From Erwinia tracheiphila (lineage in GTDB: Bacteria; Pseudomonadota; Gammaproteobacteria; Enterobacterales; Enterobacteriaceae): a stretch of DNA of 64,000 bases. Positions 1 through 64,000 of the stretch are shown here, piece after piece. Under the pieces are notes generated by a model. It had not been told where the DNA came from. It searched no databases and saw nothing but the letters and a program-made list of their open reading frames with translations. The position numbers and the translations under genes are program-made. The stretch covers positions 620,001 through 684,000 of the forward strand of contig NZ_CP089932.1 of NCBI RefSeq assembly GCF_021365465.1, written 5' to 3'. Within the stretch, counting starts at the first letter, position 1. Each line of letters opens with the position of its first letter.

Positions 1-745
1 TGGCAAACAATGACCATTTCACGATGGTATACCAGTCGTTATCACCGCGACGAACTACCGGTCCCAGAGGCTCTTTTGAGATCACTTCCGGTAGTACAAT
101 AAATTCGTCAGGTTTACCAAGCTTGATACGTAGTGCATAAAGCTGCGACTGGTCTGAGGCCAGAGTATCGCAGCGTCCGGTATCAAGCGCTTTGGCTGAC
201 TCATCGGAACGATCAAAAGTGACCGGCGTATACTGCATGTTATTCGCTTTAAAATAGTCAGCGACGTTCAGTTCAGTATCTGTGCCCGCCTGAATACAAA
301 CTGTTGCACCATCAAGTTCTTTTGCACTCTTCAGGCCTGCTTTTTTATGCGTCAGGAAACCGATGCCGTCGTAGTAGTTCACGCCCGCGAAAATAAAGCC
401 CATTCCGGCATCACGCGAGGATGTCCAGGTGGTATTACGGGAGAGGATATCAATTTCGCCAGACTGCAATGCAGTAAAACGCTCTTTTGCCGTCAGCGGG
501 GTGTATTTTACTTTTGAAGCGTCACCAAACACAGCAGCGGCTGTCGCGCGGCAGACATCTACATCAATACCGCTGAATTTTCCGCTGGCGTCAGCAAAGG
601 AGAAACCTGGCAGTCCATCGCTGATACCGCATTGCACAAAGCCTTTCTTTTTAATGGCATCCAGGGTGGTACCAGCATGTGCCTGATTCGCAACTGCAAA
701 CAGCGATGCAGCGGCAACCAAAGTGGAGAGCATCATTTTTTTCAT
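1..745 (-). CDS. yhdW: Amino-acid ABC transporter periplasmic binding protein, partial
   Basis: This is the N-terminal three quarters (about 248 residues) of a family 3 extracellular solute-binding protein; the 3' end lies beyond the window edge. A signal peptide (MKKMMLSTLVAAASLFAVA, cleavage near AHA) opens the protein. The mature start, with a CGISDGLPGFSF stretch and a later IDVDVCRAAAAAVFG, is typical of the AapJ/BztA/YhdW general L-amino-acid binding proteins of about 340 residues. The protein should capture polar amino acids in the periplasm for a YhdX/Y/Z-type permease. In E. coli yhdW lies near fis on the same strand, and that orientation is kept here. The AapJ subfamily is clear; the choice of the yhdW symbol rests on synteny. 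Confidence 0.85.
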   Translation of the reverse strand, partial: MKKMMLSTLVAAASLFAVANQAHAGTTLDAIKKKGFVQCGISDGLPGFSFADASGKFSGIDVDVCRATAAAVFGDASKVKYTPLTAKERFTALQSGEIDILSRNTTWTSSRDAGMGFIFAGVNYYDGIGFLTHKKAGLKSAKELDGATVCIQAGTDTELNVADYFKANNMQYTPVTFDRSDESAKALDTGRCDTLASDQSQLYALRIKLGKPDEFIVLPEVISKEPLGPVVRRGDNDWYTIVKWSLFA

Positions 746-1084
746 AAAGCATCCTGTATGGCGAATTCGTTTTGTTATGTTGAGTGCACGCTGCGGTGCA
801 CTTATTCCTGACTGTGGCCTCAGCCATCCCCCTCTTGCAAAGCTAATGCCAAAACTGCAGAACCCTGTATTTGTTAGGGAGCGTTATTAATATTTAGAAT
901 TATTTCTATGGAGCAATTCAATAATTGCTCCAAAAGAGGGCGTGAAGGCGGTCTGTGACCGAAAAGAGTGCGGCAGTTTTTCCTGTGGCGAAGCAAAAAA
1001 TGTAAATCCGCAGATGTGTATAGAAGCAGTGGGAGAAAGGGGGCTGGCCTGTAGCAAAACAAGTCGGCTGTGATGAGAAGGGAA
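746..1084. other. Intergenic, no gene seen
   Basis: This stretch holds the upstream region of the yhdW-type gene and the downstream region of lpxP. The short frames crossing it have no recognisable protein features. I see no RNA gene or mobile-element end. Confidence 0.5.
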
Positions 1085-2005
1085 TTAATATAGCGAACCT
1101 GTGCCCCTGGGGCGGGTCTTAAATCTGCGATGCAGCCACATATATTGGTTGGGAGCCCGCATGATTTCGCGTTCAATCACTTTGTTCATATAGGCAGCAG
1201 CCTGCTGCTCATCGCCAACAGGATAGTCCTGAAGCTCTGGCTGAATGAGCAATTCATAACCACTGCCGTTTTCATTGCGAATAAGTACGACAGTGATCAT
1301 GGCTGGATTAGCCATTCTGGCAATCATCCAGGTTCCACTTGTTGTTGCCGCCTCAGGTACTGCAAAAAGTGGTGCAAATACGCTGCCTTTAGGGCCGTAA
1401 TCCTGATCGGGAGCAAACCAGACAGCTTCTCCCTGTTTTAACGCCTGGACCATACCGCGTAAATCCCGGCGGTTAATCATTGCCTTGTTAGAGCGCATCC
1501 TGCCTTTCGTCTGAACCCACTCCATTAGCTTATTGTTATGGGGGCGGTACATTGCCATCATTGGCTGGCAGAGGCCCATTGCTCTTCCGCCCAGTTCCAG
1601 CGACATAAAATGCACGCCGATAATCAATGCGCCCCGGCCATGTTGCTGTGCCGCTATTAAATTGTGTAGCCCATTGACGGTAAACCAGCGCTTCACCCGA
1701 TGATCTGACCAAAACCATGCCATGCCGGTTTCAAGCAGCCCCATCCCTAAGGATTCAAAGTTACGTACAATCCGCAACTCACGCTGGCTGTCCGACATTT
1801 CTGGAAAACAAAGTTCAAGATTCCGTCGGGTAATACGGATACGTCGCTTGAGGAAATGCATCGAGGTGCGGCCCATCCAGGTACCCAGCTTTTGCAGTAA
1901 GGGAAAAGGTAGTTGTACAAGTAAAAATAATACGAACAGACCCATCCATGTTAGCCAGTACCGCGGATGCAAAAAATCGTAGGTAAAACGGGGCGAAGAC
2001 TTCAT
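1085..2005 (-). CDS. lpxP: Lipid A palmitoleoyl/lauroyl acyltransferase
   Basis: A 306-residue member of the LpxL/LpxM/LpxP inner-membrane acyltransferases, which add a secondary acyl chain to Kdo2-lipid IVA. An N-terminal membrane segment (about residues 17-37) is followed by the catalytic HX4E motif HFMSLE. Further conserved blocks are MYRPHNN, RGRMRSNKAMI-like and WFAPDQDYG. The length equals E. coli LpxP, and the opening FLHPRYWLTW matches LpxP better than LpxL. I placed the start at MKSSPRF because upstream codons in the same frame have no family similarity. In E. coli lpxP is cold-induced; nothing in this sequence proves the same control. It has no operon partner here. Confidence 0.87.
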   Translation of the reverse strand: MKSSPRFTYDFLHPRYWLTWMGLFVLFLLVQLPFPLLQKLGTWMGRTSMHFLKRRIRITRRNLELCFPEMSDSQRELRIVRNFESLGMGLLETGMAWFWSDHRVKRWFTVNGLHNLIAAQQHGRGALIIGVHFMSLELGGRAMGLCQPMMAMYRPHNNKLMEWVQTKGRMRSNKAMINRRDLRGMVQALKQGEAVWFAPDQDYGPKGSVFAPLFAVPEAATTSGTWMIARMANPAMITVVLIRNENGSGYELLIQPELQDYPVGDEQQAAAYMNKVIEREIMRAPNQYMWLHRRFKTRPRGTGSLY

Positions 2006-2301
2006 AGTTCTCTCTTTAGCGGGCAAGTGATATGTAGCGCATAAAGAGCAAGGCTCGTTGCGATACGGAGAGTAGGACAACAGTATGAACAGGAAGTTGT
2101 CACCTGTATTAGTACTTTTACAAAACCAACACATTAAAGCAGAATATAACATTAGCTTTTGAATGCGTCTCCGGCTGTTCTGGTGTTTTATATAACTAAT
2201 TGATTCAATTTAATAACTGGTAGATTTGTGTTCTTGTGTTAACTGATGAATACCCGCCGTTTCAGCTCACCGTGTATTGCAGCTATAGCGAGAATTGAAG
2301 T

Positions 2302-3301
2302 ATGCCCGCAGAAAATAAACTAAGTGATAAGTATCTGAAATCGATGTCTGGCACTCTGTCAGACAGGCAGAAATTGGTTGCTGATGGTAGAGGTCTGTCC
2401 GTCAGGGTTTCTAAAGCTGGGCGTATCAGCTTTGTCTTTTTTTATCGTACCGGAGACAGAACATGCCCACCAGTATGGCTTACTCTTGGTCAGTATCCTG
2501 ATATGTCCCTTAAGCAGCCCAGGGGGGCAGGGATGAGTGCCGCTCATTATTGACTGAGAATAAAGACCCAAGGATTTACCTCAAGTTAAAGCGTGAAATG
2601 GAATTAAAGCCCGTTACGGTTAAGGACGCACTGGAATACTGAATAAAAAACTACGCTCAGGAAAATCATAAGAATTGGCAGCGTAAGCAGGCAGAATTTG
2701 AACGGTATATTTATTCTAAAGCTGGTTCAATGCCTCTTTCAGAATGCAACACAACCGTATGGCTCAATCTTTTTGATGACTGAAAAAAAGGGCACCTGTA
2801 ATATCTGGTGCGACGTTCTTATCAGTGCGGCAGGCATTGAGGTTTTGTAAGACAAGGCGATTTGCCATAAATAATGAACTGAATGATTTCAGAATATCTG
2901 ATATGGGTAAGAGCGCAGAAAAAAAAGACCGCGTGTTATCACCCTCTGAACTGGCAGACGTATGGTTACTGGCAAATAAAGAAATTGGGAATGTGCTGAT
3001 ATCAGCATATGTAAGAGCAATAATTATTATCGCAATATCATTTGGCTGTCGCATGCATGAGATAAGAACTTCAACGTGGAAAGAATGGGATTTCTGTTCC
3101 TGGGTGTGGACAGTAACCCCTACAGCCGCAGATCGGCTTAACTGGCTCACAGTGCAATTACACGCAAAATCGCCTGATCAGCGAAAAGAAATTAATTTGC
3201 GAGTGTTGCCTCTCTTGCTGCGCGACGTTTCCTCAATGTGGAATTACCGTTCAGGCTGCCAACGTTCACAAACAAAAGCATTCAAACTCTCAAACCAATG
3301 A
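2302..3301 (+). pseudogene. Broken P4-type tyrosine integrase
   Basis: The opening reads like the N-terminal domain of P4/CP4-type integrases: LSDKYLKSMSG...LVADGRGLSVRVS, then a FFYRTGDRT and LTLGQYPDMSL stretch. The following codons continue an integrase-like core-binding region (PVTVKDALEY, then YIYSKAGSMPL) but contain several stops and frame changes. From 2825 a third frame carries the start of the catalytic domain (LSPSELADVWLLA, then AISFGCRMHEIRTSTWKEWD), with the first catalytic Arg of the family in the GCRMHEI context. The His-X-X-Arg and Tyr half is absent. No tRNA is visible beside it, so the attachment site is not identifiable. It is a dead phage or island integrase. Confidence 0.75.
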
Positions 3302-3306
3302 TGGTA

Positions 3307-3443
3307 AATAACTTGGGTGCTTTTGTTGGCTGATCGGTTCCGGTTGTGGAGTGGGCTTTAATGGCAAGTGATGTTACGGTTATCAGTTTTAAGGCTACAA
3401 CAAAGTATAACGTGATAGCCAGGGGGAAAGATAAACTATGGTA
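3307..3443 (+). pseudogene. C-terminal remnant of a small membrane protein linked to DUF1493
   Basis: The reading frame NLGAFVG-stop-SVPVVEWALMA followed by TKYNVIARGKDKLW looks like the tail of an enterobacterial membrane protein often annotated as a phage membrane protein. I know the family only from memory and cannot name it securely. An in-frame TGA interrupts a position where the family has Arg. The final TAA overlaps the ATG of the downstream DUF1493 gene (ATGGTAA), a sign that the two were translationally coupled. A homologous tail lies at 48991-49127, also just before a DUF1493 gene. Possible N-terminal pieces lie at 18903 and 20440. Confidence 0.55.
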
Positions 3444-3764
3444 ACCGATGATGAGATATTATCCTTCTTTCGCGATAAACTTCCTGAAACGGCAACATTG
3501 ACGTTCAAAAGAATACCGTTTCAGATTGATGATATTTTGCAAGAGAGTATTGAATCTGATGATATGGCTTACGCCATAAATGACTATGCCGAAAAATTCT
3601 TTGTAGATATGTCGTCTATGAATTTTGAAAGCTATTACCCCTGGAAAGTGGCATGGTTTTTCCGAAAGTGGTATACCAGCAAACCCCTGAATCAGGAAAA
3701 GAAACCACTCACGGTAAGAATGCTTGCTGAATCAGCTAAAGCTGGGCGCTGGCTCTATGACTGA
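3438..3764 (+). CDS. DUF1493 family protein
   Basis: A complete 108-residue acidic protein, the usual length for DUF1493. The end of the family is well preserved: PLTVRMLAESAKAGRWLYD. The biochemical role of DUF1493 proteins is not known to me; they are common beside phage and type VI secretion loci in enterobacteria. Its start codon overlaps the stop of the membrane-protein remnant immediately upstream. A paralogue at 49170-49445 shares the C-terminal SSKAGRWIYD motif and the noncoding sequence that follows. Downstream lies a phage capsid fragment. Confidence 0.75.
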   Translation: MVTDDEILSFFRDKLPETATLTFKRIPFQIDDILQESIESDDMAYAINDYAEKFFVDMSSMNFESYYPWKVAWFFRKWYTSKPLNQEKKPLTVRMLAESAKAGRWLYD

Positions 3765-3990
3765 GTGCCGGAATAAATAATATTGTAAATTATTCGTACC
3801 CATGTTTACCCATGATTCACCCTGTCTTTGATCGGGGTTTCCTTTATGTTTTTCATGTATATCCTGAATAGTGGCACTCAGAAGTGAGCCGCCACCTGCC
3901 GTCACACCCGCCGCGTTGGGCACCAGAGGTTTAGTGGCTTCCCCGGACTGGTTTCACGTCTCAATATTTAACGTTACGAGAAACCGCGAC

Positions 3991-4290
3991 ATGAAAAATT
4001 GCCTGAACTCCACCAGGCGAAAGCCGCCCTCAAAACCCGGATGCGCTCCATCATGGATAAAGCCACTGAGGAAAAACGCAATCTGAACGCTGACGAAGGC
4101 AAACAGTTTGATGAACTCCGCGCCAGGGCAGAATCCCTTGACACTGATATTTCCCGCCTTGAAGTGCTGGCCGATGAAGAACGCAATCAGCTGCGCTTCC
4201 GGCAGGTAGTGGCGGGTAAGCAGCCGGATTTCCCGGTCAGACGGGAACGCATAGCAGACGCTGGTAATGTCTCCGGTAGATGACAGGCCA
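3991..4290 (+). pseudogene. HK97-type phage major capsid protein, N-terminal scrap (copy A)
   Basis: After correcting one missing A near the start codon, the reading is the delta-domain coiled coil of HK97-family major capsid proteins: ELHQAKAALKTRMRSIMDKA, then EEKRNLNADEGKQFDELRAR and ESLDTDISRLEVL. It breaks off after about 70 residues and runs into unrelated sequence at about 4170. The same scrap occurs at 49682 (copy B). The two copies differ at many bases, so they are old relatives and not a recent duplication. Confidence 0.7.
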
Positions 4291-4971
4291 ACACTCCATT
4301 CCGGCCAGGTCAGACTCACTGTAATCGTCCCTGCAGGCATCCCATGCGCCGGAACCCATCCACGGCGTGGCCCCCTGGTACCAGATGTTAAAGCGCCTGG
4401 TGAGCATTTCCACCCACTGCGAGGGTAGGTGGCGTAATGATCGGTAAACCCGTCAATCTTCGCTGCCGATAGTGGTACAGGTGGTACAGCAAAACCGCCA
4501 AAAGCCCCAATGTTTGGTCTCATGCTTGCAGCTCATCTGAGGATTATATTTTGGGCGAATTTCTTTCCCACTCGGAGAGCTACGTTAATCCTGTGTATTG
4601 CAAACGCTGAATTCTTATCATTAACAATCCATAAAAACAATGGGTTGAAAATTTATTGCAATAAACAGAAGCAGCACCTGACAGAAAAAATGAGATGGCA
4701 TGGCGTTCCTGCGAATAATTTTGTGACCAGCATCCCTATTAAAAGTGATCGAGGTGGTCACCGAACCCGATAATAAAGCGGCTTATCGCCGTTTCTTTAT
4801 CCCATTCTGCTGGAAGCGCAAGCCGCAACAGAGTGCATTCCCGTAGTGCCAGTCAGTTGTGGGCAAAGCAGGGGGTTGCTTTTGATAAGAAATCTTTCAT
4901 TTTCTCGAGGCTAAATGCAGGAAAGTCGTGGCATACTGTGCCTCTTTTTTTTATCAGACCTGTATCGTTTT
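4291..4971. other. Breakpoint region between phage scraps and yjeT
   Basis: No intact gene is visible. In E. coli hflX-hflK-hflC precede yjeT, but I see no hflC-like sequence here. A short inverted repeat sits near 4770-4800. An open minus-strand frame of 189 codons (3954-4523) overlaps the capsid scrap; it has no features I recognise and I do not call it a gene. Confidence 0.5.
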
Positions 4972-5175
4972 ATGAATGCAACTATATGGATGGTGCTGGC
5001 CTTAGTGCTAATTTTGGAAGGGTTAGGCCCGGTCTTATTTCCGCGTATCTGGCGGCGGTTTATTTTGACCATGGCACAATTACCGGATGCGTTGTTACGA
5101 CGTTTTGGCGGCGGGCTGGTGGTGGCCGGGGCCGTTATCTATTACATGGTCAGCGTACGTGGAGGGGGCAACTGA
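4972..5175 (+). CDS. yjeT: Inner-membrane DUF2065 protein YjeT
   Basis: A 67-residue hydrophobic protein with two membrane segments and the conserved GLGPVLFPRIWRR stretch of the DUF2065/YjeT family. It lies directly upstream of purA as in E. coli, but the hfl genes that normally precede it are missing. Start chosen at MNATIWMVLA, which matches the family length; longer in-frame upstream sequence is unlike YjeT. The function is unknown. Confidence 0.85.
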   Translation: MNATIWMVLALVLILEGLGPVLFPRIWRRFILTMAQLPDALLRRFGGGLVVAGAVIYYMVSVRGGGN

Positions 5176-5297
5176 GATTTTAATCTTGCATAAGCACGCC
5201 CTCTGCATCGGTAAAAAATACGCAATCGTATGCTAAAACAGCTGAAAGACAGTTTTTACGATGTTAGAATCCATTTTTAAGCAATCGGTGATTTTAA

Positions 5298-6599
<1,302 letters not shown>

Positions 6600-6606
6600 T
6601 ATTTTC

Positions 6607-6633
6607 CCGAAGGTCGGTGCTTTTCCGGCCTTC
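6607..6633 (+). terminator. purA terminator-like hairpin
   Basis: The stem GAAGGTCGG / CCGGCCTTC with a short T-rich loop starts eight bases after the purA stop. There is no strong T tract, so termination is inferred. Confidence 0.5.
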
Positions 6634-6783
6634 ATTCCCGCATGTTTTCCTGCCCCGATCCTCTTTCTGATTGCTTGCTTAAATAAACTAACCTCGAAGG
6701 TTCTGGCTGGTTTATCATCATTTATAACATACTCATTTTGGGCGGATTATCGGTCTGGTGATGGGCAGGTTGGTGAGGTAGCA

Positions 6784-7030
6784 ATGCAGGCAACATGTTT
6801 TACCGACTACGCTCTGCACGACTGATGCGCCCGGTCTATACATTATTGAACTGTTGGGCAGAGTGATGATGTTATTGCTGGCGCATTCGCTTGCTGTCAG
6901 CCTGTCCGTCGCGGGGGAACAATGCCAGACGCTAATGTAACTGGCTCCTTACATGCCATTATGATTTCATCGGCAGTCTTTCAAAGAAAGCACGGCAGGA
7001 AACATTGACGGGGAGCCGCCTTAGCGCATG
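6784..7030 (+). pseudogene. nsrR: Remnant of nsrR-like nitric-oxide sensor repressor
   Basis: Between purA and rnr, where E. coli carries nsrR, a frame opens with MQATCFTDYALH, close to the MQLTSFTDYGLRALIYM start of NsrR. It is then lost to stops and frame changes. None of the iron-sulfur cysteines can be followed. Because only a dozen residues support it, the call rests on those residues plus position. If right, this genome has lost the local nitric-oxide-responsive repressor. Confidence 0.45.
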
Positions 7031-7130
7031 CTCCTCTGAGTCGGCAGAGCGATTGAGAATTATCTGCTCAACCCATTCTTGCGGATTGAAGTGTCTTTAA
7101 TCCGCAACCGATGACAACGGAGGAACAGCT

Positions 7131-9587
7131 ATGTCAAAAGATCCTTTTCAGGAACGGGAGGCTGAAAAATATGAAAATCCCATTCCGAGTCGCGAATTTA
7201 TTCTTGCTCATCTGGATAAACGCGAAAAACCTGCCAGCCGTGAAGAGCTGGCGGTAGCACTTTCTATTTCCGGTGAAGAGCAGACAGAAGCTCTGCGCCG
7301 CCGCCTGCGTGCCATGGAGCGAGACGGACAACTGGTGTTTACCCGCCGTCAGTGCTACGCCTTGCCGGAACGTCTGGACCTGCTGCGAGGCAAAGTTATC
7401 GGTCATCGTGATGGCTTTGGTTTTTTGCGTGTTGAAGGCAGTAAAGACGATCTTTATCTCGCTGCCGAGCAGATGAAAATGTGCATGCACGGTGATGTTA
7501 TTCTTGCCCAGTCGACGGGTGCCGACCGTAAAGGTCGCCGTGAGGCTCGTGTAGTGCGCGTTCTGGAGCCTCGTAACAACCAAATTGTTGGCCGCTATTT
7601 CACTGAAGCTGGCGTGGGCTTCGTTGTGCCTGACGACAGTCGTCTGAGCTTTGATATTCTTATCCCGCAGGAAGCACTGAACGGTGCGCGGATGGGATTT
7701 GTTGTCGTGGTTGAACTCACGCAGCGACCCACCCGACGCAGCAAGGCAGTGGGGCAGGTAGTTGAGGTTCTGGGCGATAATATGGGCACCGGCATGGCCG
7801 TTGAAATGGCGCTGCGTACCCATGATATTCCTCACGTCTGGCCGGAAGCCTTACAAAACCAGATTGCCACGTTAAAAGAAGAGGTGCCGGAAAAAGCGAA
7901 GGCAGGGCGGGTAGATCTGCGCGACTTACCGCTGGTCACCATTGATGGTGAGGATGCTCGTGATTTTGACGATGCTGTATTCTGTGAAAGAAAACGCAGT
8001 GGAGGCTGGCGTTTATGGGTTGCGATTGCCGATGTTAGCTATTACGTCCGTCCGGGAACGCCGCTGGATGATGAGGCGGTAAACCGTGGAACGTCGGTTT
8101 ACTTCCCGTCGCAGGTCGTACCAATGCTGCCGGAAGTGCTGTCGAATGGCCTTTGCTCACTGAACCCACAGGTCGATCGACTGTGTATGGTGTGCGAAAT
8201 GACGATTTCCGCCACCGGTAAGCTTATCGGTTATAAACATTACGAAGCCGTTATGAACTCTTGGGCGCGACTGACCTATAACAAAGTCTGGAGCATCCTC
8301 CTGGGCGATCAGCCGTTGCGTAAGCAGTATCAGCCGTTTGTCAAAGACCTTGAAGAGCTGCACCGGATGTATCTGGTACTGGAAAAAGCGCGTGAACAGC
8401 GCGGTGGTATCTCGTTTGAAACCGACGAAGCGAAGTTCATTTTTAATGCCGAGCGTCGTATTGAGCGCGTTGAGCAGGTTTCCCGTAACGATGCACACAA
8501 GCTGATTGAAGAGTGTATGATCCTCGCCAATATCGCGTCAGCGCGTTACGTTGAAAAAAATCAGGAACCCGCCTTGTTCCGCGACCACGATCGCCCCAGT
8601 GAAGAAAATATTAAAAGCTTCCGGTCGGTGCTGAATGAGTTAGGGCTGACGTTAGGGGGAGGTCTCAAACCGCACCCGTTGGATTATGCCGCGTTATTAA
8701 TGCAAATTGCCAGCCGTCCGGATGCGGAAATGCTGCAAACCATGCTGCTGCGCTCTATGAAACAGGCGGTTTACGATCCAGAGAATCGTGGACACTTCGG
8801 GCTGGCGCTGTCATCTTATGCCCACTTTACATCGCCCATCCGCCGCTATCCCGATCTGCTGCTGCACCGCGCCATCAAATATTTGCTGGCGAAGGAAAAT
8901 GGTACGCTCGAAGGTAACACCACGCCAACCGGTGGTTTTCATTATGATCTGCAACAGATGCTCCAATTCGGTCAGCACTGCTCGATGACTGAACGTCGTG
9001 CCGATGAAGCGGCCCGTGATGTTGCTGACTGGTTGAAATGTGATTTTATGCAGGACCAGGTGGGTGAAACCTTCACCGGCGTGATATCCAGCGTCACGGG
9101 GTTTGGATTCTTTGTCCGCCTGACCGATCTTTTCATTGATGGTCTGGTACATGTTTCCACACTGGATAATGATTACTATCGCTTCGATGCGATCGGACAG
9201 CGCCTCATCGGTGAGTCGGGTGGTAAAACTTATCGGCTTGGCGACATGGTTAACGTCCGCGTGGATGCCGTGCATATGGATGAACGCAAAATTGACTTTG
9301 CGCTGATCTCAAGCTCCCGTAAGCCACCTGGTGAATGCAAGACTGACCGTGATCGTGTAAAAAAAGAAACCGCGTCAAATCAGGGCAAGTGCAGCCGGAA
9401 CCAAAGTAAAAAGGGCAATTTTGAGCCAGACAGCGCATTTCGTTCTGACCAGGATCGGCAGAGCGCCAGCGCAAACAAAGATAAAAAGGTAAAAAAGCCC
9501 TCGGATAAAACCCGTAAAATTGCCGCCGCCACTCGCTCAAAGCGCGCGGCAAAAAAGAAATCTGATACTGTCGTAAAAAATGACTAA
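7131..9587 (+). CDS. rnr: Exoribonuclease R (RNase R)
   Basis: An 818-residue RNase R, the 3'-to-5' hydrolytic exoribonuclease that degrades structured RNA, rRNA fragments and defective mRNA. In order: a winged-helix N terminus (about 20-80); cold-shock domains (about 85-240); the RNB catalytic domain with the metal-binding [11 protein letters not shown] motif; an S1 domain (GEVFTGVIS-like, about 640-725); and a Lys/Arg-rich tail. The tail is long and basic as in E. coli RNase R. A clear ribosome site (GGAGG, about ten bases before ATG) supports the start. rlmB follows after 15 bases, suggesting cotranscription. Confidence 0.97.
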
Positions 9588-9602
9588 CCGGGTAATTGAT
9601 TA

Positions 9603-10337
9603 ATGAGTGAGATTGTTTTTGGACTCCATGCCGTAAAAGCGCTGCTTGACAGCGATCCACAGCGCTTTCAGGAAGTATTTATTCTCAAAGGTCGTGATGA
9701 TCGGCGTTTGCAGCCTTTGATCAAGGCTCTGGAAGAACAAGGCATCGTTATCCAGCTAGCCAGCCGTCAGTGGCTGGATAACCAGGTCGAAGGCGGTGTA
9801 CATCAGGGCATTGTGGCGAAAGTGAAAGCCGGACGTCAGTATCAGGAAAACGATTTGCCTGATCTTCTGGCTAGTCTGGCATCGCCGTTTTTACTGATCC
9901 TCGACGGCGTGACCGACCCGCACAATCTGGGAGCATGCCTGCGTAGTGCGGACGCGGCTGGGGTTGATGCAGTGATCGTCCCGCGTGATCGTTCCGCGCA
10001 GTTAAACGCTACGGCAAAGAAGGTCGCCAGTGGAGCTGCCGAGCACGTGCCGCTTATCCGCGTGACTAACCTGGCACGGACCATGCGTTTGTTGCAGGAA
10101 GCCAATGTGTGGATTGTCGGTACGGCGGGTGAGGCCGATCACGGCCTTTATCAAAGCAAAATGACTGGCCCGATGGCGCTGGTGATGGGGGCGGAAGGAG
10201 AAGGCATGCGTCGTCTGACCAGGGAACATTGCGACGAACTGATGAGTATTCCCATGGCCGGGAGTGTCTCATCGCTTAACGTTTCGGTTGCGACCGGAAT
10301 ATGCCTGTTTGAAGCGGTACGCCAGCGTAAAGCCTGA
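9603..10337 (+). CDS. rlmB: 23S rRNA Gm2251 2'-O-methyltransferase
   Basis: A 244-residue SpoU/TrmD-fold methyltransferase that uses S-adenosylmethionine to methylate the ribose of G2251 in 23S rRNA. The N-terminal RNA-binding domain starts [15 protein letters not shown]. The three SpoU motifs are present: [20 protein letters not shown], then [10 protein letters not shown] and [19 protein letters not shown]. The last two form the trefoil-knot cofactor site. The length equals E. coli RlmB. It directly follows rnr. Confidence 0.97.
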
Positions 10338-10354
10338 TACAGCGGTCAGGCTTT
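10329..10354 (+). terminator. rlmB terminator hairpin
   Basis: The inverted repeat AAAGCCTGA / TCAGGCTTT overlaps the rlmB stop region, followed by a short T/A run. The IS481 element begins immediately after it. Confidence 0.6.
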
Positions 10355-10362
10355 AATTGTAT

Positions 10363-11553
10363 TAGTCGCGACTTGATCTGACACTGGACCTTGAAAGGTT
10401 GAGAGTTACCGGTTTTGATATGGGTGTCTAATCCTTAAACAAAACGCGAGGTAACTCTCATGATTCATACTAACAATCCCATCATCAAACACAAAGCCGG
10501 CCTGCTCAATCTCGCCGAAGAACTCGGTAACGTATCAAAAGCCTGCAAGATCATGGGCGTGTCACGCGACACGTTTTACCGTTATCAGGAACTGGCTGCT
10601 GAAGGCGGCATCGATGCGCTGATTAACCAGAACCGCCGCGTCCCCAACCTGAAGAACCGCGCCGACGAAGCCACTGAACGCGCTGTTGTTGAATATGCCG
10701 TTGAGTTCCCGGCCCACGGGCAACACCGGACCAGTAATGAGCTGCGTAAAAAAGGCGTGTTTATCTCCGGTAGCGGCGTGCGCTCCATCTGGCAACGGCA
10801 CGACCTGGAGAACTTCCGTAAACGCCTGAAGGCACTTGAGGAAAAGGTCGCCAGAGAAGGCATCGTGCTTACCGACGCTCAAATCGCAGCGCTGGAGAAG
10901 AAGGCCCACGATGACGAGGCCAGCGGAGAAATCGAAACTGCTCACCCGGGTTATCTCGGGTCGCAGGACACCTTCTACGTGGGCAATCTGAAAGGTGTGG
11001 GTCGTATCTACCAGCAGACGTTCGTGGATACGTACTCGAAAGTGGCACACTGCAAGCTGTATACGAGTAAAACGCCGATCACCGCCGCAGACCTGCTCAA
11101 TGATCGCGTACTGCCGTTCTACGAGGCTCAGGGACTGCCGATGCTGAGGATCCTGACCGACAGGGGAACGGAGTACTGTGGTAAGGTGGAGCAGCATGAT
11201 TACCAGCTGTATCTGGCCATCAACGATATCGACCATACAAAAACGAAGGCGATGTCTCCGCAGACGAACGGCATCTGCGAGCGCTTCCATAAAACTATTT
11301 TGCAGGATTTTTATCAGGTTACGTTCCGTAAGAAGTTATACGAAGACCTGGAGAGCCTGCAAACGGATCTGGACAACTGGTTGTGGCATTACAATAATGA
11401 GCGAACTCATCAGGGAAAAATGTGCTGCGGGCGTACGCCAATGGCCACGTTACTTGATGGTAAACGAGTCTGGGCAGAAAAAAATCTGAACCAGATGTAA
11501 TCTGACAGACACCTGTATAAATAACCGGTAACTGTCAGATCAGGTCTGAGCTA
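10363..11553 (+). mobile_element. Complete IS481-family insertion sequence
   Basis: An element of about 1.19 kb bounded by imperfect 21-bp inverted repeats (left begins TAGTCGCGACTTGATCTGAC; the right end in reverse complement begins TAGCTCAGACCTGATCTGAC; 16 of 21 match). It carries a single uninterrupted transposase gene. The borders contain CTAG/TAG-like bases as in typical IS481 targets, but a clear target duplication cannot be defined. It lies between rlmB and the bsmA remnant, whose 3' end it abuts. A truncated relative occurs at 31948. Confidence 0.85.
10460..11500 (+). CDS. IS481-family transposase
   Basis: A 346-residue DDE transposase. The N-terminal helix-turn-helix covers about residues 12-60 (GNVSKACKIMGVSRDTFYRY). 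The integrase core follows with acidic residues in the contexts VDTYSKVAHCKLY and LTDRGTEYC, and the glutamate in NGICERFHKTILQDFY. No stop or frameshift is visible, so the protein may be functional. Confidence 0.92.
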   Translation: MIHTNNPIIKHKAGLLNLAEELGNVSKACKIMGVSRDTFYRYQELAAEGGIDALINQNRRVPNLKNRADEATERAVVEYAVEFPAHGQHRTSNELRKKGVFISGSGVRSIWQRHDLENFRKRLKALEEKVAREGIVLTDAQIAALEKKAHDDEASGEIETAHPGYLGSQDTFYVGNLKGVGRIYQQTFVDTYSKVAHCKLYTSKTPITAADLLNDRVLPFYEAQGLPMLRILTDRGTEYCGKVEQHDYQLYLAINDIDHTKTKAMSPQTNGICERFHKTILQDFYQVTFRKKLYEDLESLQTDLDNWLWHYNNERTHQGKMCCGRTPMATLLDGKRVWAEKNLNQM

Positions 11554-11853
11554 GTACACTTTAATGCTGTTTATTACGCGCGGCCACGGATGGCCCATAC
11601 AGAATTGCTGAGGCATCCCAGTAACCCGGCCCGTTTCGCTAACCAACTGAACCTGATACCAGCTTGCACCGGAATCCCCTGTTTTCTCCGCGATCACGCG
11701 TAGCGCATCATCCAGGAAGCCGCGTACGCTGATGCTGATGGTCCTCATCCGCGCTAAATTAATACTTTGTGCGCGATTGACCTCCTGCGGATGACCTGCT
11801 GCAGGCGGTGGTGCTTCCGGCTTATCGGTGAAGATTTCACAGCCATTACCCAC
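11554..11853 (-). pseudogene. bsmA: Remnant of biofilm peroxide-resistance lipoprotein gene bsmA
   Basis: The frame PPPAAGHPQEVNRAQ followed by DDALRVIAEKTGDSGASWYQ resembles the C-terminal DUF1471 domain of E. coli BsmA (PVTDHPQEIRRDQ..., then DDALAEIKAKA...). In E. coli bsmA sits just before yjfP, and the same neighbourhood is seen here. The lipoprotein signal is missing: the 5' side is fused to chemoreceptor remnants. The 3' side ends within sequence abutting the IS481 right end. DUF1471 proteins are small periplasmic or outer-membrane stress proteins. Confidence 0.55.
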
Positions 11854-12379
11854 CTCAGATCGGGAAGGTGATGCCAGGCAATAATCTGGATTTTGCCATT
11901 TTCATCTTCTGTTTTAATAGTTCCCTGCTCCTGATTTAGCAGCCTTTGTTGCAGCGAATCGGGCCAGTCGGGCAGTTTGCCTTCCTGAGTGGGGTGAAAC
12001 ACAAACTGTCCGCGACCTTTGCCTTCGTCATCACTGATAACGATAAACTGACTGCTGTCGCCAGGCTTTTTCGAAATAACTTTGTCACGCAGCAGTGTGA
12101 ACTGTTTACTGATGTCCAGGTCAACGAAAATCACCGCAATAACATTACCGTTGCTGTCTTTTATCGGTTTACTGGCTGATATAGCGCTTGCCATACAGCA
12201 CGGTAGACCTGGCCGTTACGCATTTTAACCCAGGCCGGGCTGTTATGATCGATGCGGGTGCCCGCGCTGCCCGTCTTCTTTAAGTAACGAAGTGGAAACG
12301 CAAATAAAGTCATCGCCCATTCGTACAAAAATTGTGGAAATCGCGCCTGTTCTTTGCTGGAAATCATCGACCAGAACCT

Positions 12380-13795
12380 TAATGCTGGTCACTTAAGGTG
12401 ACCAGCAACCTTTTTATCCGGATATTTCCTGCTCTTTACCCTCAACTCTCTCGGGTAACTTCGCTCTCTTCTACCCGGTAACACAAGCCATTTCGCCTGT
12501 TCATACAGGGTTCTCAGTTCTCCCGGCATTTTTCCCGGCGAAGCCCAGGGCAGGGTTATCAGCATCCGGATTATTTCGCTTATCGCTCCACTGAAGCTCA
12601 GCTGGTAAGGCAGGTAATCTCCTTTCAGATGGAACGCCATCTGCACCATCTGATATCGCACCAGGTTATAAGCCAGCAGTACCCCCCATAGCTCCTGTCT
12701 CACCAGCTCCGGCAGGCGACTGCGTAATGTCCACCGGCTGTCCAGCATACCCTGCTTTGCTTCCCGGTAGCCCAGTTCTATTTCCCAGCGGTGGCGATAT
12801 AGCTCGCTGATATCTTTACCCGGATAGCGATTCGGGTCTGTCAGTGACGTCAGCACCTGCCTCTCTTTACCGTCTACCCTGCGGGTCAGCAGTCTTGCCA
12901 CCATTTCTTCCGGGACCCCTGGCCATTGCTTCCTGGCTCGTGGACTGGTTTTCAGGCATATCAGTTCATCTCCACGCCCCAAACGGCGAACCACCTGATA
13001 CTGTACGTGTTTTTTCAACGGCAACAACCAGTGACGGTGTTCTCCTGCTGTCTGCCAGTGATGAAGCAGACCCATCGAATAAAATCCCTTATCGAACAGG
13101 GTGATACTGTTATTCGGGGTTTTCTCCGTCAGGTGCTCAGCCAGCCGCATTTCACTGACTTTTTCACTGTCGAATGCACTGGCGGCGATCAGATGGCTGC
13201 TCAGCTCCATCAGACAAACCATTCGCACCTGAGGATAGCCGCCTTCGCCGTACTGGCTGCTGTGTTTACTGAAGACGGCTCTGTTTTCCGGCGTATCGGC
13301 GGTACGCCAGACCACGCCGTCGACAGCAAACAGATTCAGACCGTGCCATTTTGGATGTGCAGCCTGCTGATTCCAGTGCTGCTGTGTGATATCAAAAAGC
13401 TCCCGCACTGCATTTTCACCCAGAGTCTTACGGCGCTGAATGACAGCGCTGCGTGCGGTAAAAGGAGCTCCGGTCCGGTCAGTAATATCCATCAGATTGA
13501 CGATTTCGGTCATCGGACGATCGCAAAAAATGGACATCCCAACGACAAGCCAAATCATGGATTCGAGGGAAAGTTTACGTTTACGCAAAGTAACGGTATC
13601 GGTCAGGGTGAGCGCCTGCTGAATAAGCTCGGGAGGAATAAGGTCGGCGAGACTACGGGCGCGCTCAGGAGTGGCGGCATTGATGATGCCGAGGGCCTGG
13701 GAAAGTTCCATTTAAAAAGGGTTCCATGATGAACATAGAACCCTTTTTACCGCATAAACCGGATCGGTCAACCGATCCTTAAATGATCGGCATTA
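12380..13795 (-). mobile_element. Complete IS4 element with target duplication
   Basis: A 1416-bp element with 18-bp terminal inverted repeats (TAATGCTGGTCACTTAAG and TAATGCCGATCATTTAAG, 15 of 18 identical). It is flanked by the direct repeat ACCAGAACCT at 12370-12379 and 13796-13805. The size, the ends and the roughly 10-13 bp duplication fit IS4. Insertion is within the chemoreceptor pseudogene. Confidence 0.93.
12389..13711 (-). CDS. IS4-family transposase
   Basis: A 440-residue transposase with the IS4 DDE core. The first acidic region is [13 protein letters not shown]. The second is [13 protein letters not shown]. The characteristic Y-(2)-R-(3)-E-(6)-K signature reads [17 protein letters not shown]. 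It is uninterrupted and about the same length as IS4 transposase of E. coli, so it is probably active. A 24-bp sequence identical to one terminus is found alone at 16725-16748. Confidence 0.93.
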
Positions 13796-14270
13796 ACCAG
13801 AACCTGATCGAAATTAAGCGTTTCAGGCCTGCCCTCAGAGTGGGCGTTTGTTCAGGACCTACAGGAATAATTTGTGAACTATCAACGGAAAAACGTTTAG
13901 GCAAAAAGCTCTGAAACAGAGCCGTGTAATTAGTGACTTCTTCAATTAATGTACTGTTCAACATGGATGCCATATCACCTGTTTTTCCATGTTTTGCAGA
14001 GTCAATACCTGTAGTTGTTTTGCGGCATGCTGAGTAAGGGCCAGCGTTAAAACCAGGAACATCACGGCAACGGTCAGGGAAGTAATGACCGATAGCTTAA
14101 TACCGGGGCTCCAACTGGGAAGAGAGAGGTTCCATACTCTGCTCGGGTGGACTTATAAATGGTGGTATAACGGTTAACGGCAATTCCCTTAAAATATTTA
14201 GCGAACAATTTTGTGAGCGGATTAATAAATTCAGACCGTTTTCAATGCGGACTGATGTTCTGGAGGCCGA

Positions 14271-15020
14271 ATGATTGAAGTCAATAAGGAAACTTTTGCG
14301 GGTATTGAGTGCCTGCATGCTTCGCCTGCAGGGCAGCGGCGTAGCCCTTTGCCAACCATCCTTTTTTTCCATGGTTTTACGTCGTCGAAAGACGTTTATT
14401 CCTGGGCTGGTGTGGCGCTGGCGTTGGCTGGATTTCGCGTAATTCTTCCTGATGCCGAGCTTCATGGCGGGCGCTATGACGGTGACAGCGAAAACCGTCT
14501 GGGGAATTTTTGGGAAATCCTGCGTCGAAATATTGATGAAGTGCCGTTACTGGAGGCAGCAATCCGTCAGCAGGGTCTGGTCGCACAACAGAGGATTGCG
14601 TTGGCCGGAGCTTCAATGGGCGGAATGACGACGTTGGGCGCGATGGTGCGTCATCCGCATTTCTCCTGCGCTGACAGCTTAATGGGTTCTGGTTATTTTG
14701 TATCTCTTTGTCAGACGCTGTTCCCACCGTTGGTGGCGGGCATACCTGTTCAGAAAGCGGCATTTTCCCGGCGCACGGCGATGCTGGCGGATTATGATAT
14801 TACTGAACGGCTGGAAAAAATGGCCAACAGGCCGCTGCTGCTCTGGCATGGTGATGCCGATGAGCTGGTACCGGTGTCTGAGAGCCAGCGACTTGACCAG
14901 GCGCTGCGCGACGCGGGACTTGATGAAAATCTGCAGGTTGTTATTGAAAAGGGGGCTGAACATCGAATTACGCCTGTAGCGCTCGACACCATGGTGACCT
15001 TTTTTCAACATCATCTGTAG
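14271..15020 (+). CDS. yjfP: Alpha/beta-hydrolase esterase YjfP
   Basis: A 249-residue cytosolic serine hydrolase of the same length as E. coli YjfP. The oxyanion-hole region FFHGFTSSKD, the nucleophile elbow GASMGG, the acid in LWHGDADELVP and the late His in EHRITP form the catalytic set. E. coli YjfP is a carboxylesterase with reported activity on sugar-ester-like substrates; the natural substrate is unsure. The start ATG follows a plausible GGAGG. It keeps its place between the bsmA position and rpsF. Confidence 0.9.
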   Translation: MIEVNKETFAGIECLHASPAGQRRSPLPTILFFHGFTSSKDVYSWAGVALALAGFRVILPDAELHGGRYDGDSENRLGNFWEILRRNIDEVPLLEAAIRQQGLVAQQRIALAGASMGGMTTLGAMVRHPHFSCADSLMGSGYFVSLCQTLFPPLVAGIPVQKAAFSRRTAMLADYDITERLEKMANRPLLLWHGDADELVPVSESQRLDQALRDAGLDENLQVVIEKGAEHRITPVALDTMVTFFQHHL

Positions 15021-15159
15021 AAATTTCTGCGCACGGGAGTACCAAAAAAGCGCAAAGTGCTCTCTGCCGCCAGTGTGATTAAATAATTTGCTCTCAACAT
15101 TAACTTTGCCTTGAGTTATCCCCCTGCCATCAGTAAGATTATGCGTCAATTTTTCAGCC

Positions 15160-15634
<475 letters not shown>

Positions 15635-15640
15635 TTGACC

Positions 15641-16190
<550 letters not shown>

Positions 16191-16215
16191 CGGCTTCTGT
16201 CCATAACGACTTTAA

Positions 16216-16680
<465 letters not shown>

Positions 16681-16710
16681 CTGGCGTTAGTTATGTAGCG
16701 AAAACGCCAG
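16681..16710 (+). terminator. rplI operon terminator
   Basis: The inverted repeat CTGGCGTT / AACGCCAG begins at the first base after the rplI stop. No long T tract follows. Confidence 0.6.
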
Positions 16711-17221
16711 CCTTGTGCTTAATGCCGATCCTTAAATGATCGGCATTAACCATACCCTGGCCGTTCTGACGAATTTTTACTGTCTGACCAGATTGCAAAT
16801 TGCTAAGAGGTTTGTCATTTCCTTCGACCTGTGCCATGGCAAACACGTCATTTACCGGTAAATTGTGATCCCTGAATAGTTGTGCCAGCGTCTGCCCGGA
16901 AGCAATTTGATAGCTGTGCCACTGCCTCTGAGAATCAGCATTTGCAGAAGATAGCTGCTGACGCGAGGTGCCCTGTCGATCGCTAAGTTCTGCCTGCATT
17001 ATTGGTGTGGTTGTGGTCGGTTGAGCATTGTGGAGGGAGCCCGGCTTCTGGTATGGCGATGCCGAAGGCCAAAGAAAGGCCATTAAAATAACAACGGCGG
17101 CAAAGATAATGCCGCGGCGATGAAAAGAGGGGAGCGGATCCATCCAGCGCGCAGAATCTGGTAAAAACCAGATCCTGCGTAACCACTGCGTAATGTGTTC
17201 TGTCAAAGACAGACCGGACAT
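16691..17221 (-). pseudogene. ytfB: Cell-division/opacity-associated protein YtfB, 3' truncated
   Basis: The frame matches E. coli YtfB/OapA-domain proteins: WMDPLPSFHRRGIIFAAVV (one membrane anchor), a low-complexity linker, then the LysM-like OapA domain SGQTLAQLFRDHNLPVNDVF and PLSNLQSGQTVKIRQNGQG. Homology stops about 30 residues before the expected end, precisely at the IS4-like palindrome, and the last codons are junk. The start could be here (MSGLSL) or at 17338. YtfB binds glycan strands and affects division in E. coli. The truncated product may be non-functional. It is divergent from fklB, as in E. coli. Confidence 0.8.
16720..16748. repeat. IS4-end relic (palindrome)
   Basis: This 29-bp palindrome includes 24 bases (16725-16748) identical to the right terminus of the IS4 at 13772-13795, ending exactly at the element boundary. 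It sits where ytfB loses homology, so it looks like the scar of a deleted or aberrantly excised IS4. Confidence 0.7.
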
Positions 17222-17521
17222 GGCATGTTCCTTCTTGCGTGAACCTCGCTTGAATAGTGGGCTTTGAGCTAAACGTCGTAACAAACGCCTTAGCGAAAGC
17301 GGTCGGCTTTTCCGTTGCCTGCGGGCAATATGGTCCATTTTTACCTCGATTAAAATATAGCTGATAATGCATTGTCTGTGCAGGGCTGGCTTTGCGACAT
17401 GAATGGAGAGTATTGTTTCCTTTGGTCAGCCAAAAGTCACCTGAAGAAGATGGCATTTTACGCGTGTTGCACGCACTGTTATGCTTTGCTCTCGGTTTTA
17501 TCAATGATGAAAGGAAAATCC

Positions 17522-18142
17522 ATGACAACCCCTTCTTTTGACAGCGTTGAAGCGCAAGCAAGTTACGGTATCGGTTTACAAGTCGGTCAGCAGCTGCTGG
17601 AATCCGGACTGGAGGGGCTGCAACCTGAAGCATTGTTGGCTGGCCTGTGTGATGCGTTGGAAGGGAACACTCCTGCAGTACCTGTCGATGTGATTCATCG
17701 CGCCCTGCGCGAAGTTCATGAGCGTGCAGACGTGGTACGCCGTGAACGTCAGCAGGCGATGGCGGTTGAAGGACAGAAATATCTTGAAGAAAACAGCAAG
17801 CGTGATGGGGTCAGCAGTACTGAATCAGGCCTGCAATTTAGTGTGATTTCTCAGGGGGACGGTGCAATTCCTTCGCGTCAGGATCGTGTTCGCGTTCATT
17901 ATACTGGCAAGTTGATCGATGGTACCGTTTTTGACAGTTCCGTGCAGCGCGGTGAACCGGCAGAATTCCCGGTCAGTGGTGTTATTCCAGGCTGGATTGA
18001 AGCATTAACGTTAATGCCAGTGGGTTCCAAATGGCAGTTAGTTATTCCACAGGATTTGGCCTATGGTGAGCGTGGTGCAGGAGCATCAATTCCGCCTTTC
18101 AGCACCTTAATCTTTGAAGTAGAGTTATTGGAAATTATTTAA
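17522..18142 (+). CDS. fklB: FKBP-type peptidyl-prolyl isomerase (FKBP22)
   Basis: A 206-residue FklB, the same length as in E. coli. The N-terminal dimerisation helices begin [20 protein letters not shown]. The FKBP domain is at about 95-206, with [28 protein letters not shown] and [20 protein letters not shown]. It catalyses cis-trans isomerisation of prolyl bonds, in cytosol or periplasm. I moved the start to the ATG after GGAAAA because the upstream in-frame extension has no homology. A strong terminator follows. Confidence 0.96.
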
Positions 18143-18191
18143 TTTAATATAACTCTCTGCAAATATGGAAAATGAGGATATTTTAAATAAA

Positions 18192-18226
18192 GAGCGAGGT
18201 GGTAATTAATAACTCCTCGCTTTTTT
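18192..18226 (+). terminator. fklB Rho-independent terminator
   Basis: The stem AGCGAGG / CCTCGCT is followed by TTTTTT, a classical intrinsic terminator. Confidence 0.85.
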
Positions 18227-18317
18227 AACGGATCTTATAATGATCTTGCTGTATTCAAATAATTGATTTATTTTTTCCACTCGCTCTCAGGTAAGTAAAA
18301 AGGTCCATTTAATTATG

Positions 18318-18346
18318 TTGACATTTGTTTTATCGTGAAATATATT
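18318..18346 (+). promoter_or_regulatory. Consensus sigma-70 promoter for the microcin-like gene
   Basis: A perfect -35 (TTGACA, 18318-18323) and a -10 of TATATT (18341-18346) are separated by 17 bases, about 65 bases upstream of the microcin-like start codon. Confidence 0.75.
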
Positions 18347-18416
18347 TTTAACGCTACTCAGGAAGTAGTAAATGATCGTAATACATTGACTGTAAATATA
18401 AACTAAGGGAATGACT

Positions 18417-18695
18417 ATGCGTGAGTTAAATAATGTAGAAATTGAATCAGTATCTGGTGCATGGCTGTTTGCAGATATTGGTGCAGCTATTGGGTATGGC
18501 GTGGGTGCGCTGATCAATAAAGGCGCATCCAAAGGTGGTGTAACCATCGACACTACTACAGCTTCATCGCAGATTGGTTCAGGCATTGGTAAAATTGTCG
18601 AATTAAACCTCTCTGGTGCAGTAAGCGATATTGGTAAAGGTATTGTAGGCTTGGCTTCTGCTTTAACAGGCGCTAAAAATCAGATCTCTGCATAA
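18417..18695 (+). CDS. Orphan class II microcin-like bacteriocin precursor
   Basis: A 92-residue precursor. The first 15 residues, MRELNNVEIESVSGA, are a classical double-glycine-type leader of the MccV/MccL/MccN kind (MRxLxxxEIxxVSGA), predicting cleavage after SGA by a C39-peptidase ABC exporter. The remaining 77 residues are rich in Gly, Ala, Ser and Ile, with glycine-spaced hydrophobic stretches (IGAAIGYGVGALI, then VSDIGKGIVGLASALTG), and have no cysteine. That fits a membrane-active unmodified microcin. A second ATG six bases upstream is possible. The gene has its own promoter, an AAGGGA ribosome site and a terminator. No exporter and no obvious immunity gene is adjacent; the small hydrophobic gene remnant at 18903 is the only near candidate. 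The mature sequence matches no microcin I know. Confidence 0.78.
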   Translation: MRELNNVEIESVSGAWLFADIGAAIGYGVGALINKGASKGGVTIDTTTASSQIGSGIGKIVELNLSGAVSDIGKGIVGLASALTGAKNQISA

Positions 18696-18736
18696 TGCCT
18701 CTGGCTGATATTTTAAAAAATATTAGCCAATAAAAT

Positions 18737-18772
18737 AAAACCAGCCTTTGATTATTTAAGGCTGGTTTTTAT
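18737..18772 (+). terminator. Microcin gene terminator
   Basis: AAAACCAGCC / GGCTGGTTTTT forms a stable stem with a T run. A second weaker hairpin lies just before it (18703-18728, GGCTGATATT / AATATTAGCC). Confidence 0.85.
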
Positions 18773-18902
18773 TTTTTCTTGATTTGTTTTTTGAAAAAAG
18801 TCCGTTTCGATACATTCTGTGTTGGTTCAGATTATGATTAACCCTGTTAAAGAAGTACCAATATACTCTGTGATAAAGATTATTCACTAACTTAGAGCAC
18901 GT

Positions 18903-19061
18903 ATGGATATGGCTGAAGAATCGGGTGGAACTTATTTTTATTATGGACACGTAACTCTGACCCGGCATGAACTTTTTAACCTAATTTTCCTCGAAAGTTT
19001 TACTGATCACCTGAACCTGGAGATTACCGCCGCTGCGCTTATTTTGTCAGGTCAGCGATAG
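18903..19061 (+). pseudogene. N-terminal piece of the GTYFY-type membrane protein (piece 1)
   Basis: A 52-codon frame, MDMAEESGGTYFYYGHVTLT then HELFNLIFLESFTDHLNLEI, ending with a hydrophobic ITAAALILSG. It is clearly paralogous to the frame at 20440 (shared GTYFY and the SEM/HELF-(I/N)IF pattern). From memory, full-length relatives continue for about another 80 residues and end in a YNxIAR...DKLW tail. Such tails occur separately in this window at 3307 and 48991. The piece has no strong ribosome site. It lies 130 bases after the microcin terminator, so a link to the microcin (for example immunity) cannot be excluded. Confidence 0.5.
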
Positions 19062-19550
19062 TTAACTACAAGGCAAAAACCTGAAATGACCAGGATAGAC
19101 ATTCGCATTGCTTCCATCGTCTCAGGATGCGTTCTGACGTATGTTCACCTGTCTGAAGGTATGATAATTCCCAGCATAATTGGTGACCAGCTTTGTACAA
19201 CAAATAAACCCGATGCCCTGATAGTAATCATATATAAATCAGTTAATTAATACACCAGACAGTTGGTGGATATTTAATGCTTAACTGTCTGCTGTATCTA
19301 CTTTTTGATTGCGTTATGCGCCAAGGTAGGGAGTATGCCAGACAGTAGTTGGCACTTAAAATGCTAAATTCCTATAACTTAATGAATTAAATGGGAAATA
19401 TTTCTTTGGTAAACAGACACTTAAACGCATAAATTTTATTTTTCTGAATTTAGTTTTTGTTTGGGTGCTACTAAACACATTCCTGAATGAGAGAGATTAC
19501 TTTTGAGAAAATGCAATTCATCTGTGCCACCTGGACCTGAGTGATCTAAG
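19062..19550. other. AT-rich intergenic stretch
   Basis: No convincing gene, RNA or repeat is visible. The sequence is markedly AT-rich compared with the housekeeping blocks and ends where the degraded IS5-family element begins. Confidence 0.4.
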
Positions 19551-20398
19551 AGCCTGTCCCAAAAGGCGTCATCGTATAATGCATCCCGGTCATATCTGAG
19601 GGCAAAGTATGGCAGGCGGTAAAGGGCAGATTAGCGATGAACTCCGGGACAAAATGGCCCCGCTTATCCCGGAACACAAAACCCGCCATCCTCCGGGTAC
19701 ACGCCGAAAACGTGTTGATAATCGGGCCGCAATGAACGCCATTTTCTTCGTCCCCAGCACAGCCTGTCAGTGGAATGCACTCAATGCCACAGGGATAGGT
19801 TTATCAGATTCTGCGCACCGACGCTTCCGGGAACGGATAGACGCAGGTGTCTTCGGGCGTTTCTGGCAGAACGGATCACTGGCCTGTGAGCACCCGGACG
19901 GCACGGACTGCTCATGGATGGCGGTATGACAACATCACCGCTGTCAGGGACAAAAAACAGGACGCAACACCACGGACAGAGGGAAACAGGGCGTAAAGCC
20001 CAGTCTGATGACAGATACCGGAGGGCTTCCTCTGTCACGGGGCGTCGCAGCAGCAGACAGGCATGACATCAAACTGGTGCCGGACACACCCGGTGCTCTT
20101 CAGACGGGGCGTCCGGGGGCAAAAAACCGTACTCTGCCCGGACAAAGGCGACGAAGCACCCGGGCAAAACAGACCGGTTGAGCCGTCGTGACGAACCTTA
20201 TATCCCGCCCCGTAAAGAGGAATGAGATGCCAGTAAACCACGAACTTCAGGGCCAGTCACCGGGTCGTCGGGAGGACGCACAGCCGGATGAACCGGTTTC
20301 GCCGGCCCCTGACCCGACGGGAAAAGACGCCTGAGAATGACGGGGTCCTGTTGCGTTTTTCCTGTGGTCTTATTGTCTGGAATAACGTTCTGTTGATA
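19551..20398 (+). pseudogene. Degraded IS5-family transposase
   Basis: The start at 19609 reads GGKGQISDELRDKMAPLIPE and later RRKRVDNRAAMNAIFFV, typical of the IS5/IS1031-type transposase N terminus (DUF4096). From 19770 on the frame is broken repeatedly. Scraps such as ADRHDIKLVPDT-like and a final CGLIVWNNVLL-like segment near 20380 show that the gene was once full length. Unusually many changes are C/G substitutions. No right-hand inverted repeat was found. Confidence 0.65.
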
Positions 20399-20439
20399 CA
20401 GGCGCTAAGATGGGGATAAATCATTAGCAAGGAGCATGT

Positions 20440-20550
20440 ATGGATACGGTTGAACAACTTAACGGAACATATTTCTACGCTGGCAGATCAAATCTGAGCG
20501 TAAGTGAAATGCTTTTCATTATTTTCTGCGAACTGCTCTTAACCACGTAA
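20440..20550 (+). pseudogene. N-terminal piece of the GTYFY-type membrane protein (piece 2), cut by IS3
   Basis: The frame MDTVEQLNGTYFYAGRSNLS continues with VSEMLFIIFCELL and then runs into the right end of the IS3 remnant. It is preceded by a good ribosome site (AAGGAG, six bases before ATG) and resembles the piece at 18903. Insertion of the IS3 element broke the gene after about 32 residues. Confidence 0.55.
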
Positions 20551-20960
20551 TGTGGACATGGCCCTAAGCGAGGTTATGGTTTTCAAATTGTTCCGGGCTG
20601 AGTCCTCCACAAGCACTGTGGCGACGCCAGCGATTGTAATCGCACCCGATATAATTAAACACCGTCCTCCGCATTATTTCCCGACTGGCAAAGCTTTCTC
20701 CGTGAATACATTCCACCTTCAGCGAGTGAAAGAAGCTTTCCACGCAGGCATTGTCATAACCGCAGCCTTTTGCGCTCATGCTCCCGCGCAGATTATGCCG
20801 TTTCAGTAAGGTATTATCATCCGATGAGCAGTACTGTCCTCCACGAACCGTGTGAATAATAACATTTTCCGGGCGTTTACGCCGCCAGAGCGCCATTTGC
20901 AATGCATCACACGTAATGGGGTGCTTTATGATGGCCTGCTCCCCGTTGATAAGCATAATG
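20551..20960 (-). pseudogene. IS3-family transposase OrfB, C-terminal remnant
   Basis: About 125 residues of an IS3-group Orf[41 protein letters not shown] with [13 protein letters not shown], and [17 protein letters not shown]. The catalytic Asp expected in the HSDRGSQYCS context is replaced by Val ([10 protein letters not shown]), so it is dead as well as truncated. Its 5' portion is missing. The IS1 copy at 20970 lies directly at the break. Confidence 0.85.
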
Positions 20961-20969
20961 CGATGTTAG

Positions 20970-21735
20970 GGTCGTGACGCAGACTTGCTGATCACGTATG
21001 CTTTGCGCTTTGGATGTAACATATGGCTAAAGTTGATGTCGTCTGCCCTCAGTGCAATGAAACTCATGCTGTACGATGTAACGGACATTCAGCATCCGGT
21101 GCCCAACGTTAGATCTGCAAGCATTGTTCAAAGACCTTTCTGCTCAACTTTAGCTACTCCGGTGCCAAACCAGACACACACCAGACCATTGTTAATATGG
21201 CCATGAATGGTTACGGATGTCGCGATACCCCACGGGTTCTCGGTATCAGTCTCAATACGGTTCTGCGGCACGTAAAAAAATTTCCCCAAAGCAGGTAGCT
21301 GAGAATATCGACCCCGAAACGGAGGTTGTTATCTGCTGTGAAGCCGGTGAACAATGGTCTTACGTGCGGTGTAAAAGCAATCCCCGGTGGTTGTTCTATG
21401 CTTATGACCGTATCCGCAAACGTGCTCTGGCCCACGTCTTCGGCCCGAGAAATGCCCCGACCCTGCGACGATTGCCGGCCCTGTTAAGCAAATTTAACAT
21501 TGCCTTTTATATGACAGATGCGTGGCCGGTTTATAAAGTTCTGTTAAGTGCAACAGGCCACGTGGTGAGCAAGAAATATACCCAACGGACAGAACGACAT
21601 AATCTTAATCTTCGCACACATATCAAACGACTGACCCGCAGAACAATTTGCTTTTCGAAGTCAGAGGAAATGCACGATAAGATCATCGGTTGGTATCTTA
21701 CTCTTCATCATTATCAATAAATCTGCGTCACGACC
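20970..21735 (+). mobile_element. IS1-family element, copy 1, with 9-bp target duplication
   Basis: A 766-bp element with terminal repeats GGTCGTGACGC / GCGTCACGACC and a perfect 9-bp direct repeat CGATGTTAG at 20961-20969 and 21736-21744, as expected for IS1. InsA (from 21023) carries a nonsense mutation: the Tyr codon of QRYICKH reads TAG. This copy should therefore be immobile unless helped. The InsB' part (to 21720) is open and contains the DDE core, including FYMTDAWPVYKVLL. Confidence 0.92.
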
Positions 21736-21739
21736 CGAT

Positions 21740-22122
21740 GTTAGTTATGTTTTAAATAAGCCACATGAGAATATCCCCATGAAGAAGCGTTTATTATTCT
21801 TTTCGTCGGTAAAAAATAATAAACGACTCTCTGCTCAGAGTATTAATCAATTATTTTACTTTAATAACCAGTGCATATTTAATCTATTCCATACTATTCT
21901 TAAATTGCTTACTTTTTTTAAAATTCATCTAAGACTACGCCTTTACTGTATTCACATATAATTAAATAAAAAGCAAAGTGTGTAGCAAAATCACCCAGCA
22001 TACCGCCGGGATTATTTTGTATCAGCATTGCCAGCAATAATTCGCTACGATAGATTATTCCACCGTTCGGGGCATTGCCAGTTTCGGCCTGGGATCGTGC
22101 CAGATAAGGATCATGAAATACA
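21740..22122. other. Intergenic region upstream of opgB
   Basis: AT-rich at first (21780-21970), with no recognisable gene. The last 150 bases should hold the opgB promoter. I see no specific operator or RNA. Confidence 0.4.
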
Positions 22123-24426
22123 ATGAGTGCTGAATTACTTTCACTAATACTGTTTACCGCTTCAGCCACGCTTTATAGCTGGAAGGCAGGGAGAAACAGA
22201 CTGTGGTTCGCCGCCATGTTGCTCTTTTTGGGCATGAACATTTTGCTGAATGCCTCAATGCTGGCGAGCAATTATTTCACCGGAGAGGGGATCAATGATG
22301 CGGTAATTTATACTATCACCAGCAGTTTGAACGGCGCGGGGATCAGTAAATATATCCTGCCGGGTATCGGGCTGATTGCCGTTATTATGCTACTGTTTGC
22401 CGCACTTTCCTGGATTTTACGCCTGCGAAAAATCCATACGGGTAACAAAATATACAGCCTGCTCGCAGTGATTCTGGCGGTTGCTTCAGTAAAAACCACT
22501 CCGGCTTACCAGCAGGTTGCCGATCTGATCAAATCGCAGGTGGGCAAAGGCAATTCAGACTTTGACAATTATTACAAAACACCCGAAAAGCAAATCGTCG
22601 GTAATAAACCTAATTTGGTTTATATTTATGCCGAAAGCCTGGAGCGCACGTATTTCGATGAGCAGGCCTTTCCTGCCCTCGCGCCGGAACTCAGCAGAAT
22701 AAAAAATAATTCACTGGATTTCAGCAACACCGGACAAATGCCTGGAACTGAATATACTATCGCCGGAATGGTAGCCTCACAATGTGGCATTCCTTTATTT
22801 GCTCCGTTCGACGGAAATGCTTCCAGCTCTCTGTCAACGTTTTACCCGCAAAACGTCTGCCTGGGTGATATTTTGAAGTCTTCCGGCTATGAAAATTATT
22901 TTTATCAGGGTGCCAATCTGAATTTTGCCGGTAAAAATATTTTTCTTTCCTCTCACGGCTTTGATTCCGACAATCTGTATGGATTTAATGAGCTGAAAAA
23001 GGTTGTAAAAAATCAGAATTATCGTAATGACTGGGGCTGGTATGATGACACGGTGCTGGACATGGTTTTTGACAAATATCTTGAGCTGTCGCGGCTGAAT
23101 AGCCCTTTCTCTCTGTTTGCTCTTACCGTGGATACGCATCATCCTGACGGCTTTATTTCCCGCAGCTGTCAGCGGCAAAGCTGGTCATACGACGGCAAAC
23201 CGAATAAATCTTTCGCTGCCGTCGCCTGTAGTCAGGAACATATCGCCAGGTTGATTGAACGTATTCGCGCTACACCTTACTTTAAAAACACCATTATTGT
23301 GGTCAGCTCCGATCATCTGGCGATGAATAACACCGCATGGAAATACCTAAACCAACACGATCGCCGCAATTTGTTTTTTATCATTCGTGGCGATGCCCCT
23401 GCCAGCAAGCTTATCCCAGTTAAACGCAGCTCACTGGACAATGGTGCTACTGTGCTGGATGCCATGGGCGGCGATAACTTTATCGGCCTTGGACGCAGTA
23501 GCCTTTCGGCCACCTCTCTGGCAACCACTTTTCTGAATCTCAAGGAAAAAATGATCGAGTGGAAGCCGGATATCATCAGGCTGTGGAACTTCCCCAAAAC
23601 AATCGCTGATTACAGCATTGATACCGATAAAAACACTTTCACCTTCTCTGGTGTACACTTCAAGCTACCACTACTACTGTCAGTGATGCCGAATAAAATT
23701 GAGCCGAAGTTCGATGTTTACCTGGCTCCGCCACTGAAGCAACAGCTGGCACAGTTTCCTGCAGATGAAAAATTTGTGTGGGTCGATCGCTGCTTTAAAA
23801 TCGGCACTGTCTGGGACAATACGCTGGCGCTTAATCGCAATTACTGTGTGGCCTGGGGAACGCTAAATTCACCGCCGCTCATTACTGAGATAAAAGCAGG
23901 GCTTACCGCAGGGCGTGTTGCTTTTCAACAAGGCAGTGAACGGCAGGATGAGCAATATCAACAAGCCGTTTCGCGTCTGAAAATTGCCGATGACGATGTA
24001 AGATATCAGTCTGACACTATTCTGTTTTCCTTGCCCGGCCTGCCAACACAGGTACAAAAAGCATCCGGCCTCTCTTATGTTGAACCCTGGGGTGGACGCT
24101 GGTCAGATGCGAATTTGCAATCACACGTCAGCATCCATTACCGCGAGCCACTACCAACATCCTTTGTGCTCGAATTAACAGGACGAGCATTTGATGGCAA
24201 TAGCCAGCAGCCCTTTGTGATAAAGGTGGGTAACGTGGCACATCAATTTAGCCTGGGCAATACTGACAGCACGGTAAGTGTTGCTTTTAGTCTTGTTGAT
24301 CAATCAGATACCATAGAGATCTTCTCTGCCAGCTCTCAGGAAACCTCAGAAGGCGCAATTGACGGCTTCAAGGCACGCAGGCTGGGTATTGGCCTGAGCA
24401 GTCTGAAAATTACCCCCATCCCCTGA
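22123..24426 (+). CDS. opgB: Phosphoglycerol transferase I (osmoregulated periplasmic glucan modification)
   Basis: A 767-residue MdoB/OpgB, close to the E. coli length of 763. Four membrane segments in the first 130 residues precede a large periplasmic sulfatase-fold domain. That domain has the metal/catalytic region YIYAESLERTYFDEQ, the motif LPGTEYTIAGMVASQCG-like (here MPGTEYTIAGM), VDTHHPDGF and SSDHLAMNN. It transfers phosphoglycerol from phosphatidylglycerol to membrane-derived oligosaccharides in the periplasm. Substituted glucans matter for virulence in many plant pathogens. The C-terminal 200 residues, specific to the long OpgB form, are present. It stands alone. Confidence 0.95.
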   Translation: MSAELLSLILFTASATLYSWKAGRNRLWFAAMLLFLGMNILLNASMLASNYFTGEGINDAVIYTITSSLNGAGISKYILPGIGLIAVIMLLFAALSWILRLRKIHTGNKIYSLLAVILAVASVKTTPAYQQVADLIKSQVGKGNSDFDNYYKTPEKQIVGNKPNLVYIYAESLERTYFDEQAFPALAPELSRIKNNSLDFSNTGQMPGTEYTIAGMVASQCGIPLFAPFDGNASSSLSTFYPQNVCLGDILKSSGYENYFYQGANLNFAGKNIFLSSHGFDSDNLYGFNELKKVVKNQNYRNDWGWYDDTVLDMVFDKYLELSRLNSPFSLFALTVDTHHPDGFISRSCQRQSWSYDGKPNKSFAAVACSQEHIARLIERIRATPYFKNTIIVVSSDHLAMNNTAWKYLNQHDRRNLFFIIRGDAPASKLIPVKRSSLDNGATVLDAMGGDNFIGLGRSSLSATSLATTFLNLKEKMIEWKPDIIRLWNFPKTIADYSIDTDKNTFTFSGVHFKLPLLLSVMPNKIEPKFDVYLAPPLKQQLAQFPADEKFVWVDRCFKIGTVWDNTLALNRNYCVAWGTLNSPPLITEIKAGLTAGRVAFQQGSERQDEQYQQAVSRLKIADDDVRYQSDTILFSLPGLPTQVQKASGLSYVEPWGGRWSDANLQSHVSIHYREPLPTSFVLELTGRAFDGNSQQPFVIKVGNVAHQFSLGNTDSTVSVAFSLVDQSDTIEIFSASSQETSEGAIDGFKARRLGIGLSSLKITPIP

Positions 24427-24706
24427 TGCCTTTGCCCTGACAAGGTACGTCGGGGCACTATCACTATTAACAACCCGCACAAACTCAGCCTGCCGCAGGC
24501 AGAATGATCGGTCATTTATCGCCCGACAGCAGCCACAAGTTAAGTTTATCGATTTATTTCAATACCGCCGCCGACAATTTTTGTAATAAACCCTGCTGCT
24601 GGCATCAAGTTTCCATATCTCAGGCCGATGTAACCAGTTCAAGCCTCAATAAAAACTTGCACCATTTTCTTCAACGATTATTTCCAATCACCAGCAAGGA
24701 AAAAAG

Positions 24707-26260
24707 ATGTTACCTGTCAAAAATATGAGAGTCGGTGTGCGCCTTGGTGCCGCTTTTGGCTTGGTTATATTGCTGCTAATTATTGTCAGTATGACGGCCA
24801 TAATAAAAACGGGCCACATCAACGAAGCCGTTGATAATATAGTCAATGATCGTTATCAGAAAGTACGCCTGGCGTTTGCTGTGCGTGATGGCATCAACGA
24901 TCAAATAAAGTATTTACGCGGCATGGTGATCGATACCACCCGGCCACAAAATAATATCCAGCGTTTAGGGCTGCTCAATCAGGTCGCACAAAAAACCGAT
25001 AAAGTGATTGAGAAAATTGTTCAAAGACAAACCACTGAAGTGGGCAGGCAAAAGATTCAGGCACTGAAAGATGCGGCGCAGGCTTTCGAAAACTCAAAAA
25101 TCGAGCTGGTGAAGCTGATACAGGCCGGGGACCCAAATATTGCAGCTGAGTACGCATTAAAAAAAATCACGCTGACACAGGGAGCGTATCTGGATACCGC
25201 AGTCAAATTTGCCGATTCACAATCAGAACAATTACAGGCAGAAGGTGCCAGGGCGCTGGCTGATGGTTCAACGGCAATTCAGGTTACGCTGATTTTCTCT
25301 TTTCTTGCGGTGCTGACTGCCATTATTTTAGGTTTCTTCCTGACAAGATCTATCGTCACCCCCCTGCGCGAAGCGGTGCTGATTGCAGGAAATGTTGCGG
25401 CTGGCGATCTGCGTACTTCTATCAAGGTGACCTCTTCTGACGAAACTGGCCAGTTGATGCAGGCGCTGAAAAACATGAATGAGAATCTGATGCGCATCAT
25501 CACCGAAGTTCGTTCCGGTTCTCATCTCATCGCTAATGCCTCCAGTGAAATCTCCACAGGTAATATGAATCTTTCATCACGTACCGAGCAGCAGGCCAGT
25601 TCGCTGGAGGAGACGGCTTCCGCGATGGAACAGATGACCTCCACCGTAAAACAAAACGCCGATAATGCCCGACAAGCGAATGAACTGGCGGCCCTGGCCT
25701 CCCGTGTGGCATTGCAAAGTGGGGAGGCGGTGAAGCAGGTGGTCAGCACCATGGAGATGATTAATGGTTCATCGAAAAAAATCGTCGATATCATTAGCGT
25801 CATTGACAGCATTGCCTTTCAGACCAATATTCTCGCGTTGAATGCGGCCGTTGAAGCTGCGCGCGCGGGCGAACAGGGCCGAGGCTTTGCCGTGGTTGCT
25901 TCCGAAGTTCGTAATCTGGCACAACGCTCTGCCTCGGCCGCAAAAGAAATCGCTCTGTTGATTCAGGATTCTGTTTCTAAGGTCGATGAAGGCGGCAAAC
26001 AGGTCGCCATTGCTGGCAACACGATGGAAGAAGTGCTTAACAGCGTGAAAAGTGTCACTGCAATCATGGGCGAAATCTCCATCGCCAGCAATGAACAAAG
26101 CACCGGCATCGAAGAAATTAATATTGCCATCACCCAGATGGATCAGGTTACTCAGCAGAATGCGTCGCTGGTCAACCATTCTGCAGTAGCAGCACAGTCG
26201 CTTCAGGAACAGGCCGTACAACTGTCTCAGATCATTAGCGTGTTCAAAGTGGATGAGTAG
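24707..26260 (+). CDS. Methyl-accepting chemotaxis protein
   Basis: A 517-residue transmembrane chemoreceptor of Tsr/Tar architecture. It has membrane helix 1 (about 10-32), a four-helix-bundle periplasmic domain (about 35-190), membrane helix 2 (about 192-213), a HAMP domain (about 214-266) and a signalling domain whose hairpin tip is IDSIAFQTNILALNAAVEAA followed by RAGEQGRGFAVVASEVRNLA. The usual C-terminal NWETF pentapeptide for CheR docking is absent (it ends FKVDE), so adaptation would need another receptor's tether. The ligand is unknown. It is intact, unlike the Cache receptor remnant at 11854-14125. Confidence 0.93.
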   Translation: MLPVKNMRVGVRLGAAFGLVILLLIIVSMTAIIKTGHINEAVDNIVNDRYQKVRLAFAVRDGINDQIKYLRGMVIDTTRPQNNIQRLGLLNQVAQKTDKVIEKIVQRQTTEVGRQKIQALKDAAQAFENSKIELVKLIQAGDPNIAAEYALKKITLTQGAYLDTAVKFADSQSEQLQAEGARALADGSTAIQVTLIFSFLAVLTAIILGFFLTRSIVTPLREAVLIAGNVAAGDLRTSIKVTSSDETGQLMQALKNMNENLMRIITEVRSGSHLIANASSEISTGNMNLSSRTEQQASSLEETASAMEQMTSTVKQNADNARQANELAALASRVALQSGEAVKQVVSTMEMINGSSKKIVDIISVIDSIAFQTNILALNAAVEAARAGEQGRGFAVVASEVRNLAQRSASAAKEIALLIQDSVSKVDEGGKQVAIAGNTMEEVLNSVKSVTAIMGEISIASNEQSTGIEEINIAITQMDQVTQQNASLVNHSAVAAQSLQEQAVQLSQIISVFKVDE

Positions 26261-26579
26261 ACGCGCTCTGCAAATCGTGCTGCCGACTGGTGATGTTTTA
26301 TGCGCACAGATAGTCGTTAACTGTGACCACGTAGTGTTTGCTGGTCGCTGATAATGTAAAAAATGTTCAATACATTCATCCGGATTAAAAAATCAGTGAC
26401 GCATGTCCCGTTGCCAGGGATGGCTCTTTTCTACACTTAATTTTATCTCGTTGTCTGCAACCCACTATGTTGCGGTAGCTCCTATAATCTCATAGCGGGC
26501 GTTAACGGAAAAATCAAAACATGTCTGTTGAAGGCCGTATAAAACAGATTACTATACGGATACTTTTCTGTTCAGCTCG
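26261..26579. other. Intergenic region upstream of ampH
   Basis: No gene or RNA seen. Presumably it contains the chemoreceptor terminator and the ampH promoter. Confidence 0.4.
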
Positions 26580-27773
26580 ATGGAACCACCCACGTTGAAA
26601 CCCTTTGTTTACTTGTTATTGGTCCTGATAGTCGCGGCTCTTCCATTCAGCGGCCATGCAGCGAAGGTTGCTCCCGATCCCCTGCTGGCCTCTCAGATCG
26701 TTGACCGCTACGCCCGGAACATTTTTTACAACACCAAAGCAACCGGCATGGCGATGGTCGCCATTGATGCGAATCAGCGTGTTTTTGCCAGCATGGGGGC
26801 CATACGACCTGGCAGCAGCGTCAGACCACAGAAAGACTCTGTCATCCGTATCGCCTCCTTAACCAAACTGCTAACCAGCGAACTGCTGGTAAAACTTTCA
26901 GATCAGGGCGTGGTGCAATTAGACGATCCTCTGAGCAAATATGCGCCTCGTGGCAGTATTGTTCCGTCTTATGCCGGACAAAGCATTCGACTGATAAATC
27001 TGGCAACCCATACCAGCGGTTTGCCACGTGAGCAACCGGGTGGCAAGCCAAACCGCCCGGTTTTTGTATGGCCGACCTACAAACAGCGCTGGAACTGGCT
27101 TGAGAACGCACAGTTGAAAGTTGCACCTGGCACCGAGGCAGCCTATTCCAATCTCGCATTCGATTTGCTGGGCGATGCGCTTGCTTATGCAACTGGCGTG
27201 GCTTACCCGGCGCTGCTCCAGCGGGAGATAACCCATCCATTGGGAATGAAAGACACCACCTTTACCCCTTCTCCCGATCAATGTTCACGGCTGATGATCC
27301 CGGAGAAAGGCGCAAGTCCCTGTATAAACACACTGGCCGCAATTGGCAGCGGCGGCATTTACTCGACTCCGGATGATATGGGAAGCTGGATGCAACAGTT
27401 TCTCTCTTCTGACGTGCATACCCGTTCCCCACAGGCTGACCGCATTCAAACCATGATTTATCAGCGCAGCCAGTTGGTAAAAGTGGATGGCATGGACGTG
27501 CCAGGTAAAGCCTCGGCACTGGGCATGGGCTGGGTTTATGTGGCTCCAGAGAAGAATCGTCCCGGTATTATTCAGAAGACCGGTGGCGGTGGCGGTTTCA
27601 TCACATATATGGCTATGGTTCCGCAATACAGCGTCGGCGTCTTTATTGTGGTGACACGTTCTCCACACACGCATTTCACCGCGATGAGCGATGGCGTAAA
27701 CAATCTTCTGACCGAGCTGATTGGCAATACCCCGTACAGCGCCGGGTTAGCAGCCAGTATTATGTCGAATTAA
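26580..27773 (+). CDS. ampH: Penicillin-binding protein AmpH (DD-carboxypeptidase/endopeptidase)
   Basis: A 397-residue class C beta-lactamase-fold enzyme with an N-terminal signal peptide (cleavage near GHAAK). The three active-site motifs are clear: SLTK at about 93-96 (nucleophilic Ser), YSN at about 189-191 and QKTGG near 340. In E. coli AmpH is a periplasmic peptidoglycan carboxypeptidase/endopeptidase that recycles the cell wall and does not confer resistance. The motif order and length fit AmpH better than AmpC. An IS110 fragment abuts the stop codon. Confidence 0.92.
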   Translation: MEPPTLKPFVYLLLVLIVAALPFSGHAAKVAPDPLLASQIVDRYARNIFYNTKATGMAMVAIDANQRVFASMGAIRPGSSVRPQKDSVIRIASLTKLLTSELLVKLSDQGVVQLDDPLSKYAPRGSIVPSYAGQSIRLINLATHTSGLPREQPGGKPNRPVFVWPTYKQRWNWLENAQLKVAPGTEAAYSNLAFDLLGDALAYATGVAYPALLQREITHPLGMKDTTFTPSPDQCSRLMIPEKGASPCINTLAAIGSGGIYSTPDDMGSWMQQFLSSDVHTRSPQADRIQTMIYQRSQLVKVDGMDVPGKASALGMGWVYVAPEKNRPGIIQKTGGGGGFITYMAMVPQYSVGVFIVVTRSPHTHFTAMSDGVNNLLTELIGNTPYSAGLAASIMSN

Positions 27774-27774
27774 A

Positions 27775-27895
27775 CAGCATCGGCTGCATTGAAATCGTTT
27801 TTAAGCTTGCGGGTTTTGACCCTGCCTTTGACACCTTCCCGAAGCAGACATAAATCCAGAGTTTTCTTGCTGACATCGATACCGAGCTGAAACAT
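27775..27895 (-). pseudogene. IS110-family transposase, N-terminal fragment
   Basis: The frame MFQLGIDVSKKTLDLCLLRE and then GVKGRVKTRKLKND is the typical N terminus of IS110/IS1111 transposases (RuvC-like DEDD domain, first Asp in GIDVSKKTLD). It ends after about 38 residues at the ampH stop. A C-terminal IS110 piece lies 7 kb away at 35150-35407 on the other strand. Confidence 0.85.
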
Positions 27896-28376
27896 AGACG
27901 TTTTCTCCTTTCACTGAACCATCACGCCTATTACCCTTGTACATGCAGAGTCATCGCTCCTGGCAACCGTTGAATGTTAATGCTGGCGTGAAAGGTGAAG
28001 CGGAGGGCTTTTTCTGCCAATCAAGGTTCTCGCCATTCCGGGAGGGGACAAGCTCACTCCGCTTCATGTGATGGTAGCTAACCATCACATGTCTATTACA
28101 TACAAGGGTGGGGAATATGCATGGTTGCAGAGTATAAAGCGGAGTTTCGGTCATGCAAATACCCGAAGCTGCGCAGCAGCGCCGCTCACGCCAAAGGCGT
28201 GCTACGTTCATAATGTCCCGATTTATCAGACATATAATCCCTAATGTGTGAAACCGTTCCGTTGAGCGTCAAACCCCTAATAAGACAAAAGGTACATCAT
28301 CGCTAACTTTGCAACACTGCTTTAAGTATGCGATTATTTTCTCAGCCTGAATTTAACTGAAAAAGGGAAATGTTAA
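27896..28376. other. Noncoding region: IS110 upstream sequence and structured repeat
   Basis: The part next to the IS110 start may be the element's left noncoding end, which in IS110 elements encodes the guide (bridge) RNA; this is inference. A palindrome (GTGATGGTTAG...CTAACCATCAC type, 28068-28090) and the two-hairpin repeat at 28129-28202 follow. Confidence 0.4.
28129..28202 (+). repeat. Two-hairpin structured repeat, copy A
   Basis: Shared conserved bases GCAGAGTATAAAGC and CGGTCATG are followed by hairpin GCTGCGCAGC, hairpin CACGCCAAAGGCGTG and a conserved CTACGTTC. The copy at 41666-41760 has the same frame of conserved bases but different hairpin sequences. A REP-like or transcribed structured element is possible. 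Confidence 0.45.
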
Positions 28377-29024
28377 ATGATAGAGCCGAAAAAAGGAATA
28401 TTAACATTCAGAGCTGAAGGTAATAATTTAAAATCAAGCAGGGATTACTCTCTAAAAATACACTGGCCGGGAATATCTTCTTTGTGTGGTGGGAATAATT
28501 CTGGTGTAACAGTTGGTAGAGGGTTTGATCTTGGTGACAGAAGTAAAATTAGCGCATTGATTACATTAAAAAAAGCTGGGATAGAAAATGAGAAAGCGAA
28601 AAATATTTCAGAAGGTGCGGGACTGAAAGGATGTTCAGCATATAATTTCGTTCTCAAAAATAGAGATTCCATTGATGAAATAACACAGATCCAGCAATTG
28701 AACTTATTTATCATAAGTTATAATGAATCAAGGAAAGATGTTGAGAGAATATGTAAAAACAAATTAACAATACAAAACTATCACTCCAACCCAAACATAT
28801 CTTCAACTCAGGCATGGGATGATATTCCAGATAAAATAAAAGAAATACTCATAGATTTAAGGTTTCGTGGTGACTACAGCAAAAGAACCAGAAAATATAT
28901 ACAAAAACTAGCATATGATGGTGATATAAAAGGATTTGGAAAGGTTATATCTAACAGGCAGATTTGGTCTACTGTTCCTAATGATAGATTTAAAAGGAGA
29001 GTTGATTTTTATGAAAATAATTAA
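28377..29024 (+). CDS. Pesticin/phage-lysozyme-like muramidase toxin
   Basis: A 215-residue protein related to the C-terminal lysozyme-like domain of pesticin (T4-lysozyme fold). Conserved features: the catalytic Glu in TFRAEGN (E14); a SRDYSLKIHWPG segment; and NNSGVTVGRGFDLGDRS, giving Thr45 and Asp51 with the six-residue spacing of pesticin's Thr and Asp. It should cut the N-acetylmuramyl-glucosaminyl bond of peptidoglycan. There is no signal peptide, holin or receptor domain, so delivery by a type VI or similar system, as cargo, is the likeliest route (inference). The gene is strongly AT-rich compared with its neighbours and overlaps the downstream inhibitor gene by 14 bases. Confidence 0.78.
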   Translation: MIEPKKGILTFRAEGNNLKSSRDYSLKIHWPGISSLCGGNNSGVTVGRGFDLGDRSKISALITLKKAGIENEKAKNISEGAGLKGCSAYNFVLKNRDSIDEITQIQQLNLFIISYNESRKDVERICKNKLTIQNYHSNPNISSTQAWDDIPDKIKEILIDLRFRGDYSKRTRKYIQKLAYDGDIKGFGKVISNRQIWSTVPNDRFKRRVDFYENN

Positions 29025-29364
29025 CGTGATCTTTCTCGCAGCACTATATTCATTTAATGTGACAGCTGCTTTTACTGAGCCAGAAATGTCTCAGCTGGCA
29101 GAAATAAATAAAAAATCAATAGAAAAAACTGAGAGTGAGAAAAAAAATCTTGAGGCCACAATAAACAAAACGATAAATAATCTTCCAAACGAAAAGACAA
29201 AAATAATGGACCTGAGTGAATCATGGGATGCAACCATTAAAAAAAAGTGCAAACTTTCTATATTTGAATCACTAAATACAGATGCAGAAATAGCAGAAGA
29301 AAACTTATGCTTATACTCCGAGTACAAAGCAGAAAAAGAATTCTTTGAAGATCTTAATTATTAA
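29011..29364 (+). CDS. LprI-type periplasmic lysozyme inhibitor, probable immunity protein
   Basis: A 117-residue protein with a signal peptide (MKIINVIFLAALYSFNVTA, cut near TAA). The mature part has a charged helix, then the LprI/DUF1311 signature: ESWDATIKKKC, a second Cys in EENLCLYSEYKAE and an acidic end. LprI-domain proteins inhibit lysozymes in the periplasm. Start chosen at 29011: AAAGGAGA lies about 12 bases upstream inside the end of the muramidase gene, so translation is coupled. Pairing with a muramidase and periplasmic targeting strongly suggest self-protection. An IS1 copy lies 40 bases downstream. Confidence 0.75.
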   Translation: MKIINVIFLAALYSFNVTAAFTEPEMSQLAEINKKSIEKTESEKKNLEATINKTINNLPNEKTKIMDLSESWDATIKKKCKLSIFESLNTDAEIAEENLCLYSEYKAEKEFFEDLNY

Positions 29365-29403
29365 AAATAATGGGGTGTGTGTTACACACCTCATGCATTT
29401 ATG

Positions 29404-30169
29404 GGTCGTGACGCAGACTTGCTGATCACGTATGCTTTGCGCTTTGGATGTAACATATGGCTAAAGTTGATGTCGTCTGCCCTCAGTGCAATGAAACTTA
29501 TGCTGTACGATGTAACGGACATTCAGCATCCGGTGCCCAACGTTACATCTGCAAGCATTGTTCAAAGACCTTTCTGCTCAACTTTAGCTACTCCGGTGCC
29601 AAACCAGACACACACCAGACCATTGTTAATATGGCCATGAATGGTTACGGATGTCGCGATACCGCACGGGTTCTCGGTATCAGCCTCAATACGGTTCTGC
29701 GGCACGTAAAAAAATTTCGCCAACGCAGGTAGCTGAGAATATCGACCCCGAAACGGAGGTTGTTATCTGCTGTGAAGCCGGTGAACAATGGTCTTACGTG
29801 CGGTGTAAAAGCAATCCCCGGTGGTTGTTCTATGCTTATGACCGTATCCGCAAACGTGCTCTGGCCCACGTCTTCGGCCCGAGAAATGCCCCGACCCTGC
29901 GACGATTGCTGGCCCTGTTAAGCAAATTTAACCTTGCCTTTTATATGACGGATGCCTGGCCGGTTTATAAAGTTCTGTTAAGTGCAACAGGCCACGTGGT
30001 GAGCAAGAAATATACCCAACGGACAGAACGACATAATCTTAATCTTCGCACACATATCAAACGACTGACCCGCAGAACAATTTGCTTTTCGAAGTCAGAG
30101 GAAATGCACGATAAGATCATCGGTTGGTATCTTACTCTTCATCATTATCAATAAATCTGCGTCACGACC
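29404..30169 (+). mobile_element. IS1-family element, copy 2, no target duplication
   Basis: A 766-bp element with ends GGTCGTGACGC / GCGTCACGACC, nearly identical to copy 1. The flanking nine bases (GCATTTATG left, AAAAATTGG right) do not match. The expected duplication is therefore missing, which suggests that recombination between IS1 copies has exchanged the flanks. Confidence 0.92.
29457..30154 (+). CDS. insAB: IS1 transposase InsA/InsAB'
   Basis: InsA (29457-29732, 91 residues) has the zinc-ribbon start AKVDVVCPQCNETY and a helix-turn-helix with GYGCRDTARVLGISLNTVLR. InsB' (to 30154) carries the DDE domain. The two are joined by the usual -1 programmed frameshift at an A-rich site (the AAAAAA tract near 29711). 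No nonsense mutation is present, so this copy may encode the active transposase. Confidence 0.88.
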
Positions 30170-30391
30170 AAAAATTGGCCATTGCTGTTCTGTTGTCAGA
30201 AACAGACAATAATCGTCATTTCAGTAATTGAACCACCCTGTCGATACCCCCGGAAACCAGATTTTCTTTAGAAAAGAAATTATCTACTGAATCACTACAA
30301 TCTGATTTTTATCAATATCCACGTTGTCATTTCTTCGCATATTTTCCAATGATGAGAAATCAAAACAGCGTTCCATCTAAAGGAGAATACG

Positions 30392-31543
30392 ATGTTACAT
30401 CGAATGATACTGAATGAAACATCCTGGTTCGGCCCCGGTTCTGCCTCAAAAATAGTCGATGAAGTTTCCAGGAGAGGCTTTAAAAAAGCCCTGCTGGTAA
30501 CTGATAAAATGTTAATTCAGGCGGGCGTGATAGAAAAAATCACCTCTCTTCTCGAAAAGAATCAATTACCTTATGTGATTTATGATGAAGTCGTGCCGAA
30601 TCCAACCGTTAATGTGGTTAAAAATGGCGTAGAGATCTTTAAAACGTCTCAGGCAGATTACCTGATTGCTGTTGGTGGCGGCTCACCGCAGGATACGGCA
30701 AAAGCTATCGGAATCATTATTAATAACCCAGAGTTTTCTGACGTGCGGAGTCTGGAAGGCATAGCAAATACCCGGAATCCCAGCGTCCCCGTTATTGCTA
30801 TCCCAACAACAGCCGGGACTGCCGCAGAAGTCACGATAAATTATGTCATTACCGATGAGGAAAAACGCCGCAAATTCGTTTGTGTCGATCCTCACGACAT
30901 TCCGGTAGTAGCCATCATTGATGCTGAGATGATGGCAAGCATGCCCCCGTCACTCAAAGCTGCCACGGGAATTGATGCGCTGACCCATGCCATTGAAGGC
31001 TATATCACCAAAGGCGCATGGGAACTGACGGATGCTTTACATTTGAAAGCCATTGAAATCATCAATCGTTCACTGCGTGCCTCAGTGGCGGGTGATAATA
31101 AAGGCGTTGAGGACATGGCTCTGGGGCAATACATTGCCGGCATGGGATTTTCTAACGTTGGGCTGGGTCTGGTACATGGTATGGCTCACCCACTTGGGGC
31201 GTTTTATAACATACCGCATGGTGTCGCTAACGCTATTATTCTGCCGCACATCATGGCATGGAACGCAGAGTATACCGGTGATAAGTATCGCAACATTGCA
31301 CGGGCGATGGGCGTTGCGGGAGTATGTGGAAAATCGCTATATGAAGTCAGGGTTGCAGCCGTCGAGGCGGTGAAAAAACTTTCAGCCGATGTGGGCATTC
31401 CCGACAGGCTGCGTGATGTCGGAATGAGAGAAGAAGACATTCCGGCACTGGCGCAGGCGGCACTGACGGATGTCTGCACCGGGGGTAACCCGCGGGACGC
31501 CACACTGGCAGAGATCCACACGCTGTATCGACAACTCTATTAA
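30392..31543 (+). CDS. fucO: Lactaldehyde reductase (iron-dependent alcohol dehydrogenase)
   Basis: A 383-residue group III alcohol dehydrogenase very close to E. coli FucO, which reduces L-lactaldehyde to 1,2-propanediol with NADH. The NAD-binding GGGSPQDTAKAIG, the iron-ligand region GIDALTHAIEGYITKGAWEL and GLVHGMAHPLGAFYNIPHG (metal His residues) are all intact. No other fuc or rha genes are nearby, so its physiological substrate here is uncertain. A good ribosome site (AAAGGAG) precedes the ATG. Confidence 0.93.
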   Translation: MLHRMILNETSWFGPGSASKIVDEVSRRGFKKALLVTDKMLIQAGVIEKITSLLEKNQLPYVIYDEVVPNPTVNVVKNGVEIFKTSQADYLIAVGGGSPQDTAKAIGIIINNPEFSDVRSLEGIANTRNPSVPVIAIPTTAGTAAEVTINYVITDEEKRRKFVCVDPHDIPVVAIIDAEMMASMPPSLKAATGIDALTHAIEGYITKGAWELTDALHLKAIEIINRSLRASVAGDNKGVEDMALGQYIAGMGFSNVGLGLVHGMAHPLGAFYNIPHGVANAIILPHIMAWNAEYTGDKYRNIARAMGVAGVCGKSLYEVRVAAVEAVKKLSADVGIPDRLRDVGMREEDIPALAQAALTDVCTGGNPRDATLAEIHTLYRQLY

Positions 31544-31947
31544 CCGATACAGGCGTCACTATAGGTTCTGGGGCGCAGCCTTAACTTAACGAGTGGGGGT
31601 TGCCGATTTTGATCAGGATAAAACCGGTTTATACAGAATATGCGGTAACTCTCTTATCTTTCGTTTGTCATCCCATGATTAAAACCAACGCCATCGGCCA
31701 ATGGGGTTTTTACTGACCACGTTGATTGATACACCACGATGTCAGTCATGTTTTTATCAGCAATGTGAGGGTTTTCAAACCTGTCTTTCGATTGAAGAAA
31801 TACACTCCATTTGGCTCGATTTTAGAGTTCACAACACCAAATTCTCCGCTGATTAAGATCCAGAGAAGTATTGGTATTTAACATCATAGTGAGAAATCCT
31901 CTTAACAGAGTGGTAAAAGATCCACTTTTCACTCAAATCAGATGTAT
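31544..31947. other. Intergenic region after fucO
   Basis: No intact gene is seen. On the minus strand near 31730-31850 a short open stretch (VNSKIEPNGVYFFNRKTGL) looks coding, but I cannot assign it. The rest is featureless up to the IS481 relic. Confidence 0.35.
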
Positions 31948-32468
31948 TCGTCGCGACGTGATCTGACACCGGGCCCTGAAAGGTTGAGGGTTACCGGTTT
32001 TGATATGGGTGTCGAATCCTTATACAAAACACAAGGTCACTCTCATGCTTCATACTCACAATCCCGTCATCAAACACAAAGCCGGTTTACTCAATCTGGC
32101 TGAAGAACTCAGCAATGTATCCAGAGCCTGCAAAATCATGGGCGTTTCACGAGATACGTTCTACTGTTATCAGGAACTAGCTGCTGAAGGCGGCATTGAC
32201 GCGCTGGTTAACCAGAACAGCCGGGTTCCCAACCTGACGAACCGCGCCGACGAAGCCACTGAACGCGCGGTTGTTGAATACGCCGTTGAGTTCCCGGCCC
32301 CGGGCAGCACCGGACCAGTGATGAGTTGCGTAAAAAAGGCGTGTTTACCTCCGGCAGCGGCGTGGGCGCCATCTGGCAACGACACGATCTGGGAAACTTC
32401 CGTAACCGCCTGAAAGCGCCAGAGGAAAAGCTCGCCAGAGAAGGCATTGTGCTTACCGGTGCTCAAGT
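31948..32468 (+). pseudogene. Truncated, diverged IS481 copy
   Basis: It starts with an IS481 left end (TCGTCGCGACGTGATCTGAC-like) and the first half of the transposase (HNPVIKHKAGLLNLAEELSN, then AGEGGIDALVNQN-like). A frameshift lies in the CCCCGGG tract near 32305. Homology ends after IVLTGAQ at about 32468, where unrelated sequence begins. It differs from the intact copy at 10363 at roughly one base in ten to fifteen. Confidence 0.85.
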
Positions 32469-32599
32469 CGTCATGCTTATCGATAAATCAGTGAGTTATC
32501 AGCTGCAAAATGCCGTTGCCAAACCAATTCAAATGGCAACAGACTAATACAACCAACGGCTACAGAAATTTTACGACGATGAGAATTAACCCCTTTCCA

Positions 32600-32830
32600 A
32601 CTCTCATGAAAATAAAGAAGAATGTCCTGTTCAGCAGCGGTACCTGCCGGATAACCCAGCGGTGAAGTGTGGAATGGTCAACAGTGATGCCAGGCTTTGC
32701 CATCATTCCTCAGGATTTCGCAGGCTCAGGGCATAAGTCAGGTACCAGCGGGCACACTGAGCAATAATATCAACGGAGTAATGCAAGTCGTCTGAAGGAT
32801 TTTCGGATAAGAGACATGGCCAGATGGCAT
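32600..32830 (-). pseudogene. IS6-family transposase fragment (1)
   Basis: The minus strand reads DDLHYSVDIIAQCARWYLTY and ALSLRNPEE, then after a one-base shift KPGITVDHSTLHRWVIRQ. This is the N-terminal helix-turn-helix region of IS6/IS26-family transposases. The DDE domain is absent. Another fragment of the same family lies at 33747. Confidence 0.75.
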
Positions 32831-33042
32831 CAAAAAGAACCGCATTTTACTGGATTAGCCCCCTAATGTGACAGAAACGTTGAGACAGTCGTACCCTGCG
32901 TCTCATGTAATGCAATATGCATTACATGCCTGGCCCGGTTGATTGTGTGAAATGCCGGATTTTGCTGCCCGCTTCGATACTGCTGATCCTGTGAACAAAA
33001 AACGGTAAAATGCAGCGCGTCCACGGGATCAGGAAATATGGA

Positions 33043-33645
33043 ATGCTTGAACTCTTTGACGCCAGTTATGAAGAACTGAACCCCACTCGCTCTGAAGAGC
33101 TCTACCGCCTGCGTAAGAAAATCTTCAGCGACCGCCTGGGATGGAAGGTGCTCTGCAGCCAGGGGATGGAGTCAGATGAGTTTGACGGCCCGGGCACCTG
33201 CTATATTCTCGGTCTTTACCGGGGCCAGCTGCTCTGCGGCGCGAGGTTCATCCCACTGACGCTGCTGAATATGATCACACACACCTTCGGTTCCTGTTTC
33301 AGCGAGATCAGCCTTCCCGTACAGGATGCCGAGGCCAGCCGTTTTTTTGTGGATAAGGCGCGTGCCCGTGAGCCTGGTCCTTTTTCTTTCAATGGTTAAC
33401 TGGGCCCGGCAAAACGGTTATGGCTGCTACACATCATTGTCAGCCGCCTCATACTGACCATTTTAAGACGCCCAGAATGGCAGATTACGTTGCTCAAGGA
33501 GGGCTTCCTCAGTGAGAAGGAACGGATTTATCTGCTGACCCTGCCAGCTGGTGACCGGGACAGGGTACAGCTGGTCGGGAGGATTGCCGCCATAACGGGA
33601 TGCGCGAAGGGGCTGGCTACCTGGCCACTGATGCTGCCGATTTGA
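33043..33645 (+). pseudogene. esaI: Broken acyl-homoserine-lactone synthase (EsaI/LuxI type)
   Basis: The start MLELFDASYEELNPTRSEEL and continuation RLRKKIFSDRLGW, QGMESDEFDGPGT and SRFFVDKARAR are close to EsaI of Pantoea. The conserved Arg24, Asp45/48, Arg68, Glu97 and Arg100 equivalents are retained. About ten residues after the KARAR block are lost and the frame shifts there. Sequence then continues in other frames (VLFLSMVNWARQNGYG, then VSRLILTILRRPEWQ and KERIYLLTLPAG) to a stop at 33645. At least two frame changes make the full enzyme impossible. The 3' end overlaps a convergent luxR remnant by 29 bases, the gene arrangement known for esaI/esaR. Confidence 0.9.
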
Positions 33646-33725
33646 TGAGGTCAAGCTCAATGCCCAGCCGGATTGCCAGGGGTTCTGTCGCATTAAGGTG
33701 GAGTCAGATAACATTCTGTTTTTTG
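33617..33725 (-). pseudogene. esaR: C-terminal remnant of LuxR-type regulator (EsaR)
   Basis: The minus strand reads LNATEPLAIRLGIELDLIKS followed by AASVAR and a stop. This resembles the last helix of the LuxR DNA-binding domain of EsaR/ExpR proteins (AIRLGxELxLI). It is convergent with, and overlaps, the esaI remnant. Upstream of about 33725 it is replaced by IS6 and IS3 sequence, so the autoinducer-binding domain and most of the helix-turn-helix are gone. Confidence 0.7.
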
Positions 33726-33746
33726 ATGTAGCCTGCCGATGTCTCT

Positions 33747-33913
33747 GATCCGAAACACCTTCAAACGACTGCATGATCCCGTCGATATTATTGCCCAGTG
33801 TGTTCGCTGCTGTCTGGCTTATGCCCTGAGCCTGCGCAATCTGGAAGAAATGATGGCTGAACGAGGGATTGTTGTTGAGCATTCCACGCTCCATCGCCGG
33901 GATATCCGTATGT
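33747..33913 (+). pseudogene. IS6-family transposase fragment (2)
   Basis: The plus strand reads HDPVDIIAQCVRCCLAYALS, then RNLEEMMAERGIVVEHSTLH. It is the same N-terminal region as the fragment at 32600 but more intact, and is cut by the IS3 element beginning at about 33911. Confidence 0.8.
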
Positions 33914-33982
33914 AGTGGCACACTGAATTTGGCCATCTGAGTTGAGGTGATATGCTCACCTCAAAATTTCACAGGTGAACCA

Positions 33983-35146
<1,164 letters not shown>

Positions 35147-35149
35147 CTA

Positions 35150-35407
35150 CTACATTTCGATACAGCAGAGCAGGTTGCTGCATTTCTGGGCGTGGTCCCT
35201 GTTGAAAAATACTCCGGCACATCGGTCAGAGGGAAACCGAAATTATCCAAAATCGGCCCGCCGGAAATCCGCGCGAAACTGTATCTGGCTTCGTTGTGTG
35301 GCCTGAGATTTAACCCGGCGATGAAAGCGATGTATGAGCGGTTATGCCTGCGTGGCAAGACAAAAATGTGTGCCATTGGCGCACTGATGCGAAAACTTGT
35401 CCACTAG
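35150..35407 (+). pseudogene. IS110-family transposase, C-terminal fragment
   Basis: The frame AEQVAAFLGVVPVEKYSGTS, then GKPKLSKIGPPEIRAKLYLA and a final GALMRKLVH is the Transposase_20 (helix-hairpin-helix and catalytic Ser) domain of IS110 proteins. The catalytic serine is in the KYSGTS-like position. The N-terminal RuvC-like half is missing; a candidate lies at 27775-27895. Confidence 0.85.
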
Positions 35408-36726
35408 TGCTATGGCGTTCTGAAAACACAAAAGCCGTTCGATGCTGAATACCTGTCTTCAGATGCGCGTAGCGCATGTAAGGCGGCATAACGTTGTTTT
35501 ATATGACTCTGTAGTTAACCCGCCGAGGCCCGGCGCAGGCCGGTGGAGGACTGTCAGAGAGTGGTATCCCCCTCCCGCCCTGAACAGCCATGCGGGCTTA
35601 TAGCGATGATTATGCTGATATAAGCCCTTTTAACCCTGTTAGCACGGCGTAGCCGCGATGTATCGGGGACTTAGTGCTGGCAGCGCTTAGGGGGCTGTAT
35701 TCCGAGGATTAAAGCGATTTTTTCTTGACGAAACACAGTAGCTGCAAAGCCATAGCCCGCTAAAAGAGGCTCAGAGGCCCCTGTGCGCGGTCGGAGTGGG
35801 TCACAACAAGGCAAAGCCGCAGTTGGGGCGTATCTCCGCGTTAGCGGGTCGGAGAGCCGCTTATGAGCATGTAAGCAAAGCGTTCAGCGATATTTGCTGA
35901 CAAATCCAGCCTGGCCGGATTTGTCCAATTCCTCGACAGCTGACAGGCGAGATGTTAGCCCTCTCGCGATTCTGGTTTGAATGCCCCGCGCTTTAGCGTG
36001 GGGAGCTACTTTTGAGGCGCTTGCGCCGATGTTGTTTGGTTATCCACTAATTAAAGGGGATAAAAGTAATGTCTTTCTTTTTTTGGTTTATCTTTTAATA
36101 CGTAAGCAATTAAAAGATAAACCAAAAGAGTAATTGCAGCATATCGTTTGCACTTCATTACCACTCACCCACAAGCTATACCGCAGTTGTGGGGATTTAC
36201 GCCGAAACAGCCGAAAATTCTGTTATTTCTGGATGGGTAAATGGTCTGGATATTGAAAATTATTGTACATTAAGGTCAGTTTTTTGTACTGAGGATTATT
36301 GCAGACGTGCAGAATCCCCGCCAGTTAAGGCGGTGGTTTGCGGAGGTCAGGTAAAGGTTGGGGAGTAGTATTCCTGTTTGTGCTGGCAAGTTGCGTCACG
36401 CCTTGCTTTCATCCTGGCTAATCCGGTTGTGGCCTTATGGGGGTAATCATTTTGATACTGATCGTGCATACCTCAAGCAAGCCGACAGCCTTTGACTGGC
36501 GCGGTATTGGTCGAAATATGGGGTTTGATACCTGTCGCGGAAAAATGATTCAAAACTGATTTTTTCGAACGGTATTTGATACTCGAATGATTGCTACTTG
36601 TGTGAGTTTGAACTGCATTTCAATCGTTTTGAATTTCGTTTAACAAAGTGGCTAACCTGTTGACCTGGCTCAATGTACGCATAAGCTTATGTAACTACAT
36701 CTGACCAAAGCGCAGTCTACGATTAC
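35408..36726. other. 1.3-kb noncoding region, plasmid-like
   Basis: I see no credible gene. It contains many short inverted repeats, among them CCCACAA / TTGTGGG at 36170-36196 and the long repeat at 36081-36127, and a DnaA-box-like TTATCCACT at 36041. Because F-type transfer gene remnants follow, this may be old plasmid backbone. Confidence 0.45.
36081..36127. repeat. Perfect 19-bp inverted repeat
   Basis: The arms TTTTGGTTTATCTTTTAAT and its exact complement are separated by nine bases. It could act as a bidirectional terminator or a protein-binding site in a plasmid control region. Confidence 0.8.
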
Positions 36727-37044
36727 TTAGCCTACTTTCTTATTGGATGCCAGGCTCTGGGGGAGCGCTTCGCCAGGATTATCGGCACCACACTCTCTGG
36801 CCTCAGCGTCATCGTGAGCCATATCCTCTGGCGTTCTATGTTGAATGCCTACTATCTTCTCTTTCACCACAGGGTCCATCTTCAGCAACTTAACATTATC
36901 TTCGTCAAGCAGATAAAGGGCTGTTTCAATGCCTTTACGGGCCAGTACCTCAAAGAGTGCCTGCTTTTCATCTGACGATAGCGTCCCAAACAGAGCTGGC
37001 AGCTTTAAATCAATATTGTTCACAAATGAGTTTTTCACGTTCAA
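36727..37044 (-). CDS. Hypothetical protein
   Basis: A 105-codon frame (FGTLSSDEKQALFEVLARKG, then IETALYLLDEDNVKLLKMDP), acidic and mostly helical by composition. It has no membrane segment or motif I recognise. The apparent start is a non-ATG codon, and the frame begins 21 bases after the helix-turn-helix gene on the same strand, so the two may form an operon. Plasmid or phage origin is likely. Confidence 0.45.
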   Translation of the reverse strand: MNVKNSFVNNIDLKLPALFGTLSSDEKQALFEVLARKGIETALYLLDEDNVKLLKMDPVVKEKIVGIQHRTPEDMAHDDAEARECGADNPGEALPQSLASNKKVG

Positions 37045-37065
37045 ATTCTGAGTTCTTTAGGTTTT

Positions 37066-37323
37066 TTATAGGAGCATCACCTTCACCGCTAACCAATCAG
37101 CGAACGCTGACCCCTCGCGCTCCGCAATCGGCCTTAGCAGCATTTCTCTGGGCACAGGTGCCTGCGCTCTTCGCTTGTAATAATTTTGCAGCGTATTGAT
37201 GTTTATCCCCCATGCAGCCGCCGCCTCCGCTCTGGAGTCATAACGTTCAACCAGCTTGAAAATTCTCTCGATGACAGGTTCTTTTGCATCATTCACAAAA
37301 GAACGTTCAGGTTCTTTACTCAT
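37066..37323 (-). CDS. Small helix-turn-helix DNA-binding protein
   Basis: An 85-residue protein. Its middle (RYDSRAEAAAAWGININTLQ, then NYYKRR) looks like the DNA-binding helix-turn-helix of phage or plasmid repressors of the CI type. The remainder (PVPREMLLRPIAEREG) resembles the linker of such proteins. It starts at the ATG at 37323; longer starts add unrelated residues. It probably controls itself or the neighbouring gene; the target is unknown. AGAACGTT-like hexamers recur in the region before it, which could be operators. Confidence 0.5.
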   Translation of the reverse strand: MSKEPERSFVNDAKEPVIERIFKLVERYDSRAEAAAAWGININTLQNYYKRRAQAPVPREMLLRPIAEREGSAFADWLAVKVMLL

Positions 37324-37438
37324 GAAACGTTCCTTTCTTTCTGTCTTATTGAATATATTTGAAAAAATAAAATGAACACAAAAACACAAGAAGAACGTTT
37401 AACAGGCTCTTTTTATGTTCTTATTCTTTATCCGTAGA

Positions 37439-37456
37439 GATAACCACGCGGTTATC
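37439..37456. repeat. Inverted repeat GATAACC / GGTTATC
   Basis: A perfect seven-base inverted repeat with a four-base loop, just before the traN remnant. It is an operator or terminator candidate. Confidence 0.4.
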
Positions 37457-37484
37457 CGCACGAGTAACTTTTTAGGATAGATGA

Positions 37485-37935
37485 ATGATGAATCGAAAAG
37501 AAGAGTGGATTGCCAGTTGCAGCAGTGAAGAAAAGGTGCCGGGTAAAGCGAAAGAAAAGCGGCTGACCGTCTATGTTGGCGAATACTGCAGTAAAAAAGC
37601 GCAGGGGATCTGCATTGAGAAAAAGCGAGGCTACTGCCAGTTTGATTCCAAACTTGCCCGGATAGTCCAGGGCGCTCATGGCAACTTGGTATCGGGTTTG
37701 GTTCGGACAGCTTGCCGGAATGCCGGGGTATTACGCCTGAAGAATTGCAGAAAATTGACTTTTCCAGGATTGACTTCTCCGCCTTCTATGACGGCCTGAA
37801 CAGTAACAGCGCTATTCCCGCTGATAATAATCAGATGGAGAAAATGAAAGAGTGGATGAAAGCCATGTTTGACCAGGGGGCAGCCACTGATGCGAAAAGT
37901 CTGTTTTCTGATGCTCGTCGTTGCCGGTTTTATTG
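37485..37935 (+). pseudogene. traN: F-type conjugation protein TraN, C-terminal remnant
   Basis: The frame KRLTVYVGEYCSKKAQGICI, EKKRGYCQFDSKLARIVQ and, after a frameshift at about 37690, PECRGITPEELQKIDFSRID, then FSAFYDGLNSNS is the Cys-rich C terminus of TraN. TraN is the outer-membrane mating-pair stabilisation protein of F-like plasmids. About the last 140 residues are present and the rest is missing. It is followed by a traF remnant in F-plasmid order. Confidence 0.85.
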
Positions 37936-38640
37936 CGGGAAACGTCCGGGCCGGTGATACTCGGCCTGGAGGATTTCCCGACAGTGAGGCGCAGGGCTGA
38001 ATCTGGTACAACGAACCGGTATCACCCGATGAGGATGAGCAGCCTTCAGCACCGCCGCCCCTGCAATATCACCAGAGAATGCCACGGAGCTGAAAGAGAG
38101 GCTGCAGGCTGCGTTCGACAAGGCGATTACGTTACCTTCTGCTGAAAATTTCAGTAAATACAATCTTCTACAGGATTTTTGGGCGGAAAAATCGTTGCAG
38201 TTTGCGCCGCCTTCAAAAGAGGCGCTGCTGAAGTTTCCCGAACTGGGGTTACAACCTGCGTTGCAGTCATTACAACGGAACGGCAAGTACCCGCCAGGCG
38301 ATACAGCGTCAGCGGGAAAAAGACGCCATTAAAAAGCTGCCTGCTGATAACGGGTGTTTTATTTCTACCGGGGGAAAGAGCCTGTGGATGTGCTGATGGG
38401 CGTGGTTGTGCGCTCGTTCGTCAGGGAGTACGGCATCAATCTTATCTGTGTGTCGGTGGACGGAAAAATTGCACCGGAACTACCGGGGGCACGGCCTGAC
38501 AACGGACAGACAGAGGCCATGCATATTACGCATTACCCCGCACTTTTTCTGGTGAACCCCGCACGGAGGCTTATCAGCCGCTGGCGTATGGTTTGCACGC
38601 CCAGGAGGAGTTAGCCTCATAATTCCTTCTGGTGGCGGCC
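37890..38640 (+). pseudogene. traF: F-type conjugation protein TraF remnant
   Basis: In shifting frames: WYNEPVSPDEDEQPSAPPP, AFDKAITLPSAENFSKYNLL, LLKFPELGLQPALQSLQRNG, and then FYFYRGKEPVDVLMGVVVRS, VDGKIAPELPGARPDNGQ and HITHYPALFLVNP. The order and motifs match F-plasmid TraF, a periplasmic thioredoxin-like pilus-assembly protein. At least three frameshifts and in-frame stops make it non-functional. With traN this marks an integrated, decayed conjugative plasmid segment. Confidence 0.85.
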
Positions 38641-38666
38641 GACTTTGCACCGGGTTTTTAACCTGG

Positions 38667-38948
38667 TCAGCGCATATCGGCGTGGTGATAAACCTCACTG
38701 TCGTTTCGCTTGCCTGCGGTGACAATCAGCAGAAGGATTTTATCGTCGATAACTTCATAAACCAGACTGTAGCCGGATGAACGCAGTTTAATTTTATACC
38801 GGTCAGCTCTGCCGCTCAGTCTGGCCGAAGGGATATGCGGGGCATGCGGCCGTTCGGCCAGCTTTTTTTTGAACTGGTCACGAATGGTATGCCCCAGCTT
38901 TTCCCACTCCTTCAGGGCGCGTCTGTCGAATGCGAGTTTATAAATCAT
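38667..38948 (-). CDS. relE: RelE/ParE-family toxin without antitoxin
   Basis: A 93-residue RelE-type mRNA interferase: [58 protein letters not shown] and a C-terminal [16 protein letters not shown]. The basic residues and Tyr/Arg of the RelE active face are kept ([23 protein letters not shown]). Normally a relB gene sits just upstream. Here the start codon overlaps the end of an Rpn fragment and no antitoxin gene is visible, so it is either silent or neutralised from elsewhere. Confidence 0.85.
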
Positions 38949-39351
38949 CGAGGTTTACGCTCACGATATCCGGATTTTTCATGCGTTCGTCTGTAGAACA
39001 GCACCGGTATTATCAGTGGTAACTTTTTATGGCCTGCCTCAAGGTGGCGCTGCATAGTCGCCACCGCATAGCGAACCAGACGAAAAGCCATGTGTTTATC
39101 AGACGAAGACTGGTGCTCGATGAGCACGTTGACATAACCATCACCTGCGGTGGTTTTCAGGCTGTAGAGGACGTCGCTGAAATACTGGCTGAGATCATCT
39201 TCGACGAACGAGCCGGATTCCAGTTTCAGCGTGCTGAGATCGCAGATGGCGGCAGTCCTGCGGGCAGGTGGAGTTCCATAAAATCCCGGGCAATATCTGG
39301 CTGAGTCAGAAACTGCCGGAATGTGGCACCGTGAGGTGTGGGTGTGCTGCT
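38945..39351 (-). pseudogene. Rpn-family recombination-promoting nuclease, truncated
   Basis: The frame [20 protein letters not shown], then [11 protein letters not shown] and, after a frameshift near 39245, [40 protein letters not shown] and [14 protein letters not shown] is the N-terminal PD-(D/E)XK nuclease domain of RpnA-type proteins. The active-site residues fall in DVLYSLKT and VLIEHQS. Homology ends after the LFYRR position, fused to sequence overlapping relE. The protein normally has about 290-310 residues. Confidence 0.75.
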
Positions 39352-39499
39352 TTTCTTCTTCAGCAGCCCTGGCTCTGAAAAGTTAGCCGGATATGTTATC
39401 ACAGCCTGAAAAACGCTAACATTGGCGATGAACGGAATTGCTATTCCTTCAACGCCTGGCAGGAGACGATTAGCTTGCCAGCCAACGGATCTAATAGGC

Positions 39500-40024
39500 T
39501 CATGATGCCTCCGATTTCGGTACAACCAATTGGGAAAGGTCGACAGGAACTCGCCGGTCTTCTTTGGTTTGCAGCCAGCCCTCTATATCCAGCAGCCACC
39601 AGTCGCCAATAAGGAGTTCGTAAAAACGCAGCGGGCTGTCCCCATAAAACTCATGTAATGGCAGCTGCCAGCGAGCACGCTCTGATACATCGGGAAAATT
39701 GAGTCGATAATAATCCTGATGAATATGCTCACATTCATTTTGCGGTATTTCCCGTGCACTGCCAGTAAATTGTGCACCATCCAGCCCTAACGGTGACGTT
39801 TCCTGCATGTCATAACGAAACAGTGAGCCGCTGACCTCGGCACATAGGCCAATATTCCTGGAATGTCTGGCGGAGTTCATCGAATACCACACCAACCGCA
39901 ATGGGTTGAACAACGGGACATAATTGACAGTAGAAGCCCAGGGAGTATCGCCCGCACACTGGCTTGCCAGAGTGAAAAAGCGCGCACTGTTGAGCAAATA
40001 AAGACTGCGTTGTACCAGGATCAT
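39500..40024 (-). CDS. Pyridoxamine 5'-phosphate oxidase-like FMN-binding protein
   Basis: A 174-residue split-barrel flavoprotein-like protein. The signature region is SMNSARHSRNIGLCAEVSGS followed by LFRYD, which aligns with the SxxHxRNI phosphate-binding element of this family. A C-terminal WWLLDIEGWLQTKEDRR may cap the flavin site. I chose MILVQRSLYLL as start because it leaves one base between it and the stop of the upstream gene. It is the last gene of a three-gene set with a small dimeric-barrel protein and an acyltransferase-like protein. It may reduce or oxidise a small molecule; the pathway is unknown. Confidence 0.65.
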   Translation of the reverse strand: MILVQRSLYLLNSARFFTLASQCAGDTPWASTVNYVPLFNPLRLVWYSMNSARHSRNIGLCAEVSGSLFRYDMQETSPLGLDGAQFTGSAREIPQNECEHIHQDYYRLNFPDVSERARWQLPLHEFYGDSPLRFYELLIGDWWLLDIEGWLQTKEDRRVPVDLSQLVVPKSEAS

Positions 40025-40025
40025 G

Positions 40026-40370
40026 TTAGTTCCTTCGGGTGAGTATAAAAGGTGCATCGTTCAGCAAACTTGAATCGAGGATGTCCCACCACAGCTCTTG
40101 TTCGATGCGGATTTTTTCCCATTCAGGATCTTTGCAGAGTTTTGATACGGCTCCGCGGTACTCCCCCCAGGCGGTTCCATCGGTAAATGTAACGTAATGC
40201 TCCACGCAATGGACGTTACCGCCGATAGTGCGGACATACCACCGGCGCTCTCCTGCCATTTCCAGTGAGCGGTAGAATCACTCATCGCGCTTTTCCACCC
40301 AATGCCAAAATGCGGCCATATCCAGGTGAGCTTTATGTGTCGGTTTTAATAAATACATCAGGTGCAGCAT
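40026..40370 (-). pseudogene. Small dimeric alpha/beta-barrel-like protein with in-frame TGA
   Basis: Reading one frame from the ATG at 40370 gives MLHLMYLLKPTHKAHLDMAA, then FWHWVEKRDE, a TGA at 40280-40278, and FYRSLEMAGERRWYVRTIGG, HYVTFTDGTAWGEYRG and a C-terminal TRRN. The 114-codon frame is continuous apart from that single stop and has the look of NIPSNAP/antibiotic-biosynthesis-monooxygenase-type small barrel proteins (uncertain). The downstream flavoprotein gene starts one base after its stop. A nonsense mutation is the simplest reading. Confidence 0.55.
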
Positions 40371-40381
40371 AATCTTTTCCT

Positions 40382-41662
40382 TTAATTAAGTAGTGCCCAG
40401 TCGGAGGTCAGATGTTTAGTGTGCAGTTGTTGGTAACGCTGGTAAAAAAGGCGGTTATAGTCTTCACACTCGATGGTTGACAAAGGAGGAGCATTTTCAA
40501 ACAGCAATAGCGCAGCCAGTGGCTCTATTTTTACACCACGCAGCGTCTTGGCGCTTAGGGCGGAAATTGACAGTCGGCATTCGCGGATACCGTTTTTCGC
40601 CGCATAGTCCAGTGAGTGGTAATAGGTCAGTACGAAATAACGGAAGTCATTATCGTTTATCTGATAATTTGAACCGTAATAACGTGTATGCAGGGTTTCA
40701 CCAAAACGGTAGAAGATGGTGATCCCCAATATTTTATTATCGCGTTTGGCTACAGCAGCAACGCTGGTGTCGATTACCGAAGACTTTTTTTGTCCTTCAA
40801 ATATACGGCGCATCCAGTCAATACCCTGATGGTTGCCGTATTTTTCCCGGTTATTGGCAATCAATTCTGCTGCTGGCTCCAGCAAGTGATCATCCAATCT
40901 GCACCATTCCACTCGATTACCTAAACGGGAAAAGGTAGCCAACTCGGCGTTGGCTCTAACACGATGGTGGGAACACAGTTGTTTTAATTGCGAATTAAGC
41001 CCGCCAGCGCCTGGTGCAGTGGCATAAAAGGGACAATAGTTGCATAACATCCCCGGCTTCCAGCCAACTGGGGTAGTATTTCAGCAATGCTGGATAGTGC
41101 TTCTCCACGCCGCCTTCCTTGTACACAGGGGATTTCATTATGTGTTGTGGAACGGCGAGTCCCTCCCCACAAGAATGGCTGCTTCCAGGGGCCGTCCAAA
41201 CCGGGGAAGTAGTTTGGTAAATAGAACAACCCAGGTTGGTTTTCGCCGTCCCAAAGTGCGCAGCCACCCAACAACCCGGCACTACCATATAAAGCAAAAA
41301 CATCGCTCTTACCCAGGGAGAAATCCAGCGCGGCTAACCAGTCATATCCGGTTTCATCCGCCTCTCCGGGATGCTGCTCAAAGCCGGGGATAATCGTGAC
41401 CTGTGGCGGATAAAACTGCGTGTCGAGGAAAAACTGAGGACCAGGGCGGACACAGTGCTGTATGGCTTCTGCCGGCGTATCATAGAAGAACTCATCGGAC
41501 TCATCGCTGTCAGTGTCGGGGGGGGGGTAAGGTGACCATAAAACGTTTTGGATAAGAGGGAGGGGTAATACGGGCTACAGAGGGTTTACCTGATTTACCC
41601 GGTTTGCGTTTTCTGGGGCTTTGCTGCGGGCCATGTGGATGAATTCCTGCGGAAATAAACAT
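40382..41662 (-). pseudogene. Acyltransferase (GNAT/FemAB-like) with G10 tract and frameshifts
   Basis: From MFISAGIHPHG at 41662 the frame is open to a run of ten C on the coding strand (G10 at 41518-41527). With nine it would continue DTDSDESDEFFYDTPAEAIQ, ending near GPWKQPFLWG. Further one-base shifts occur near 41170 and 41035. The last part, open for 222 codons, reads NREKYGNHQGIDWMRRIFEG, VAAVAKRDNKILGITIFYRF and YYHSLDYAAKNGIRECRLSI, which resembles the acetyltransferase fold of FemAB-like/peptidogalycan-recognition proteins. No product is predicted without several corrections. It heads the small operon running to 39500. Confidence 0.6.
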
Positions 41663-41665
41663 ACC

Positions 41666-41760
41666 GCAGAGTATAAAGCCGCGTGACGGTCATGAACACT
41701 ATCGGAACGGCAAAGCCGTGACGCGCGCCCTGTAAGGGCGCTACGTTCTGGGAAAAATCA
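41666..41760 (+). repeat. Two-hairpin structured repeat, copy B
   Basis: Conserved GCAGAGTATAAAGC and CGGTCATG precede hairpins CGGCAAAGCCG and GCGCCCTGTAAGGGCGC and a final CTACGTTC. Base changes relative to copy A (28129) keep the pairing. It overlaps the upstream region of the acyltransferase-like gene. Confidence 0.45.
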
Positions 41761-42038
41761 GTAAAAAATCGATCCGGCGTTACGCCGGAATTCAGCAATA
41801 CCCTCACTTTTTACGCACTGCCCCCTGTTTCAGTCCTCCGTTTTTTTCACGGGGACACAACATGTCAGAGCATCGACAAACGCATCCCGTATCATCAGAT
41901 TTTTCCCAGTGAATGGCTCACTGTCACCATGACTGGCCTTTTCTGGTAACAGTGAGACATCAGGTAAAACACTCTCTGTCAATCAGGGATGGCAGGCTGC
42001 CGTGTCAACTTCACATTTCGTGGCAGTAAACCCATCCC

Positions 42039-45000
42039 CTACGACAAATCGATATCGTGCCAGGTTTCCGAACGCGACGATTCACCACGGGGAGACTCCG
42101 GCTCCGCAACCCGCGCCTCAATACCGGCGCGATGCTGACCAATCGCCTCAATTCCGGCGCTTCGCAACGGATTAAGTGACTGTCGTAAAGCCCGTCCACC
42201 CGCCTCAAGCACTTCAGCACCCTGTATCTTATCGTACAGATCGTAGTGGAACTGAATTTCCGCCTCAAACATCTGATGCGATGTTCCCGCACTGGCAGCC
42301 AGGTTAACCAATGGTAGACCGACACGGTTGATCACAGAGTTATCATCGGTGTTATGCACGGCAAGAGCAGCAAGACGGTAGAGATCCGGAGAGTTCTGCG
42401 TCTTATTCAGAACCGACCGCCAGTCCATACCATCCGACGAAGATGATAAACCGAGTGCAGACGCGGACTGTTGGTGTACTTTGGCTTCAAGTGCATCGTT
42501 GATGGCGCTCATCGCTTGCGGACGCATTTCAAATACAAAACGGACCTGATTGATTTTCGGAATATCCTTGAAACGTCGCAGAACTTCATTCAGTCCGGGA
42601 ATTTGTCGGCGTATTTCTGTCAGATCGCGCATTTTCTCACCCAGTGCAATATGTCCTATAGCATGACTCATCACCGCATCCAGCGATTCACGACCAAACA
42701 TATTGATTTCAATACGGGCTCCCGGAATCAGTCGCGCCCGCTGCTGTACCGCAGTTGTTTCCTGCTGGCGCAGTTGCTGTAGTGAGGTGACCACCGCTGC
42801 ACGCTCCCTTTTCGTTCCACCTTTCCATAGCCTGTCTGCGTCTCTACTGGTCGCCTCTTCAGCCAGAGCACGCTGCTGTTTCAGCGCATCTCCCTCTATT
42901 GCTCCGCGGGCTTCGATGCTACTCGCCTGTTCACCCTGAATCCCCCTGATAGCCTTCATAATCACGGCGATGCGTTCAGCGGACGTTGCCGGATAATGCA
43001 TCGGACCAAGGTTCGCAGCGCTTTCCGGAAAAACGCTGGCCAGGCGTTGACACATTTGTTTCCATTCATCAGGGGAAACAGGATGCGCCGCCTTAGTGTC
43101 AAGCGTGCGTTTATAACTCGCCGTACCCAAAAGAGGTGCATTTTGTTTATCAGCATAAATGGCACTGGTCGGCAACTGGACATGGCTCGAATTCAGGCGA
43201 ACGCCAGCCAGTTGCAGGTTGCCTGCCCCGGTCGCGGCATTAACCAGCCGGGAAAAGTTTCGTCCAAGCACCGAAGATAAGCCCGCTGCAAGGTTCACAC
43301 CGCCATTTAACTCAGCGTTAAGGTTTATACGCCCCTGAAACTCAAGGCCCAGTATTTCCTGCCAGGCGTGATCCAGGTGCAGCTCCATCTGAGACCACTG
43401 CCCACCAATCTGCCCGGTAACTCCCCCCGCGACAGCACCAGAAATCGAACTGTTCAGGTTGCCGGGGCCTCCTGACCCTGATGTAGCATGCGGTTTTTGC
43501 GAACCATATTTGGTACTGGATGCAAAGGGTTGCACCGAAACATTAAGGTTGGCCGAAGCATTGACATTCGTCTCAAAAAGATCCAGACCGATCGAGCCTT
43601 CATTCACACCGGCATGTAAAATATTGGTAGTTTCGGTATTGTGATGATCAAACAGCAGCCTGGAGAACTCAGGGATCGTTGACGGAGACAGAATAACGGC
43701 CGCTCCCATACCGTGCTGATATGAGGCCCCTACGTTAAAGTTGGCTCTTCCGCCCCAGGTGGCCATGTAAGAACTCCTACTGGAATTATTAAGATAGGCG
43801 TGTGAACCGCTTCCGGCACCGGGCTTGAAGTCAATGGCGGTCCCAAGGCTACCTGATGCAGTGGCTTTCGCATGTCTGACAAAAAATGCAACCAACCCCG
43901 CATCGCCATCTTTCGAATCGCCAATACGCTCAACCCCCAGCGCATGAATGGCCTCGCCACCCACACCAGCGCTGACCGGATTGATATGCTTCCAGACCAC
44001 TGAGCCCAAAGAGCCGCGCAATTCTGCCGATCGTGACTGCGAAGAAAAAAAGGTGCTGCGGTTAAACAGGTCCTGTAGCAAATCGGTCATTCGCGACGCC
44101 ATTTCATCTGGTGCCGCGTTTTGAGGCAAATTCAGACTTTTGAGCAGTTGCGCGCGACGCCCGTTACCCGGAGTAGTGATTTGCTGCCGAAACGTTGATA
44201 CCACGTCGTCAAAGGCTTCAAGCTGGCTCCACGACGACAGACCCAATCGGTCAAGTCCCCGTAATCCTGATTGCTTCTGCCTGCTATCAGCCTGCTCAAG
44301 CTCTGCTGCGTTGTTAGTACGCAGCAGTGTGTCATATTCGGCAAGGCCGTTAAGCAGACAGGCGGTACGCAAAGCATTCGGCCTGGAGGAGAGTTTGCTC
44401 TGTTCTTCATCTGCGGATAACTGCACGCCGGATGCCTTCAGTTTTCCACTGACCTCACACAGTTGGGTCAGCAGTTCCGCTTCACGCCCGCTCAATGTCT
44501 GCGGATTATCCGCTGCGGCACGTGCCAGAGACGAAATACTCCGATCAAAATCAGGCAGCATATCATTACCAGGACGAGATGTTGCCCTGCTAATACCTGA
44601 ACTTACACGTCGCCACAGTTCGGCTACATGATAGCTAAAGTTGGAGGAAGTGGATTCAACACCGGGTTTGTTTCGCGTGGAGAAATCCGCTGCGATAACA
44701 CCTTCATGATAACCAATCTTGCGCAGATCGCGCAGCAGCGAAGCCAGCTCATTCTCACGCATCGCAATCAGATGTTCGCCCTGAGCTGCCGTCAACCCGG
44801 CACGGTCATGCTGGCCCGGTCCGATGGCAGACGCAACGCGTACCTCTGCCAGAACTGGCAGCGTCTCGAAAAGAGTACCGATGTGCCCGCGCAACCGATC
44901 CGCTTCCTGATGAAAACGGGCTAATCGTTTTTCCTGTGGGGTGGGTGGCAAAGCGATACCCATTTTGTGTGCGACGGCGTGAGTGGTATCGTGCGCAACG

Positions 45001-47082
45001 TCCCTTACTATATTTGCCATCCTGATCGCTTGCGATTTATAGGTATTGGCAATCAGGTGAATGTTGGAATTCAGCGACAACGGGTCAGTTGAGGTGCTCC
45101 CCAGTAACGTCGTATTCACGCTGACATCATGATCGGGCGTGCTGATACGACTGGCTTGCTGATAATTGACGCGTGCATTGGTTCCCGACTGCGTTCCGGC
45201 GACAGCTTTCTCATCCGGCGTAGGCTGAGGTGCAACGCGCGACGGTATCCGCCTTGCATCTGGCCCGGTCATTGACGGCAGCAGCGTATGCCAGTTATGA
45301 CCAAATTGCAGTTGTAGCTGGCCGGTACGCGAACTTCGCAGTGCGCCCGGCAAGTCATGACCTTCCGGCAAAGTCAGCGGGACATTCTCCCATTGTCCAT
45401 CGTCGGTAAGTCGATGCAATTTGGTCTGGCGGTCAGGTGACTGACTCAGGACATGCAGACGATCATCCAGCCCTGTGGCGATGGAGAGCGGATGGGCCAG
45501 AGCAGGCAATTCGCTGACTTCCCCATTCGCGTTGAACCGCTTTAAATGACCAGACTCCGTCAATACGGCAACCTGACCTCCAGCGTCTATTGCCACATCG
45601 CGAACTCCCTCATCAAAATGGGCAATCGTTTGAGCGCGTACCTGTACCCTGTCCGGAACCATCGCCAATGGCCCACCCGCAGGGTGGCTGGGCGTTTCAC
45701 CTGCTGGCAACCAGGTGGTGCGTCCGGGTAACTTGAGTTCGGCCAACCGCTGCGGATTATCCAGTAGTGCGAACACCGGACGACGATCCACAAAGCCTTT
45801 TACACCTGTATGCAGCGAGAGAATGTCCGTCAACGGTTCACCATCTGGCAACGATGGCCGTTCCCAATGCTGTCCGGGCGCGGACTTATAATGCAACACA
45901 CCATTTATATGCCCAAGTTGTGCATGTCCATCGAGCAATGTGCGCGACTGCATCGCCTCATCGGCATAGGTATGTAACCCCTCAGTTTTGATAAGTAGCA
46001 ACGGATGGTCAACCAACCAGGCTGGCTGGCTGGAACTCAGTCTGGTCAGATGTTTTTTGCAATGTGACACGATGCCCCTCGCCATTCTCTAAAAGCAAAT
46101 GCACCGCATTATCGCTCGACAGCCCCATGGAGGTAATCGCCCATCCCTCTTCATGTCCCATTCCCTCAGGTAAGGTCAGCCGTCGTGCTTCTATCGGCCC
46201 CTGACCACCTAGCTCCGCCTGATAGGCTCTGCCCTTTTCGTCGAGAACTAACGCTGCGGCTGAGTTGGGATGTGGGAGCAGCAGCAGGTCAATCGGCCTG
46301 GCCGGGATGGGTTCAAAGCCTGTCCCCCCTTTGACCGGGCGTAACAGTGAAATATCACGCACCGTCTGACCGTGGTTCGTGGCCGACATCAGTTGACCTT
46401 TATGCAGAATACGCAGTGCTCCCGTGGCGTCGATACGTGCAATAGCCTCTGCCGGAAGTTGGGTAGAATGGAAAGCAGCAGCGCCATTACCGGCTCGTAA
46501 AATCCTTTTACCATCATGCAAATATACGTTTCCATCAGCCTGCCGTCCGATCATGCGCAATGACGCATTGTGCCCCCCTGCTGGCAGCGGCATCCAGTTA
46601 CCCTCTTTGTTTACCTGATGCAAATGACCGTTATGTTCGATAAACGCATTACCGTCAGCCGCCTGCCAGATACCCGTTAATAATCCAAACGTAGGGGCGG
46701 CAAGTTGGCTGGCGATATGTCCGGCCGTTAAAGGCATTTTTGCGCGCTGCTCGACCTGTGGGTGCACCGTCAGCACTGCCGCAAGTAAACCGGAAGTGTG
46801 GATGAAGAGGACTTCATTACGGGGTGCCATCGCTTCGTTATGATCGGGGCTATAGCGTAGCAACATGCCACCACTTGCAAGATAAGACTCATCCTGTACC
46901 TCTGGCCGGCGGGCCAGCCAGGCCGATATTGAACGAGAAGCTTCATGGTCAGACAGGCCTGAACTATACAGGCCAGATGCCACATCTGGGTGCAATGGTG
47001 TTTCCGGCGCAGAGCGGCTTATATTCTGCGCCATTTCCTGAGGATTCGAGCGCGTTATTGACAGCGAGGGTTGATTCAACAT
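42039..47082 (-). pseudogene. AvrE/DspE/HopR-superfamily type III effector, split by a four-base repeat
   Basis: A gene for about 1,680 residues, start MLNQPSLSITRSNPQEM at 47082 after AAGGAACG. The N-terminal half has beta-propeller-like repeats with the AvrE-superfamily phrase LLTGIWQAADGNAF, then HNGHLHQVNKEGNWMPLP. The C-terminal half contains glycine-rich beta-strand stretches (GAGSGSHAYLNN, RANFNVGASYQHG, ASANLNVSVQPF, NAELNGGVNLAAG) as in the porin-like barrel of DspE/AvrE. These effectors form water- and solute-permeable channels in plant membranes. The reading frame is broken near 46020-46033, where three tandem GCTG units occur; two would restore TEFQPAWLVDHPLLL. It is not clearly DspE itself (1,838 residues) and may be closer to HopR1. 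No chaperone gene or clear hrp box was found. Confidence 0.8.
46020..46033. repeat. (GCTG)3 tetranucleotide repeat at the effector frameshift
   Basis: GGCTGGCTGGCTGG on the plus strand. Removing one 4-bp unit rejoins the two open frames of the effector gene, so slippage here is the probable cause of the break. Confidence 0.75.
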
Positions 47083-47106
47083 AAAGTTACGTTCCTTGAT
47101 TTCCAA

Positions 47107-48000
47107 GAAAATAAAAAAAGATTAATGTATTGATATTTAATATAGAAAATTAAAATATCAGAGATAAAGCAAACAAACTGGCCTGACAGCGCAACGTATT
47201 CGGTCATATTTTCACCGCAAAATTGACGCAGAAAACTGCCCAAAAACAAGGCAACCCAGCCTTTTCGACTCACAGGGTGGTTTCTGCTGTCGGCATAAAT
47301 TTTGCTTAGGCCAAAATATAAATATTAATGATCAGTTCACACGCATTACCATCCACCCTGTGGAAAATATGCCAGGTTATGATGGCAAAATTTCCGGAGC
47401 GAGATCTTAAAAGTGTCCCTTGCTCCCGGTCATCCGTCATAACCGGCATTTCTACTTTTTTCTTCCCACCAAGGCGACCGTGGTGAAAACTGACTACAAC
47501 AGCAAATCATCTGATGACCTGCCGGCGGCATAATCCATTGATAAAAATTGATGTATAAGTATTAGATTAATCGTTGCAGTTCCATAGAAGTGAAAATCAA
47601 ATTGCCAATTGAAAGGATTTGATTTGTTCTACAGATGCCCAATTACCGTGCAATGGCACGAGCAGGCGTTAACGCAGAAGGTGATGCATGATCAACATCA
47701 ACATTGATGAAAAAATAAATATATTATTCAATTATTTAGATAGAAATGTGGAGCGAGTGTTGCCTATTGCGTCGATAATCAGCCTCTGTTTTCAGCACTC
47801 GCTCTGTATTGCGTCCGCAGGGTGCAATACAAAAGTCGGGCAATGCACCTCATTAGTGCGGAATGGCAAAAATATTTCTGCATCACGCATTGCCACTTCT
47901 GCTCCGCCGTCAATACGGATACAACTTTTTGCGGCGGGCAGCAGGTTGCTTAACGCTGATACAGGATACGAATACAGCCAGGGCAGATGGCATTGATTCT
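47107..48000. other. Region upstream of the effector gene, no sure gene
   Basis: AT-rich sequence that should hold the effector promoter. I looked for GGAACC-N15/16-CCAC on the minus strand and found no good match. A 102-codon plus-strand frame (47688-47996, MININIDEKINILFNYLDRN) has no recognisable feature and only a weak ribosome site; it may be chance. Confidence 0.4.
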
Positions 48001-48002
48001 GG

Positions 48003-48990
48003 TCAAATCATTGTTGAGCCATGAGCATGGAGGCATCTGTAAAGAAGGCAACTATCCAGCAAAAGACGATTTTTGGAATTTCCTCCATACAGATTAAAAG
48101 CGGCTGTCGCTATGGATGCTTCCCGCATTTGTTCCAGCTCAGGCATCCGCAGGCATCGTTTTTTCGCCATCTGATGCAGCCTGTCAGAGAGCATTTTTGT
48201 GGCGTGCTCATCCCCTCCACGGTGCCAGCAAAACGCAGACGGCCTTTGCAGAGGATGCACTCGTACGGATCTGTGTCCGGGAAGCCTTTCATCAGCACCG
48301 CAAACCCGGGCCGCTTCGGTTTTTCCCTTACCGTCACAGCGCTTCCCAGACCTTCGGCAGCAGCGTACCCCGCCTGCGGTTGGCCAGAAAGCCGGAGTAG
48401 CGCACCATCTTAAAATGCCGCGCCGGTACGTGGCTGATATAGCACCCGATCATCTCTTCCTGACTCAGCGTCTGGCGTTTATGCTTTCCCCTGCAGTGGC
48501 CGAGGTAATGGGGGACCACCGCGCCACCGGCGGGCGCTAAAGGTAGTGTTCCAGATATTTCACGCTGTGTCAGGTACCCCGGGTATTCTTCGCGAAGTGT
48601 ACCTTACAGTGGCGACCATACTGTGCCTTCAGGTAACGCCGCCACTGCTCCCAGTCCCGGCAGGGTGTCGGGGCTGGCCCGCTCATAGCTGCCGCGCAGC
48701 AGGCGGATAACGACACCCCGCCAGATTTCCTCAATGGCCTTCTTTTTGAACAGACGTCGTGCTTAACGTCAAGTCCACCGCGGGTGACGGAAACGTGGAT
48801 ATGGGGGTGCTGATTAAGCTGGCGGCCGTCAGTATGAAGGGCGCAGAAGATACCGACCTCGATACCCTGGCGGCGCACCCACTTCAGCATGGCCCGTGTG
48901 GTGCAGCGGAACAAGTCGTTGAGCAGGGGCCGGTTGTTGCTGAAAAAGGGCCACAGCAGGTGGGACATGGTAAAGGTGACAGGCTGCCAT
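48003..48990 (-). pseudogene. IS91-family (Y2/HUH) transposase, degraded
   Basis: Broken frames in order on the minus strand: HTDGRQLNQHPHIHVSVTRG with GLDVKHDV (the HPHIH metal site), WEQWRRYLKAQYGRHCKVHF, RQTLSQEEMIGCYISHVPAR with HFKMVRYSGFLANRRRGTLL, KPKRPGFAVLMKGFPDTDPY and a final RMPELEQ. This is most of an IS91-type rolling-circle transposase with several frameshifts and a missing C terminus. It is joined at about 48990 to the membrane-protein tail. Confidence 0.85.
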
Positions 48991-49127
48991 GCGCAGCCGG
49001 GCAGGGCTGTTCCTTATATTGGCTACGTTCAGGTGATGCTTATAGTTACCCTTGTAGCCAAAGAGACGAGAGAAAAATATAACCTGATAGCCCGAGCGAA
49101 CGATCGGATTGCATGGACTTATTTCTG
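48991..49127 (+). pseudogene. C-terminal remnant of the DUF1493-linked membrane protein (second copy)
   Basis: The frame GRAVPYIGYVQVMLIVTLVA, KETREKYNLIARANDRIAWT and YF-stop aligns with the tail at 3307-3443 (SVPVVEWALMA..., TKYNVIARGKDKLW). It is fused on its 5' side to the IS91 remnant and lies about 40 bases before a DUF1493 gene, as the first copy does. Confidence 0.55.
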
Positions 49128-49169
49128 ATGCTACTGACTGATGAACAATAATTATTAGACTACGTTACT

Positions 49170-49445
49170 ATGAAGTACGGGGAGCGATCTTCTCCGGCAA
49201 AGAAGGAATGGACGTTTCAGGAGCATTTTAATTTTATTCAAGAAGATCTGGAAGAAATGCTGTTTGACCTGTTCACCCGATATGGAATTGAGCACGATAA
49301 TTTTAATTTAGATGATTACTTTATGCCGGGGTTGTGCTGGTGGCAGTTGAGGCTTAAAAAGGAGTTTCGAGGCCGTAAGTTTAAAAACTTGACGCTGGAA
49401 ATGATTATTGAATCTTCAAAGGCTGGCCGCTGGATTTATGACTGA
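49170..49445 (+). CDS. DUF1493 family protein, N-terminally shortened
   Basis: 91 residues ending MIIESSKAGRWIYD, homologous to the DUF1493 protein at 3438. The central acidic block EDLEEMLFDLFTRYGIEHDN is typical of the family. Upstream in the same frame MLLTDEQ is followed by a TAA and then LLDYVT, so the original start was about 15 codons earlier and a stop has cut it off. Initiation at 49170 lacks a strong ribosome site, so the gene may be dead. Function unknown. Confidence 0.65.
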   Translation: MKYGERSSPAKKEWTFQEHFNFIQEDLEEMLFDLFTRYGIEHDNFNLDDYFMPGLCWWQLRLKKEFRGRKFKNLTLEMIIESSKAGRWIYD

Positions 49446-49681
49446 GCGCCGGAATAAATAATTTTGTAAATTATTCGTACCCATGTTTAACTCTGTCTCT
49501 GACGGGTTTTTTATATTTTTCATGTATATCTTGATAAGTGGCACTCAGACGTGAGCCGCCACTGGCCGTTAAATCAGGCTGTGGCGAGTACAGCCTGTGG
49601 GATGCAGAAAAAGATTTAGCGGCCTCCCCATTCCCTGCCTGGTTTCACGTCTCAACACTTAACGTTACGAGAAACCACGAC

Positions 49682-50155
49682 ATGAAAAAATTGCCTGAAC
49701 TCCGCCAGGCAAAAGCCGCCTTAAAACCCGGATGCGGTCCATCATGGATAAAGCCACTGAGGAAAAGCGCAACCTGAACACCGATGAGAGTAAACAGTTC
49801 GACGAGCTCCGCGCCCGGGCTGAAACGCTTGATACTGATATTTCCCGCCTGAAACCGCTGGCCGCCAAAGCTGCCACCATCGAAGGGACTAACCCCTGCC
49901 TTGCCATTGTGGGCGAGTATCACCTGCACCCGGATAACAGCGTTTACTCCGTGCCTGAGCTGGGCATGGACGCACGGCCTGAAGGCATTCTTTTTGCCAT
50001 TACAACAGCTGGCCGCTGCGATGAAACAGGACGGTTACGAGCTTGACGGTTGCGACCGCCTCATTATCCGGCAAGCCCTTTCACGCGCACTGATCGCACA
50101 GCGTCGCAGGGCAGACCTTGAACGGTTCAGCCAGCACTACCTACACCTGGAATAA
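49682..50155 (+). pseudogene. HK97-type capsid scrap (copy B) fused to another phage gene tail
   Basis: MKKLPELRQAKAALK, then after a one-base loss MRSIMDKATEEKRNLNTDES and RARAETLDTDISRLKPL is the capsid N-terminal coiled coil. At about 49865 it runs in frame into CLAIVGEYHLHPDNSVYSVP. After another shift it reads QQLAAAMKQDGYELDGCDRL with QALSRALIAQRRRADLERFS, ending at 50155. I do not recognise this second part beyond a likely phage or satellite origin. The fusion point marks an internal deletion of a prophage. Confidence 0.65.
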
Positions 50156-50349
50156 ACCCCACCATCCCCGCCGCCGATAGTAGTACAGGTAAACTGCAAT
50201 ACCACTAAAAGAGGCGATTTGTTCTTATGCTTCCAGTGCTGTTCATCTAAACATTTGTATAAACACTAGTAAAAAACCACCTGTATAGCAGGTGGCATTG
50301 ATTTCGCCCCACAGGGGCGCACTAAGTCCAGACTCAGAGAGCCTTCCCT
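50156..50349. other. Intergenic, IS200 right end
   Basis: Contains hairpin-forming sequences (CACCTGTATAGCAGGTG and CGCCCCACAGGGGCG, 50278-50320) typical of the structured ends of IS200/IS605 elements. Confidence 0.5.
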
Positions 50350-50787
50350 TCACACTTCTTTCAGTGGAAGCTGGCTCTCTTCAACTTCATGTTTTTCCTG
50401 ATACTTCACGTACTTTATTATCATTTCTTCGTTTATACCTACGGTATCGACACAATAACCTCTTGCCCAAAAATCATTCCCCCACTGCTTGTTCTTACGC
50501 AGGCAGGGAAATTTACTGAACAATCGAAGGGCTGTTTTACCCTTTAAGTCGCCTGTTACATGGGAAATCGAAAGCCATGGAGGCACTTTTACCCGCAAAT
50601 GGACATGGTCTGTCTGGACATTCAGCTACACTACTTCTATCCCGGGCTGCTCACCTGAGATCCTTATCGGCTCACAGACCTCTTTACCAACATTGTTACT
50701 AAGGATGCGAAACCGGTACCTGGGTGTCCATACGATATGATATTGACAACATCAGGGCACATGAGATGCTTTCTGGAATCTACTCAT
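50350..50787 (-). pseudogene. tnpA: IS200-type TnpA transposase with nonsense mutation
   Basis: From MSRFQKASHVPCCCQYHIVW the frame follows IS200 TnpA: TPRYRFRILSNNVGKEV, an in-frame TAG just before LNVQTDHVHLRVKVPP (HUH metal motif HVH), LKGKTALRLFSKFPCL and FWARGYCVDTVGINEE (catalytic Tyr region). About 145 codons, the normal length, with one stop after residue 53. An inverted repeat CCACCCCCACAGGAGGTGG-like at 50872-50892 probably marks the other end of the element. Confidence 0.85.
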
Positions 50788-50965
50788 GGTTAAATCCCTG
50801 GCAGTTATGGGGATAACAGATTCGGATTTTCCCATGAGTAGCATGACTGGCAGAGCCAGCTTATTGCTGACCACCCCCACAGGAGGTGGTGTTCATTCAG
50901 GGATAAAAAATGCGTCACACCATGAGGTGAAACGCCTTTATAAACAACATGATAGCAAGGGTCTG

Positions 50966-51262
50966 TCAGTTCATGCCGTATTTCTTCAGCTTTTTACGCA
51001 GTGTACCGCGGTTGATGCCCATCATCAGGGCTGCACGGGTCTGGTTGCCACGGGTATATTGCATCACCATATCCAACAAAGGCTGTTCCACTTCAGCCAA
51101 AACCAGCTCATACAGATCATTAACATCCTGACCATTTAGTTGAGCAAAATAGTTCTTCAGTGCCTGTTTAACCGAATCACGCAGAGGTTTTTGGATTACC
51201 TGATCTTGTGAATTAATGGTTGAAACGGTGAGTACGTCAGAATTTACGCGTTGTTCGAACAT
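50966..51262 (-). CDS. fis: Nucleoid-associated regulator Fis
   Basis: A 98-residue Fis with [20 protein letters not shown] and a C-terminal helix-turn-helix [20 protein letters not shown]. It looks essentially identical to E. coli Fis. It bends DNA, activates rRNA promoters and controls recombination and virulence genes in enterobacteria. It follows dusB, with which it is cotranscribed from the promoter before dusB. Confidence 0.98.
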
Positions 51263-51286
51263 AGTTCTGTCAGCTCTTTATTTTTA

Positions 51287-52252
51287 TTACGCAAGTTTTT
51301 CGAAGTATGCCTCCAACGCCTCCAGCTGTTCGCTGGCATCCTCTATGGCGTTGAATGTGCGCCGAAACTGGTCGTTTGGGGCATGCTCCTGGAGATACCA
51401 GGAGACGTGCTTTCGGGCAATACGGTATCCCTTGCGTTGACCGTAAAAGTCGTGCAGTTCCCGTAAATACCCGATGAGCAAGCGCTTAACTTCAGCCAGT
51501 GGCATCGGTGCCAGCAGCTCCCCAGTGTCCAGATAGTGCTGGATTTCCCGGAAGATCCAAGGTCTTCCCTGAGCCGCACGTCCTATCATAAGGGCATCAG
51601 CCCCCGTATAGTCGAGCACGGCTCTGGCTTTATGCGGGTCAGTAATGTCTCCATTCGCGATGACGGGAATAGAAACGTTCTGCTTAACTGTCCGAATGCT
51701 GTCATATTCAGCTTCACCGTTGAACAAACAGGCGCGTGTACGTCCGTGGACGGTCAGGGCCTGAATGCCACAGCGTTCAGCCAGTTGGGCAATATCTACA
51801 CAATTACGGTTGTCTACATCCCAGCCGGTACGAATTTTCAGCGTAACGGGAACTTCCACTGCATTCACCACCGCTGAAAGAATCGATTTAACCAACTCAG
51901 GGTGCTGAAGCAGGGCAGAACCCGCCATCTTACGGTTCACTTTTTTAGCTGGACATCCCATGTTGATGTCGATCACCTGCGCACCTGATAAAGCATTAAT
52001 GCGGGCGGCTTCAACCATCTCTGCGGGATCACAGCCGACAATTTGCACTGTTCGAATACCAGGCTCATCGCTGTGAACCATACGCAGTCGTGATTTGTCA
52101 CTGGCCCAGACTTCGGGATTCGATGACAACATCTCCGACACGGTCATACCAGCGCCCATTGCATAGCAAAGAGTTCGAAAAGGCCTGTCGGTTATCCCGG
52201 CCATTGGCGCAGCAATCAGGCGATTACGAAGCTGGTGGTTTCCTATGCGCAT
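51287..52252 (-). CDS. dusB: tRNA-dihydrouridine synthase B
   Basis: A 321-residue FMN-dependent Dus enzyme that reduces uridine to dihydrouridine in tRNA. The TIM barrel starts [20 protein letters not shown]. The catalytic Cys is in [12 protein letters not shown]. The FMN/substrate sites IKIRTGW-like (LKIRTGWD), VHGRTR and IANGDI and [10 protein letters not shown] are present. I set the start at MRIG because it gives the E. coli length; a start five codons earlier is possible. fis follows after 24 bases. Confidence 0.97.
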
Positions 52253-52288
52253 GAAAAAAGTGACCATAGAGTGTCCGCAAGGCGGCGT

Positions 52289-52317
52289 ATATTACGCATT
52301 TTTCCCCGAAGATGAAA
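52289..52317 (-). promoter_or_regulatory. dusB-fis promoter with GC-rich discriminator
   Basis: On the minus strand the -35 TTTCAT (52317-52312) and -10 TAATAT (52294-52289) are 17 bases apart, followed by ACGCCGCC. This reproduces the E. coli fis promoter layout, whose GC-rich discriminator confers growth-rate and ppGpp control. Confidence 0.8.
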
Positions 52318-52567
52318 GGCCAAACTTTGAGCGATTCACCTTCAGAGGGCAATGCAACACGTTATCCGCTTTGAGAAAAAATAAATATGTATAATAAACA
52401 ATGCATTGAGAATTTAAGGTTATTTTGCATACAATTTTTTTTTCTTTTTTCGTATACAACTTAACAACATAAACACCGGAATTCTGACGTGAAAAAGCCA
52501 TATCTTCTCTATTCTCATTATCTGACAAAACACGCATGCCTTCTTTTTATGCAAAGGGTGTGAAAAA

Positions 52568-53302
52568 TTAATCGACAATCATTCTTCCATGCAGGGGTTG
52601 TATCGGACGGTTGTTCGCGTACTTTAACGCATGTTGAAACATTTTCAGCTGACTGGTTGACAGCGTAACCGGATGCTTCATTACCAGCCAACGAACGCCT
52701 TCGGTACAGGGGGGCGTGGTCAGTGAACCGCTGAAACGATAATAGCTCTGATCAGCTGGCAGCAACTGGCTAAGGTCAATGCCGTGATTTAAAACCTGCG
52801 GGTAATTCTTTTTCGCTGGAAATGCCGCAATTAATGGCACCAGAGCCTGATTTTCTTCACCCTCTTCAAACATAACGGCCAGTACTGCCAGTTCATTATT
52901 GTCATCGGCATGAACAAAGTGCGCTTCGAGCGGCCAGGCTTTTCCCTCGATATGATTTTCGCTGGGGGCATGGAAATGGAACTGCCTAAGAGTAAACTTT
53001 TTACCATCCAACAAGAGATGATCGTCGTCTCTGACGGTGATCATAATAGTATGGCCATTATTGACGATGGTTTCGGTATCGGTATGAAACTGAATCTTAA
53101 GGTCAGGGTTATTGCCGTGGATCACCTGATTGATATCTACGGGGGACTGGTATTTTCCTTCATGACAGACATGGAATGCTTTACTCAATTCCCCCCAGTG
53201 TTCGGGGGATTGCCGCCCTTCGTATGACCAGTGACTGGCAGAACTGACGGGCGAAAGGAAAGCGGCTACGGAAAGCAGCAGTACTGAGGTTTTAATCTTC
53301 AT
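52568..53302 (-). CDS. cah: Periplasmic alpha-carbonic anhydrase
   Basis: A 244-residue alpha-class carbonic anhydrase, interconverting CO2 and bicarbonate in the periplasm. It has a signal peptide (MKIKTSVLLLSVAAFLSPVS), the HWSYEG start of the fold, zinc ligands in LRQFHFHAPSEN and LEAHFVHAD, and SLTTPPCTEGVRWLVMKHP near the C terminus. It lies between dusB and prmA, which are adjacent in E. coli, so it is an insertion relative to that order. Nearby sequence shows no mobile-element ends. Confidence 0.95.
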   Translation of the reverse strand: MKIKTSVLLLSVAAFLSPVSSASHWSYEGRQSPEHWGELSKAFHVCHEGKYQSPVDINQVIHGNNPDLKIQFHTDTETIVNNGHTIMITVRDDDHLLLDGKKFTLRQFHFHAPSENHIEGKAWPLEAHFVHADDNNELAVLAVMFEEGEENQALVPLIAAFPAKKNYPQVLNHGIDLSQLLPADQSYYRFSGSLTTPPCTEGVRWLVMKHPVTLSTSQLKMFQHALKYANNRPIQPLHGRMIVD

Positions 53303-53438
53303 AATCCCTTATCTTTAGTGGTTCCGGCACCATTCCCGGTACCGATAAGTTAAGCTGTTAAAGACCTGCTAATTGTAATGCTATTTGCCATGTCTGACAA
53401 AGTTGGTTATCTCTGAAAAAAGAAGATCACAGAAAGAC

Positions 53439-54320
53439 TTAACGACAAATCCCGGTAATTCTGCACCATTCTTCTTTCTCAGCTACCGCATCAAGCGCAA
53501 ACTTTTCTGCATAGGCTTCACAGACGCTCTCGGCCTGACTGGCCAGAACGCCAGATAACCCCAGATGCCCGCCCTTAACAGGCAAAATACCGATCAATGG
53601 CGCCAGTTCACGCAGTGGGCCCGCCAGGATATTTGCCACGACCACATCCGCCTTGAGGTTGTCGGGCTGCTGGTGAGGAAGATAGAGAGAAAGCTGCTCT
53701 GAAACACCATTGCGCCCGGCATTATCGCGGCTGGCCTGAATAGCCTGCGGATCAATATCAATACCGATAGCCTTTGCCGCTCCCAGCTTCAGCGCAGCTA
53801 TGGCGAGAATGCCTGAACCACAGCCGAAATCGATAACGGTTTTATCGGTCAGATCAAGGCCATCCAGCCACGTCAGGCACAGCGCAGTTGTGGGATGGGT
53901 TCCTGTACCAAACGCCAGCCCGGGGTCGAGCATCACATTCACAGTGTCCGGGTCAGGCACATCGCGCCAGCTGGGGCAAATCCACAGCCGCTGACCGAAG
54001 CGCATAGGGTGGAAATTATCCATCCATTCACGTTCCCAGTCTTTATCCTCGATCTGCTCAATCTTGTGGTGAAACCCCTCACTCAGCAGTGGATGATATT
54101 GCATTGCAGCAACGATCTCTGCCATGCCTGTTTGGGCATCAAACAGTCCGATAACATCCGTATCACCCCACAGCCGTGTTTCACCGGGCAGAGGCTCGAA
54201 CACCGGGTTATCATGTGTATCCTGGAAAGTAACCGACACCGCCCCGTGTTCGATTAGCGCATCACCCAGTTCTTCAGCCTGAGCGCCAGTGGTGTTAATT
54301 TTCATTTGTATCCAGGGCAT
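53439..54320 (-). CDS. prmA: Ribosomal protein L11 methyltransferase
   Basis: A 293-residue PrmA, which trimethylates L11 with S-adenosylmethionine. The N-terminal L11-recognition domain ([20 protein letters not shown]) and the Rossmann motif [20 protein letters not shown] with the catalytic-site [10 protein letters not shown] are intact. It is 11 bases downstream of panF and is probably cotranscribed with it. Confidence 0.97.
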
Positions 54321-54331
54321 TGCGGTTCTCT

Positions 54332-55783
54332 TTAATCATTCTGAGTGAAAGACCGGGCTGACTCTTCAACCCGGCCAAAACGGTTGCCAGTTACAAAAGC
54401 AATCAGGCTCAACAACAGTGAGGGAACAACAGGGTGAAAGCCCAGCGGTTGCAGCGACAGCCCGGCCAGCAAAATATAGCAAGTTGTACCGGCCATCATG
54501 CTGCAAAGTGCGCCGGCCGCGTTGGCTTTTGACCAATAAAGCCCCAGTATCAGCGGCCAAAGAAACACTACCTCCAGGCCACCAAATGCTAACAGATTCA
54601 GCCAGATGAGCATCTCTGGTGGCCGCCAGGCGGCCAGTATTAACAGCAGGCACAATACCAGGGTCGTCAATGCCGAGATTTTTTTTAGTAAAGCTTCATT
54701 AGCGATATGGTGCGGGCTGACGCGTAGGAAAAGATCTTTGACGATAGTCGCGGATGATTGCAGCAACTTCGCATTGACCGTCGACATAATCGCTGCCATT
54801 GGCGCTGCAAGAAAGATCCCTGCGGCAACTGGCGGTAATACATGGATCATCAAGGTTGGGATCACCAGATCGGGAATGGCGAGATCCGGCAACACGGCTC
54901 TGCCCAGTGCACCAGCCAGGTGCATACCAAATATTAATACCGTAACGACTACCGACCCGATAGTGATGCCGCGATGAACAGCTTTACTGTCTTTGTAGGA
55001 AATACAGCGCACGGCGGTATGAGGCAACCCGACAAGGCCAAAACATACCAGCACCGAAAAAGAAGCCAGAAAAGTCGGGCTGAGGATGCCATCCACACCG
55101 CCCGGTGAGATCAGCTGCGGATTAATTTGCTGTAGTTTAATCACCGCACTCTTTACGCCGCCGGCCGCATAGATAACAGCAAAAAGCAGCAAAAAAGTCC
55201 CTGCCAGCATCACCATTCCTTGCATTGCATCATTGAGCACGCTGGCACGGAAGCCGCCGAACGCGGTGTAAAGGGCGATACTTAAGCCAAATATCAACAG
55301 TCCCGTGCTGTAAGGGATGCCCGCCGCCGTTTCCAGCAGGCGTGCGCCGCCAATAAATTGTACCGTCATTGCGCCAATAAAAGCGACTAATAAACTGATG
55401 CTGGCGAACCAGACCAGCAGCGTGCTGCTATAGCGTGCAAACAACATATCGTTCAGTGTGACGGCCTGATAGTGGCGGGCAAGGATAGCAAATTTCTTGC
55501 CAAGGACTCCCAGAGAAAGCCAGAGGGCAGGAACCTGTACCATCGACAGCAATACCCAGCCCAGCCCGTACTTATAGGCCGCACCCGGTCCACCAATAAA
55601 AGAGCTGGCGCTAATGTAGGTTGTGGTGAGTGTCATGGCCAGGACAAAGCCGCCCATTGAGCGGCTTCCCAGGAAATACTCCATCAGAAAGCTACCCTCG
55701 CGCCTTTTTCGCATGGCATAGACAGACAAACCGGCGATCAGCAACAGGTAAGCTATCAAGGGCAGAATAATCACTGCATTCAT
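54332..55783 (-). CDS. panF: Sodium/pantothenate symporter
   Basis: A 483-residue sodium:solute symporter with about twelve membrane helices. The SSS-family signature [20 protein letters not shown] and the start [20 protein letters not shown] match PanF. It imports pantothenate for coenzyme A synthesis. Its start overlaps the yhdT stop by four bases (ATGA), showing translational coupling. Confidence 0.96.
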
Positions 55784-56016
55784 TGATCATCCTCCAGCGG
55801 AATATCACGAAATATTCGCCTGACCATCAGCGAGCAGAGAAAAATAAACAGGGCAGGGACCAGCAGGCAGGCCACCTCAAACCACTGAGGCAGACCTGTT
55901 AGTCCGATTTCATTGCCCGCAAGGGTAGGCGCTAACGCCCAGCAGGCGATATAGGCGACGGCCAGTAAAAACGACCAACGTGCTTCACGATGAGCCTGAA
56001 TGAAGCGTTTATCCAT
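55780..56016 (-). CDS. yhdT: Inner-membrane DUF997 protein YhdT
   Basis: A 78-residue protein with two membrane helices (about 15-36 and 46-66), MDKRFIQAHREARWSF start and the LMVRRIFRDIPLEDD end typical of YhdT. It always precedes panF in enterobacteria, so a supporting role with the symporter is plausible. Confidence 0.93.
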   Translation of the reverse strand: MDKRFIQAHREARWSFLLAVAYIACWALAPTLAGNEIGLTGLPQWFEVACLLVPALFIFLCSLMVRRIFRDIPLEDDQ

Positions 56017-56041
56017 TTCTTAACCTCAATGACTGATAAAG

Positions 56042-56069
56042 AAAAAGGCCGGTCAAGCCAGCCTTTTTC
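56042..56069 (-). terminator. accBC operon terminator
   Basis: On the minus strand AAAAAGGCTGGC TTGA CCGGCCTTTTT forms a strong stem ending in a T run about 20 bases after the accC stop. Confidence 0.85.
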
Positions 56070-56085
56070 ATCATCCCAGGGTGTA

Positions 56086-57435
56086 TCAGGTTTCCTGAAG
56101 GCCGAGCTTTTTCTCCAGATAGTGGATGTTGGTGCCGCCACGCTGGAAATTTTCATCGTCCATGACTTTCATTTGAAGCTCAACATTCACTTTGATACCG
56201 TCAATGATCAGCTCTGCCAGCGCATTCTTCATGCGTGCAATGGCCACATGACGGGTTTCGCCGTAGGTGATCAGTTTGCCAATCATTGAATCGTAGTGGG
56301 GAGGAACGGTATAGCCTGCATAAATATGTGACTCCCAACGCACGCCAAACCCACCCGGTGCATGGAAGCGCGTGATTTTTCCGGGGCTGGGCAGAAACGT
56401 ATTGGGATCTTCCGCATTAATGCGGCATTCCACTGCATGCCCGCGAATCACCACGTCTTCCTGTTTGATCGACAGTTGTTGATCGGCTGCGATACGCAGC
56501 TGCTCTTTGATCAGATCCACACCGGTGATCATTTCTGTCACCGGGTGCTCAACCTGAATACGGGTGTTCATTTCAATGAAATAGAACTCACCATTTTCAA
56601 ACAGAAACTCAAAAGTACCTGCACCTCGATAGCCAATTTCAATACAGGCTTTGGAACAGCGCTCGCCGATAAAGCGACGCAGTTCTGGCGTGATGCCCGG
56701 TGCTGGCGCTTCCTCCACCACTTTCTGGTGGCGGCGCTGCATTGAGCAGTCGCGTTCAGCAAGATAAATGGCATTGCCCTGGCCATCTGCCAGCACCTGA
56801 ATTTCGATATGGCGTGGATTTTCCAGGTACTTTTCCATGTAAACCATGTCGTTATTGAAAGCCGCTTTGGCTTCCGCTTTCGTCATATTAATTGATTGCT
56901 CAAGATCTTTATCACTGCGAACGACGCGCATGCCGCGACCGCCGCCGCCGCCAGAGGCTTTGATAATCACCGGATAGCCGATGCGTTTAGCGATGGCCCG
57001 GTTTTTATCCATATCATCGCCCAGTGAACCGTCCGAACCCGGAACGGTTGGCACGCCGCTTTTCTTCATCGCGGTAATAGCGGAGACTTTGTCGCCCATA
57101 AGACGGATGGTTTCCGCTCTGGGACCGATAAAAATAAAGCCAGAACGCTCAACCTGTTCGGCAAAATCCGCATTTTCGGACAGAAATCCATATCCGGGGT
57201 GAATAGCCACGGCCCCGGTAATTTCTGCAGCCGAGATGAGCGCAGGGATGTTCAGGTAACTTTTAACTGACTGAGCAGGACCGATACAGACGGTTTCATC
57301 TGCCAGCAGAACGTGTTTCAAGTCGCGGTCTGCACTGGAATGCACGGCGACAGTCTTAATGCCCAGTTCTTTACAGGCACGAAGAATGCGCAGGGCGATC
57401 TCACCGCGGTTGGCTATAACAATTTTATCCAGCAT
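56086..57435 (-). CDS. accC: Acetyl-CoA carboxylase, biotin carboxylase subunit
   Basis: A 449-residue ATP-grasp enzyme that carboxylates the biotin of AccB, starting fatty-acid synthesis. [20 protein letters not shown] opens it. The glycine-rich ATP loop is [14 protein letters not shown], and the catalytic stretch is [16 protein letters not shown] with Arg and Glu ligands. Same length as E. coli AccC; 11 bases after accB. Confidence 0.98.
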
Positions 57436-57446
57436 GGTTGGCCTCG

Positions 57447-57920
57447 TTATTCGATGACTACCAGCGACTCGTCAAATTCAACTGGTTGACCGCTTTCCAC
57501 CAAAATCGCTTTCACAACGCCAGATTTGTCGGCTACGATCTGGTTCATCATTTTCATCGCTTCGACGATGCACAGAGTGTCACCAGCATTCACTTTCTGG
57601 CCGACTTCAACAAACGCTTTAGCGTCAGGATTTGGGGTACGGTAGAACGTCCCCACCATTGGTGAACGTACGATGTGACCACTGATCTCGGCAGCCGCAG
57701 GTGCTTCCATTGCCGATGTCGTGGCGGGAGCAACGGCAGTTGCCAGCGCAGGTGCCTGCGGCATCATGGGCGCTGCGTAGGCTTGCTGCATCATGGGGTA
57801 ACCCGTGTTGGCTGGAGAGCGACTGATGCGAACGGACTCTTCACCTTCAGAGATTTCCAGTTCAGAAATACCTGATTCTTCAACCAGTTCGATCAGTTTT
57901 TTAATCTTACGAATATCCAT
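57447..57920 (-). CDS. accB: Acetyl-CoA carboxylase biotin carboxyl carrier protein
   Basis: A 157-residue [24 protein letters not shown] is the dimerisation segment, a Pro/Ala-rich linker follows (about 40-80), and the biotinyl domain carries the lysine in [10 protein letters not shown] together with the protruding thumb near [13 protein letters not shown]. In E. coli the AccB N terminus autoregulates the accBC operon. It is 21 bases after aroQ. Confidence 0.98.
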
Positions 57921-57941
57921 GATTGTGGTTCCGTACTCTGT

Positions 57942-58394
57942 TTAATTAGATTGTGACAGGCGTTTTACAGCTGTCTGTAAAGCCCAAGAGTAACCCTCGG
58001 CACCAAGGCCACAGATAACACCCGCAGCAATATCAGAAAGATAAGAATGATGGCGAAAAGGCTCACGAGCGTGCACGTTTGACAGATGTACTTCGATAAA
58101 CGGGATGTTGACTGCAAGCAGTGCATCACGAAGCGCCACGCTGGTATGGGTGAAAGCAGCCGGATTGATGACGATATAATCGACACGATCTTTAGCCTCA
58201 TGAATGCGGTCAATCAGAACATATTCCGCATTGGACTGAAGATGACTCAACTTCACCTTGAGGGCGTCAGCCTGCGATGTTAAGTCGCTCACGATCTCTG
58301 CCAGCGTCGTTTCCCCATATTTCTCTGGTTCACGGGTTCCCAGTAAGTTGAGGTTGGGGCCGTTTAAGAGCAGTATGTGGAACTTTTCAGCCAT
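57942..58394 (-). CDS. aroQ: Type II 3-dehydroquinate dehydratase
   Basis: A 150-residue shikimate-pathway enzyme converting 3-dehydroquinate to 3-dehydroshikimate. It has the signature [20 protein letters not shown] with the catalytic Arg/Tyr, [17 protein letters not shown], and [20 protein letters not shown] with the catalytic His. I placed the start at MAEKFHI; the 22 upstream codons are not part of the family. Placement before accB is standard in many gammaproteobacteria (E. coli lost aroQ). Confidence 0.96.
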
Positions 58395-58631
58395 CTTGCT
58401 GCTATCTCCTGCGATAATTGGATCATCGCACAAAATACAATGCGTAAAGCCATTTGTCACCTCTATCGATAAAATTTGGTTTCAGCGCCGCTTTGACGCC
58501 TGGCATTATAACGATTTCGTGGCAATTCACAGCTAAACACTGGTCTTATCAGCGAAGATTATCGTTCATTACCTTCGCGCATCGGGTTTCTCCGCAGTTT
58601 AAAGAAGGTCACATGAAGCAGTCGACCTGCC

Positions 58632-59234
58632 TTAATGCCACCAGCGACGCATTTTTTTGTAGCGTAAGCCCAGCAAAATAAGTGCGATGATGGCGTAAAT
58701 CCATGGTTGAGGAGAAAAAACTTTCACTGACCACAGATAGTGAATGGGTGCAAGGATCAGCACGATGTAAAGGGTATTGTGCAATAATTGCCAGCGTTTC
58801 CCCAACGCCCTCTGTGCTTTCTGGAAGGATGTCAGGGCCAACATCAACAAAATAAACCAGCTGATAAGCCCCAGCATCAGATAGGACCGACGGATTATTT
58901 CCGCGCCGAGAAAACCCAGATTACTGATACCCAGCTCTAATACTGAGTAGCTCACCAGATGCAATGTTGCCCAGGCAAAGCACCACAGGCCCAATAGCCG
59001 ACGGACTCTGATTAGCAAAGGCTGCTTTCCGTAGCGCGTCAGCGGCGTCACCAGTAGCGTTCCCAGTAAAAACTTTAACGCCATTCTGCCTGTAAAATGT
59101 TGAATGTCTTTTGCCGGGTCGGCACTCAACCAGCCCTGATCAACGGACAAAATCAGCCAGAGCAGCGGCAAAAATCCGGCGAGATGAAGCGCGATTTTCA
59201 GGACGGTGATATGTTTAATATTCATGCGGAACAT
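58632..59234 (-). CDS. msrQ: Heme-binding membrane subunit of the periplasmic methionine-sulfoxide reductase
   Basis: A 200-residue six-helix membrane cytochrome (formerly YedZ) that passes electrons from the quinone pool to MsrP. The family run [20 protein letters not shown] and [19 protein letters not shown] (heme His) are present. It starts within the msrP stop (TAATG), so translation is coupled. E. coli MsrQ has about 211 residues; this one ends slightly earlier. Confidence 0.93.
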
Positions 59235-60235
59235 TAAAAATTCTCCCGCAAATTCATCCCCTTATAAAGCGATGCTACCTGTTCTTCGTAACCGTTAAAC
59301 AGTAGCGTGGGCTGACGTTTTACATCAAGGATGCCGCCGGCTCCGATAAAGCGCTCGGTCGCCTGCGACCAGCGCGGATGATCAACCTGTGGATTGACGT
59401 TGCCATAAAATCCGTACTCGTCGGCGGCAAGATGATTCCATGTGGTGGGCGGCATATCCCTGACCAGAGTAATTTTGACAATGGATTTAATGCCTTTGAA
59501 ACCGTATTTCCATGGCACCGTTAAACGCACAGGTGCACCGTTTTGCGGCGGCAGTGTTTTACCATAGACGCCGGTGGTCAGAATAGTAAGCGGATGCATT
59601 GCCTCATCCAGTCGTAATCCTTCGACGTAGGGATAATCGATTCCGCCGCCGATAAAACGATCTCTCTGGCCCGGCATTTCATCGGGTGCATACAGGGTCT
59701 GAAAGGCAACATAGCGGGCATTGCTGGTGGGTTCGACCAGTTTGAGTAATTTTCCCAGTTCAAAGCCAATCCAGGGCACTACCATCGACCAGGCTTCGAC
59801 ACATCGCATACGATAGATGCGCTGCTCCATTGGGAAACGTTTAAAAATGTCATCCATACTTAATGTGATTGGCTTTGCCACTTCCCCGGTGATTTCAATT
59901 TTCCAGTCAGTGGTTTTCAGCGCACCGGCATTCGCAGCCGGGGCGGCTTTGTCCAGGCCAAACTCATAGAAATTATTGTAACCTGTGACCTTATTCTCCG
60001 GCGTCAAGGCCAAATCCGCCTGATATTGTGCCGGGCTGGAAAAGATAAGGGGCTTACCCGTAACGGCATTTGCCTGGCTATCTGTTTTAAACCATGACAG
60101 CAGGTCCGCCTGAGCGCAGGGCAGTGACAGCGCGGCAGTGCTGATGCCCAACATTTTCAAAATCTGACGGCGCTTCACATTGAAAATATTTTCAGGGGTG
60201 ACATCGTTTTCAGTCAGTTTATTCACGGGTTTCAT
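59234..60235 (-). CDS. msrP: Periplasmic methionine-sulfoxide reductase catalytic subunit
   Basis: A 333-residue molybdopterin enzyme (formerly YedY) that repairs oxidised methionines in envelope proteins. An N-terminal Tat signal ([20 protein letters not shown]) precedes the sulfite-oxidase fold. The molybdenum-ligand Cys is in [41 protein letters not shown] and the C-terminal [13 protein letters not shown] match MsrP. It is followed by msrQ in the usual order. Confidence 0.96.
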
Positions 60236-60372
60236 TGGGTGCGTCTCCTGGGACCTAGGTACGGGCAGCTTTCATCATGAGCAAAAAGCGTCAGGCTTGC
60301 GAGTTTGCAGTGGAAAAAAAAGTGATGTGTTGATGCTGGGTTTACGCTGTCAGTCTTAACTGGCGGCAGCCA
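60236..60372. other. msrP upstream / acuI downstream gap
   Basis: A short gap; no gene or clear terminator seen. Confidence 0.4.
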
Positions 60373-61347
60373 TTAGTGGATTTTTACCATCAGGTGGCCA
60401 GTGATGTCATTGTTTATCAGCCTGATTGCACCCTCGTGCGGCTTGCACCAGCGAAACTTCACGGGTAGCCAGTTGATAAAAGCTTTCTGGCAGCAGGACG
60501 GATAACCTTTGCCAGGTATTTAACCGAAGAGGCGTCGGCGTGTTGACGTAATCAATACCCTGAAGATGGGCATTGCGCAAAATAAACGGCATCACCGTAG
60601 TGGGCAACGCAAATCCACCTGCCAGCCCGCAGGCTGCCACCACGCCCGCATAATTCATCTGTGCCAGCAGGCATGCCAGCACGTTGTTACCCATGGTATC
60701 TATGGCACCGGTCCAGTGTTGTTTCTCCAGCGGTCGGGCATCACTGAACGCATCACGGGGCAGTATGTTACCTGCGCTCAGTTTGCGCAGATAGCCGTGG
60801 GCGGCGGCACGTCCGCTGACGGCGACAACCCGGTAGCCTAATGCGTTCAGCAGGGCGACAGCCGTGCTTCCTGCTTCGCCACTGGCACCAGTGACGACAA
60901 CCTCTCCGCTTTCAGGCGTAACGCCCCGTCTTCCAGTGCCATCACGCATAGCATTGTTGTCAGACCTGCAGTACCGATAATCATGGTTTTCCGTCCGTCC
61001 AGCCTGTCGGGTAGCGGTACCAACCAGTCTGCTTTCACTCGTGCCTGTTCAGCGAACCCTCCCCAATGATTTTCGCCTGCGCCCCAGCCGGTAAGCAGTA
61101 CCTCCTGACCGGGTTGAAAACGGGGATCGGCACTGTGTTGAATTTTTCCGGCGAAGTCGATGTCTGGGATCATGGGGAACTGGCGGATAATTTTTCCCTG
61201 TCCGCTGATGGCCAGCGCATCTTTGTAGTTGATACCTGACCAGTCTATATCCACCAGCACATCTCCCGGCGGCAACGCATCGGTATTGATGTTTTTTACC
61301 TGCGCCCAGGTTCTGCCCTCTTCCTGTTCAATAATAAGTGCTTGCAT
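60373..61347 (-). pseudogene. acuI: Acrylyl-CoA reductase gene with two frameshifts
   Basis: The gene spans 325 codons, the E. coli AcuI (YhdH) length, but is broken twice. From MQALIIEQEEGRTWAQVKNI to ALEDGA it follows the medium-chain dehydrogenase N terminus (DWSGINYKDALAISGQGKII). A missing G in a G4 run near 60920 shifts to the frame with VVVTGASGEAGSTAVALLNA and QHWTGAIDTMGNNVLACLLA. A second shift near 60440 is needed to reach the true end, NNDITGHLMVKIH. The intact enzyme reduces acryloyl-CoA with NADPH. It is in its normal place next to csrD. Confidence 0.88.
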
Positions 61348-61539
61348 GAGAATCTCATTGAAATGACGGTCAGCGTACAATGATGGACTGACGACACTAT
61401 GCTCCCGGCCTCCACCATTATTTTGAAATCATCTGATAAAACCTGTGCCAGGATATGGTATTTTCAGCCGCAATTTAACGTCATTAACCTGCAGCAGCCG
61501 ATTAATGAATTATTTTAACCGTATTTGAAGAGCACAAGG

Positions 61540-63489
61540 ATGCGACTAACCACCCGGCTTTCAGCCATAATCACTCTACTCAGCGCAGGCGCGATGTTAC
61601 TCATGCTGGTGGGATGCATAATAAGCTTCTTCTATCTTAGCGATGAGCGCGCCGAGCACCGTTTACTAACCATGTCGCAAGATATTGATGCCGCGCTGGT
61701 GAATGAAACGCCGGAACAGATGTTGCCCTGGTTACCGCAGGTCATGGGACCGTTGCAAATCCATCGCATCCTGTTTATTGAAAACGGTAAGAAATCGCTG
61801 GAGCTGACTCATCACCAGGATGCCGTGCTGGAAGATGAACCGAACAAATATCGTGAGACTAACATTACATTAGAAAATCACCCTGCCTTTGCGCTCAGGA
61901 TTATCTGGGTTGATACCGCCAAAACCTGGCTAAATTCTTTTATTGGCGCTTCTATTTTCACTATCATCATTTTTATCGTCAGCACCTTGATCCTGATTAT
62001 GATACTGGCTCACCGTTGGCTATATCGCCAGCTGCAGGGGATGGAACATCTGGAGCTGCGCGCCGAAAAAGTGCTGAAAGGGCAGAGAGGTACTATTCGG
62101 CAGGGAAGCGTACACGAGTGGACTCCCAAAGCGAGCAGCGCTATCGATCTGCTATTAAGCGATCTTCACGAAGCAGCGGAACAGCGCAACCGCGTTGATA
62201 CGTTAATTCGTGCCTTTGCCTCGAAAGATGCGAAAACCGGACTCAATAACCGCATGTTTTTCGACAATCAGTTGTCGACCATGCTGGAAGATACGGAAGG
62301 CACGGGCGCTCATGGCATGGTGATGATGATTCGCTTCGCTGATTTCGATACTCTGCGCGATAGCTGGGGGAGAAGTCTGACTAAAGAATATTTGTTTGAC
62401 CTGGTCAATCTGCTTTCGACCTTTGTGATGCGCTACCCCGGCGCGCTACTGGCACGTTATTTCCGTAGCGATTTTGCTGTGCTGCTGCCACATCGTAGTC
62501 TGAAAGATGCGGATGGCATCGCCTCACAGCTGATCAATGCAGTGGATGCCTTGCCAGTCATGCGCAAGTTAGATCGTGAAGACATGATCCATATTGGTAT
62601 CAGCGGCTGGTTTAGCGGACAAAGCACCCAGCAAGTTATGGAGAGTGTTGAAGTGGCGACACGGCATGCCGCGCTATCCGGTGGGAATAACTGGTCAGTG
62701 GGTGAGGCACCGCAGCAGGATCGTAGTCGCGGCAGCGTAAAGTGGCGAACCTTACTGGAAAAGACCTTACAGCGTAGCAGCGCGCGTTTGTACCAAAAGC
62801 CTGCCGTAACCTGTGCAGGCCATGTTGATCATCACGAGATTATGCCAAGGATTTTTGACGGCGAAAACGAAATTTCATCGGCGGAGTATCTGCCGTTTGT
62901 CCAGCAGCTGGGGCTGGCAGAAAGCTATGATCGTCAATTAGTGGCGAACATTTTGGCATTACTGCCCGTTTATCCAGAGGAAACCCTGGCTATTCCATTA
63001 ATGGTCGATGCAATCATACGGCGTTCATTCCAGCGCTGGCTTCGCGATATGCTATTGCAATACACGAAACCGCAAAGAAATTGCATTTTATTTGAACTTG
63101 CTGAAGCCGACGTATGTCAACATAGCACTCGTCTGAGTACGGCTTTTCGATTATTGAAAGGTTTTGGCTGTCGGATAGCCATCAGTCAGGCAGGATTAAC
63201 GGTGGTCAGCACCAGCTATATCAAGCAGTTTGACGTGGAACTGATTAAGTTGCATCCGGGGCTGGTTCGTAACATTGAGCAACGCACCGAAAATCAACTT
63301 TTCGTGCAAAGCCTGCTGGAGAGTTGCAAGCCTACAGCAACACGGGTTTTTGCAGCAGGCGTGAAGCGCGATGCTGAGTGGCAAACGCTGGTAGAACTGG
63401 GTGTTCAGGGGGGGCAGGGTGAGTATTTTGCCCCCCCTGAATTGCTTACCAGTGATGTTAAAAAATTTTCGCAAAGATACAGAGTTTAG
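61540..63489 (+). CDS. csrD: RNase E specificity factor CsrD
   Basis: A 649-residue membrane protein with degenerate GGDEF and EAL domains, which directs RNase E decay of the CsrB/CsrC RNAs without making or breaking cyclic di-GMP. Two membrane helices (about 14-36 and 136-160) flank a periplasmic part. The GGDEF site reads FRSDF, and EAL is replaced by EIM, as in E. coli (HRSDF, ELM). The conserved NQLFVQSLLESC-like ending is present. I used the ATG at 61540 because the protein then starts MRLTTRLSAI like E. coli CsrD. It precedes mreB as usual. Confidence 0.94.
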   Translation: MRLTTRLSAIITLLSAGAMLLMLVGCIISFFYLSDERAEHRLLTMSQDIDAALVNETPEQMLPWLPQVMGPLQIHRILFIENGKKSLELTHHQDAVLEDEPNKYRETNITLENHPAFALRIIWVDTAKTWLNSFIGASIFTIIIFIVSTLILIMILAHRWLYRQLQGMEHLELRAEKVLKGQRGTIRQGSVHEWTPKASSAIDLLLSDLHEAAEQRNRVDTLIRAFASKDAKTGLNNRMFFDNQLSTMLEDTEGTGAHGMVMMIRFADFDTLRDSWGRSLTKEYLFDLVNLLSTFVMRYPGALLARYFRSDFAVLLPHRSLKDADGIASQLINAVDALPVMRKLDREDMIHIGISGWFSGQSTQQVMESVEVATRHAALSGGNNWSVGEAPQQDRSRGSVKWRTLLEKTLQRSSARLYQKPAVTCAGHVDHHEIMPRIFDGENEISSAEYLPFVQQLGLAESYDRQLVANILALLPVYPEETLAIPLMVDAIIRRSFQRWLRDMLLQYTKPQRNCILFELAEADVCQHSTRLSTAFRLLKGFGCRIAISQAGLTVVSTSYIKQFDVELIKLHPGLVRNIEQRTENQLFVQSLLESCKPTATRVFAAGVKRDAEWQTLVELGVQGGQGEYFAPPELLTSDVKKFSQRYRV

Positions 63490-64000
<511 letters not shown>

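Follow-up and report, generated by a model that had tools for sequence, protein, structure and literature searches.

Class II microcins are described as leader-bearing peptides that function with a PCAT, an MFP, TolC and a cognate immunity protein (PMC9746304). The authors of cinful stated in the same article that a specific immunity protein is perhaps not universal, and reported hits in 40.0% of the Erwiniaceae species (PMC9746304). A 2026 study of Pantoea, Erwinia and Xanthomonas filtered its candidates to 159 (191 unique ones according to a figure legend) and assayed 23 of them, with some inhibition of E. coli observed with 12 (PMC13174018). As the filter is described in that article, the exporter genes could be located anywhere in the genome and adjacency was not required. 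Therefore, the peptide described below may already figure among those candidates. Immunity genes were sought beside the peptide both in work on Serratia microcins (PMC13101503) and in a protein-language-model search (PMC11494933), as their search procedures are outlined. Erwinia has already yielded published class II microcin candidates, and the new part of this report is the dispersed arrangement with no immunity gene. A literature search that left most subscription journals outside its reach found no report of a lone, immunity-less arrangement by fklB.

The DNA analyzed here, referred to as the window, is a stretch of 64,000 nucleotides from Erwinia tracheiphila (G000:C1:620001–684000) that includes a small gene for a microcin-like precursor (Table 1). 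Its product is comparable to the class IIa microcins (MccV/CvaC): they share a 15-amino acid leader ending in GA, a small hydrophobic mature part, a genome containing C39, HlyD and OEP/TolC genes and, by eye, the lack of a C-terminal Gly/Ser-rich tail. Unlike them, the window protein, a candidate microcin, scores below the Pfam MccV cut-off and is free of cysteine. While class II microcins usually have clustered exporter genes and an immunity gene nearby, the window gene has neither. The class IIb microcins differ further, since the window peptide ends in AKNQISA, with no Gly/Ser-rich motif, and inspection by eye of the listed ORFs surrounding the gene revealed no siderophore-modification gene. 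The Erwinia and Pantoea class II candidates come from the same host group and have the same kind of leader; however, the picks for testing, as reported, favored nearby exporter or immunity genes, and the six hybrids that the authors discuss carry two cysteines and lie next to candidate immunity ORFs, neither of which applies to the window gene (PMC13174018).

Results and Discussion

An earlier note on this DNA, made from the letters and their ORFs, described an MccV/MccL-type leader followed by a Cys-free, Gly-rich segment of 77 residues, in a one-gene unit with its own promoter and a strong terminator. All these features, computed directly, were borne out. The positions are listed in Table 1. 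A second in-frame ATG is located upstream, at 18411, but the spacing of the AAGGGA sequence fits the ATG at 18417, which was taken as the start. A strict leader pattern, applied to the 253 ATG-started frames of 60–130 amino acids in the window, selected this ORF alone (from both its starts) and none of the 7,899 equivalent frames from 40 first-order simulated windows. The leader is beyond chance. It ends in GA and is kept along the family alignment. Glycine accounts for 19% of the mature part. The Pfam MccV profile produced a weak match that spans residues 1–43 of the window protein (15.8 bits, E 0.02, cut-off 27).

Table 1. Features of the precursor gene and its surroundings (positions in the window)
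Feature	Position	Strand	Basis
fklB-like gene, conserved upstream neighbor marking the site, outside the unit	17522-18142	+	name recognized from sequence
Promoter, -35 TTGACA 18318-18323, 17-nt spacer, -10 TATATT 18341-18346	18318-18346	+	scan; shared motif in relatives
Ribosome binding site AAGGGA	18405-18410	+	read from sequence
Precursor gene, 92 aa + stop	18417-18695	+	ORF list; relatives; within-type dN/dS
Leader, 15 aa, MRELNNVEIESVSGA, predicted cleavage after GA	18417-18461	+	alignment, chance control
Mature part, 77 aa, Cys-free, GxxxGxxxG motif	18462-18692	+	composition; AlphaFold2
Terminator, two hairpins, T run after second	18702-18775	+	folding

The promoter, with 11 of 12 consensus matches, ranked at the top of the 11 promoter-like sites found when 3 kb were scanned; the shuffled 3 kb had a mean of 6.1 such sites. 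Of the 19 Erwinia members of the family, 14 have the sequence TTGAC[A/T] between −105 and −55, compared with a mean of 0.63 and a maximum of 5 in 2000 shuffles. None of the five genes of the G355 array described below has it. When 24 upstream regions were compared with the plain sigma-70 consensus, the mean score (9.3 of 12) was only slightly higher than that of the shuffles (8.6). The argument is therefore carried by the shared −35 motif rather than by overall promoter strength. Folding of the 90 nucleotides at 18696–18785 produced two hairpins with −31.5 kcal/mol (z = −7.3), and none of 200 shuffles was equally stable. This terminator is missing from the pattern-scan list, probably because its loop is 9 nucleotides long.

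Relatives were found in 12 of 36 genomes of the genus Erwinia, own genome included, and in none of 24 other genomes when 60 genomes were searched with the single sequence. A contig scan with the single sequence detected one relative; the whole-genome and profile searches reached further. A profile made from 18 members (a 19th, the frameshifted copy of genome G033, was left out of the alignment) matched 15 of 37 genomes of the genus, the three additional matches (G029, G006 and G014) being weak. In a wider sample of the GTDB family, the same profile matched 54 of 392 genomes, which belong to 34 of the 154 genera. Among the weaker matches, many span little beyond the leader. The cluster of the window protein in a protein collection consists of two member sequences found on 62 contigs, with relatives at E about 1e-32. 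The leader is intact in the 18 aligned homologs. Where relatives carry a name, it is “hypothetical” or “uncharacterized” and in one case “Bacteriocin”, in no case that of an unrelated proven function. That the gene is a chance ORF is practically impossible: the frame is short and its relatives are mostly hypothetical or uncharacterized, but the conservation, with dN/dS below 0.3 within types, and the simulated leaders refute it.

Three unlinked members are present in the E. tracheiphila genome: the window gene, G000:C1:4172352 (97 amino acids) and G000:C1:3997224 (88 amino acids). The score of the last one equals the cut-off of the Pfam MccV profile (27.0 of 27), and 16 of the 18 family members match this profile at E of 1 or below. 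The profile of the lactococcin G-alpha/enterocin 1071A family (NF038035) had weak matches in seven of the 18 members (best E 3e-4) and none in the window protein itself. This is a family of two-peptide Gram-positive bacteriocins. No paired peptide was seen near the window gene. In a search for plasmid or phage carriage, there were no phage matches and one weak plasmid match (Klebsiella).

No C39 or other exporter gene is adjacent to the window gene, the nearest C39 gene being about 164 kb away. The earlier note had made its case depend on such an exporter elsewhere in the genome, and two C39-peptidase ABC exporters were found, both full length, with all three expected Pfam domains and an HlyD partner each. 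One of them, L025 (G000:C1, 474.7 kb), is in an operon with genes for HlyD and an OEP/TolC protein, with no leader-like ORF found by the leader pattern within 5 kb. The L025 C39 protein matched structures named “ABC-type bacteriocin transporter”, which we take to be PCAT1, at E about 1e-104. The second, L024 (1621 kb), consists of C39 and HlyD genes alongside a leader-bearing repeat peptide. This peptide (L024 5338–5634, + strand, about 1619 kb) has a GG leader and four copies of DAIRAGSG, is encoded just upstream of the HlyD-C39 pair, and has a Pfam match below threshold only (Ntox47, 14.2 of 25 bits).

C39 genes were detected in 32 of 37 Erwinia genomes, comprising all 12 peptide-positive and 20 of the 25 negative ones, a non-significant difference (p = 0.15). 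A tree was made with 58 of the 65 C39 places; the seven omitted were mostly short or broken frames, with one in a 1,112-amino acid frame. The clade that includes L025 (15 members) was represented in 10 of 12 peptide-positive and five of 25 negative genomes (p = 7e-4, with a post hoc grouping that is uncorrected for kinship), and an inner group of eight came from peptide-positive genomes throughout. Two positive genomes without this clade, G026 and G019, have in common a different exporter pair (L112 and L115), and no leader-like ORF was found near either exporter. The negative genomes G034, G011, G006 and G032 have L025-clade exporters with no clear peptide beside them. In G033, G027, G029 and G013, leader-bearing peptides are encoded directly downstream of L025-clade C39 genes, and at L171 and L174 more distant family members are located directly upstream of HlyD-C39 genes.

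The window leader shares 9–12 of its 15 positions with the first peptides of G033, G027, G029 and G013, 6 with the second G033 peptide, 8 with the L024 peptide and 7–9 with peptides that belong to six other exporters. The leaders of the two other E. tracheiphila members show no such preference for the clade. L025 is thus the likelier exporter of the window peptide, although the support is modest. Export in trans by one of the C39 systems is, as a step by itself, quite likely from these genomic data.

Six L025-clade exporters (L076, L077, L085, L093, L095 and L105, in genomes G033, G002, G027, G003, G013 and G029) are located upstream of chaperone-usher-like fimbrial genes, with leader-bearing peptides in between in four of them. 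The fimbrial genes are presumed to be such by recognition of their sequences.

The window gene is located next to a gene that we take to be fklB, and the names cpdB, DoxX-family and yqjG-like given to other neighbors are also presumptive, by recognition from sequence. The fklB gene had a single match per genome in the 37 genomes of the genus, the other 36 being 87–93% identical. In all 12 positive genomes, a copy of the family gene is found downstream of fklB, facing cpdB, and/or beside the DoxX-family gene, with the yqjG-like gene on the opposite flank in four of the eight DoxX-side copies. Thirty of the 37 fklB sites were inspected, 11 with a family gene and 19 with none. The leader pattern missed the G013 copy, which was recognized from the neighbor survey. 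The distance from the fklB stop to the first aligned end of cpdB was 602–1012 bp in 10 of the 11 occupied sites. At the gene-free sites, the gap was 44–109 bp in 13 and 216–227 bp in two, and cpdB was not found in four. These gap sizes indicate that the islet is a discrete unit that is present or absent.

The arrangement extends to other genera. In G355 (genus g154), five leader-bearing paralogs surround fklB (L160 6813–11488), two upstream and three downstream, and no other recognizable gene was seen among them. A member on the fklB side was also found at L162 (G288, genus g154) and L163 (G146, genus g111). Distant members in genera g123 and g177 (L167 6634–6921 and L177 6405–6716) lie between genes that, by the look of their sequences, are presumably rsmG and atpI, a further fixed site among housekeeping genes. 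Between species, the flanking DNA produced BLAST matches only 36–76 bp long; the near-identical pair G002-G035 has flanks alike throughout, unlike other pairs. The orphan position appears to be the rule of the family and not a product of decay.

In E. tracheiphila, no cpdB was detected up to about 1.5 kb from fklB. The region after the peptide gene (window 18903–21720) has ORF fragments with no Pfam match, followed by IS-like ORFs; two fragments considered as a lost partner (18903–19061 and 19086–19250) were discarded for lack of a Pfam match. Two transposase-like ORFs that closely resemble each other lie near family genes of this genome, one some 1 kb away from the window gene (window 19609–19929) and the other some 7 kb away from the second member (L026 695–1093).

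Substitution rates were compared within types, where dN/dS was about 0.07–0.28 in seven of eight pairs, with dS near-saturated in some. The other pair, G002-G035 (dN 0.03, dS 0.02), gives purifying selection no support. Within types, these ratios indicate purifying selection on the coding sequence. Among the copies at the fklB site, mean identity was 92.4% for FklB, 66.1% for the leader and 41.6% for the mature part (45 pairs from ten of the 11 genomes with such a copy; G023 was left out). The low ratios together with a mature part that changes faster than FklB point to a real gene with a rapidly changing, toxin-like mature part.

The earlier note had left two readings, either a stranded relic or a novel microcin that depends on an exporter encoded elsewhere. 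If the gene were the remnant of a lost microcin cluster, neither made nor exported, its orphan position, the L025 operon with no recognized peptide gene, the IS-like ORFs and cpdB loss downstream, and the frameshifted relative in G033 (the only copy at the fklB/DoxX sites of that genome, interrupted near the leader/mature junction, L039, about 7480–7813, DoxX side) could all be accommodated. However, low dN/dS within types, the conserved −35 motif, the terminator and a cluster present on 62 contigs do not agree with a relic, nor does the recurrence of the lone position at fklB, in 11 of the 30 Erwinia sites inspected and also in genera g154 and g111. A relic is thus very improbable, and the reading with a remote exporter is the better supported of the two, considering the C39 exporters, the kept leaders, the purifying selection, the fixed site and the −35 motif.

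The statement that no immunity or exporter gene adjoins the precursor agreed with the ORF list, the neighbor survey and a count of membrane-like ORFs. No TM-like ORF of at least 45 amino acids was found beside the window gene. In the flanks of 23 family genes (18 from Erwinia and the five from G355), four adjacent membrane-like ORFs of at least 45 amino acids were found, three of them distinct because array neighbors share stretches, compared with 4.6 expected from mononucleotide shuffles. The lack of enrichment of such ORFs would be directly explained if the secreted peptide did not kill but had a role in signaling, at the surface or in biofilms, exported by the same C39 machinery. The fixed housekeeping sites, the −35 motif common to most Erwinia members and the six L025-clade exporters upstream of fimbrial-like genes are compatible with a role of this kind. 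On the other hand, toxins are a better fit for a mature part that diverges fast behind a conserved leader and for up to five paralogs at one site, and the weak family matches are to bacteriocin families (MccV and lactococcin G-alpha/enterocin 1071A). We consider a non-killing role rather unlikely.

AlphaFold2, run with the 18-row alignment, predicted one helix for the leader and three for the mature part (residues 17–39, 47–61 and 65–91) with a mean pLDDT of 84.6 and a pTM of 0.70. The motif GxxxGxxxG is present in the window protein and in 16 of the 18 members overall, while it occurs in 26% of shuffled mature parts. A Foldseek search of the PDB produced no match at E of 0.001 or below; an alpha-pore toxin subunit in the top row (E 4, probability 0.06) was discarded as a fold relative. 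A profile search of the PDB sequences produced one match only, at E 0.92. The closest glycine-zipper analog found, compared by description, seems to be CdzC/CdzD of Caulobacter crescentus, small hydrophobic GxxxGxxxG peptides secreted by a type I exporter (PMC5380434). The prevalence of the zipper in the family raises the alternative of a contact-dependent bacteriocin of this sort, aggregated on the surface of the producer. Nevertheless, the Cdz exporter, the two peptides and the immunity gene cdzI are described as clustered, and the leaders as RTX-like and not double-glycine (PMC5380434), whereas neither an exporter nor an immunity gene adjoins the window gene. A Cdz-like mode of action is improbable.

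Conclusions

The reading that we prefer, a reasonably likely one on the genomic data, is that the window gene encodes a glycine-zipper microcin-like peptide that is exported in trans and is probably antibacterial. The peptide would be ribosomally made, probably unmodified and class IIa microcin-like. It would be transcribed from its own promoter, and its GA-type leader would be recognized by a remote C39 exporter, most likely that of the TolC-HlyD-C39 operon (G000:C1, about 474 kb), which the three family members of the genome would probably share. Cleavage after GA would release a helical glycine-zipper peptide that may act on the membrane of competitors. As for self-protection, a dedicated immunity protein may be needless or may be encoded elsewhere.

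As a more tentative proposal, one that we hold as possible, the microcin-like islets of the Erwiniaceae, each a single gene, would make up a dispersed arsenal. Most would have a common promoter type; they would come and go at the fklB-cpdB and DoxX sites, lack immunity genes and use a shared C39 exporter in trans. Mining, as its procedures are described, favors candidates near immunity or partner genes (PMC9746304, PMC13174018), and a family with no such neighbors would tend to be overlooked. The finding also suggests that C39 exporters with no adjacent peptide may be retained for unlinked cargo. The family provides candidate peptides from plant-associated bacteria, including a wilt pathogen, and raises the question of how a producer survives its own peptide. 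If the proposal is true, the dispersed islets would represent a class of exported antibacterial peptides with no dedicated linked immunity gene.
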